Of a stretch of DNA of 35,994 nt, positions 1-35,994 are shown one piece after another. Positions within the stretch are counted from its first letter, which is position 1. Each line of letters begins with the position of its first letter. Source of the stretch: a virus; IMG/VR virus record IMGVR_UViG_3300022200_000161, positions 1 to 35,994 of that record; one strand, 5' to 3'. The translations under genes were made by a program, and so were the position numbers. Below the pieces are notes generated by a model. That model was not told the DNA's origin, did not search any database, and was given only the letters and a program-made list of their open reading frames with translations.

Positions 1-4
1 TTTC

Positions 5-289
5 TCATTTCTGATTCTGTTGGATTTCAAATAGACGCTCGTCAATAACCTTTACATCCTTGCCTATCTCCTCAACTTGTGATTGCGTAGTCATAATCGC
101 ATCACGAATCATCTGGTCTTTAAGGTCATATTCTGTTCGGCTGATGTTAGGCTCAGGAAGTTCCTTGGCTAATTCAATATCAGCCTTGAGTGTAAACCAC
201 ATACCGATAATTGTACCAAGAAAGAACAGCACAGCTATTATCGTTTTAAGGTCTAGTGTGATTTCTGTATCTTCTCCAATCTTAGCCAT
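5..289 (-). CDS. small membrane protein with coiled-coil tail
   Basis: A 94-aa protein with a short acidic N-terminus, one strong membrane segment at about residues 17-35 (IIAVLFFLGTIIGMWF) and a charged, probably coiled-coil C-terminal half with heptad-like spacing. This layout (one membrane helix plus a helical soluble tail) is common among small phage holin-accessory or virion-associated membrane proteins, but no family is recognised. The ATG overlaps the end of the upstream 52-aa gene by 8 nt, so the two small membrane proteins are probably translated together. A stop codon lies at the window edge, so the gene is complete. A role in lysis or DNA entry is possible but unsupported. Confidence 0.75.
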   Translation of the reverse strand: MAKIGEDTEITLDLKTIIAVLFFLGTIIGMWFTLKADIELAKELPEPNISRTEYDLKDQMIRDAIMTTQSQVEEIGKDVKVIDERLFEIQQNQK

Positions 290-440
290 TCTTGTTCTTG
301 TGCATTAGATACCATTTCTGTGCAGTGTATCCGATAGAGATTAATAGAAGCGCAATCTTTAGCGCCATTTCTACTTGAGCAAATGTCACCACAAAGGTGC
401 TTGCGTTTAAGAGCATTACTTTGATATCAGTTTCGTTCAT
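282..440 (-). CDS. 52-aa single-span membrane protein
   Basis: A short gene read directly from the sequence. It encodes MNETDIKVMLLNAST followed by a hydrophobic stretch (about residues 14-40) and a basic tail ending KNKNG. The ATG lies 2 nt after the stop codon of the upstream basic protein, and the 3' end overlaps the next membrane protein gene by 8 nt. This tight packing supports a real gene. The amphipathic N-terminus plus one hydrophobic helix and a basic C-terminus resembles small holins or holin-like proteins, but no family is recognised. Confidence 0.65.
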   Translation of the reverse strand: MNETDIKVMLLNASTFVVTFAQVEMALKIALLLISIGYTAQKWYLMHKNKNG

Positions 441-442
441 TT

Positions 443-733
443 TTACCACTTCACTTTGTTTGCCCAGTACGCAGCGGACATTTTACCTTTGGCGATATTC
501 TTAGAGTGACGAGCTTTGAATGATGCACGTTTCTTCTTCATACGATCAGACTCCCCAGCTTTAGGTTTGCCAGCAGTACTTGCTCCTTGCTCTCCGAAGC
601 GTATGGTCTTGATTTTGTCACCCACCTTAGCCACTACGATGTGTGACTTCTTAGGGTGATTAGGAGTACGCTTAGGCTGGTTAAAACCGCTAACTCCTGC
701 TCGTGCTAAACGTGAATCTTTCTTTGCTTTCAT
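443..733 (-). CDS. small basic phage protein (DUF6321-like)
   Basis: A 96-aa, very Lys/Arg-rich protein. The middle (PKRTPNHPKKSHIVVAKVGD...IRFGEQG) and the end (SFKARHSKNIAKGKMSAAYW) match, from memory, a small family widespread in tailed phages of marine and soil bacteria, probably DUF6321, function unknown. The frame stays open upstream to a GTG at 739, but the ATG at 733 is preferred because it sits in a GTTATG context. A TAnnTTTG promoter element ends only 5 nt upstream of it, so its transcript may be leaderless. The strong positive charge suggests nucleic-acid contact or packaging with the virion; that is inference. Confidence 0.85.
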   Translation of the reverse strand: MKAKKDSRLARAGVSGFNQPKRTPNHPKKSHIVVAKVGDKIKTIRFGEQGASTAGKPKAGESDRMKKKRASFKARHSKNIAKGKMSAAYWANKVKW

Positions 734-738
734 AACCA

Positions 739-746
739 CAAAGATA
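739..746 (-). promoter_or_regulatory. TATCTTTG promoter element (minus strand)
   Basis: On the minus strand this reads TATCTTTG, a perfect match to the Bacteroidota -7 consensus TAnnTTTG. It lies between the terminator at 748-779 and the ATG at 733, leaving only 5 nt before the start codon. No convincing TTG is seen at -33. The same octamer precedes genes at 1059, 18764 and 25692. Confidence 0.5.
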
Positions 747-747
747 T

Positions 748-779
748 AAAAAAAGAGGGCTACATTTCTGTAACCCTCT
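748..779 (-). terminator. rho-independent terminator (minus strand)
   Basis: On the minus strand an 11-bp stem (AGAGGG-T-TACA paired with TGTA-G-CCCTCT, with one T-G wobble) closes a GAAA loop and is followed by seven T residues. It lies just downstream of the 85-aa gene (802-1059) and ends its transcript before the promoter at 739-746. Confidence 0.85.
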
Positions 780-801
780 GAGTGTAAGCGTGGTAAGAAT
801 G

Positions 802-1059
802 TTACTCCTTAACCTCTTCAGCTTCTTCTACGACTTCCTCGTATTCACCTGTGTTTAGGTCAACGGTGATAGAACCGTATTTGTCTTCAAGTTCTTTTTG
901 TGCAGAAGCCATTGCCTCTTCCATAGAGTTTACTTGAAGCTGTGCTTTGAAAGCTTGGTTAGTAGCTTCGCCAAGAATAGTCTTTGCTTGAGTGAGGTTA
1001 GATACAGCAGTCTGGATTGACTTCAATTCCTCTTCCGTAAGTTTAGCCTTGTCAGCCAT
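802..1059 (-). CDS. coiled-coil hypothetical protein
   Basis: An 85-aa acidic protein. Residues 1-62 are predicted helical with heptad-like spacing (LTEEELKSIQTAVSNLTQAK...). A short segment (YGSITVDLNTGEY) follows, then an extremely acidic end (EEVVEEAEEVKE). Proteins of this layout are frequent near tail genes of Bacteroidota and marine phages, but no function is known. The gene forms its own transcription unit, with a TATCTTTG element upstream (1093-1100) and a strong terminator immediately downstream. Confidence 0.8.
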   Translation of the reverse strand: MADKAKLTEEELKSIQTAVSNLTQAKTILGEATNQAFKAQLQVNSMEEAMASAQKELEDKYGSITVDLNTGEYEEVVEEAEEVKE

Positions 1060-1092
1060 AATGTTTAAATGTTTAAGTTAATTAACGTGGTA

Positions 1093-1100
1093 CAAAGATA
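1093..1100 (-). promoter_or_regulatory. TATCTTTG promoter element (minus strand)
   Basis: A perfect TAnnTTTG match on the minus strand, about 33 nt upstream of the ATG at 1059, in the gap between two genes. No TTG lies at the usual -33 distance, so this would be a phage promoter with a weak or different upstream element. Confidence 0.5.
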
Positions 1101-1109
1101 ATGCAAAAT

Positions 1110-1556
1110 CTATAATGCTGACACGATGGCAATGCCTAGCCACAATAGTGACATACCATAGTTAAGGACAGCTGTCTGTACGTCATTGAGTGGATACTTC
1201 ACAGGGTATCCTAGCTTCTTCCCTTTGTATTGGAATAGCCCTGGACCGTTGTGACAGCTAAACCATTCCTTCTTACCGAAGATCATACGTCTAGGCTTAT
1301 CAATGAGGTCGGGCATACATCCCATAATGTATCCAAAGGAAGCGAGCCAGAAGTGACCAGTGAGGTAAGCGCCTACCAGAAACATAGCAAAACACGTTGC
1401 TTCAATGATTGCTGCGTGGAACTGATCCCTTAGACCAGACTCACCCACGTAGTCCCACACAAAGTGAGATACAAAAGCAACAGAGCCACCAAGGATATAA
1501 TCCCCAGTGGCTAATGTTATTGCTGCGCCTGTAGTCCCGTGAACCGAGAACCACAT
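1110..1556 (-). CDS. integral membrane protein, possibly metal-binding
   Basis: A 148-aa hydrophobic protein with probable membrane segments at about residues 12-34, 48-80 and 128-147. Polar residues that could bind a metal stand out: H6, H31-x3-D35 and a PDLID motif at 82-86. This recalls the YdjM/DUF457-type predicted membrane-bound metal-dependent hydrolases, which have a similar His/Asp pattern, but the match is weak and made by eye. The start codon overlaps the end of the upstream gene by 1 nt (TAATG). It lies among virion genes, so it may act on the host envelope. Confidence 0.7.
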   Translation of the reverse strand: MWFSVHGTTGAAITLATGDYILGGSVAFVSHFVWDYVGESGLRDQFHAAIIEATCFAMFLVGAYLTGHFWLASFGYIMGCMPDLIDKPRRMIFGKKEWFSCHNGPGLFQYKGKKLGYPVKYPLNDVQTAVLNYGMSLLWLGIAIVSAL

Positions 1557-1927
1557 TATTCAGCAGGAGTTTCTTCAACTTCTGGAGTCGGCTCTGCGAT
1601 AGTCAACGTTACTGAAGACGGTGCTGCAAGATCTGCAATTTGAGAATCTAGAGATGCCTCAATCTCTGATACACGTTCTGTACCCATTGCTCCTTTAGTC
1701 CAAGCAATCATATCCTCGTGAGTTACTGCATCAAAAGCTGTAAAGCCAGATAAGTCAGCAGTCTCCAAAGTTTGTGTACCAATTACGGTAGAGCTGTTCG
1801 TGCCGTCTGTTCCGGTTACACGGTAGTGTACGTTGTAGACAACTTGAGATTCGGTTACCCCGTTCTCGTCTGTGTGTGTTGGGTACGCATCTACTGTGCG
1901 ACAGTCCCAAGAATAAGTGTTAGCCAT
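1556..1927 (-). CDS. small virion-associated protein (DUF7936-like)
   Basis: A 123-aa acidic protein, mostly beta-strand in character in its first half (YSWDCRTVDAYPT...VVYNVHYRVTGTDGTNS...IGTQTLETADLSGFTAFDAVT). A helical segment follows (EDMIAWTKGAMGTERVSEIEASLDSQIADL), then a Pro/Glu-rich end. The pattern matches, from memory, a family often found beside tail genes of marine podo- and siphoviruses (probably DUF7936). Function unknown; a minor tail or head-to-tail component is a reasonable guess from position. Confidence 0.8.
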   Translation of the reverse strand: MANTYSWDCRTVDAYPTHTDENGVTESQVVYNVHYRVTGTDGTNSSTVIGTQTLETADLSGFTAFDAVTHEDMIAWTKGAMGTERVSEIEASLDSQIADLAAPSSVTLTIAEPTPEVEETPAE

Positions 1928-1953
1928 TTTAAAATGTTTATGTTATAACGTTA

Positions 1954-1961
1954 CAAAAATA
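1954..1961 (-). promoter_or_regulatory. TATTTTTG promoter element (minus strand)
   Basis: On the minus strand this is TATTTTTG, which fits TAnnTTTG. It lies in the 40-nt gap between the 244-aa and 123-aa genes, 26 nt upstream of the ATG at 1927. In an A/T-rich gap this could be chance. Confidence 0.35.
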
Positions 1962-1967
1962 ATAATT

Positions 1968-2702
1968 TTAGCGACAGATATTTACTGATTCTATAACTGT
2001 CTCATTGTTTGAATCAAGCAAGTATATGTTGTACTTAGTGGAACTTCCAGTAGGTGTGTAAGCATACCATTGGTTGAACCCTGCTGATGGCTGGAACTGA
2101 TTTGACAGCTGTGAATCGGTCCATAGTGTATCTAATGCTACTGGAGCTGCTGTAGACCCACTCTTGTATACCAATACATTAGTTGTGAAGTTACAAGCCT
2201 CCTCAGCTTGCCCCGCTGCATCGGTAGATATGTTACCTGACTCAACACAAGTAAATACACCTTCAACATAACCTGCTGAGGTAATCAGATAGGATTTACC
2301 ACAAACAGGTGAGTACCAGTACAGACCTTGACCATCAAATGGTGTTGTCTTGGCAGAATCGGTATATACTGTTCTTCCTATTGTTGGACATTCAGATGTT
2401 CCTGAAGTTCCGTGGTATAGTGTTAGGCTATCTGGTCCTGTCAATGCACACGCTGCTCCAGATGTAGACTGACCACTGTTCACTACATTAAAGAATCCAG
2501 CTGCTGATGCGGTGTGATCGTATCCGTACCACTCGCTCATAGCCGCAGGGTTGCTAGCGTTAGGGTAAGATGCGGAAGCAGTATTGATGGTTGCGTATCC
2601 TCCGTTCTCAGCTGTATCCAAAGAGATGGTAGCGGTACTAGACCGCCCCAACTCTGTGTTTATCTCCGACATCTTTATAGTCCCACTACTTTGTAGAGCC
2701 AT
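1968..2702 (-). CDS. putative tail/virion fibre-associated protein
   Basis: A 244-aa protein rich in Ser, Thr, Gly and Ala with few charges. The N-terminus (MALQSSGTIKMSEINTELGRSSTATISL) and the following SEWYGY segment resemble a module common at the start of phage tail-fibre and adhesin proteins from marine phages. About seven Cys residues in the middle and C-terminal parts could form disulphides or bind metal. The gene starts inside the last 17 nt of the giant S74-type fibre gene upstream, so the two are translationally linked. It may be a fibre-tip protein or receptor-binding accessory; that is inference from position and composition. Confidence 0.75.
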   Translation of the reverse strand: MALQSSGTIKMSEINTELGRSSTATISLDTAENGGYATINTASASYPNASNPAAMSEWYGYDHTASAAGFFNVVNSGQSTSGAACALTGPDSLTLYHGTSGTSECPTIGRTVYTDSAKTTPFDGQGLYWYSPVCGKSYLITSAGYVEGVFTCVESGNISTDAAGQAEEACNFTTNVLVYKSGSTAAPVALDTLWTDSQLSNQFQPSAGFNQWYAYTPTGSSTKYNIYLLDSNNETVIESVNICR

Positions 2703-5700
2703 TTAGCTGTGCTTTTAGTTCGTCAATTTGAGCTTGCTGTTCCTTCATAGCTTCAATAAGTACACCTACTAGGTTACCGTAAGCTACGGAGTACATACCC
2801 TGTTCGTCTTGGCTTACAACTTCAGGCATAACCTCAAGCATCTCTTGCGCTATAACCCCTATAGAACGCTTCTCAGCACCTATCTTGTTGTAGCCTACAC
2901 CTCGCATAGCCTTAACCTTATCAAGTGCGTTAGGGATCGTTTCTACGTTCTCTTTAACACGAGCATCAGAGTAGGCAATCACATCACCTGTAGCACGGAT
3001 AGTACCGCTAACGTCAAGTGCGTATGATGGGTCTGTTCTTCTTACCCCTACGTACTGAGATGCATCTAGGATAAGCTTGTTACCTACAGCTCCTACTTTA
3101 GGGATGGTAGATGTAGAGTTGTCTAGGAATCCTACGTAAGAACCAGAGTCTGAAGAAGCTGTTAGTATACCGATGTCAGCAGTACCGCTAGAGACAGTTA
3201 GTTTGTATTGAGGGTTATTAGTCCCAATCCCAACGTTACCAGAAGAATCAATACGCATACGTTCAGTACCAATTGTCCCAAACGACAGATAACTAGATGC
3301 GCCACTAACACCTATAATTTGAGCAGCGCTAGATGGACCAAAATAAATTGCACTTCCGCTATTTGATAACTGTATGCTACCTCCAGTTACATCCAACTTA
3401 GCACCTGGATTAGTAGTCCCAATACCTACGTTGCCTCCAGATTTAAGATACAACGTAGAGCTGTTATTGGGAACGTCTATGAAATTAAAAATTCCTGAAT
3501 CTCCAAAATCAATTCTACCCTGAATAACATCTAGTTCATCCTTATATCTTAATTGAGCTGAATGTGAGCCTTTTAAATCTAATAAGGGTATACCACTTGA
3601 ATGAGTAGTTTCTAATATAAGATTAGCTCCTGTAGCACTACTAGACTCTATGTGTAATTTACTGTCTGGACTAGTAGTCCCGATACCAACGTTGCCAGTA
3701 CTAGTAATACGCATTCTCTCCTGGAAGCTTACATTAGCTTCGCCAGTATGGAATGTTAAAGATGCTTCTCCTTTAAAACTGCTATCATTAATTGAACGTA
3801 TTCTAGAAACAACACCAACTCCCCCTCCTGATGGGTCTGATTGATAAAAATCAATTGTACCTAAAATTTGATTTGCACCAAGACTTGCATCTGTATTGTA
3901 AAACTCTAGTAATGGGTCTTGTCCAGTCCCTGCAAAGTCTCCCGAGATTCTAGAAACACCATTTACATCCAACTTAGCACCTGGACTAGTAGTACCAATA
4001 CCTACGTTGCCAGATGTCCCATCAATCGTTAAACGTGTATTATTCCCAGCGTTAAATGTAAATGCGCTGGTGCTATTATTATATATTAACCCAGCGTGAT
4101 AATCATCATCCGTATCCCCCAATAACAACCCCGCAGTACCACTAGTATTTGTCTTAGCTTGAAAGTATGCAGCTGTTGTGCCTTGTATTCCTACCAATGC
4201 ACTATCATTGAAAGGGTCACCACTATCAGTACCAACTAATATATTTCCTCCTTCAACGTGTAACTTCTCACTAGGACTCGTAGTCCCAATACCTACGTTG
4301 CCAGTTCCTGATGGAATAATTCCAATACTCGTATTTGCACTGCTTGCTTCAAGCGTTACAAGACCACTTGATCCATAACTTAATGCACCTACTGAAGCTC
4401 CATTGTTCCCATACTTTATAACTCCGTTAACATCAAGTTTAGAAGACGGACTGATAATCCCGATACCAATTAAACCACTATCCCTAGTAATGGTCATATG
4501 CTTGGTAGCGGTTATTAAGTTTTCACCAGATGTTGCTTCGGCATCGTTGGGTCCAGTAAAATGCATCTTATTTGCCTTACCATCGTAGTAGATACCCATT
4601 GTGACATTTTGTGGGCTTGTGCCTAGGAGCTCAGTAAATGCAATACCACCACTCATACCCACTTCAGAGGTAGTTTCTCCAATACTCAATACTGGACCAC
4701 CAAAGTCTGCGTTTACAGTAGTTGTTTTTATTAATGTTAAATCTCCACGTACATCTACCTTAGCTAAAGGACTAGTTGTCCCAATACCAACATTGTTACT
4801 ATTGTTTATAGATACAACTGGTGAAGAACCGCTAGATTGATTACCAATTTCAAAATTGTAATGATTTGCTGTTCCGTAAATATTCTTACCAATCAACCAA
4901 TCCGTACCAGTATAAGCGCCAATATAAATAGCACTTGAAGTAGCTCCTACAGTAGCATTACTAAACTGAGCAGTAATATTTTGAGTGCCGTTTGCTGCTC
5001 CAGGTGCATTAACAGTAAGTTTTCTGGCTGGACTAGTAGTTCCAATTCCTACGTTGCCATTGTTTAATATCTTCAGTCTTGTATTCCAAGTGATAGCAGT
5101 TCCTGCTGTTCCTGATGCAGCGTTTCTATATGTTAATGTTCCATCAGCATTGTCAAGCCAAAAATCGTTTGCATAATTTGTGTTTATGTATGTGTCCTGC
5201 GCTGTTCCAGAATTATCTTTTACATAATAATTACCAGACAAGTGTGTATCTGAAGCACGACCCCATAAAGTTGTACCGTCTCCAATTTGAATACTATTAA
5301 ATGCAGACCACCAATCACTTTTTGGAGTTCCTATAGTCCCTACACTAGCATTACCCGAAACTTGTAGTTTCACAGCTGGACTAGTTGTCCCGATACCAAC
5401 GTTGCCACCAGATGAATTTATTGAAAGGTTCGTAAAAGCTGTTCCTTGATATACCGTCTGTATTGTACCGTAACCATTTCCAGTTGCATTGTATCCAAGT
5501 ATTAACTGCTTACCTAAACTATCATTACCTTCTATTACAAGAACCTCTGTTTGACCAGACTGTGCTACTACGTGTAGTCTTTTAAAAGGACTAGTAGTCC
5601 CAATACCTACGTCACCTGAAGCTTTTATAACAATACCATTATTTAAACTATCAGATGTATATAATTTTAGGTCTTGGTTAACATTGGTTCCGATACCAAT

Positions 5701-7929
5701 GCCCCCACTACCTCCGTCATAAAACGATATATTATTTGTGTCTCCTTGAATTCTAGCAATATAACCTGTTGCATTTTTACTTACATCAAGCTTGTAAGAA
5801 GGACTCGTTGTCCCGATACCAACGTTGCCGTCATTAGTTATCCTAAGGGCTTCAGCAAGACCTAGATCATAAGTATAGAACGATAGCCCATATTGATTAC
5901 CCGGATTCTCCGCAACCTGTACTATCTTAGAGGTTATGCCAGTACCGGAAGTTGAACCATCGTTAGTATAGAATTGAATAGTATTCACTTCTTGAGCTGT
6001 CTCTATAGTAGTGTCTACATTCTCTATACGTAATACAGTAGGTGAATTATTACTTCCTTTTGATATATGTAAAGTTGCAGCTGGACTAGTAGTCCCGATA
6101 CCAACGTTGCCAGATGAATCAATACGCATATACTCCGTGCCGTTATTAGCATTTCTAAACGCCAATGCTGAAGCAATACCTGTATTTAATTTGCCTATAC
6201 TATAATCGGTTCCAGGGCTAGAGAAAAATGAAATACCACCAAATGTGCTGTTAGCTCCATCTGCTAATGTATTTCTAACATATATTATACTTCCAGATGT
6301 TGAAGGCGCATCCGCTCTAACATCTAACTTAGCACCTGGACTAGTAGTCCCGATACCTACGTTGCCAGATGTTGTAGCAAAAGCTGTATTACCATTTGGC
6401 TGTATATATAAATTTTGAACGGTAGATCCATCAGCAGACCTGGATTCAATCATATCACGACCTAGTTGCAGTCTTCTATCGTCATCCTCAATTATTAATG
6501 CGGAAGCATTATTACCAGAAGCGTGTATGTGTAATAAATTACTAGGACTAGTAGTCCCAATACCAACGTTACCAGCTTCAGTAATTCGCATACGCTCTAC
6601 GTCAGCTCCACTAATTACCGAACCAAAAATGTGGTTATTATTAGGGAAGTAAAGTATGTCGCTTGAAGAGTTAGAGGATATTCTGCTATTAGCGTTGCCT
6701 AAGTATAGTGATTCACCATTACTAATATAAATATCACCTGCAACATCTAATTTATATGAAGGACTAGTTGTTCCAATACCAACGTTTCCACCATCAAGGA
6801 TAGTTAAAACATTACCTGTACTATCAAGTCTGATGTTAAAATGCGGTGTATCAGCACGCAATTCCATTGTGGGCTCAGAATTGATTCTAGTGTCGTAAAT
6901 GTTAAGCTGTGCATACTTGGCTGCCGCTTGAGAGTATACTGTAGCTGTTGGGTAAGAATCCGCTTCAAATCTAGCTACCTCCCAAGAAGCGTCCTTAACA
7001 ACGTGTAAAGAAGTACTAGGACTAGTAGTCCCAATACCAACGTTACCTGTATCAGATATTGTCATTTTAGGGGTTGAGCCATCATTCCCAGTATAAAACT
7101 CAAGACCATTAAAAGTAGGGAATGTGTTTTGAGACGTTATCTTGGCTCTAAATGTACCTGTTATACTCTCTAAGAAAACTAAAGAATTGTTTCTAGGTAT
7201 AGATATGTCTCCAGCTACAACAAGTTTAGACTGAGTTGGACTTGTAGTCCCGATACCAACGTTGCCTGATTTTGTGACAACCATTCTAGTATTACCTCCA
7301 GCTATATCCCCTTCTTGTACAGTGAAAATATGAGCTGTAGCTGAGTCGTTATCGTTTGTATCTCCGATGACTGTTACAGCTCCTGCCGATGCTACAATAG
7401 CTCTTGAAGATGAAGACCAATTTTGCCAGAGTTTAAGGTTACCCGAACTATCTGCAAAAACTGAATTTGATGTAGACCCCAGCATAACAGTTCCTGCAAT
7501 CCCTGAACTATTTGCGAGAATGCTTCCTGATACGTGTAGCTTTTCACTTGGACTAGTAGTCCCGATACCTACGTAGCCATTTTGAATTAACCTTACTCTC
7601 TCTACACCATTGGTTAAAAATCTATGATGATTTGTAGCAGAGTAAACTAATGCATCTCCTTGTGTTCCGTGGTAATAATCAATAAACCCTCTTAGTCCAG
7701 AAGTGTTAAAAAATCTTATACCTGAGAAGCTATTATCTGGAACATAAGTAGCATAGTATGCCTCACCGTTAGCTTCTACAATAGATTTATTTCTAACGTC
7801 ATATGTGCCTCCGAAGCCAGATGCTCCTGAACGAATGTGTAATAAATTTCCTGGACTCGTTGTCCCGACCCCTAGTTTACCAGTTGATACACTAACTATT
7901 TCGTTATTGAGTATTTTAATCTCTGCCAT
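2686..7929 (-). CDS. giant tail fibre with S74 chaperone domain
   Basis: A 1747-aa fibre. From residue 1 to about 1640 it consists of about 20 units, each ending in the motif G-N-V-G-I-G-T-T-S-P-x-x-K-L-x-V, separated by 50-90 residues of variable Ser/Thr/Asn/Gly-rich sequence. The last 94 residues are a peptidase S74 (endosialidase-type intramolecular chaperone) domain. It begins at Ser1654 in SDARVKEN, and the conserved core GVGYNKIGAEKRSIGVIAQE ends in a coiled coil (LIEAMKEQQAQIDELKAQL). In known family members this domain trimerises the fibre and cuts itself off just before that Ser. The protein starts almost directly with a repeat and has no recognisable virion-anchoring domain, so it probably joins the product of the gene 9 nt upstream. 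Confidence 0.93.
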   Translation of the reverse strand: MAEIKILNNEIVSVSTGKLGVGTTSPGNLLHIRSGASGFGGTYDVRNKSIVEANGEAYYATYVPDNSFSGIRFFNTSGLRGFIDYYHGTQGDALVYSATNHHRFLTNGVERVRLIQNGYVGIGTTSPSEKLHVSGSILANSSGIAGTVMLGSTSNSVFADSSGNLKLWQNWSSSSRAIVASAGAVTVIGDTNDNDSATAHIFTVQEGDIAGGNTRMVVTKSGNVGIGTTSPTQSKLVVAGDISIPRNNSLVFLESITGTFRAKITSQNTFPTFNGLEFYTGNDGSTPKMTISDTGNVGIGTTSPSTSLHVVKDASWEVARFEADSYPTATVYSQAAAKYAQLNIYDTRINSEPTMELRADTPHFNIRLDSTGNVLTILDGGNVGIGTTSPSYKLDVAGDIYISNGESLYLGNANSRISSNSSSDILYFPNNNHIFGSVISGADVERMRITEAGNVGIGTTSPSNLLHIHASGNNASALIIEDDDRRLQLGRDMIESRSADGSTVQNLYIQPNGNTAFATTSGNVGIGTTSPGAKLDVRADAPSTSGSIIYVRNTLADGANSTFGGISFFSSPGTDYSIGKLNTGIASALAFRNANNGTEYMRIDSSGNVGIGTTSPAATLHISKGSNNSPTVLRIENVDTTIETAQEVNTIQFYTNDGSTSGTGITSKIVQVAENPGNQYGLSFYTYDLGLAEALRITNDGNVGIGTTSPSYKLDVSKNATGYIARIQGDTNNISFYDGGSGGIGIGTNVNQDLKLYTSDSLNNGIVIKASGDVGIGTTSPFKRLHVVAQSGQTEVLVIEGNDSLGKQLILGYNATGNGYGTIQTVYQGTAFTNLSINSSGGNVGIGTTSPAVKLQVSGNASVGTIGTPKSDWWSAFNSIQIGDGTTLWGRASDTHLSGNYYVKDNSGTAQDTYINTNYANDFWLDNADGTLTYRNAASGTAGTAITWNTRLKILNNGNVGIGTTSPARKLTVNAPGAANGTQNITAQFSNATVGATSSAIYIGAYTGTDWLIGKNIYGTANHYNFEIGNQSSGSSPVVSINNSNNVGIGTTSPLAKVDVRGDLTLIKTTTVNADFGGPVLSIGETTSEVGMSGGIAFTELLGTSPQNVTMGIYYDGKANKMHFTGPNDAEATSGENLITATKHMTITRDSGLIGIGIISPSSKLDVNGVIKYGNNGASVGALSYGSSGLVTLEASSANTSIGIIPSGTGNVGIGTTSPSEKLHVEGGNILVGTDSGDPFNDSALVGIQGTTAAYFQAKTNTSGTAGLLLGDTDDDYHAGLIYNNSTSAFTFNAGNNTRLTIDGTSGNVGIGTTSPGAKLDVNGVSRISGDFAGTGQDPLLEFYNTDASLGANQILGTIDFYQSDPSGGGVGVVSRIRSINDSSFKGEASLTFHTGEANVSFQERMRITSTGNVGIGTTSPDSKLHIESSSATGANLILETTHSSGIPLLDLKGSHSAQLRYKDELDVIQGRIDFGDSGIFNFIDVPNNSSTLYLKSGGNVGIGTTNPGAKLDVTGGSIQLSNSGSAIYFGPSSAAQIIGVSGASSYLSFGTIGTERMRIDSSGNVGIGTNNPQYKLTVSSGTADIGILTASSDSGSYVGFLDNSTSTIPKVGAVGNKLILDASQYVGVRRTDPSYALDVSGTIRATGDVIAYSDARVKENVETIPNALDKVKAMRGVGYNKIGAEKRSIGVIAQEMLEVMPEVVSQDEQGMYSVAYGNLVGVLIEAMKEQQAQIDELKAQLNGSTK

Positions 7930-10900
7930 TATCTATGATTATAAGTATTGTGTGTCTATTGCTGCACCCACGTGTTCTATTGTTACATAAGGGCTATAAG
8001 CCTGTGAAGCTGTTCTTGCTTTGAATGTAAAGGTAACAGTCGTTCCATTACCTGAGTCGGTTACGTCAAAAGCATTTGTGCCTTCATCTATAACTTTTGT
8101 TGGATACCAGTTACCGCTGGCATTGTAACAAGCGTATACTATTCTCTGGTATTCACCCGCTCCACCGTGCATCTCAAATACAAACCTTGCTGATTTTCCG
8201 TTGTTAGAAGTCTCAAGACCAGCAACAGCATTACCTGTTGTATCAAGTGAAGCGTATCCTTTAGTATATGTAGTCTTACCACCGATTCTCGTAGCACCAT
8301 TAACGTCTAGTTTAGCTACAGGAGATGTTGTACCGATACCTAGATTTCCATTTGAAATCCATCTACCTGCTTCGTATGCTGTTCCGTTATTAAGCCAGAA
8401 ACCAATACCTTGAGTAGCTCCACTTGCACCAGAAGATATACCTAATCCAACTCCAGAGTATCCAAATAAACCGTAAGAGACATTAGGTGTGGCAGAATTC
8501 TCTCCAATTTGAATAGCACCTGCTACATCAAGTTTAGAAGAAGGACTCGTAGTCCCGATACCTACGTTGCCTGCGCTAGTGATGCGCATACGCTCAGTAA
8601 GTGATTGACCCGTAGCATTAGCTGTAGTAAGCTGACTAAACATTAAGCTACCAGCCCCATCGGTAGTTATTACATTACCTTTAAATCCTCTAGTAGTAAA
8701 TGTATTTACACTTGACTCACAGTCTGCACTTAACGCTATGTAAGGCATCCCATTATTGCCCTGTACACCTATAGTGCCGTAATATCCGCTAGTTCTATTT
8801 CCGTGTCCAAACTCTATGTTAGCACCATTTTTGCGTACACTAAAGTCAGCAGATGTTTGTGGCACTACAGTTCCAACTCTTAGTTCACCGTTAACGTCTA
8901 GTGTATGAGAAGGACTTGTAGTCCCAATACCAACGTTGCCATTGCTATTAATCCGCATCTTCTCACCATTAGATACGTAGAAGTTTAGATTGTCTGTATT
9001 ACTTCTTATGTAAGAGCTAATCGTGTTATTTTGAAGTCTTATCTCAGCAGATGCTGCGTTGCGATAAATATGTAAAGCTTCAGATGGACTAGTTGTACCG
9101 ATACCTACGTTGCCTGTTCCCAATATTGTTAATCTATCACCTCCATTGGCATAGACTCTAATATCATCTCCAGACCTGTATATATATTCACCTTCCGAAG
9201 TGGATGACCCAAAAACAAAACCATTAGGACCAGCAGCATATACGTTATTAGCAGCTAGAACATTACTAGAACCAAATATATTTCCACCAACAACGTGTAA
9301 TTTATGACTAGGACTAGTAGTCCCGATACCAACGTTGCCTCCTGAAGTGATACGCATTCGTTCAAGTACAGCAGAGCCATCAGCTGTAAAGAAGGTTAGC
9401 TCGCCTTTGTCTACAGTACCGCCACGTAAGGCTCTAATCTCGGCTACCCTGTTGTTTGCTAATGTAGATTGATAGTTAGTAAAGGCTAGGTATCCAAAAT
9501 CTGTTGCATCGTCTGCGTCTGAACTACCTTGAATAACAAGACCTGCTTGTTGTAGTGTGGTAGATGAAGCGCTTCCTGCTGAGATGTGTAGTACCCTTTC
9601 TAAGAATCCGAAGTTATTCGGTGTTACAGAGCCTATGCCAACATTACCTGTACTATTAATATGAAGTCTTGCACTAGCTCCAGTATAAAACGTTTGGGAA
9701 GATACGTTTGCAGAAACACCATAAAATATAGAACCGCCAGCATAAGGATCTATAGGTCCAATGTAAGTGTTGTTAGAAGGATTTATTCCGAACATCCTCG
9801 GAGTGTTGCCACTTGCATCTTTTGAAATTATGTATGTGGCGTTTGAAGATAGTATAATATCTCCTCCTGCAACATCAAGCTTCTGTGTCGGACTAGTAGT
9901 CCCAATACCTACATCACCGCTAGCGGTAATACGCATACGTTCTGTAGTACCGTTTGTCCTAAAGTACAAGTGCTTATCAGTACTTGAGTAGATATCTGCT
10001 AAAGCTGTTCCTTCAGAGTAAAACTCTAAAGAAGCCCCGTGTCCACTAGCAAAAGTTTGTCCTTCAATTCTTACTTCACCCCATCCATTATTTCCTTTTA
10101 CGTGGAGTTCAGTTTGCGGACTAGTAGTCCCAATACCAACTTTACCATCAGCAGCAATACGCATTCTTTCAGATGGCGTATAATTAGCGTCTGCGGTAAC
10201 CCCTGATTGTGCATAAAACCTTATTACCCCCTGATCAAATCTTACAGATGTCGGTGATGCTAAATCAGATCTCCAAAATCCAGAGTTGTAATATCTACCC
10301 GTACCAATACCAGAATTGTATCCATCAATGTTTTGGATATATAGACCAGTCTCGCTATTGTAGTTTTCTATCTTTATACCCGGGAAATATCCTTCTGTAG
10401 AAGTTTTAACCATTAACGGTTCTTGAGGAGCTGTCGTTCCTACACTTCCAATGGTTACATTTCCATTAACGTGAAGTTTTGAATTAGGCGATGTAGTACC
10501 AATACCGATGTTGTTCCCATTATCATAGATAGGGGAATCTGTTAGCGTACTTGAAGTTTCCCACTTAGCCAAGTAGTTTCCAGTACCGCTACCACCTGTA
10601 GGAGATCCTTGTACAGACGTTTCAATGACGTTTCCGCTACTATCTACAGCTAATGCATATGCAGCTGTGCCTGTGAATGTACCTGAACCGTAAGCATTAA
10701 AATCTAAACTCTGATTACTTTTATGTATTGTTATTGCAGCGGTCTCATTAGTACCTAATACCAAAGCTCTGTTTGAGGAGTTATGGTATATATGCATAGC
10801 TGTTGCGTCTAACGCAATAGCTCCTGTGTATCCATTACCTTCAATTGCAAATTGACCTGCAGCCCCGCTGCTCATAGAAATATCTGTAGAGTCTGAAACG

Positions 10901-13900
10901 TGAAGCTTGGAATTTGGATTGGTAATACCAATACCTACATTACCACCTGTCTGTATATATAGTAAATCAGAGTTGTTATTCCTAATAGCAAAATTATTAC
11001 TAGTAGGATATTTTAAAATTGTCCACTGTGCTGATGATGTTCCGCCAGATGCTATTGTGCCTCCCAAGGCTATAGAAGCATATCCAGAAGTTGCTTGAGG
11101 TAAGCGGAGATTTTCGTTATAATTAGAACCACTTTGGTTAGTTATAATTGTAGTACCTCTTACATCTAATTCAACGAGTGGACTAGCAGTTCCAATACCT
11201 AGTTTACCGCCATTTAAACGCATTTTTTCAGACCCGTTTTCAAGCCATCTATGACCACTAGCTTTTGAGTTATAAGCTGTTAATGCGCTACCAAAGCTTA
11301 TCTCTAAATCTCCGTCAGTACCGTCATTCCTGCTAGCTCTAAAAGCAACAGTATTGCCTGGGATGTTTACGTGGAGTTTACTAGTCGGGTCTGTAGTCCC
11401 AATACCAACATTACCACCGTCTTGAATGTAGAACACACTAGTGCCATCGTCTTGGACATCCATAATGTCCTGCGCCCCTGTCTGATTAATAGTTACAGCT
11501 GGACCAGTACCATCGTTGGTTACGTTCCACTGCTCTGTAGTGTTTACATCTGTATCAATCTGTGTGTATGATCCGTTGACTGTAAGGTCACCTTCAATGC
11601 GGACATTGCCTACAACGTGAAGTTTTTCTGATGGGGAAGCAGTACCAATACCTACGTTACCGCCAGACTTTAAATAAAGCAAAGTAGTACCGTTATCCCT
11701 GATGTCAAAATTTTGACCAGAACCTACAAAGTTGATTCCATTAGAATCATAATCTGTATAATAGGTAGAATTATATCTAGCTCTAATTATAGGTAGGGTA
11801 GCATCGCTGTTTATCTCAAGTTTGGCTGATGGAGAAGCTGTTCCGATACCAACACTACCTGCTGTAATTAAAGATGTTGATGTTCTTGTTAGATTAAGAA
11901 GGTATAGATTACTTTGAGAATTAGCTGTTGTTAACGCACCATTACTTCCATTAACATAGAAATCGCCTTGTACCTCTAGCTTGTAAGAAGGACTAGTAGT
12001 ACCAATACCTACGTTACCATTGTTGTCAATACGCATCTTTTCAGAGCCATCAACTGAAAACTCAATAGTAGAACTGCCGCTTACATTTTCAGAATCAGAC
12101 ATTATTTTAAGATTGTCAGAACTTCCGTCAATCTTATTTTGTCCCATAATGACAACTCCAGAGGTAGATGTAATATTCCCTACTGTAATGTTATTAGTCG
12201 TAGTATTCCCTCTAGTAGTAACCGAGTCTAAAGTATCCTCAATAGTATCAGCATCTACAGTAATGTTACCATTAGCATCTGACTTGAGGTAACCTGCTCC
12301 GTAGCCTTCTAAAGCTATAGTTCCATCTGAATCTGCTCTTAGGAATGTTGAAAGACTATTTGCATTAGCCCCATCACCAATAGCCATATAGAGGCTGTTA
12401 CCGTTATGCCCAATAGCCCAAGTATCTCCAGTTCCTGCTGCTCTACCACCAATACCGGAATCTACGCCCCAGCCGCTACCATCTACTATCTTACCAGATA
12501 CTACTGTATTGCCTTTTACATCAGGGTCAACTACAGCGGCTCCATCTGCGATAACAGAGGATCCGGTAACGTGTAGCTTTTGAAGCGGTGAAGTTATACC
12601 AATACCAACGTTACCTTCATTTACTATTAGTCCTGTTCCGTTGATGATTTGAACTTTATCAGCGCTACCTCCAAATCCAAATCCTATTATTGAGCCTGTT
12701 CCATCATAGGAATTACGAACAGATAGTCTTGTTAAACCTGCATCATCAAAACTTAATCCCCCATAATAACTAGTTGAACCGTCAGAAATCTTAATTTGAG
12801 AATCCGAAGAATATCCAGTACTAGCTGATAAAACAGAAAGTTTTGCTATTGGGCTAGTTGTACCAATACCTAAATTACCATCATCAGTAAGCTTCATAAG
12901 AACATTTGCACCGCTTCCTTCAAATGATATCCCATTGTATGATGAAGATAAGAACAGTTCTGAAGAAAAGGATTGAACAGCCATTACATTAGCAGCTCTA
13001 TTTGATATTACAATTCTATCCCCACCTGTAGTTCCAAATCTAGCACTATCAAAAAATGACTGACCTCCTTCTACCTGTAACTTATACGATGGACTGGTAG
13101 TACCGATACCTACGTTGCCGGTAGAATTGATTGTAAATACTTGACTAGTATCTGAAAACGCTTGAAATATATCACCCGTACCATCTTGGTCTAAAACTAA
13201 AACGGGTTGGTCATCATCATCGTTTGTTTGTCTTACCAGCATTACTGGAACAGTAGATTGTGCTGATGTTTGATTCCTATAGAAAAAGTTAGTTGCAAAT
13301 TGTGAGTCATAATCACCTATATAAGCAACACCATCAGGAGCAAGATTAGTTCCAACTTGTAATAAAGAAATAGGATCAGTAGTACCAATACCTACTTTAC
13401 CATCTGATGTAACTCTCGCCTTCTCAGAGGTTCCTGTTGCTATAACAAAGTCCGATCCACTAACGGTGTACAAATATGCGTTATCTGCATATGGAGACGG
13501 TGCTGATGAATTACCCACACCGACAGCTGCCTTTAAAGTACCTGAGCTTTCTATAAATCCAATAGAGGAATAGGAGCTAGCGTCTGTATTTTGAATTCTT
13601 ACAGCGTTGTCAGCATAAGATCCTGTAATGTCTAATACAGCTACTGGAGCTGCTTTATTAATCCCTACATTGCCATCGTCTATAGTAATAACATCTTGAT
13701 TCCTAGATCTAAATGTCATCTTATCAGACGAGTTGTTGTACGTGATGCTCGCTCTAGTTAGCTCATCACCTGTAGCATCCTGGTCATAGAAGATAACCTT
13801 AACATCGCTTGTAGCAGACTTGTCACCAATAACGATATTACCGTCTACATCAAGCTTATCACTTGGAGTTGTTGTACCGATACCTACATTACCTGTAGAG

Positions 13901-15250
13901 TCAACACGCATACGCTCATTGCTCTCTCCGTCTGCAAAGAGAATGGTGTTTGCTAAATCAGCATCTAATCCACTAATCTTACCAATGATAACGTTGTAGC
14001 TACCTGTCTCAATACCTGTTTCTAGGTTACCGATTAAGATGTTGTCGCTACCAGTGGTGATTAGATTACCAGCACCCTGTCCAATGGCTATGTTTCTTGA
14101 ACCCGTAGTTAGAGTCGGTAGTGCTTGCTGACCTATAGCTGTGTTTCTTACACCAGTAGTTAGGTCACCTAAAGCTGATTGACCTAAACCTACATTTCGC
14201 TCTGCTGCACCCTCTATGTTGGTTCCAGCAAGAGTACCTATAATAGTGTTGTATCCTCCTGTAAGCTCTGTGTAGTATGGACCAGCATACGGTCCAACAA
14301 ATACGTTCTGGCTTCCGTTGTCTCGCATCCCCGCAGCTGTACCTACAGATAATGCATAAGAAGCGTCAGGGGAGTATCGTAATGTATCCTCACCAAGACC
14401 AACAACAGCCAGTCCAGTAGATACATTCAATGAGTTTTTACCAAGCGCTAAAGAGCCGTCTCCAGCATTAGCTGCCATAGCACCTTCACCAATGGCTATA
14501 TTATCTTTCTGTGTTGCTGCACCAGAGCCAATGGTATGTAATCCAACTCTAATGTTGTCGGCATCAATGTCTAACCAGTAAATAGGGGCAGTTCTGTTGA
14601 TACCTGTGTAGCCGTTCTCATTCTGACGGATGTATGGTGTAATAGGAAATCCAGCAGGCTGTGGGTCAGTAACAGTAACAGTTTCATCTGATGCACGTAC
14701 ACGTGTTAAGATGTTGGTGTCTGCACCGTCATCACTTAGGTTACCAACAAAGAAGAAGTGGTTTACAGAACCCCCACCGCTAGGTCTAGCTTTTAGCGCA
14801 AGATACTTGACACCATCAATGTCAATCTCCTCAATCTGCGTGAAGAACAAGCTGTCCCCCACAATCTTAAATTCGCTGAGGTCAAAGTTGTTTACGTTAC
14901 CTGAGTCTTTAGATACTTGAGCGACAATATCTATATATCCGTTGTTATTGAAAGACCCTGCGCTTCCTCGTGAGAAGTATATCCTACCTGTAACACCTGT
15001 AGCATCCTGATAGTAGTCTGATTGACTTTCGCCTTCCTCTAATTCTTCTTCCGATGGAATAGCCACCACTTGCTTACAGATAACAAGGTATTCGTCATCA
15101 ATACCACTCCCGCCCATACTGAATGATGGCAGCTGTCGTACAATGTAATCTCCACCTAAGAATGTTGAGTTCCCTGAGAAGATAGCGTCTCCTATTACAT
15201 CAAGCGCAACAGTTGGTGCATCGTTATTGATACCTACGTTTGCACCAGTG
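2990..15250 (-). repeat. dispersed DNA repeats encoding GIGTTSP units
   Basis: About 43 copies of a short repeated DNA block lie 130-330 nt apart in both giant fibre genes. On the plus strand the core reads GGACTAGTAGTCC, followed by a variant of CCRATACCWACGTTGCC. Copies at 3668 and 6083 are identical over 31 nt, and the copy at 9311-9339 in the other gene shares 29 nt with them. Near the start of the 2549-aa gene (15,240-14,590) the units are degenerate. Identity at DNA level beyond what the protein needs suggests recent duplication or recombination. Confidence 0.85.
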
Positions 15251-15588
15251 CTAGTAATGACGCTGTCTACAAATTGAGCATTAGTATCATCCCACTTGCT
15301 TACTGTATCGTCAGTAAGGTTTGCAGCATTTCTAATAGAGATTTCAATGTCTCCAAAGTCTGGGTCTGTATTGTCCGCAGTAATGGTAATACCTTCTCCC
15401 TCTTCACTACCTGTAGTACCAACAGTAATCCAGTTCGTTCCGTTCCAATACTTGATCTCATCATCTACAGTATCGTAGTATATCTGACCTTCAACAGGAT
15501 CAGTAGGAGCTTCCGCTAAGTTCTGAATAGCAGCATTCTGTAGCTCGTTCTTGAGAAGGTTTATGTCGGTGTAGAACTTTTTAGCCAT
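7939..15588 (-). CDS. giant repeat-rich tail fibre protein
   Basis: A 2549-aa fibre, among the longest phage structural proteins. The N-terminus (MAKKFYTDINLLKNELQNA...PTDPVEGQIYYDT...IKYWNGTNWI) is of the type that anchors fibres to the tail. Residues about 190-300 form a separate beta-rich domain. Residues about 363-540 contain YadA-head-like units (IAIGEGAM, SLALGKNSL, NTAIGQQAL, NIAIGQGAG), which are left-handed beta-roll repeats of trimeric adhesins. From about 565 to 2450 there are some 20 GNVGIGTTSP-type units like those in the next gene. The C-terminus is a different beta-rich domain with no S74 chaperone. Trimeric assembly is expected for this class of fibre. Confidence 0.92.
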   Translation of the reverse strand: MAKKFYTDINLLKNELQNAAIQNLAEAPTDPVEGQIYYDTVDDEIKYWNGTNWITVGTTGSEEGEGITITADNTDPDFGDIEISIRNAANLTDDTVSKWDDTNAQFVDSVITSTGANVGINNDAPTVALDVIGDAIFSGNSTFLGGDYIVRQLPSFSMGGSGIDDEYLVICKQVVAIPSEEELEEGESQSDYYQDATGVTGRIYFSRGSAGSFNNNGYIDIVAQVSKDSGNVNNFDLSEFKIVGDSLFFTQIEEIDIDGVKYLALKARPSGGGSVNHFFFVGNLSDDGADTNILTRVRASDETVTVTDPQPAGFPITPYIRQNENGYTGINRTAPIYWLDIDADNIRVGLHTIGSGAATQKDNIAIGEGAMAANAGDGSLALGKNSLNVSTGLAVVGLGEDTLRYSPDASYALSVGTAAGMRDNGSQNVFVGPYAGPYYTELTGGYNTIIGTLAGTNIEGAAERNVGLGQSALGDLTTGVRNTAIGQQALPTLTTGSRNIAIGQGAGNLITTGSDNILIGNLETGIETGSYNVIIGKISGLDADLANTILFADGESNERMRVDSTGNVGIGTTTPSDKLDVDGNIVIGDKSATSDVKVIFYDQDATGDELTRASITYNNSSDKMTFRSRNQDVITIDDGNVGINKAAPVAVLDITGSYADNAVRIQNTDASSYSSIGFIESSGTLKAAVGVGNSSAPSPYADNAYLYTVSGSDFVIATGTSEKARVTSDGKVGIGTTDPISLLQVGTNLAPDGVAYIGDYDSQFATNFFYRNQTSAQSTVPVMLVRQTNDDDDQPVLVLDQDGTGDIFQAFSDTSQVFTINSTGNVGIGTTSPSYKLQVEGGQSFFDSARFGTTGGDRIVISNRAANVMAVQSFSSELFLSSSYNGISFEGSGANVLMKLTDDGNLGIGTTSPIAKLSVLSASTGYSSDSQIKISDGSTSYYGGLSFDDAGLTRLSVRNSYDGTGSIIGFGFGGSADKVQIINGTGLIVNEGNVGIGITSPLQKLHVTGSSVIADGAAVVDPDVKGNTVVSGKIVDGSGWGVDSGIGGRAAGTGDTWAIGHNGNSLYMAIGDGANANSLSTFLRADSDGTIALEGYGAGYLKSDANGNITVDADTIEDTLDSVTTRGNTTTNNITVGNITSTSGVVIMGQNKIDGSSDNLKIMSDSENVSGSSTIEFSVDGSEKMRIDNNGNVGIGTTSPSYKLEVQGDFYVNGSNGALTTANSQSNLYLLNLTRTSTSLITAGSVGIGTASPSAKLEINSDATLPIIRARYNSTYYTDYDSNGINFVGSGQNFDIRDNGTTLLYLKSGGNVGIGTASPSEKLHVVGNVRIEGDLTVNGSYTQIDTDVNTTEQWNVTNDGTGPAVTINQTGAQDIMDVQDDGTSVFYIQDGGNVGIGTTDPTSKLHVNIPGNTVAFRASRNDGTDGDLEISFGSALTAYNSKASGHRWLENGSEKMRLNGGKLGIGTASPLVELDVRGTTIITNQSGSNYNENLRLPQATSGYASIALGGTIASGGTSSAQWTILKYPTSNNFAIRNNNSDLLYIQTGGNVGIGITNPNSKLHVSDSTDISMSSGAAGQFAIEGNGYTGAIALDATAMHIYHNSSNRALVLGTNETAAITIHKSNQSLDFNAYGSGTFTGTAAYALAVDSSGNVIETSVQGSPTGGSGTGNYLAKWETSSTLTDSPIYDNGNNIGIGTTSPNSKLHVNGNVTIGSVGTTAPQEPLMVKTSTEGYFPGIKIENYNSETGLYIQNIDGYNSGIGTGRYYNSGFWRSDLASPTSVRFDQGVIRFYAQSGVTADANYTPSERMRIAADGKVGIGTTSPQTELHVKGNNGWGEVRIEGQTFASGHGASLEFYSEGTALADIYSSTDKHLYFRTNGTTERMRITASGDVGIGTTSPTQKLDVAGGDIILSSNATYIISKDASGNTPRMFGINPSNNTYIGPIDPYAGGSIFYGVSANVSSQTFYTGASARLHINSTGNVGIGSVTPNNFGFLERVLHISAGSASSTTLQQAGLVIQGSSDADDATDFGYLAFTNYQSTLANNRVAEIRALRGGTVDKGELTFFTADGSAVLERMRITSGGNVGIGTTSPSHKLHVVGGNIFGSSNVLAANNVYAAGPNGFVFGSSTSEGEYIYRSGDDIRVYANGGDRLTILGTGNVGIGTTSPSEALHIYRNAASAEIRLQNNTISSYIRSNTDNLNFYVSNGEKMRINSNGNVGIGTTSPSHTLDVNGELRVGTVVPQTSADFSVRKNGANIEFGHGNRTSGYYGTIGVQGNNGMPYIALSADCESSVNTFTTRGFKGNVITTDGAGSLMFSQLTTANATGQSLTERMRITSAGNVGIGTTSPSSKLDVAGAIQIGENSATPNVSYGLFGYSGVGLGISSGASGATQGIGFWLNNGTAYEAGRWISNGNLGIGTTSPVAKLDVNGATRIGGKTTYTKGYASLDTTGNAVAGLETSNNGKSARFVFEMHGGAGEYQRIVYACYNASGNWYPTKVIDEGTNAFDVTDSGNGTTVTFTFKARTASQAYSPYVTIEHVGAAIDTQYL

Positions 15589-15596
15589 CTGTTGTA

Positions 15597-15926
15597 TTAG
15601 TTGAAGTGGGCAGTTCCTGCAAACGGCTCACTGAATGTTATTGTTACTGCGTTATCCGATAAGTGCTGGACATCAGCCTCTACCTCATAGCCTTCTTCAT
15701 CTATAATAGTGACAGCAGGCTTCTTAATCAAACTATGGGTTATATTCCATACAGAAGCAGGGGTGGCTTGAGTATGTACATAACTCAAATCACCACCGCC
15801 TTTTAAGCCACGAATGGAAATAGTATTTTGAACAGGTTGATTTACAACAGTTGACTTGTTGTATCCTGTTTGTTTTACTGAAACGCTTATACTAGCGCCA
15901 CTTTGTACTTGTATAATATTACTCAC
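15597..15926 (-). CDS. small virion/fibre protein
   Basis: A 109-aa beta-rich protein. The C-terminal half (SYVHTQATPASVWNITHSL, KKPAVTIIDEEGYEV, VTITFSEPFAGTAHFN) is a module seen at the ends of many phage tail fibres and baseplate proteins. The start is GTG at 15926, overlapping the end of the upstream gene by 8 nt; there is no Met codon inside the protein, so a non-ATG start is required. Between the BppU-like 127-aa gene and the giant fibres, it is probably a fibre-attachment or neck component. Confidence 0.75.
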   Translation of the reverse strand: MSNIIQVQSGASISVSVKQTGYNKSTVVNQPVQNTISIRGLKGGGDLSYVHTQATPASVWNITHSLIKKPAVTIIDEEGYEVEADVQHLSDNAVTITFSEPFAGTAHFN

Positions 15927-16302
15927 TTACGTCTTCGTTTACGTTAAACACTCCATACATCCAAGTCACAATAGTTGAACCTTGAACGGACTGTAAATCG
16001 TAAACGTAGATACCTCCATCAATAGTAGCCATAATAGAGGCTGGTGAGGTAATTGTAAGTACACCATTTGCATCACTAACAAAACCGAAGTCGTTGTCGT
16101 TTTCATCATCAGAATCTCCACTTAATGCAGCTGTTGCTGAGGTGTCAGATTCACGAACCTGCATCACCCAGTCGTATCCAGTTGATAAGTCAATGACTTC
16201 ACCGTCTTCGTCTTTGAATGTAAGTTCTAGTGTGAATGTATCCCCCTTGCGACAGGTGATGTCTACTCTTGATGCTATGTCTAAGTTTACGCTGGTTGCC
16301 AT
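15919..16302 (-). CDS. beta-sandwich virion protein (BppU N-terminus-like)
   Basis: A 127-aa acidic protein. The pattern 'DITCRKGDTFTLELTFKDEDGEVIDLSTGYDWVMQVRE...' with a later '...IYVYDLQSVQGSTIVTWMYGVFNV' is typical of the small Ig-like domain found at the N-terminus of baseplate upper proteins and in stand-alone phage neck proteins. It probably links the portal/tail to the fibre genes that follow. Upstream is a TTG-N16-TAAATTTG promoter that ends 4 nt before the ATG, so the fibre operon may start here on a leaderless or nearly leaderless transcript. Confidence 0.75.
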   Translation of the reverse strand: MATSVNLDIASRVDITCRKGDTFTLELTFKDEDGEVIDLSTGYDWVMQVRESDTSATAALSGDSDDENDNDFGFVSDANGVLTITSPASIMATIDGGIYVYDLQSVQGSTIVTWMYGVFNVNEDVSE

Positions 16303-16306
16303 ATTG

Positions 16307-16333
16307 CAAATTTACTAAATCATTGATTACCAA
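16307..16333 (-). promoter_or_regulatory. promoter for fibre operon (minus strand)
   Basis: The minus strand reads TTG (16333-16331), 16 nt, then TAAATTTG (16314-16307), matching the Bacteroidota promoter pattern. The element ends 4 nt before the ATG at 16302. It overlaps the 3' end of the portal gene. The plus-strand 15-mer TGCAAATTTACTAAA at 16305-16319 recurs exactly at 23368-23382. Confidence 0.55.
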
Positions 16334-18764
16334 TAAGTTGGTCAAGCATATCGTTTCCTGGCTCTTCTAGCTCTCCACGCTTACCTTGACGCTGAGAAAT
16401 CATCTTAGACTGCTGAGCAGCTTGCTTCTCTGTTCTGTCGTCTTTTCTATCTTCTTTTCTCATCTCAAGACCCTGTCTGAAAGCTCGGTCTTCTTGGCGC
16501 TCTTGCATATCAATAGAGCCTTTAATAGATTCTAACTGACCCTTGAGTTGATATTCTAATTGTAGTAGCTGAGCTTTTGCTTGAGCATCTGCCTGAATTT
16601 CAGCCAGCTTAGATTGTGTCTGAGCTTGGATTTCCTGCATCTTCGCCTGAGATGTAGCCTGAGCTGTCTGCTGATTCATTTGAGCTTGCATTTGAGAATT
16701 TTGCTGTGCAATTTCCTGTTGCATTCTCATACGCTTTTTACGTCTGATAATCAACAAACGCTCTGCTTGATCTACGTCTTTTAGTTGACGAATAGCAATT
16801 GCATCTTCTAAATCGATTTCCTTTTGAGCCAATGCAACCTGAATGTTTTGCTCTAGATAAGCTTTTTCAGTCTCATCCATTTCGGTTTGCACTTTAATGC
16901 CGAAGTTATACATAGGCAAGTCTCCGAATGAAGACAGTACTTGCATATTGGTTTTACCAATAGCTTTTGTATAAATCTGATAAAGAACCGAGTTCACTGG
17001 TATGATCTGCAAACATTTGACAATGTCTTCACATATCTTAGAATATAGATACATTGATGCATTTGTAATGTCGTAGATAGCGTTATTACCAGCTGCGATA
17101 GCTTGCTGACGCACACCAACTAATTGCTCTCCCTTAGGAGACGTTCCGTCCATTACTTCGTTAATACCTGTTGTATCACGGATAAGGCGGAGATTATGGT
17201 TGTAGATAGCAATAAGCTCATTGATATTGCGAATGCTATTATCCAAAGACCTAACTGGAGGGTTTTGAAATCCACCCTCCGGGTTTTTAGATCTGTAATA
17301 AAAGACCCCAGTCTGTTCATAGATGTCCTGAATATCTAATGGTTGTAGTTCTCCTCCACGTCCTAGCTGTACGTTTTCTAGACCTTCGATATCTACAATC
17401 AATCCATCAGGCTTAGCCTTTGCGATTGCTTGTTGTAGTTTAAGGTGAGAAAGCTGGAGTTGATCGGCAAAGCCAATAACAGATCCAACCAATGACTTAG
17501 GCATCATTCTACGTAGGTTTGTTGAAACCACAGAATAAGACAAACGTGCCTTTGTTAAGTCGTGTACGTTTCTAGGTATATTATTCTTTAGCCCATATCC
17601 GAACATATAATCTGTACCGATGATAAAGCTACCACCGTAAACAGTTGCGATGTTCATCGCTTTAGGCTTTCTGTCGAATACAGATTCCTTAGGAGGAGAA
17701 TACTCAAATCCTTTGTAGTAGAAGTTAGTGTTCCCAAAACGAGATTCCTTCTCTTCAAACATCATATCGTCTACAGAAAGGAATTCAAAGTCCATAACTT
17801 CTACAATGAATTCATCGTATCCATATGTCGTTCTATCTAGCGTAGCATCGTAGTATTTATAAGAAAGCTTATCAGCACGGTTTTGATATTTACTTTTTAC
17901 CTTCTGAGCGATCTTTTCATATTGCTCTTCTGTAAAGCTATCACGAGCAATACGTTTAAGCTCTGAGATGCTAATCTTCTTGATGTGCCCTGCGTATATA
18001 AGGTCGCTAAATGTAGGGTCTTCGGTGTAGCTATGGAAGAAGTATGCTGGATCGATGTACTCTTCTGTAATTCCATAGTTTGGGTCGTTATTTCTTTTAA
18101 CAACACCCATACCGCAAGTAACTAAATCTGTTACTACTCTACGATATACACGCTGATCAAAATCGTTCCACTCTAGCGTCATATTGGTTCCAACTTGAGC
18201 TGCAATTTCTGCAGCTGTCTTCACATTGGAATCCATAAAGATTTCAGCTTCCTCTGGAGTTTCTGGTATGTCTTGTGTATCCATACCGGTATTGACTCCT
18301 AGACTGTTTAGCTGATTAATTAGTTCTTTGTTCTTTACTTTGAACATTTGCTCTGCCCGCTTCTGGTCTTTTTCAGACTGCGAGAGCGGATCAATGGCAG
18401 TAACATTTGGATACGGTTTTCTAGAGAGAATGTTATTTACAACAATCTTTACGAATTTAGGTACGATAGGTACAGGCGACCAGTCCAAATTAAGCAAAGT
18501 ACCGTCTCCACTATTGGGGTCCAAAGAGTTAAGAATCTGCTTGTAGATAGAAGTGTCTTGCGTACCATTTGCGTAATCACGGTTAGTTTCAAAGTCTTTT
18601 AATCTTCGTCTAAATAAACTGCGTTCATCATCAGAATGACCCCATTGTTTTTCAATGGCTTTGGCATATTTCAGTCCGTAAGGAACAGATGCCTTAATTC
18701 TATTTTGTGCAAATGGATCGGGGAAATTACCATACTTCCCTTTATCGTTGTTTTCGTTGTACAT
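16320..18764 (-). CDS. portal protein
   Basis: An 814-aa protein encoded directly downstream of TerL. It forms the dodecameric vertex ring through which DNA is packaged and ejected. The evidence is length, position and portal-like segments: an N-terminal helical part with WSPVPIVPKFVKIVVNNIL, a central part (YRRVVTDLVTCGMGVVKR...PAYFFHSYTEDP) and a long crown region (TGINEVMDGTSPKGEQLVGVRQQA). Residues about 690-790 are a very long Gln/Ala/Met-rich coiled coil (QQNSQMQAQMNQQTAQATSQ onwards), as in the large portals of crAss-like phages. The gene is preceded by a TATCTTTG element at 18791-18798. Confidence 0.92.
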   Translation of the reverse strand: MYNENNDKGKYGNFPDPFAQNRIKASVPYGLKYAKAIEKQWGHSDDERSLFRRRLKDFETNRDYANGTQDTSIYKQILNSLDPNSGDGTLLNLDWSPVPIVPKFVKIVVNNILSRKPYPNVTAIDPLSQSEKDQKRAEQMFKVKNKELINQLNSLGVNTGMDTQDIPETPEEAEIFMDSNVKTAAEIAAQVGTNMTLEWNDFDQRVYRRVVTDLVTCGMGVVKRNNDPNYGITEEYIDPAYFFHSYTEDPTFSDLIYAGHIKKISISELKRIARDSFTEEQYEKIAQKVKSKYQNRADKLSYKYYDATLDRTTYGYDEFIVEVMDFEFLSVDDMMFEEKESRFGNTNFYYKGFEYSPPKESVFDRKPKAMNIATVYGGSFIIGTDYMFGYGLKNNIPRNVHDLTKARLSYSVVSTNLRRMMPKSLVGSVIGFADQLQLSHLKLQQAIAKAKPDGLIVDIEGLENVQLGRGGELQPLDIQDIYEQTGVFYYRSKNPEGGFQNPPVRSLDNSIRNINELIAIYNHNLRLIRDTTGINEVMDGTSPKGEQLVGVRQQAIAAGNNAIYDITNASMYLYSKICEDIVKCLQIIPVNSVLYQIYTKAIGKTNMQVLSSFGDLPMYNFGIKVQTEMDETEKAYLEQNIQVALAQKEIDLEDAIAIRQLKDVDQAERLLIIRRKKRMRMQQEIAQQNSQMQAQMNQQTAQATSQAKMQEIQAQTQSKLAEIQADAQAKAQLLQLEYQLKGQLESIKGSIDMQERQEDRAFRQGLEMRKEDRKDDRTEKQAAQQSKMISQRQGKRGELEEPGNDMLDQLIGNQ

Positions 18765-18790
18765 ATAGCCTTTCGCAAAATACTTCCTCG

Positions 18791-18798
18791 CAAAGATA
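18791..18798 (-). promoter_or_regulatory. TATCTTTG promoter element (minus strand)
   Basis: A perfect minus-strand TAnnTTTG in the gap between TerL and portal, 26 nt upstream of the portal ATG at 18764. No TTG is seen at the usual distance. It shares its exact octamer with the elements at 739, 1093 and 25726. Confidence 0.5.
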
Positions 18799-18818
18799 CA
18801 AAATTAAAGTACTGCGTT

Positions 18819-20945
18819 TCAGCGTCTTATCTCATTAGTGTATCTACGGAAAAACTTCTTATCATCAAATGAAGATAATTTCTTTTCTTTCTTAACACGT
18901 TGAGCGGCAAGTAGCGCTAAGCCTGCGCTAATGGTAAGGTCAAATTTGGTTCGGTTATCTATTTTATATCCAATCCAGTCCTCTAATGTCCTATCAAAGT
19001 ACATTTTGCCCATCTCTCCTGATTCATTGTTAATGCCTACGTGTTCTTCAACATATGCCTCAATAGCGTGGGCGTGAGCCTGTATGACATCTTGCGAGTT
19101 AGATGGAATACCACGAGTCTTTACATTCTGAGATCCAGGTGTTTTGAGATGCTCCGGTCTCTTCATTACATACTCCTCGTAACCCCTTGATTCAAAGTAT
19201 CTTACGATGCCGTACTTGTTGTTTTCAATTAACAACGGATACCCATAAAATACAGCAGCCATAAGCACATCTTCATAGAAGATTCTAGCTAGTGGTGGGC
19301 GTGAAGCGTATTCAGCAACAAACATATTTGCCGGAGCAGCCATACTAAACTTATTATACATATGGCAAGCACCCTTAGAACCCCTGTTATCTACTGTAGA
19401 ATCTAAGTCATAGCTATCCACCCCACCGACTCCAATATGATCATTAGCTGGATATTTTTTATTTCCCTTAGTAACGTACTTGTTTTGAAGCTCCTCTGGA
19501 GGCAGCCAAGCAATCCGCCACCTACCCTGCGGGTTTGGGCTAAACATAACTTGTTTATCAGCCATACCATCCTTCCACTGAAAGTTTCCTCGTACCACAG
19601 GGTTCGGGTAAAGCTCTCTGTTGAATTCTATTTGCTCGTATATCTTACCAATATTAAATGTAGAACCCTCAATAGAATCACGCATCGCTTCATCAATGGT
19701 GAATGGGAACTGGCGAATAAATTCATTAAGCTCTCTTGCATCGTGCTTTAGAGCTTCTCTTTCGTTTTTGAGATAAGTTTTTGCACCAATATCGACATAG
19801 TCTCCATCAATCGTTCTAATCGGCATATTAGGATCTTCCACAATAGGGTTTCCATACTGGTCAAAGAACCCTTCAAGTGCTTCGTATGCAGGAATAAAAA
19901 GTCTATATAACCCTGTCTTCGTCCTTCCATTGGCATTTCTATCATTAGGATCGGAATCACGCCACAACTCTTTATATTGATTACCGCCTTTGTCCATAGG
20001 GTTTACAGTGCTACCCATCAAGCATTTACCGATAATCTTACGACCTACAATGAGACAAGTACGTTCAATTCGCCAAGCCTCTCTAATGTCTGTTGGCTTT
20101 TCCCATTTACCCGCTTCATCTAGGTACATAAGGTGAAGCTTCTCACCATCGTAAGCGTTGTTTGTAGTGTTCTTCCAGTTAATAATTGTATTGAGTGCTT
20201 CTCCTTTATTTGAAGTCTTATTCTTTTTAGTGATTCGTTTAGATGGCTCACGAAAAGCCAGTTCCATACGAGGGTTGGTAGTCCCGTCTTGAATCGGTTT
20301 AAAGAAGAATGGATACGACTTAAACATAGGAACCACCTTTTTCATAAAGATGTTTTCCTGTGCATCCTTACCTGTCTTAGACTGAATACCTAGTAGTTTA
20401 TCTTTTACTTGTGTAGCCTCGTCTACTAGAATAGCTGCGGACATATTTGTGTATCCAGAACGTCTACACTTAGTATACATCTGACCTATAGATCTTGGGT
20501 CAGCTTCACAGGCTGCAAAATGTATGAACAGCCTTCTTTGAAACTCCAAGTAAGATGCATATCCGATATCCATCTTACTCCACTGGAGCATCATATAGTG
20601 TCTTCCGGTAATATACGTAGGGACACCATTATTATAAAACCAGACACCCTCACGCCTGCGAATAAACTCCTTTTCGATGTACGAAGAAAACCTCTTTTTA
20701 AAGTCGTTTGGCATTTCATACCACTCATCCATAGAACGAATCCTACGCAACTCTTCAGGCACTGGGATTCTTTCCCACATCTGCAGTTCACGAGGTTTGT
20801 CGTGGAATAAGATTTCCTTTTTGCCGGGGGTCTTGGGAAGCTGAATATTAATTTCACCGATCTCAATGACCTCACCATCCGAATTGTTGGGACATATATT
20901 GATAACGTACTCATCATACCCTTCAACTTTCTTGAGACCAGCCAT
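18819..20945 (-). CDS. terL: terminase large subunit
   Basis: A 708-aa DNA-packaging motor with ATPase and nuclease halves. The ATPase part has a degenerate Walker A-like stretch at residues 158-166 (TKCRRSGYT; no GKS/T), a Walker B at 270-278 (LHLMYLDEA, with D276 and E277) and a coupling-type GST at 311-313. In the RNase H-like nuclease part the candidate acidic metal ligands are D510 in GVGGVDSYDLD, E574 in IENNKYG, and D669 in FDLTISAG. The segment GRHYMMLQWSKMD is typical of crAss-like and other Bacteroidota phage terminases. Its usual partner, a small terminase, is not clearly identified; the 98-aa helical gene upstream is the nearest candidate. Confidence 0.95.
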   Translation of the reverse strand: MAGLKKVEGYDEYVINICPNNSDGEVIEIGEINIQLPKTPGKKEILFHDKPRELQMWERIPVPEELRRIRSMDEWYEMPNDFKKRFSSYIEKEFIRRREGVWFYNNGVPTYITGRHYMMLQWSKMDIGYASYLEFQRRLFIHFAACEADPRSIGQMYTKCRRSGYTNMSAAILVDEATQVKDKLLGIQSKTGKDAQENIFMKKVVPMFKSYPFFFKPIQDGTTNPRMELAFREPSKRITKKNKTSNKGEALNTIINWKNTTNNAYDGEKLHLMYLDEAGKWEKPTDIREAWRIERTCLIVGRKIIGKCLMGSTVNPMDKGGNQYKELWRDSDPNDRNANGRTKTGLYRLFIPAYEALEGFFDQYGNPIVEDPNMPIRTIDGDYVDIGAKTYLKNEREALKHDARELNEFIRQFPFTIDEAMRDSIEGSTFNIGKIYEQIEFNRELYPNPVVRGNFQWKDGMADKQVMFSPNPQGRWRIAWLPPEELQNKYVTKGNKKYPANDHIGVGGVDSYDLDSTVDNRGSKGACHMYNKFSMAAPANMFVAEYASRPPLARIFYEDVLMAAVFYGYPLLIENNKYGIVRYFESRGYEEYVMKRPEHLKTPGSQNVKTRGIPSNSQDVIQAHAHAIEAYVEEHVGINNESGEMGKMYFDRTLEDWIGYKIDNRTKFDLTISAGLALLAAQRVKKEKKLSSFDDKKFFRRYTNEIRR

Positions 20946-20973
20946 TGCATTTATTTATATTTTAGTATATTTA
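20945..20973 (+). promoter_or_regulatory. promoter of antisense lipoprotein gene
   Basis: TTG at 20945-20947, 18 nt, then TATATTTA at 20966-20973 (seven of eight positions of TAnnTTTG). It would start transcription about 15-20 nt before the ATG at 20995. The TTG overlaps the start codon of terL on the other strand. Confidence 0.5.
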
Positions 20974-20994
20974 CATTAAATTAACATCAGTCCT

Positions 20995-21138
20995 ATGAAA
21001 AAGCTATTAATTCTTATTGCTTTGTGGGGACTGGCTTCTTGTTCATCGAGCAAGAGTGTGGCATCTCAATCGTGCGTCTTGGAAAACTGTGATATAAGTG
21101 CCATCCACTCCCACGCAATGTACTGGGCAAGTTACTAA
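20995..21138 (+). CDS. small outer-membrane-type lipoprotein
   Basis: A 47-aa gene on the opposite strand to the packaging operon, read directly from the sequence. It starts MKKLLILIALWGLASC, a textbook lipoprotein signal: basic start, hydrophobic core, and lipobox L-A-S-C with the lipidated Cys at residue 16. The mature part is only 32 aa (CSSSKSVASQSCV...SHAMYWASY), with two further Cys. It has its own promoter and sits alone in a 217-nt gap between terL and the next minus-strand gene. Phage 'moron' lipoproteins of this size and setting are often made during infection or lysogeny and block receptors against superinfection (compare T5 Llp). That role is inferred only. Confidence 0.72.
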   Translation: MKKLLILIALWGLASCSSSKSVASQSCVLENCDISAIHSHAMYWASY

Positions 21139-21151
21139 AAATCCCAGTACA
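21119..21151. terminator. hairpin between convergent gene ends
   Basis: A perfect 9-bp inverted repeat, TGTACTGGG (21119-21127) and CCCAGTACA (21143-21151), with a 15-nt loop. It spans the stop codon of the lipoprotein gene and lies 12 nt beyond the stop of the minus-strand 98-aa gene, so it could end or stabilise transcripts from both sides. No T-run follows on either strand, so it is not a classic rho-independent terminator. Confidence 0.4.
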
Positions 21152-21162
21152 AGAAGACCTGA

Positions 21163-21459
21163 CTACTTCGAGAACCGCTCTGCGAATCCTCCGGAGTAGT
21201 CTTGTTCTTCTTCAATTCCTCCTGTTTCTCTAAGTTCTCTGACCATTTGTTCGAGTCGCTGGTACTCGATAAGTAACTCTTTTGCATCTGTAGCTGTTTG
21301 TTTAATACTTTGTAGTTCAGCCTTACGCTGTGATCCGGACAGTTCCGCATCTACAGGTTTCCTGATCTCATCAATCATATTGTTGATTGCAATCTCCATA
21401 GAGCTGAGCAGTCGCTCAGAGGCTTCTACGGTATTAAATTTAGTGTTCTTCTTTGACAT
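21163..21459 (-). CDS. helical protein upstream of terL; small terminase candidate
   Basis: A 98-aa, almost wholly helical, charged protein (ASERLLSSMEIAINNMIDEIRKPVDAELSG, then a long heptad-like helix AELQSIKQTATDAKELLIEYQRLEQMVREL). It is the last minus-strand gene before terL, separated from it by the antisense lipoprotein gene. Small terminases usually lie just upstream of terL and have a coiled-coil oligomerisation core, so this is the best positional candidate. No DNA-binding helix-turn-helix is evident, and the identity is not established. It overlaps the 3' end of the GroES-like gene by 20 nt. Confidence 0.8.
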   Translation of the reverse strand: MSKKNTKFNTVEASERLLSSMEIAINNMIDEIRKPVDAELSGSQRKAELQSIKQTATDAKELLIEYQRLEQMVRELRETGGIEEEQDYSGGFAERFSK

Positions 21460-22024
21460 AAACTAATTCTGTTGTCCTCATACGATAGACCTTAGTACCG
21501 TCTTTAAGTTCCATTTCGTATTCAGAATTTTTTGTGTAACCCACCATATCACCAGGCTTCGCTCCAATCCATTCTGAATCTGAGGGTAGGGTGAGTAATT
21601 CTCCTTCCAGTTCAGGTTCTTTTGCGAGGCTAAGAACAATGCCAGAAGCACTTGTTTCCTCTTCCGGCTTATCTGGGGGTAGAACGAAACACCAATCACC
21701 AAGCATAGTAATATCACCATCTTTGTCTTCAACAGCGATGGAGTGATTTCCATATCCTCCAAGTGGGTCGTAGTTAACGAGGTAAAGACCTTCTCCAATA
21801 TCATAAGCTTGTTCCATTACTACGTGATGATGAAAATACAAAGTGCCGCCCTCACAGTTCCCTAATGGACAGTTTACAGGGCAGCTAATAATCTCTGCAT
21901 AATTAAATCGATGTTCAAACTCATTAAACTTTGTAACAAGCTTTAAAGTTGTCTCATCGGACAACTTTATCTCATCTTTAAACTTCTTTGGAATCCTTAC
22001 TACAAAGTGTCTTAAAGGCTTCAT
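21440..22024 (-). CDS. GroES-like co-chaperonin candidate
   Basis: A 194-aa protein from ATG 22024 (MKPLRHFVVRIPKKF); an in-frame TTG 9 nt upstream is less likely. The pattern at both ends recalls GroES/gp31-type co-chaperonins. An N-terminal strand could be equivalent to 'RPLHDRVVVK', a central GDWCFVLPPDKPEEETSASG segment has the mobile-loop/roof spacing with 'ASGIVL', and the C-terminal GDMVGYTKNSEYEMEL...KVYRMRTTELVYV matches the GroES closing strands (compare 'G.kV...ENDILAIVE'). It is longer than the usual 95-110 aa because of inserts with two Cys pairs (CPVNCPLGNC). Phage co-chaperonins redirect host GroEL to fold the capsid protein, which fits a late operon. Confidence 0.6.
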   Translation of the reverse strand: MKPLRHFVVRIPKKFKDEIKLSDETTLKLVTKFNEFEHRFNYAEIISCPVNCPLGNCEGGTLYFHHHVVMEQAYDIGEGLYLVNYDPLGGYGNHSIAVEDKDGDITMLGDWCFVLPPDKPEEETSASGIVLSLAKEPELEGELLTLPSDSEWIGAKPGDMVGYTKNSEYEMELKDGTKVYRMRTTELVYVKEEH

Positions 22025-22025
22025 A

Positions 22026-22256
22026 TCAATCAAAGTTTAGATCGTACTCAAGGATGCAAGGCATATCATCAATAGCCTTCCACAGCATAGTCCCATCCTC
22101 GTTCTCGATATAAATGAGATACCGTTTTTTACTGTACTTGTGCAGATGCGCCTCATCTTGAACGATTGCGCTTACTTTTCCTGATCCTGCTCGCATACCC
22201 ACATAGTATGCCATAGCATCTTTCGGGTCACGCCCGATAATAATTTTTCTAATCAT
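22026..22256 (-). CDS. small conserved hypothetical protein
   Basis: A 76-aa protein (MIRKIIIGRDPKDAMAYYVGM...) that reads as a compact alpha/beta fold with alternating strands: KRYLIYIENEDGTMLWKAI is a clear beta pair. The stop codon lies 1 nt before the GroES-like ATG (TGATATG). Similar small proteins are common upstream of packaging genes in Bacteroidota phages; function unknown. Confidence 0.8.
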   Translation of the reverse strand: MIRKIIIGRDPKDAMAYYVGMRAGSGKVSAIVQDEAHLHKYSKKRYLIYIENEDGTMLWKAIDDMPCILEYDLNFD

Positions 22257-22284
22257 TTTAATTCAATTGTAAAGAAACTGGGAT

Positions 22285-22611
22285 TTAGTTTACGTCCCCG
22301 TCTCTTTTTGATAAGTTAATCCAATAATCTATACTAGATGTATCTGGCTGGTTTTCAGCTCTATAAGCCTCAACGCAGTAAGATAGCAAATCATCTAGCT
22401 CTTCCTCATCAGCTACTGAAACAGAAGATATTAGGTTCATATTTGCCCTGTCGTTTCCATCTTCATCTTGATATAGTGTAGTCATATCTAGAAATCCAAC
22501 GGCTAAGCAAGATATGAATTCATCTTCGAGACCATACTTTTTGATTATGGCATTAATTCCAAGCATTAAGTCCTGAATCTCAAGTATGGCTTCTTTTTGT
22601 TTTTCAGTCAT
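22285..22611 (-). CDS. acidic helical hypothetical protein
   Basis: A 108-aa acidic, mainly helical protein (EKQKEAILEIQDLMLGINAIIKKYGLEDEFISCLAVGFLD...). No family is recognised. Its start shares one base with the stop of the fibre-like gene upstream (TAATG), so it belongs to the same late operon. Confidence 0.75.
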   Translation of the reverse strand: MTEKQKEAILEIQDLMLGINAIIKKYGLEDEFISCLAVGFLDMTTLYQDEDGNDRANMNLISSVSVADEEELDDLLSYCVEAYRAENQPDTSSIDYWINLSKRDGDVN

Positions 22612-23345
22612 TAGTCAAGTTTAGTTAAAATAAATGTAGATGTAGTTAGCATTGAAGCACCTCCGCCCGAATTTCTAATAGTATAGTAAAGATCAGTATC
22701 TGCATCAACGTGACGAACCAAAGAAAAACCAATAGCTGTATTTCCCGCAGCTGAGTGACCTCTAGTTATAGACTGTATAATAGATGCTGAACCACCACTA
22801 GGTTTTTCAGTGACATCTATAATAATATCAGTATTGCTAGATGTTACCTCTAGCATAAAGTTAACGTCTATTTTAACTAGTCCAGCTTGCTGAACAGTTA
22901 CAGCACCTGTGGTAGTAAGGCTAGTTTCAAAATGATTATCAGCATCGTTTACCTCGTGTGAAGAACCGTTGCTACTGTTACTCACACCTGCTTGTGCTGG
23001 GGTTGCAGCTGAAGCTGTTAAAGTGTAAGAAGCGATTGGTCTAAGCACCCACATAGGATTTGCAAACACAACAGTAGTTTGAGTAAATGCGCTAGCGTCT
23101 AAATCTCGTACTACAACATTGTTGCTGCCATCTAGGAAAAGACCTGTAAGCTCTGTTGCAGATGCTGTAGGAGCTGTAGAGAAGCTCAAAGCGTCAACTT
23201 GCACTTTGTCTGTAGATACAGCTAGTGCTGTAGACGTTCCAGATCCGTCTTCTACTGTTTTTACTGTTGTTGTAGCACCGTTAGAGCTTAATTTAAGCAG
23301 TGCTTGATACGTGTCTTTTACTTTATTCCCAGAAAGAGTAGCCAT
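22611..23345 (-). CDS. virion fibre/decoration protein
   Basis: A 244-aa Ser/Thr/Ala-rich protein. The N-terminal part (LSGNKVKDTYQALLKLSSNG, then TGLFLDGSNNVVVRDLD) is a module common to small fibres and head-decoration proteins of marine and Bacteroidota phages. The C-terminal part (about 115-244) has the alternating-strand look of a C1q/TNF-like jelly roll: AGLVKIDVNFMLEV, then TRGHSAAGNTAIGFSLVR, then DLYYTIRNSGGG. Probably trimeric and on the virion surface; the exact place is unknown. A TAAATTTG promoter lies about 25 nt upstream. Confidence 0.75.
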   Translation of the reverse strand: MATLSGNKVKDTYQALLKLSSNGATTTVKTVEDGSGTSTALAVSTDKVQVDALSFSTAPTASATELTGLFLDGSNNVVVRDLDASAFTQTTVVFANPMWVLRPIASYTLTASAATPAQAGVSNSSNGSSHEVNDADNHFETSLTTTGAVTVQQAGLVKIDVNFMLEVTSSNTDIIIDVTEKPSGGSASIIQSITRGHSAAGNTAIGFSLVRHVDADTDLYYTIRNSGGGASMLTTSTFILTKLD

Positions 23346-23369
23346 TTTCTTAATTTTGTGTATTCAATG

Positions 23370-23377
23370 CAAATTTA
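23370..23377 (-). promoter_or_regulatory. TAAATTTG promoter element (minus strand)
   Basis: A minus-strand TAnnTTTG match in the 38-nt gap between the fibre-like gene (start 23345) and the divergent plus-strand gene (start 23384). It lies within the 15-mer TGCAAATTTACTAAA (23368-23382) that is repeated exactly at the 16307 promoter. No TTG is found at the normal -33 distance. Confidence 0.45.
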
Positions 23378-23383
23378 CTAAAA

Positions 23384-23812
23384 ATGAGAAAGCGGAATCT
23401 ACGTGCCAAGTTCAGAGAATTTAAATACAGGGACGAAAGCACTTTAAACAAGAGCTATCTAAAGTATTATCCGCTTGTGATGAGGGATATGGTGAAGAAT
23501 TACAATGTAACAGAATCGAGGATGCGGTTTTTGTTGTTTGCTTATGACTACCAGTTCTTTACTATTGATCACATATCTGAATCTTTCTTTTACAACAAGC
23601 TAGGGATGGGTGAAAAGATTATATATCCATTAGTGAAGCAGGATCTTATCTATAAATACTTCAATAGACTGACTCCCACTACTCATCAAGCGGCTATGTT
23701 TGAACAGAGTAGATATAATTATAAGGTGCGATACGCACTAACACAGAAAGCCAGACTATTGGTCCAGCGTTTCTATAGAAAATTAGAAGGGGAGGAGCAG
23801 ATTAATGTTTAG
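23384..23812 (+). CDS. winged-helix-like DNA-binding protein candidate
   Basis: A 142-aa basic protein on the plus strand, reversed relative to its neighbours. The core NVTESRMRFLLFAYDYQFFTI...MGEKIIYPLVKQDLIYKYF followed by a basic hairpin and 'RYALTQKARLLVQRFYRKL' has the helix spacing and hairpin-wing pattern of MarR/phage winged-helix regulators. 'YALTQKA..LV..FY' is typical of the final helix of such domains. It could control late transcription or act at packaging, but no target is known. It starts back-to-back with the minus-strand fibre gene, 38 nt apart, and its 3' end overlaps the convergent 52-aa gene by 11 nt. Confidence 0.75.
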   Translation: MRKRNLRAKFREFKYRDESTLNKSYLKYYPLVMRDMVKNYNVTESRMRFLLFAYDYQFFTIDHISESFFYNKLGMGEKIIYPLVKQDLIYKYFNRLTPTTHQAAMFEQSRYNYKVRYALTQKARLLVQRFYRKLEGEEQINV

Positions 23813-23960
23813 CCTTTACTTTAAAGGGCATCTTTAATGCTGCATTCTTGTGGGGGACGAACTTCCCCTCGTGAGGCATAAGGTAATAGCGACCCCCTTC
23901 GGACATCCAGTGGTATCCGTCAGGGGCGTTCACCATTACTTGTTTCTTTTTTGCTTTCAT
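23802..23960 (-). CDS. small basic 52-aa protein
   Basis: A short gene read directly from the sequence. The product starts MKAKKKQVMVNAPDGYHWMS and ends KMPFKVKAKH; pI is high. The aromatic centre (GYHWMSEGGRYYLMPHEGKF) suggests a small folded beta domain. It begins with the same MKAKK as the upstream 124-aa protein, its start overlaps that gene's stop by 1 nt, and its own end overlaps the convergent plus-strand gene. No function recognised. Confidence 0.7.
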   Translation of the reverse strand: MKAKKKQVMVNAPDGYHWMSEGGRYYLMPHEGKFVPHKNAALKMPFKVKAKH

Positions 23961-24334
23961 TATTTTTTACGAAGCATCATAAAGTCAGTACCGGAAATCT
24001 TACCGTCCTTATTTGCATCAAGCTTTACTTGACCGCCTTTAAGGTATTTCTTTAACTTACCACCTTTACCGTAAGAAGGAAGGTCAGTTCCTACATACTT
24101 GTAGCTAGTACCTTTCTTTAGCTTCTCCTGTGTACGTGCCAGCTCCTTCTTGTTATCTTCTTTCTGTGCAGCAGTAAGTGGACGTGGGAACCCATCAACC
24201 ATCTTGTACCCCTGCTTTAATTCTTTAGAAAGTTTTGTAGCTGTATCGTTCTGCTCGTTACGCATTTTGGTGTCCATATCGTCAACCATCTTCTTGGTTA
24301 CCTTACCACCGCCTTTGTATTTCTTTGCTTTCAT
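23960..24334 (-). CDS. basic virion-like protein with EF-hand-type loop
   Basis: A 124-aa Lys/Gly-rich protein (MKAKKYKGGGKVTKKM; YGKGGKLKKYLKGGQVK). The C-terminus has a canonical EF-hand/dockerin-type calcium loop at residues 106-117 (DANKDGKISGTD), with ligands at loop positions 1, 3, 5, 9 and 12; position 12 is Asp instead of the usual Glu. Such Gly/Lys-rich proteins ending in 'LDxNxDGKIxxxDF' are common in Bacteroidota and marine phages and are probably virion-associated; the exact role is not known to me. ATGA overlap with the gene upstream. Confidence 0.75.
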   Translation of the reverse strand: MKAKKYKGGGKVTKKMVDDMDTKMRNEQNDTATKLSKELKQGYKMVDGFPRPLTAAQKEDNKKELARTQEKLKKGTSYKYVGTDLPSYGKGGKLKKYLKGGQVKLDANKDGKISGTDFMMLRKK

Positions 24335-24552
24335 TTCTTAGCTCTATTTCGTTTTGCGCTTATAAACTTCTTCTCACCGTGATCGTAATCCATACCATCA
24401 CCATTGCCGTATCTACCAGCCTTACGTCTCATCTTGTTCAAGAAGGCACGGTACTTCTTACGCTCCTCTGTAGAATGGTACTTCTTATCGTACTCCTTCT
24501 TCTTGTCACGAGATGCTTTATTCTTAGCGTAATATTCTGCTGACCTACCCAT
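24331..24552 (-). CDS. small basic conserved phage protein
   Basis: A 73-aa, highly basic protein: MGRSAEYYAKNKASRDKKKE, then YHSTEERKKYRAFLNKMRRK, YGNGDGMDYDH and KKFISAKRNRAKK. The N-terminal 'YYxKNxxAxxxKKxYDxxYxxxxExxKYRxxLNKxRRK' and 'GxGxGxDxxH' pattern is a recognisable family in tailed phages (usually annotated hypothetical) that often lies near capsid or lysis genes. The Asp-His pair resembles part of an HNH fold, but the remainder is missing, so nuclease activity is not claimed. Its start shares one base with the stop of the spanin gene. Confidence 0.8.
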   Translation of the reverse strand: MGRSAEYYAKNKASRDKKKEYDKKYHSTEERKKYRAFLNKMRRKAGRYGNGDGMDYDHGEKKFISAKRNRAKK

Positions 24553-24965
24553 TAACGTCTTGATATTCTGTAGATTACAGATACAAAGGTAATGATTATA
24601 AGTAAATAGATTAACGTCTTGATCTTGTCAAAGAAGGTCTCCTTCTCTACATATAATATCTTCTCATAAGGAACCTCTACAATACTAATAATCGTATCCG
24701 AGTCGCATATGGCGTCTATAGTAATCGTGTCGTTCACCTTTACGATCTTCACCTTCAGCCTGTCCTTCACGAGAGTTATAGTATCGTGTTGCTTCATAAT
24801 CACAGTATCCGTGATAGCCACAGGTGGGCTTACAACCGTGTCCGTCACAACCAGCGTGTCTTTTACCAGAATCAATGGGTCTTTTTGCACCGCTTTCTTC
24901 AAGTGCCATTGAGCGCTGCAGCTGATTAATGAGCTTAACAGAATTAACTTTACCAGCCATTTCAT
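24552..24965 (-). CDS. unimolecular spanin candidate (lipoprotein with C-terminal TM)
   Basis: A 137-aa protein with two membrane anchors. The N-terminal lipoprotein signal is MKWLVKLILLSSLISC with lipobox L-I-S-C and lipidated Cys16. The C-terminal membrane helix is at about residues 114-132 (IKTLIYLLIIITFVSVIY), followed by basic RISRR. Between them lies a Val/Thr/Asp-rich beta-type ectodomain (DTLVVTDTVVSPPVAITDTV). A lipoprotein anchor at one end and an inner-membrane helix at the other is the defining layout of u-spanins such as T1 gp11, which fuse inner and outer membranes at the last step of lysis. Position directly after the candidate endolysin (ATGA overlap) and holin supports this. 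Confidence 0.78.
   Translation of the reverse strand: MKWLVKLILLSSLISCSAQWHLKKAVQKDPLILVKDTLVVTDTVVSPPVAITDTVIMKQHDTITLVKDRLKVKIVKVNDTITIDAICDSDTIISIVEVPYEKILYVEKETFFDKIKTLIYLLIIITFVSVIYRISRR
24584..24591 (-). promoter_or_regulatory. TACCTTTG element inside spanin gene
   Basis: A minus-strand TAnnTTTG match near the 3' end of the spanin gene, 32 nt before the ATG of the basic 73-aa gene. It may give separate expression of the genes after the lysis cassette; could be chance. Confidence 0.25.
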
Positions 24966-25450
24966 CCTACAAAATCAAAATTTCTATACGAGATACTTAC
25001 CGATTCCCCTTTCTCCAAAGCCTCAGCAATAGCAGGGTAAATTCTTTTATATGCATTGCCAGACGAACCAATGAAACCATCGCTATCACCAAAATTCGTT
25101 TGTTGACTATCACCAACAATGAGACACCCAGCAGTGTGTTCGTCAGTATTACCAGTATGAATAAGGATATACTCAAAGCCAGGCACATCACGTACCCATA
25201 ACATTCCTTTGTGCATCTCCCCATACTTCTTTAAATATCTTCCGTGAAATCCTCCAGTCGTCCGGAGAGTAATCCGATATGTTCCAGAAGGGATTCTTGT
25301 CTCCCCTGCAACTTTATCCTCTCGATGTTCGTCCTCAAGCGTATAGCATAAGAACCGTCTCTTACCTCCTGTAACGTCAAATAATAATCCATTGGTTGAA
25401 TCCTTCTGGCTGCTAAACCTCAATACCTCTAACTCCATTCCTCTCGTCAT
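24962..25450 (-). CDS. DUF5675 protein, candidate endolysin
   Basis: A 162-aa protein matching the DUF5675 pattern: LCYTLEDEHREDKVAGETRIPSG, GTYRITLRT and then VPGFEYILIHTGNTDEHTAGC-LIVG. The conserved His98, His105 and Cys109 in 'IHTGN-x4-HTAGCLIVG' resemble the His...Cys active site of L,D-transpeptidase/YkuD-type enzymes, which fits a peptidoglycan-targeted activity. It lies between a holin-like gene (4-nt overlap) and a spanin gene (4-nt overlap) and no other lysozyme or amidase is in the window, so it is the best endolysin candidate. The family assignment is from memory; the enzymatic role is inference. Confidence 0.8.
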   Translation of the reverse strand: MTRGMELEVLRFSSQKDSTNGLLFDVTGGKRRFLCYTLEDEHREDKVAGETRIPSGTYRITLRTTGGFHGRYLKKYGEMHKGMLWVRDVPGFEYILIHTGNTDEHTAGCLIVGDSQQTNFGDSDGFIGSSGNAYKRIYPAIAEALEKGESVSISYRNFDFVG

Positions 25451-25692
25451 TTCTTAGCAAATGATTCTAGACCCGCAATACCAAAACTACCAAGAGTCAC
25501 TATTACGAAAGAATTGTAAGTAAATTCATTAATCACTAAATCCTTACCAAAGAAACCGCTTCCAACATCTGCGATCATAACCAATACCATCACAGCAAAC
25601 GACATAAACCCAATAATGGTCTTCTCATTGTAACTGTTGTCGTTCTTAAAAATCTCCCCGAAGCTCATAATGCTCTTAATAAATCGTTTCAT
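25447..25692 (-). CDS. holin-like membrane protein
   Basis: An 81-aa protein with two probable membrane helices, about residues 26-46 (IIGFMSFAVMVLVMIADVGS) and 60-76 (SFVIVTLGSFGIAGLES), a basic N-terminus and a KK C-terminus. Size, topology and position at the head of a lysis cassette (holin, DUF5675 protein, spanin, each overlapping the next by 4 nt) point to a class II-type holin. Similar proteins are frequent beside DUF5675 genes in Bacteroidota phages. Confidence 0.75.
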   Translation of the reverse strand: MKRFIKSIMSFGEIFKNDNSYNEKTIIGFMSFAVMVLVMIADVGSGFFGKDLVINEFTYNSFVIVTLGSFGIAGLESFAKK

Positions 25693-25725
25693 AGTTAAAT
25701 AGTTGAATTACAATATATTATACTA

Positions 25726-25733
25726 CAAAGATA
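25726..25733 (-). promoter_or_regulatory. TATCTTTG promoter of the lysis operon
   Basis: A minus-strand perfect TAnnTTTG in the divergent control region, 34 nt upstream of the holin-like ATG (25692). It is the first promoter of the left-going late transcript. No TTG at -33. The octamer is identical to those at 739, 1093 and 18791. Confidence 0.55.
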
Positions 25734-25759
25734 CCATTTTGTTTCATACCGCTTTGGAG

Positions 25760-25776
25760 TTAAAGTAAAGCTTTAA
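25760..25776. promoter_or_regulatory. TTAAAG-N5-CTTTAA palindrome (site 1)
   Basis: A perfect inverted repeat with 6-nt arms and a 5-nt centre, placed between the minus-strand lysis promoter and the plus-strand promoter at 25780. The same arms and spacing occur at 26024-26040 and 32610-32626. Placement between divergent promoters suggests an operator for a dimeric regulator. Confidence 0.45.
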
Positions 25777-25779
25777 GTC

Positions 25780-25810
25780 TTGACAATGTCAAAAAAAAGT
25801 TGTAACTTCG
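25780..25810 (+). promoter_or_regulatory. plus-strand promoter for small RNA
   Basis: TTG (25780-25782), exactly 20 nt, then TAACTTCG (25803-25810). The -33 region is embedded in the inverted repeat TTGACAATGTCAA. The promoter at 32883-32913 has the same TTG-N20-TAACTTCG and the same TTGAnnATGTCAA block, which argues that both are real and share a factor. TAACTTCG deviates from TAnnTTTG at one position. Confidence 0.65.
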
Positions 25811-25984
25811 CTAAGTACTTAGTTAGTATACCAAAGACTAATGACATCATCATTAGTCCCCTTCACACTCACTCCGAGTCTACTGCGGTGGGCTTCCCAA
25901 AACGCCCCACCGCTCAGTTAAAATCCTTTCAGATTGACATCAAGGGCGCATCATATTCTTCCGACAAGAGTCGGTCTTTTGTTT
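25811..25984 (+). ncRNA. candidate phage small RNA (about 165-170 nt)
   Basis: A self-contained unit between a promoter and a terminator. It contains the 12-nt palindrome CTAAGTACTTAG (25811-25822); hairpin 1, GACTAATG (25836-25843) with CATTAGTC (25851-25858); hairpin 2, GCGGTGGG (25885-25892) with CCCACCGC (25906-25913); and a terminator hairpin at 25961-25974. An in-frame reading (77 aa to 26013, possible ATG at 25786) exists, but its start lies inside the promoter, upstream of the expected transcript start, so a protein is unlikely. No known RNA family is recognised. Function could be antisense regulation or sponging of host factors. Confidence 0.55.
25961..25984 (+). terminator. rho-independent terminator of small RNA
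   Basis: CCGAC (25961-25965), loop AAGA, GTCGG (25970-25974), followed by TCTTTTGTTT. Short stem but G/C-rich and directly followed by a T-rich tract. Confidence 0.65.
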
Positions 25985-26023
25985 GCCTATCCGATTCCAA
26001 ATCACCATCTTAAAACCACACAG

Positions 26024-26040
26024 TTAAAGTATCACTTTAA
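26024..26040. promoter_or_regulatory. TTAAAG-N5-CTTTAA palindrome (site 2)
   Basis: A perfect TTAAAGT-ATC-ACTTTAA inverted repeat, extended by ACA/TGT outside one mismatch. It ends 19 nt before the TTG of a plus-strand promoter candidate at 26060. Confidence 0.45.
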
Positions 26041-26059
26041 GTGTCAGAATACACAGGTC

Positions 26060-26090
26060 TTGAATTTTTATGCGAGTAATGTATATTTTG
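26060..26090 (+). promoter_or_regulatory. plus-strand promoter candidate
   Basis: TTG (26060-26062), 19 nt, then TATATTTTG (26082-26090), which is TAnnTTTG with one extra base. It would drive the first right-arm transcript towards the gene at 26452, with a leader of about 350 nt. Confidence 0.4.
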
Positions 26091-26451
26091 GGGATTATAT
26101 ACTATACTGCACGGTTCAGTTTCTAACCCAAAACAGATTATAAACCCCTACCCCCTTCCAACCTCTTAGCCAATTAGAAACTTTTAGGGTTTTTACTAGG
26201 CTTAGAGTTAAGGCTATGATTCTTGCTCGGTCTTACAGACCTCGCTATCAATCCCTTCCCTAAACCCTTAGAATTAAATCCCTTACTACTCTATGGAGAT
26301 ACTACACGAGGCTCCGACCACTTGCCGTCAGACCAGATATCTTTTTCCCCTAAAGGGAAAAAATATCTGAAAAACAACTTTTTTTTTCGAAAGTTTTGTC
26401 CCTCATTTGCAGTGTTCGACACCGAAGTCGGACATCAAAAACCTTTATGTT
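26091..26451 (+). other. long structured leader without a confident gene
   Basis: A 361-nt stretch with no ORF I accept. It contains pyrimidine-rich blocks, a GGTC-TTACA-GACC mini-hairpin near 26240, a strong 15-bp hairpin (26334-26369), a run of nine T (about 26380-26388), and a GTTCGACACCGAAGTCGG segment that can pair with itself just before the ATG at 26452. A plus-strand frame of 83 codons at 26223-26474 crosses the hairpin, has poor composition and overlaps the next gene, so I treat it as spurious. The stretch is best read as the 5' leader of the first early operon. Confidence 0.4.
26334..26369 (+). other. 15-bp hairpin in early leader
   Basis: CAGATAT-C-TTTTTCCC (26334-26349) pairs with GGGAAAAA-ATATCTG (26355-26369); a single C is bulged and the loop is CTAAA. 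A poly-T tract follows 11-12 nt downstream. It could be an attenuator, an RNase site or a stabilising leader structure. Confidence 0.55.
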
Positions 26452-26847
26452 ATGAAAGATTACACTTTCAGTGAGACTCTAGAGTTCAGAGTTAACCAAA
26501 TCAACAACGCTGTTTCAAAGAAACAGGCTCAATTCTTCTACTACAAGAAGTTTAAGAACTTACTAATCTGGAATCCAGACCTCAGCCCTGCTGAGATTGA
26601 GGCTTTCAACAAAGCCAACTTAGATTTACAATCTAAGTTGTTCGGTGATTCCCCTAAGAAGTCTTATCCTAAGACTTCTACTAAGCAACCAAGGGTTGCT
26701 TCGGCTGAAACCTCTAAATACTCACCGGAGGTGAGTAAGAATGGTCGGTCTAACAATCAAGCCAAACTAGATGCTATGATTGCTACTCTAAAGAGTAGCG
26801 CTGAGGGTATCCTTCACGCTATTGAGATAGCCGATACTATCAAGTAA
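26452..26847 (+). CDS. first early-region protein, unrecognised
   Basis: A 131-aa protein from ATG 26452 (MKDYTFSETLEFRVNQINNA). The frame stays open 15 codons upstream, but the GTTATG context favours this start. The N-terminal 60 residues are helical and aromatic-rich (QAQFFYYKKFKNLLIWNPDLSPAEIEAFNKAN). A Ser/Lys/Pro-rich, probably disordered linker follows (about 65-95), then a C-terminal helix (KLDAMIATLKSSAEGILHAIEIADTIK). No family recognised. It is the first gene after the control region, has a long structured leader and its own strong terminator, so it forms a single-gene transcription unit and may be a highly expressed early protein. Confidence 0.8.
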   Translation: MKDYTFSETLEFRVNQINNAVSKKQAQFFYYKKFKNLLIWNPDLSPAEIEAFNKANLDLQSKLFGDSPKKSYPKTSTKQPRVASAETSKYSPEVSKNGRSNNQAKLDAMIATLKSSAEGILHAIEIADTIK

Positions 26848-26854
26848 GACTTAG

Positions 26855-26882
26855 AGAGTCCCTTCGGGGACTCTTTTTTTTT
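26855..26882 (+). terminator. strong TTCG-loop terminator
   Basis: AGAGTCCC-TTCG-GGGACTCT followed by a run of T. A perfect stem with the very stable TTCG tetraloop, 8 nt after the stop of the 131-aa gene. Confidence 0.93.
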
Positions 26883-26900
26883 GTTTTTAATTCAAGTATT

Positions 26901-27167
26901 ATGATTGCTAATTGGAATAAGATAATTAATTCAGTGTCATCAGTTGATGCTAATGAGGATAATAGAATCAAAGAATCTATTAAGCGACAAGATTACAACA
27001 GAGATAGTAATCTAACTAAGGTAAGTAAGCCTAGTATAGGTCATCGGGTAAGCCAAGTTAAGCAGGCTAATAATATAGACCCGGTAAGAAGTAAGTATCT
27101 AAAGTCTAGAAGTAAGGCTCAGATAGATGACATAAGAGATGTATTGCTAAAGATAATAAATAGCTGA
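26901..27167 (+). CDS. basic hypothetical protein
   Basis: An 88-aa, Lys/Arg/Ser-rich protein (NWNKIINSVSSVDANEDNRI; KYLKSRSKAQIDDIRDVLLKII). The centre looks disordered and the C-terminus helical. No family recognised. It starts 18 nt after the T-run of the preceding terminator, and its TGA is separated by 1 nt from the next ATG (TGATATG). Confidence 0.7.
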   Translation: MIANWNKIINSVSSVDANEDNRIKESIKRQDYNRDSNLTKVSKPSIGHRVSQVKQANNIDPVRSKYLKSRSKAQIDDIRDVLLKIINS

Positions 27168-27168
27168 T

Positions 27169-27492
27169 ATGAATAGGTTTAGATTGAATAAGATAGGGTT
27201 AGGTGAAGAAGATGGTATTCAAATGGTAATATCATTGGATTGCTTTGACATAAGTATAGTAAGTCATAAGCATAGTTATGGTGGTGATGAGGGGCTATAT
27301 GAATTAGGTGTGTTTTGGGTTGATGAACCTGTATATTATAACGATACTAACTTCGATAGGAAAGAGTTTGTTAACGAGGTTGTAGGTTGGTTAGATGAGG
27401 AGGCGGTTACTGATAAGGTTAATAGGTTAATGTCGTTAGACCAATCAAGTAATAGTTTAGTGAGTGATATGTTAGATGTTTTAAGAGTATAG
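27169..27492 (+). CDS. acidic hypothetical protein
   Basis: A 107-aa acidic protein. The N-terminal half has beta character (IQMVISLDCFDISIVSHKHS...YELGVFWVDEPVYY) and the C-terminal half is helical (RKEFVNEVVGWLDEEAVTDK). No family recognised. It ends TAG-TT-ATG into the next gene, a junction used repeatedly in this arm. Confidence 0.72.
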   Translation: MNRFRLNKIGLGEEDGIQMVISLDCFDISIVSHKHSYGGDEGLYELGVFWVDEPVYYNDTNFDRKEFVNEVVGWLDEEAVTDKVNRLMSLDQSSNSLVSDMLDVLRV

Positions 27493-27494
27493 TT

Positions 27495-27800
27495 ATGACA
27501 ATAAGAGATGTAAAGAGACTGCAAGAGCAGTATGAGGTAGACTATTATCAAGATCTAATTGATAATGGTAATGCTTGGAAGATGGAAGGAGCGATAGGTA
27601 GAAGATGTATGGGCTATCTAAATGCTGGTGTTTGTTTCTTACCATTGGTAGACCACTATGATTACTGGGGCAATGAGATACCGAGTCGTAATAAAGTGGC
27701 TAATGGTAGTACAGGTAGTTTATCATTGGCTAAAGAGTTTTGGTCTGATGATATTAGGGTTACGGAGTATTTTGATTTAGAGAAACAATTATTTATTTAG
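27495..27800 (+). CDS. conserved phage protein of unknown function
   Basis: A 101-aa protein. The core 'LIDNGNAWKMEGAIGRRCMGYLNAGVCFLPLVDHYDYWGNEIPSRNKVANGSTGS' matches, from memory, a small family scattered across phages and prophages, with invariant GNAWK-EG--GR, a middle 'AG-C-L' and DYWGN-(I/V)PSR. No function is known. TAGTTATG junctions lie on both sides. Confidence 0.82.
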   Translation: MTIRDVKRLQEQYEVDYYQDLIDNGNAWKMEGAIGRRCMGYLNAGVCFLPLVDHYDYWGNEIPSRNKVANGSTGSLSLAKEFWSDDIRVTEYFDLEKQLFI

Positions 27801-27802
27801 TT

Positions 27803-28000
27803 ATGAATGCAAGAGAATTAATAGCGCAACTAACTCATTTAAGTGAGTCTAATGGTGTACACTTAGAAGATATAGAGGTATATTATAGGTTTGATTTTGA
27901 CTCAGATATAGAAGATGTAAACTATGTCTTTGAGGACATCTTTGACCAAGAGACTAATAGTGTATTGGAGTCGGTAGTATTAACAAATAAATCAGAATAG
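27803..28000 (+). CDS. small acidic hypothetical protein
   Basis: A 65-aa acidic protein (MNARELIAQLTHLSESNGVHLEDIEVYYRFDFD...). An N-terminal helix precedes a beta segment, which resembles small phage proteins of the form 'tvkeLi.~L.~lp.d.eV.v.yD', but the match is too weak to name. TAGTTATG at both junctions. Confidence 0.72.
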   Translation: MNARELIAQLTHLSESNGVHLEDIEVYYRFDFDSDIEDVNYVFEDIFDQETNSVLESVVLTNKSE

Positions 28001-28002
28001 TT

Positions 28003-28383
28003 ATGGGATTGGATATGTATTTAATGAAGCGAGTAAGAGTTAATAAAGATGAGGACTCGGTTGATACTGAATTAGTTTATTGGAGAAAAGCTAATGCTAT
28101 ACATAACTTCTTTACCAGCATTAAAGACCAACACGAAAGTTGTGAGTCTATTGAGGTTACTAAGGATATGTTAGGTATGTTATTAGATAGATGTACTATG
28201 GTATTAGAAGATAGGAGTAGGGCTGATGAGTTATTACCTACTACTAGTGGCTTCTTCTTTGGTAGTACTGAGTACGATGAGTGGTACTTTAAAAAGTTAG
28301 AAGATACAATAAGAGATATAACTCCTATACTATCTGATGGAGATATAAAAGATGGGGACTTGTACTACTTCGGTTGGTACTGA
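28003..28383 (+). CDS. conserved phage protein (MGLDMYL family)
   Basis: A 126-aa protein. It starts MGLDMYLMKR and contains YWRKANAIHNFFTS, a central helix (VTKDMLGMLLDRCTMVLEDR), then LLPTTSGFFFGSTEYDEWYF. These blocks define a widely distributed phage/prophage family without known function. The strictly kept YWRKANAIH and SGFFFGSTxYDExY suggest a binding or catalytic site. Last gene of a five-gene run; immediately followed by a large hairpin. Confidence 0.87.
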   Translation: MGLDMYLMKRVRVNKDEDSVDTELVYWRKANAIHNFFTSIKDQHESCESIEVTKDMLGMLLDRCTMVLEDRSRADELLPTTSGFFFGSTEYDEWYFKKLEDTIRDITPILSDGDIKDGDLYYFGWY

Positions 28384-28388
28384 GAATC

Positions 28389-28444
28389 TACATTGAGAAG
28401 AATTTTCGTTTGTACGAAGTACAAACAAAATTCTTTTCAATGTA
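28389..28444 (+). other. very long RNA hairpin after early operon
   Basis: Three 8-bp arms: TACATTGA (28389-28396) with TCAATGTA (28437-28444); AAGAATTT with AAATTCTT; and GTTTGTAC with GTACAAAC around a GAA loop. Together with a G-T wobble and one further T-A pair this makes about 26 base pairs with a single bulged C. It starts 5 nt after a stop codon. No long T-run follows (TAAAAAGGG), so it is not a standard terminator. Confidence 0.8.
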
Positions 28445-28480
28445 AAAAGGGAAGAAAGTTCGCCTTACCTTGAATGGAGA

Positions 28481-28497
28481 TGTCCGAAAGACGGACA
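28481..28497 (+). other. small hairpin in radC-like leader
   Basis: TGTCCG (28481-28486), loop AAAGA, CGGACA (28492-28497). It lies 25 nt before the ATG of the RadC-like gene. No canonical promoter is recognised between this and the long hairpin. Confidence 0.45.
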
Positions 28498-28522
28498 ACA
28501 ATACACAAATAAATTATATGTT

Positions 28523-28981
28523 ATGGAATTAAAGAAAGTATTTATCGGAGAAGCGGTAGTAGATTACAAGCCCGCTGATGTTGTTAATGAACTAGCAATT
28601 AGAAATAGTTCAACTGCTTATAAGATGTTCAAAGAAGTTATAGGCAATGAGATTAAAGAGAGAGAACTATTCTTAGTAGCCTATCTTAATAGAGCGAACC
28701 AAGTATTATGGACTGAGATAATGCACATTGGTGGTATTACAGGTACTCTTGTTGACAAAAGATTGATACTAAAGAAGGCGTTGGTTGGTAATTGTACTGC
28801 TATAATTGTAGCACACAACCATCCAAGTGGTGCTAAGCAACCTAGTGAGAATGATAGGAGACAAACTAAGCAACTAAAGAGTGCTTGTGATTTGCTAGAT
28901 ATAAGTTTGCTCGACCACATTATAGTAACCGAAGATGGTTTCTATTCCTTTGCCGACAATGGTGAAGGAAGTTTATCTTAA
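28523..28981 (+). CDS. radC-like: RadC-like JAMM-domain protein
   Basis: A 152-aa protein consisting of only the RadC/JAB (MPN+) domain. The zinc-site motif is complete: E48 in RELFLVAYL, H98-N-H100-P101, S108 and D111 (AHNHPSGAKQPSENDRRQT). It also has the family's GTLVDKR-x-ILKKAL and the closing 'LLDHIIVTEDGFYSF'. The N-terminal helix-hairpin-helix part of full-length RadC is absent, as in most phage, plasmid and ICE copies. Despite its name the family is not proven to act in DNA repair; a role in natural transformation or anti-restriction has been discussed. It forms a single-gene unit with its own terminator. Confidence 0.92.
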   Translation: MELKKVFIGEAVVDYKPADVVNELAIRNSSTAYKMFKEVIGNEIKERELFLVAYLNRANQVLWTEIMHIGGITGTLVDKRLILKKALVGNCTAIIVAHNHPSGAKQPSENDRRQTKQLKSACDLLDISLLDHIIVTEDGFYSFADNGEGSLS

Positions 28982-28990
28982 TTAACTAAC

Positions 28991-29017
28991 AGCCCTACCA
29001 AAATGGTGGGGCTTTTT
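28991..29017 (+). terminator. rho-independent terminator
   Basis: AGCCC-T-ACCA (28991-29000) pairs with TGGT-G-GGGCT (29004-29013) around an AAA loop; one T-G wobble. TTTTTATT follows. Located 9 nt after the RadC-like stop. Confidence 0.92.
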
Positions 29018-29040
29018 ATTAACCCTGTAAATTTAATTGT

Positions 29041-29916
29041 ATGACTAAGCAGGAAAAAGTCTTCCAAGTATTGGAAGCGACTGGATTGAATTGGACTGTT
29101 AACAAGAAAGAACTTGTATCAGTCGATGGTTTAACTACTGAATCATTCGGTATCTTCCGTAATGATAATAACAGGTGGTTAGGTACAGTAGGTAATAGAT
29201 ACGAGCCGTATCAGAATCACCAACTAGTATCTAATATGGTTGACATTACTAACGAGGTAGGTCTTGATGTTAATAGAGGCGGTACGCTTAGTAATGGTAA
29301 TAAGGTATTCTTACAGGCTGAGTTGCCTCAAGATATTGTAGGTAATAGTGGTATCAAGCGTTGGCTTACTACTACTAATAGCCACGATGGTACTAGTGCT
29401 ATTACTCTTGGGTATTCTAATATGGTTATCATATGTAGTAATACATTCCACGCTGCTAGTAAGGGTAGTAATAGATTCCGCCATACCATCAGTGCTGATG
29501 CTAACATCCAAGAGAATGTTAAACAGATCAAGATGACATTAGCTAATGAGATGCGGTTGATTGATACATTCAAGGCTATGCAGTCTACTGATATTAAAGA
29601 TGAGGCTATTGATAGAACGGTTCGTGCTATGTTTAGTATTGGATTAGATGCTAACCAAGATGACATCAGTACTCGTAAGCGTAATCAAGTAGAGACATTT
29701 AGTAATAACCTTATCACTGAGATTAATAATCACGGTAAGACTATGTGGTCGCTGTTCAATGCAGTTACTAGATACACTAACCACGAGCAGAACTTCAAGT
29801 CTATTGATGATAAGAATAATTACTTGATGAATGGTGGTGGTTTCAAACTAAGCAATACGGCTTACAATGAGATTATGAAATTTGTTGATGCTAATACCGA
29901 GGGCATCTTAATCTAA
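29041..29916 (+). CDS. DUF932 protein
   Basis: A 291-aa protein of the DUF932/phage-plasmid-like family. Typical blocks are LNWTVNKKELV, RWLGTVGNRYEPYQNHQLV, then 'GGTLSNGNKVFLQAEL', and a central TTTNSHDGTSAITLGYSNM-VIICSNT. The family is widespread in phages and plasmids; its function is not firmly known. No catalytic motif is evident. Encoded alone between two terminators, which suggests independent regulation. Confidence 0.9.
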   Translation: MTKQEKVFQVLEATGLNWTVNKKELVSVDGLTTESFGIFRNDNNRWLGTVGNRYEPYQNHQLVSNMVDITNEVGLDVNRGGTLSNGNKVFLQAELPQDIVGNSGIKRWLTTTNSHDGTSAITLGYSNMVIICSNTFHAASKGSNRFRHTISADANIQENVKQIKMTLANEMRLIDTFKAMQSTDIKDEAIDRTVRAMFSIGLDANQDDISTRKRNQVETFSNNLITEINNHGKTMWSLFNAVTRYTNHEQNFKSIDDKNNYLMNGGGFKLSNTAYNEIMKFVDANTEGILI

Positions 29917-29940
29917 CTCGGTAATAGGTTTTTGGTTGGA

Positions 29941-29970
29941 GTCCTGCCCCTTCGGGGGTGGGGCTTTTTA
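29941..29970 (+). terminator. rho-independent terminator
   Basis: The sequence can fold as CCCC-TTCG-GGGG or as the longer-loop GCCCC/GGGGC, and is followed by TTTTTATTT. Located 25 nt after the DUF932 stop. Confidence 0.88.
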
Positions 29971-29982
29971 TTTAAATGAGTT

Positions 29983-30345
29983 ATGGAAAAGATTTATACA
30001 AAGAAAGACATAGTCCGTAAGTGGGCTAGAAAATGCAACATTACCGGTGAAGGTATGAATGAAGGCTGGTGTTGGGGCGATGGTGATTTCTATACTAAGT
30101 ATGAGAAAGATACCATAGAAGAAATAAGATATAGAGATACATCATTAGACTTAGACCTAGATTATAGTAAGATGAGTGATGATGAACTGCTTGATCTATA
30201 CTTTGTGAACAATATATTTTATTGGACTGAATGGGATGATGATGAAGATATTATGTACGCTGAGATGAGCGATGGTAATGTGATAAAGTTAAGTCAAATA
30301 GAAAGTGAACCAACGTACTTTAATTTAAATAAGTTATATGAATAA
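29983..30345 (+). CDS. very acidic hypothetical protein
   Basis: A 120-aa protein with strong acidic bias in its centre and C-terminal half (DLDLDYSKMSDDELLDLYF, EWDDDEDIMYAEMSDGNVI). The N-terminus (YTKKDIVRKWARKCNITGE) is basic. No family recognised. Highly acidic small phage proteins sometimes act as DNA mimics, but nothing specific supports that here. Its stop overlaps the next start by 8 nt. Confidence 0.72.
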   Translation: MEKIYTKKDIVRKWARKCNITGEGMNEGWCWGDGDFYTKYEKDTIEEIRYRDTSLDLDLDYSKMSDDELLDLYFVNNIFYWTEWDDDEDIMYAEMSDGNVIKLSQIESEPTYFNLNKLYE

Positions 30346-30517
30346 GAGAGATGAAGTAGCTGAGTGGTATATAGCTAACATATACCCTTATGTAATGGAC
30401 AAAGAGGCAGAGATTGAGTGGTTAATTACTCAATTAAAAGATGATGCCTTTACTACCATTGAGGAAATGTATGATGAACAAATGAATAACCTAGAAGCTG
30501 ATGGCTTCTTTAAATAA
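30338..30517 (+). CDS. 59-aa acidic helical protein
   Basis: A short gene read directly from the sequence. The product (MNKRDEVAEWYIANIYPYVM ... EEMYDEQMNNLEADGFFK) is acidic and helical. It overlaps the upstream gene by 8 nt and is followed 9 nt later by the nonapeptide-repeat gene, so it fills the gap neatly. No family recognised. Confidence 0.7.
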   Translation: MNKRDEVAEWYIANIYPYVMDKEAEIEWLITQLKDDAFTTIEEMYDEQMNNLEADGFFK

Positions 30518-30526
30518 ATAAGTGTA

Positions 30527-31069
30527 ATGAAAAAGTTTATTATCAAGTTCTTGGGTCTTGACAAAATCCAACAAGAGTTAGAGTATGTAAAAGCACACTC
30601 TCATAGATTAGAACAAGAAATTGTAAATGTTGACTGGACTAGTGAAGCATCTAATGGTATCGACTACGATACATTAGCAGGGTATTTTGATCTAGATGAT
30701 ATTGCCGGATGCTTCAACGTTAGAGAATTATCTAAGCACTTAGATATGTACGAGTTATCTGAGTATGTAAGTGCTGATGATATAGCTAGAGAGTTAGATA
30801 TATCAGAGCTTGCAGAGCATATAGATTACAGTAATCTTCAAGAGTATTTGAATGATGTTATTGATATAGATACACTTGCTCAGACTGTGTCTGAGAAGAT
30901 TGCTGACCGAGATGGTATGCACCAACTAATATCTGAAGAGATTGAGAATCAAGGCATTGGTAATGGTATCAGTCAAGATGCTGTTGAGTCTATGATTCAC
31001 ACCGCTATTCAGCAGTTCGCTGATAGTCTTGAGGTTATGGTAAGTGCTAAATTAAATATCAATAAGTAA
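30527..31069 (+). CDS. nonapeptide-repeat protein
   Basis: A 180-aa acidic protein. Residues 46-108 are seven contiguous 9-residue units: DYDTLAGYF, DLDDIAGCF, NVRELSKHL, DMYELSEYV, SADDIAREL, DISELAEHI, DYSNLQEYL. An eighth (DIDTLAQTV, 113-121) follows after four extra residues. The consensus is D-x-x-x-(L/I)-(A/S)-x-x-(aliphatic/F). The N-terminus (FIIKFLGLDKIQQELEYVKA) looks like an amphipathic helix plus coiled coil, and the C-terminal 50 residues are helical. The repeats may form a helical solenoid or a chain of short capped helices. Function unknown; not a pentapeptide- or HEAT-type repeat. Confidence 0.8.
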   Translation: MKKFIIKFLGLDKIQQELEYVKAHSHRLEQEIVNVDWTSEASNGIDYDTLAGYFDLDDIAGCFNVRELSKHLDMYELSEYVSADDIARELDISELAEHIDYSNLQEYLNDVIDIDTLAQTVSEKIADRDGMHQLISEEIENQGIGNGISQDAVESMIHTAIQQFADSLEVMVSAKLNINK

Positions 31070-31263
31070 TGAGTATTATTCAAGAAGCAACTGACTATTG
31101 CAAGAATCAAGTAAAGTTATATCCAGAATTGGATGCTGAAATCAACTCATTGTACTGCCTGTTTAGAATGGAAATCTCTGATGAAGGTGCATCTATTCAT
31201 AACGAATGGGAACTACTGTATAATGATGTTGAAGAACTAATTAAAGAACATAAAAGAAACTGA
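31069..31263 (+). CDS. small acidic helical protein
   Basis: A 64-aa protein (MSIIQEATDYCKNQVKLYPE...) with two predicted helices. Its start shares one base with the stop of the repeat protein (TAATG). No family recognised. Confidence 0.72.
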   Translation: MSIIQEATDYCKNQVKLYPELDAEINSLYCLFRMEISDEGASIHNEWELLYNDVEELIKEHKRN

Positions 31264-31266
31264 GCT

Positions 31267-31383
31267 ATGAACATAGGAGATATTAAAGATCTGGTAATTG
31301 ATTTAGGTTGGGACTACCAACGTATGAGTCAAAGTGGACAAGAAGTATATGATAAACTATGTGAGATTTTAGAAATACAATAG
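31267..31383 (+). CDS. 38-aa peptide gene
   Basis: A short gene read directly from the sequence. The product begins MNIGDIKDLVIDLGWDYQRM and ends KLCEILEIQ, and looks helical. It fits exactly between the stop of the 64-aa gene (3 nt away) and the TAGTTATG junction to the next gene, which supports translation despite its size. Confidence 0.6.
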   Translation: MNIGDIKDLVIDLGWDYQRMSQSGQEVYDKLCEILEIQ

Positions 31384-31385
31384 TT

Positions 31386-32087
31386 ATGAGAATAGTATGG
31401 CTTGAGAATGACAATGTGTTTGTTGTTCGCAAGGGTAAAACAAGTAACAAGAAGATAAGTGATGGGTCTGATTTAGTTCAGACCTACACTTTCAGTAAAG
31501 ACCAATGGCTACTAGCTACTACTAGTAAAGGATTCGGTATGAAGAAGTTCTTTGCTATGGATGGTACTAACTGTATGGACTGCCCTTACTCCGGTAATCA
31601 AGGTAAGGGTGGGTGTTATACTCATAAGTTCAATCAGTATGTAGGCTTCATTAGTATGCTTAGATCTATTAAGTTCTCTGAACTAACTCCGCTTGATGCT
31701 GATAAGTTTCTTGATGTAGTAGCTATGTGTAAAGATACTTATGTAAGGTTCGGTACATATGGGGAGCCGGTACTATTACCTATTAGTTTAGTTAGAGCTA
31801 TGGCTTATGCTTCTAAGTCTTGGACTGGTTACACTCACCAATGGCAAAAGAATCTAGCTAGAGGATATGAACAATGGTTTATGGCTAGCACTCATAGTCA
31901 AGATGCATCTAATATGGCTAGAGTATGGAACTTCCGCTCGTTTATATCCAGTAAGACTGGCTATGAATATGCGGTTACTTGCCCGGCTAGTGCTGAGGCA
32001 GGATTCAGATCAAACTGTGCAAGCTGTGGCTTGTGTAGTGGTACGTTAGGAAAAGGAAGTAAGGATATTAAAATATTAGAACATTAA
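31386..32087 (+). CDS. Cys-rich phage protein, possible metal binding
   Basis: A 233-aa protein with two Cys clusters: C63-x2-C66-x10-C77 (NCMDCPYSGNQGKGGCYTHK) and C199 plus C211-x2-C214-x2-C217 (CPASAEAGFRSNCASCGLC). Between them lie VRFGTYGEPVLLP (about 120-132) and WTGYTHQW (146-153). This set of motifs recurs in a phage family (I recall it as DUF7227) of unknown function. The Cys spacing suggests a zinc site or an iron-sulphur cluster, but the classic radical-SAM CxxxCxxC is not present. Junction TAGTTATG at its start. Confidence 0.85.
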   Translation: MRIVWLENDNVFVVRKGKTSNKKISDGSDLVQTYTFSKDQWLLATTSKGFGMKKFFAMDGTNCMDCPYSGNQGKGGCYTHKFNQYVGFISMLRSIKFSELTPLDADKFLDVVAMCKDTYVRFGTYGEPVLLPISLVRAMAYASKSWTGYTHQWQKNLARGYEQWFMASTHSQDASNMARVWNFRSFISSKTGYEYAVTCPASAEAGFRSNCASCGLCSGTLGKGSKDIKILEH

Positions 32088-32092
32088 TTATT

Positions 32093-32260
32093 ATGAATAA
32101 GCATAGTGCATTAGGCGAAGGACCTTATGACCACCTTGAATTTGTAGAGGTACAATACGGTGGGGAGGTAGAGATATGGGAAGACCCTAAGACAGGGGAT
32201 GTTTATGAAGTACCTATTGAGATAGACAGACACTTTCATATTGCTAAGAAATTAAATTAA
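32093..32260 (+). CDS. 55-aa acidic protein
   Basis: A short gene read directly from the sequence. The product starts MNKHSALGEGPYDHLEFVEV and contains 'IWEDPKTGDVYEVPIEIDRH'. It has beta-strand character and is acidic. Starts 5 nt after the Cys-rich gene and ends 6 nt before the next ATG, so spacing supports it. No family recognised. Confidence 0.68.
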   Translation: MNKHSALGEGPYDHLEFVEVQYGGEVEIWEDPKTGDVYEVPIEIDRHFHIAKKLN

Positions 32261-32266
32261 ATAATT

Positions 32267-32587
32267 ATGTCATCAATTTACAAGGATCAGTACAAAGAAG
32301 GGGATAATTTTAAATCCTACAAAAAAGTAACAACATTAGATGAAGCATTAAAACATCCGCTAGTCCATCGTGATGGTATTGAATTTTACGGACCCAGAGA
32401 AGGCTGGCAAGAAGATGGTTATATGTACCGAGTAAATCTGTCAAGTGAGGCAATGAATTACTGGGTTAGCTGTGAGATTGGCGAGCATATGTCTGCTATA
32501 AATCTATATGGAGAAACAGAGAAAGAAGCAAGGGAGCAAGTCCTTTGGCTACTCAACGATTCTTTTTCTTATATGGAATCACACTAA
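32267..32587 (+). CDS. hypothetical protein
   Basis: A 106-aa protein (MSSIYKDQYKEGDNFKSYKK) with mixed alpha/beta character and a C-terminal helix (ETEKEAREQVLWLLNDSFSY). No family recognised. Followed by two short palindromes and then the next gene. Confidence 0.72.
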   Translation: MSSIYKDQYKEGDNFKSYKKVTTLDEALKHPLVHRDGIEFYGPREGWQEDGYMYRVNLSSEAMNYWVSCEIGEHMSAINLYGETEKEAREQVLWLLNDSFSYMESH

Positions 32588-32588
32588 C

Positions 32589-32607
32589 GTGAAACAATTA
32601 GTTTCAC
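32589..32607 (+). other. GTGAAAC hairpin
   Basis: GTGAAAC (32589-32595), loop AATTA, GTTTCAC (32601-32607), directly after a stop codon (TAACGTGAAAC). Perfect 7-bp stem without a T-tail; may stabilise the 3' end or act as an operator together with the adjacent palindrome. Confidence 0.5.
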
Positions 32608-32609
32608 AC

Positions 32610-32626
32610 TTAAAGTAATACTTTAA
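32610..32626. promoter_or_regulatory. TTAAAG-N5-CTTTAA palindrome (site 3)
   Basis: TTAAAGT-AAT-ACTTTAA, with the same arms and spacing as sites 1 and 2 in the control region. It lies 25 nt before the ATG at 32652 and 2 nt after the GTGAAAC hairpin. Confidence 0.45.
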
Positions 32627-32651
32627 CTACAACAACTTAAATTAAATAATT

Positions 32652-32873
32652 ATGCCTGCAAAAAAATTTAGCACACCGGAAACAGAACTACTAGCTATGT
32701 ACTTCAACTATCAGAAAAAAGGTTGGAAGACCAAAGAAGAAGTAAAAGCATATGTGGATAACTACCTTCAAGAACAATTAAGTAAAGCTAAAAGAGGGTA
32801 TATGCAATTCGCTGTTAAACAAATGATTAAACAAGCCGACAAGGTAATCAAGTATGAAGAGTTGATCAGTTAA
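32652..32873 (+). CDS. small basic helical protein
   Basis: A 73-aa basic protein, almost wholly helical (ETELLAMYFNYQKKGWKTKE then VDNYLQEQLSKAKRGYMQFA). No family recognised. It lies between two suspected regulatory blocks (palindromes before, promoter plus structured RNA after), so it could itself be a regulator, but that is speculation. Confidence 0.72.
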   Translation: MPAKKFSTPETELLAMYFNYQKKGWKTKEEVKAYVDNYLQEQLSKAKRGYMQFAVKQMIKQADKVIKYEELIS

Positions 32874-32882
32874 TAACTTGAC

Positions 32883-32913
32883 TTGATTATGTCAAGCATA
32901 CATCCTAACTTCG
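32883..32913 (+). promoter_or_regulatory. plus-strand promoter, twin of 25780
   Basis: TTG (32883-32885), exactly 20 nt, then TAACTTCG (32906-32913). It contains TTGATTATGTCAA (32883-32895), matching TTGACAATGTCAA at 25780-25792 in 11 of 13 positions at the same place relative to the -7 box. It starts 10 nt after the stop of the 73-aa gene. Confidence 0.65.
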
Positions 32914-32969
32914 GGATATCTGTATGCTCAGATGGGAGGGGCATCCAACAGCCCCCTCCCTCGTTATCC
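32914..32969 (+). ncRNA. candidate three-way-junction RNA or leader
   Basis: Directly after the promoter. The outer stem GGATA (32914-32918) with TATCC (32965-32969) encloses hairpin A, TCTG (32919-32922) with CAGA (32929-32932), and hairpin B, GGGAGGGG (32934-32941) with CCCCTCCC (32953-32960). An alternative pairing AGCATAC (32895-32901) with GTATGCT (32922-32928) overlaps the promoter and competes with hairpin A. No T-run follows, so it is probably the 5' leader of the gene at 33002 and not a terminated small RNA. Confidence 0.45.
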
Positions 32970-33001
32970 AATTAGGGTGTACTATATTCAATTAAATCTT
33001 A

Positions 33002-33352
33002 ATGGTTATGTTTTTAAACCGGTTAATGTTGTGGTTTAAGAAACCACTAGTTAGTTATCTTATAACTGACAATGATGTCCAAGAGATATGGACTGATTCC
33101 CAAAGGCGTACTGCTGACAACGGATTGATACTTGTAATCAAGTCTGATGTTAAAGGTACAGGTATAGTGTTCTACCGATTCTCAGATGAACGCTTTGATG
33201 GTGCAGACTTTATGAAGTATATGTCTACTACTAGAGGTGGTGCTGTGTACAATCACAATGGATACGGTACTAAAGTTTTGCTTGACAAGAAGTATAAGCG
33301 TATGTTTGGGTACTACCCTTCTAGAATTTATTTAAAGAGAATATATGAATGA
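33002..33352 (+). CDS. hypothetical protein
   Basis: A 116-aa basic protein starting MVMFLNRLMLWFKKPLVSYL. A second in-frame ATG at 33008 has the GTTATG context favoured in this arm and may be the true start (114 aa). The N-terminal 20 residues are hydrophobic and basic (possible amphipathic or membrane-associated helix). The rest is alpha/beta (DNGLILVIKSDVKGTGIVFY; KYMSTTRGGAVYNHNGYG). No family recognised. Probably transcribed from the promoter at 32883; its stop overlaps the next start by 8 nt. Confidence 0.72.
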   Translation: MVMFLNRLMLWFKKPLVSYLITDNDVQEIWTDSQRRTADNGLILVIKSDVKGTGIVFYRFSDERFDGADFMKYMSTTRGGAVYNHNGYGTKVLLDKKYKRMFGYYPSRIYLKRIYE

Positions 33353-33683
33353 TTGTAACAGATGGCTGGAGCGACTACTACAAGAGGGCGCTACTGCTGA
33401 GGTATTAAAAGACTTCAAGAGATTGTATAGCGAACTGATGTTCGGTATATCTATGAACGATGAGTTTTCTCGTGATGAGATATTTGATGTTATCAAAACT
33501 ATGGGTAATGATAACAATGATGCGGTAGATGCTAAGATATACTTAGCTTACGTTATAGGTAAGTTCCAAGCTTCCGATGCTTACGCTGAAGCTATAGGTA
33601 ACAATATGATTGATGATGAATTGTATACTGTTCTTATTGATAAGATTATGCAGGAAGCAATAGATAATATATTAAATAGATAG
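33345..33683 (+). CDS. acidic helical hypothetical protein
   Basis: A 112-aa protein, helical and acidic (WLERLLQEGATAEVLKDFKR; DEIFDVIKTMGNDNNDAVDA; ELYTVLIDKIMQEAIDNIL). No family recognised. It overlaps the upstream gene by 8 nt and ends in a TAGTTATG junction. Confidence 0.72.
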   Translation: MNDCNRWLERLLQEGATAEVLKDFKRLYSELMFGISMNDEFSRDEIFDVIKTMGNDNNDAVDAKIYLAYVIGKFQASDAYAEAIGNNMIDDELYTVLIDKIMQEAIDNILNR

Positions 33684-33685
33684 TT

Positions 33686-33874
33686 ATGAAGATCACTAGA
33701 ATTATGAAGCATAAGATGTACGTAGACAAGTACATCACTGAATTAAGATGGGACATCATTAACGTATGTCTCAAGAACAATGGTATACTAGATGTTGATA
33801 GCAGTAATAAGATTACCGCTTCCTCTAGACTTATAAAGAAATACGAGCGTAGATTAAAGCTATTAAGATATTAA
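33686..33874 (+). CDS. small basic helical protein
   Basis: A 62-aa protein with Lys/Arg-rich ends (MKITRIMKHKMYVDKYITEL ... LIKKYERRLKLLRY). Possibly nucleic-acid binding by charge; no family recognised. The stop codon is immediately followed by the structured region 33875-34080. Confidence 0.7.
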   Translation: MKITRIMKHKMYVDKYITELRWDIINVCLKNNGILDVDSSNKITASSRLIKKYERRLKLLRY

Positions 33875-34080
33875 GAGGGGCTAACATAACTCTCCGATGT
33901 CTTGGGGAGTGAAGGTTATCCTGCCGTTATACATACACTGATGATAGTGGACGGTCAAGCTAAGCCCCTGCCTCTTTGGGAGGTCATTCATTAGCAAAGG
34001 ATATCAAAGACACTGAGGCGGTAATATATCATTAAACAAGTTCTTGGCTAATTTACTTGGATATATTAACCGCTTCTTTT
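33875..34080 (+). ncRNA. candidate structured non-coding RNA with terminator-like end
   Basis: A 235-nt gene-free gap with nested pairing. Closing stem AGGGGCT (33876-33882) with AGCCCCT (33963-33969) encloses hairpin A, ACTCTCC (33889-33895) with GGGGAGT (33904-33910, one wobble), and hairpin B, CCGT (33924-33927) with ACGG (33951-33954) topped by CACT (33936-33939) with AGTG (33946-33949). Then come CCTC-TTTGG-GAGG (about 33971-33983) and the 13-bp stem GCGGT-AATATATC (34018-34030) with GATATATT-A-ACCGC (34060-34073), followed by TTCTTTTAT. It could be a processed RNA, a leader/attenuator, or a regulated 3' end. No known RNA family recognised; no tRNA fold. Confidence 0.5.
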
Positions 34081-34087
34081 ATATTTG
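34057..34087 (+). promoter_or_regulatory. promoter of the DnaA-like operon
   Basis: TTG (34057-34059), exactly 20 nt, then TATATTTG (34080-34087), a perfect TAnnTTTG. TSS would be about 15-20 nt before the ATG at 34110. The 3' arm of the long inverted repeat (34060-34073) lies between the two promoter elements, so terminator structure and promoter share sequence. Confidence 0.7.
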
Positions 34088-34109
34088 TGGATAACCAATT
34101 GATATTATT

Positions 34110-34316
34110 ATGGCTTACCACGACAATTCAGAACACAAGAAGATTATAGACTGTGTATTAAAACAGAATGCAATTATGTTTACGAATCTTGGAACTGACT
34201 GTTCTAAGTCTGATTACGAGAAGGCTAAAGTTAAGGAAAGACAGAAGCTTCGTAGGATAATGCATTTAGATGAAGAGAAGATTACAAGATTAATTAAAGA
34301 TTCACTAGATGACTGA
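34110..34316 (+). CDS. small hypothetical protein
   Basis: A 68-aa basic, helical protein (MAYHDNSEHKKIIDCVLKQN; KAKVKERQKLRRIMHLDEEK). First gene of the operon that encodes the DnaA-IV protein. No family recognised. Overlaps the next gene by 8 nt. Confidence 0.72.
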   Translation: MAYHDNSEHKKIIDCVLKQNAIMFTNLGTDCSKSDYEKAKVKERQKLRRIMHLDEEKITRLIKDSLDD

Positions 34317-34611
34317 GATGAATGAAGATGGACTGAAGAAGTTCCGTAAAGTAATGAAGTTAGTGATACTGATGCAATGTACACTCGAACAAATGGACGA
34401 GATAAAAAACGTACCGCATCTGTACAGACAAGACATAAAGAAATCTCTGAATAACTTAGAGAAGAAGCTTGAGAGATTTACTACTCCACTAGTTAATAAC
34501 GCTATCCCCTTGGACCAAGAAGGAATCTTTATGCAGATTCAAAGAGGTGTAGATAAGATAGTAAATATGACATTAGAGGAAATTCACAATTTTGATTTAA
34601 ATGAAGACTAA
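34309..34611 (+). CDS. helical hypothetical protein
   Basis: A 100-aa protein, helical (KKFRKVMKLVILMQCTLEQM; YRQDIKKSLNNLEKKLERFT). A second ATG at 34318 is possible. It overlaps both neighbours (8 nt before, 11 nt after), so it belongs to the DnaA-IV operon. No family recognised. Confidence 0.75.
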   Translation: MTEMNEDGLKKFRKVMKLVILMQCTLEQMDEIKNVPHLYRQDIKKSLNNLEKKLERFTTPLVNNAIPLDQEGIFMQIQRGVDKIVNMTLEEIHNFDLNED

Positions 34612-35158
34612 GACTAATATGAACCTATTCTATGCTGACCAGTATAGAATGATGCAAGAGCTTTGGAAAGCTATTCAAACTGACAATCAAATAAAAGATA
34701 CCAGAGATAGAAGAAATGTAATTTACAGACATTCTTTTGCTATTGCTGCCGTTGAGATGACCACGCTTCCTATGGCTCAAATCGGTGGGATTATTAATCG
34801 TGATCACACCACCGTAGTACACGCTATGAAGAATAAGGAAGGTAATATATTGTACGATAAGAACTTTAGAAATATATACGATACCGTTTCCTCAATGGTA
34901 GCTGAAGCTATGTCTGTATATGATGAGACAGTCTCTGAATATGTAAGAAAGAAGATTAAAACAGCTAATCCTAAAATAGACATAGAGAGAATAATAGAAG
35001 AGAATAACAAGAGATGGAAGGCTAAGATTGCTAATTCAGAAAACAAATTAGAATTACTATCTAGAGAGAATGAAGTTCTTTCTAAAGAGCTGAAGATAAG
35101 CAATGCTAGGGTCAAGAGTATGAATAAAGAATTAATTAGATTAAAGAACCTGCTATGA
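34601..35158 (+). CDS. DnaA domain IV-coiled coil protein
   Basis: A 185-aa protein. Residues about 14-100 match the C-terminal DNA-binding domain (domain IV) of DnaA. Residues 42-76 carry the helix-turn-helix (HSFAIAAVEMTTLPMAQIGG and then the DnaA-box signature RDHTTVVHA at 67-75), compared with 'RDHTTVLHA' of bacterial DnaA. There is no AAA+ domain, so it cannot act as an initiator ATPase. Residues about 110-185 form a long charged coiled coil (ERIIEENNKRWKAKIANSEN; ELLSRENEVLSKELKISNAR). It could bind DnaA boxes in host or phage DNA, for example to recruit replication proteins or to block host DnaA. The reading is by eye; no search was made. Confidence 0.8.
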   Translation: MKTKTNMNLFYADQYRMMQELWKAIQTDNQIKDTRDRRNVIYRHSFAIAAVEMTTLPMAQIGGIINRDHTTVVHAMKNKEGNILYDKNFRNIYDTVSSMVAEAMSVYDETVSEYVRKKIKTANPKIDIERIIEENNKRWKAKIANSENKLELLSRENEVLSKELKISNARVKSMNKELIRLKNLL

Positions 35159-35301
35159 AAAAGTTATTTAAAGTTATTTGTAAGGGGGTTACATACGGCA
35201 CTTACAACACCATCGAACAAGCACGTAAACTACGCAACATACTACAACGCAGAGGTAAAAATGAGATTGTTATTCGTGTAACTGAGGAAGACTTGCCTTG
35301 A
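35155..35301 (+). CDS. 48-aa basic protein
   Basis: A short gene read directly from the sequence. The product begins MKKLFKVICKGVTYGTYNTI and ends ...RVTEEDLP; it contains 'GTYNTIEQARKLRNILQRRG', a small alpha/beta motif. Its ATG overlaps the DnaA-IV stop by 4 nt (ATGA). No family recognised, but coupling to the DnaA-IV gene suggests a shared function. Confidence 0.7.
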   Translation: MKKLFKVICKGVTYGTYNTIEQARKLRNILQRRGKNEIVIRVTEEDLP

Positions 35302-35304
35302 TGC

Positions 35305-35397
35305 GTACCAAAATGGTACACATTCGCAAATCCTCACAACGATGAGCCTTAAATTGTCACAAAATGAGCCACAATTTGTTACAAAGTAGGGGTAAAA
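35305..35397 (+). repeat. short inverted and direct repeats (possible origin or operator)
   Basis: GTACCA-AAA-TGGTAC (35305-35319); AAATTGT (35351-35357) with ACAATTT (35371-35377); direct ATGAGCC at 35342 and 35364; and TTGTCACAAA/TTGTTACAAA variants. This gene-poor gap follows the DnaA-IV operon. No consensus DnaA box TTATCCACA is seen in it. Confidence 0.35.
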
Positions 35398-35454
35398 ATG
35401 TACACTATGATGTACAGAATAAGGGCAATATCGCATATCGCAATAAGCAATAAT

Positions 35455-35646
35455 ATGACAAATAGAGAGATACTACTTGAGATGTACGAGAAACTTTGGA
35501 ACGCTGACAAGGATAAGTGGTCTTGGTATGCTATAGTAAAAGATTCTCTGGAGAAATTAGAAGCCAACAAAAGGTGTAAGCATATCAAAAGAGAAGGTGA
35601 AAGTTGCAGACTAAACAACAACTGCACCTATCCAGATTGTAAATAG
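35455..35646 (+). CDS. small Cys-rich, zinc-binding-like protein
   Basis: A 63-aa protein from ATG 35455 (MTNREILLEMYEKLWNADKD). The frame opens earlier at 35398, but that would cross repeat-rich sequence. The C-terminus (RCKHIKREGESCRLNNNCTYPDC) has four Cys and a His in short spacing (C-K-H ... C ... C ... C), suggesting a small zinc-binding knuckle. No family recognised. Confidence 0.65.
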   Translation: MTNREILLEMYEKLWNADKDKWSWYAIVKDSLEKLEANKRCKHIKREGESCRLNNNCTYPDCK

Positions 35647-35667
35647 AAACCTTACACCGCAGTGTGA

Positions 35668-35701
35668 CAAAGTGTAAAATAAAAAGCACTCAAAGTGTAA
35701 A
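35668..35701 (+). repeat. CAAAGTGTAAA direct repeats
   Basis: The 11-mer CAAAGTGTAAA occurs at 35668-35678 and 35691-35701, 23 nt apart (about two helical turns), followed by GCGTAT-AA-ATACGC (35710-35723). The gap 35647-35802 also holds TGCCA (35746-35750) with TGGCA (35765-35769) around a TAACTTTTG promoter-like element. Iteron- or operator-like arrangement; copy number too low to be sure. Confidence 0.4.
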
Positions 35702-35802
35702 GTATATAAGCGTATAAATACGCAACAACATATAAAACTAACTTTTGCCAGTATTACAGATTATTGGCATTATTAACCTTTAAAACAAAAGAGAAATAAA
35801 TT

Positions 35803-35994
35803 ATGTGGAAAGATGTAAAAAATGAACTACCGACAAACACCTTTGAGTGCGTTGTGAAAATGTGGAATCAATTTAATGATACTTGGGTGACGGGAATTGG
35901 TATTTACGATATACCAACAAAGCAATGGGAAGTACGAGAGAATGAATTTGGTATTTACCCCGTCCATTTTTGGTTTGCAGTACCCAACCTTTAA
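35803..35994 (+). CDS. DUF551-like small protein
   Basis: A 63-aa protein. It begins MWKDVKNELPTNTFECVVKM and ends HFWFAVPNL. The pattern W-x2-V-x2-x-L-P ... V-x-Y-x ... W ... HxW-xx-P-x-L is that of DUF551, a small phage protein family of unknown function. The stop codon coincides with the window end, so the gene is complete. Confidence 0.72.
   Translation: MWKDVKNELPTNTFECVVKMWNQFNDTWVTGIGIYDIPTKQWEVRENEFGIYPVHFWFAVPNL

Follow-up and report, generated by a model that had tools for sequence, protein, structure and literature searches.

The question raised by this locus is what function resides in positions 25780-25984 of the window, the term used herein for the whole stretch of DNA that was analysed, a viral contig of 35,994 bases. 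Its leftward genes include those of TerL (18819-20945) and the portal protein (16320-18764) as well as tail-fibre-like genes, and a block of small genes runs rightward from 26452. Both blocks diverge at a control region, 25693-26451, in which the stretch lies. A first-pass annotation had proposed that a small RNA is made there from a promoter of its own. Named phages with a related TerL are Elemovirus (Flavobacterium; 41% identical) and phages of Cellulophaga, Maribacter and Tenacibaculum, and uncultured phages from human faeces are weak TerL relatives. Elemovirus phages are in culture with Flavobacterium sp. BAL314. In one genome, G006, TerL is matched in two separate frames with an in-frame stop between them (26695-28804). 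The divergent region of an Elemovirus record (MT497078, 630-1745) exhibits two leftward promoter-like sites of the type TTG-N-TATATTTG, with a long non-coding stretch behind each; GTTAAAG repeats lie upstream, and the annotation consists partly of tiny ORFs. Among relatives that share the control region, identity at the DNA level is 96% in L004, 78% in L005, and about 70% in L006 and L020. Among 50,697 phage records compared at the DNA level, no relative spanning the predicted transcript (RNA1) was found.

The Bacteroidota-type promoter of the first-pass annotation is present as an exact sequence match, TTGAC..AAAAAAAAGTTGTAACTTCG, on the plus strand at 25780-25810. It follows the pattern TTG-N20-TAACTTCG, with TTG at 25780-25782 and TAACTTCG at 25803-25810. 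Exact copies of this pattern on both strands of the window occur only at 25780 and 32883; with up to one mismatch, two are found compared with 0.78 expected. The 19-mer AAAAAAGTTGTAACTTCGC of this promoter is also found in 31 stretches of bacterial genomes (one genome per species), 28 of them Bacteroidota by record title. The bacterial matches usually lie just 5' of a start codon, with an apparent tRNA gene in one case, and this placement supports a transcription start near 25811-25818. Judged by its sequence, the element is a real host-type (Bacteroidota) promoter. Hence RNA1 has a promoter of its own, as is expected of an independent phage small RNA.

RNA1 is a predicted structured noncoding RNA on the plus strand at 25811-25984, with its probable start at about 25811-25818 and its probable end at about 25980. 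Its 5' hairpin (25836-25858, GACTAATGA/TCATTAGTC) comprises 9 bp and not the 8 bp initially claimed; relatives carry a hairpin at the same position that differs in sequence. The G/C-rich hairpin, also claimed initially, was found at 25885-25913. This hairpin, named P2, contains a bulged C and a CYCAAA-like loop and is supported by covariation. It is followed by the small hairpin P3 (25921-25936, AATC..GATT), which has one compensated pair in alignment A4, and by the conserved segment AGGGCGCATCATAT (25943-25956), whose GGCG(C/T)A is kept in all window-like sequences. A conserved AGGCGCAnnATAT segment is also part of RNA1. The unit is closed by a hairpin at 25961-25974 followed by TCTTTTGTTT, together forming a weak intrinsic-terminator-like element with a U-rich tail (25961-25984) that occurs in every window-like relative. 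Thus, the hairpin and tail of the proposed U-tailed terminator were recovered, but its stability of -6.9 kcal/mol (-5.6 to -6.9 kcal/mol in relatives) makes it a weak one, far below the intergenic terminators of the same phages (-13 to -24 kcal/mol). Folding of 25811-25980 yields -45.0 kcal/mol, compared with -29.1 +/- 3.6 kcal/mol in dinucleotide shuffles (z = -4.4), of which one in 200 was as stable.

A conserved protein frame was looked for in the homologues and is absent, in agreement with the earlier statement that no credible protein is encoded and as is expected of an independent phage small RNA. An ATG frame of 26-32 codons is confined to the three closest sequences, and some window-like relatives have no frame above 18 codons. 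A coding explanation of RNA1 was dropped because its reading frames are unconserved in homologues. As the first-pass annotation had stated, RNA1 belongs to no recognised RNA family: neither the window nor any of ten relatives scored above a gathering threshold in Rfam 15, and at E up to 10 the best window matches all lie outside RNA1. Eight further loci gave only two Pistol self-cleaving ribozymes, elsewhere in L170, a phage contig related to the window (RF02679, 68 and 52 bits; 2193-2267 and 3732-3795, both on the minus strand). A further non-coding stretch of the window, 33874-34050, is predicted to form a four-way structure with a closing stem GGGGCU...AGCCCC and a CTCCGATGTCTTGGGGAG hairpin; it is partially conserved in L257/L125, L123 and L135, has a z-score of only -1.7 in the window and is without an Rfam match.

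Comparison of the window-like sequences indicates that RNA1 is conserved as a structured RNA and not as a protein. Constant among them are the promoter core, P2, the terminator and the motifs CGCTCA(C/G)TT, ATTRACA and GGCG(C/T)A; the remainder varies. Covariation was scored on hand-written alignments, in which N serves as a placeholder in loops of unequal length and the register is the author's choice; on this basis RNA1 alone exhibits three pairs altered on both sides (score 0.127 compared with 0.055; two of 500 shuffles as high). Taking P2 of RNA1 jointly with the equivalent hairpin of a second predicted transcript, RNA2, gives five pairs altered on both sides (22 cells) and a score of 0.495, compared with 0.150 +/- 0.035 in shuffles, none of 500 being as high. 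Shifting the partner strand by 1-3 columns reduces the score to at most 0.171. Covarying pairs in related phages, which the first-pass annotation had named as a check, are thus found, above all in P2.

RNA2 is the predicted untranslated leader (32914-33001, plus strand) of the ORF 33002-33352. It lies behind the other exact TTG-N20-TAACTTCG promoter of the window (32883-32913, plus strand) and contains a hairpin at 32934-32960 and a AGGGTGTACTATATT segment. R1, a covariance model built on the RNA1 core, gave weak second sites in L135, L105 and L123 (E of 0.001 to 0.011, a rough value). These are located about 6-7 kb downstream, after a TTGA..TAACTTCGG promoter and just 5' of a start codon, and L125 likewise carries an RNA2-type site. 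A scan for bulged-C hairpins with a GC-rich outer stem, which also returns a few unrelated hairpins inside genes, recovered the RNA2 site in the window as well as in L257, L135, L123 and L105, and in each case the loop is C-rich and then A-rich. The bulged hairpin has one further occurrence per genome, behind the sole other promoter of the TTG-N20-TAACTTCG form. The sharing of this hairpin by RNA1 and RNA2 suggests a protein ligand in common, and the position of RNA2 directly 5' of a gene suggests that the hairpin may act in cis there. Matches to the P2 pattern in viral contigs beyond the known members are without promoter or 3' motif and were judged to be chance; L136 was discarded as a chance match as well.

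Beyond the window, the promoter core AAAAAAGTTGTAACTTCGC is identical in 49 viral stretches, and in nearly all of these about 100-170 nt of structured sequence follow. A TerL homologous to that of the window (67-90% identical) is encoded by 22 of 26 promoter-bearing contigs, and GTTGTAACTTCGC occurs in exactly one copy in each of 24 contigs. Selection by promoter was avoided by sampling 80 loci by TerL alone. Sufficient upstream sequence was available for 24 of these, and 16 of the 24 show a promoter of the RNA1 type with a structured non-ORF stretch by the author's count, mostly 3.6-6.5 kb from TerL. RNA1-type units fall into the subgroups A (window-like), B (the largest), C, D and E. The model R1, built from the window subgroup, detected RNA2 weakly (E 0.001-0.01) and left RNA1-like units of the other subgroups undetected; a single covariance model for all subgroups was dropped, as the RNA sequences are too divergent to link. 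The 3' ends of subgroups look related by eye (GTTGTATTACGGAGCATTGTATCC in L150, AAAGGCGCATAGTATCC in L108). Pairing of the 5' end with the stretch before the 3' motif is clear in L150, L167, L187 and L209 (83 of 20,000 permutations overall). This terminal helix is absent from the window subgroup, B, C and E, and for this reason it was dropped as an RNA1 feature. The subgroups are therefore united by place, promoter and layout, and not by one proven consensus structure. The RNA1-type terminator was seen in window-like relatives only and in none of the other subgroups, so there the transcript could continue into the next operon. The units look like a new RNA family that is widely shared in one marine Bacteroidota-phage lineage.

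RNA1 is flanked by two predicted operators. Operator 1 is the palindrome AGTTAAAGTAAAGCTTTAAGT at 25758-25778; it directly abuts the RNA1 promoter and separates it from a leftward late promoter, whose -7 element (TATCTTTG; 25726-25733, minus strand) reads into a small gene at 25447-25692. Operator 2, AGTTAAAGTATCACTTTAAGT, lies beyond RNA1 at 26022-26042. Both are AGTTAAAGT..ACTTTAAGT-like palindromes of the TTAAAGTnnnACTTTAA type, and a third copy is located at 32610. Operator 1 is kept in L098, L105, L117, L125, L135, L140 and L151, and operator 2 has a counterpart in L105, L117, L135, L140 and L151. The two palindromes are likely regulator-binding sites. Farther rightward, 26090-26451 is conserved and untranslated and includes GGGGATTATATACTATA, a AGATATCTTTTTCCCCTAAAGGGAAAAAATATCT hairpin and a TTCGACACCGAAGTCGGA hairpin immediately before the ATG at 26452; it is possibly a replication origin or an early promoter region. 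At the other end of the window (739-779), the U-tract of a strong terminator passes straight into a TATCTTTG promoter box, and only a few bases separate this box from a start codon; the whole is a compact terminator-promoter unit. Terminators lie at similar places between the late genes of G014.

The cassette of operator, promoter, RNA and operator does not keep one orientation. It points toward the early genes in the window, L105, L117/L154, L125 and L135 and toward the late genes in L140 and L151. Relative to TerL, the RNA runs away from it in subgroups A, C and E and the same way in B and D. The late-facing forms, including group B, possess a separate TAnnTTTG box (TATCTTTG, TACCTTTG or TATATTTG) before the first late gene, resembling the late promoter that the window has at 25733. 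Since the place is kept and the direction is not, an autonomous RNA gene is an easier explanation than the leader of one operon. This flip is the main argument from which we infer that RNA1 acts in trans.

The preferred reading, to which we give a probability of roughly one half (about 0.48), is that RNA1 is an autonomous, operator-controlled phage noncoding RNA serving as a trans-acting protein-binding site. The host primary sigma factor would transcribe it early from the strong Bacteroidota promoter, and a regulator bound to the two flanking TTAAAGTnnnACTTTAA operators would control both RNA1 and the adjacent late promoter. RNA1 would then act in trans, with its bulged-C hairpin as the putative binding site of a host or phage protein. 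The matching hairpin in the leader of the early gene 33002 is probably another site of the same protein, in which case RNA1 would compete for the protein or deliver it. This reading draws directly on the structured noncoding conservation, the promoter type, the palindromes, the orientation flip and the shared hairpin. The earlier designation as a phage small RNA holds insofar as RNA1 is noncoding, structured, conserved, preceded by a host-type promoter and located in the main control region; a 3' end at 25980 and an action on host mRNAs or proteins stay at the level of proposals. Independence of the unit is favoured by the cassette facing either neighbouring operon across relatives, and the RNA2 hairpin leaves room for a cis leader. 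A role as antisense to phage genes was dropped, since a duplex scan against phage gene starts (with no accessibility term) returned nothing recurring between two genomes. A more elaborate version, in which the flipping cassette encodes a fast-evolving trans RNA that captures an RNA-binding protein and the hairpin copy in the early mRNA is the regulated target, is regarded as doubtful; we know of no comparable control circuit for phages.

Other explanations share part of this evidence. RNA1 and RNA2 may be cis leaders of two early operons, acting by put-like read-through of terminators or by attenuation at 25961-25980. Two similar hairpin-bearing leaders do follow the only two promoters of the TTG-N20-TAACTTCG form, as in HK022, where two similar put RNAs lie behind early promoters (PMC9378689). 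The early operon, moreover, holds three strong terminators between its genes (26853, 28991 and 29938), conserved in G014, each 16-28 nt from the next start codon and with no promoter box seen there. However, subgroup C, whose RNA faces early operons, has no terminators within these operons, late operons hold terminators whichever direction the RNA points, and the next gene in late-facing lineages has its own promoter box. Terminator placement thus does not consistently track the direction of the RNA, the three early terminators being a feature of the window and G014, and cis leadership is considered rather unlikely as the explanation of both RNAs.

It is less probable still that 25780-25984 matters mainly as DNA, either as a genetic switch made up of the promoter and operators or through a transcript priming replication at 26090-26400, with the hairpins secondary. 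The palindromic operators on both sides of RNA1, the conserved AT-rich non-coding stretch downstream (26090-26400) and a DnaA-like protein encoded nearby (34601-35158) would suit such a role, but the compensatory changes in P2 maintain a bulged RNA stem with a constrained loop, which a DNA-level role does not need, and a P2-like hairpin recurs in RNA2. Hardly any weight is given to a short conserved peptide from 25780-26013 with incidental hairpins: the 77-codon open frame with a TTG start that would encode it overlaps the promoter, and neither its length nor its frame is kept in window-like relatives.

To return to the preferred reading, a trans-acting RNA1 would open a way to study how gene expression is taken over or timed by these phages; a cis-acting one would extend put-like elements beyond Proteobacteria. 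The lineage is well represented in environmental metagenomes, and its RNA1, without an Rfam entry, sits at the early/late switch between palindromes. Its conserved parts are short and testable in a cultured flavobacterial host. To our knowledge, small RNAs of Bacteroidota-infecting phages are barely described; no RNA of this kind in phages of Bacteroidota was found in the open-licence literature.

Three known systems come closest. The oop RNA of phage lambda is a short noncoding transcript antisense to the adjacent gene. RNA1 is likewise a short noncoding unit with a promoter and a terminator-like hairpin in a divergent control region, but it overlaps no gene and has no recurring complementary phage target in the duplex scan. 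Sequestering RNAs of the CsrB/RsmZ type carry many GGA-bearing repeats. RNA1 resembles them as a noncoding RNA that has a hairpin in common with an mRNA leader; it differs in having one such hairpin instead of many GGA-bearing repeats, and its protein partner is putative. Put-type antiterminators bind the zinc-binding domain of the β' subunit and act only in cis. In HK022, the two similar put RNAs are about 70 nt long with two stem-loops each (PMC9378689). Like putL and putR, RNA1 and RNA2 are structured RNAs after early promoters, with two similar copies per genome and bulged hairpins (PMC9378689); the likeness is one of layout, with no sequence relation claimed. In contrast to put, RNA1 has a weak terminator behind it, and the positions of terminators do not track it. 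Finally, put acts in cis on the polymerase that transcribed it, whereas the RNA1 unit faces different operons across relatives.
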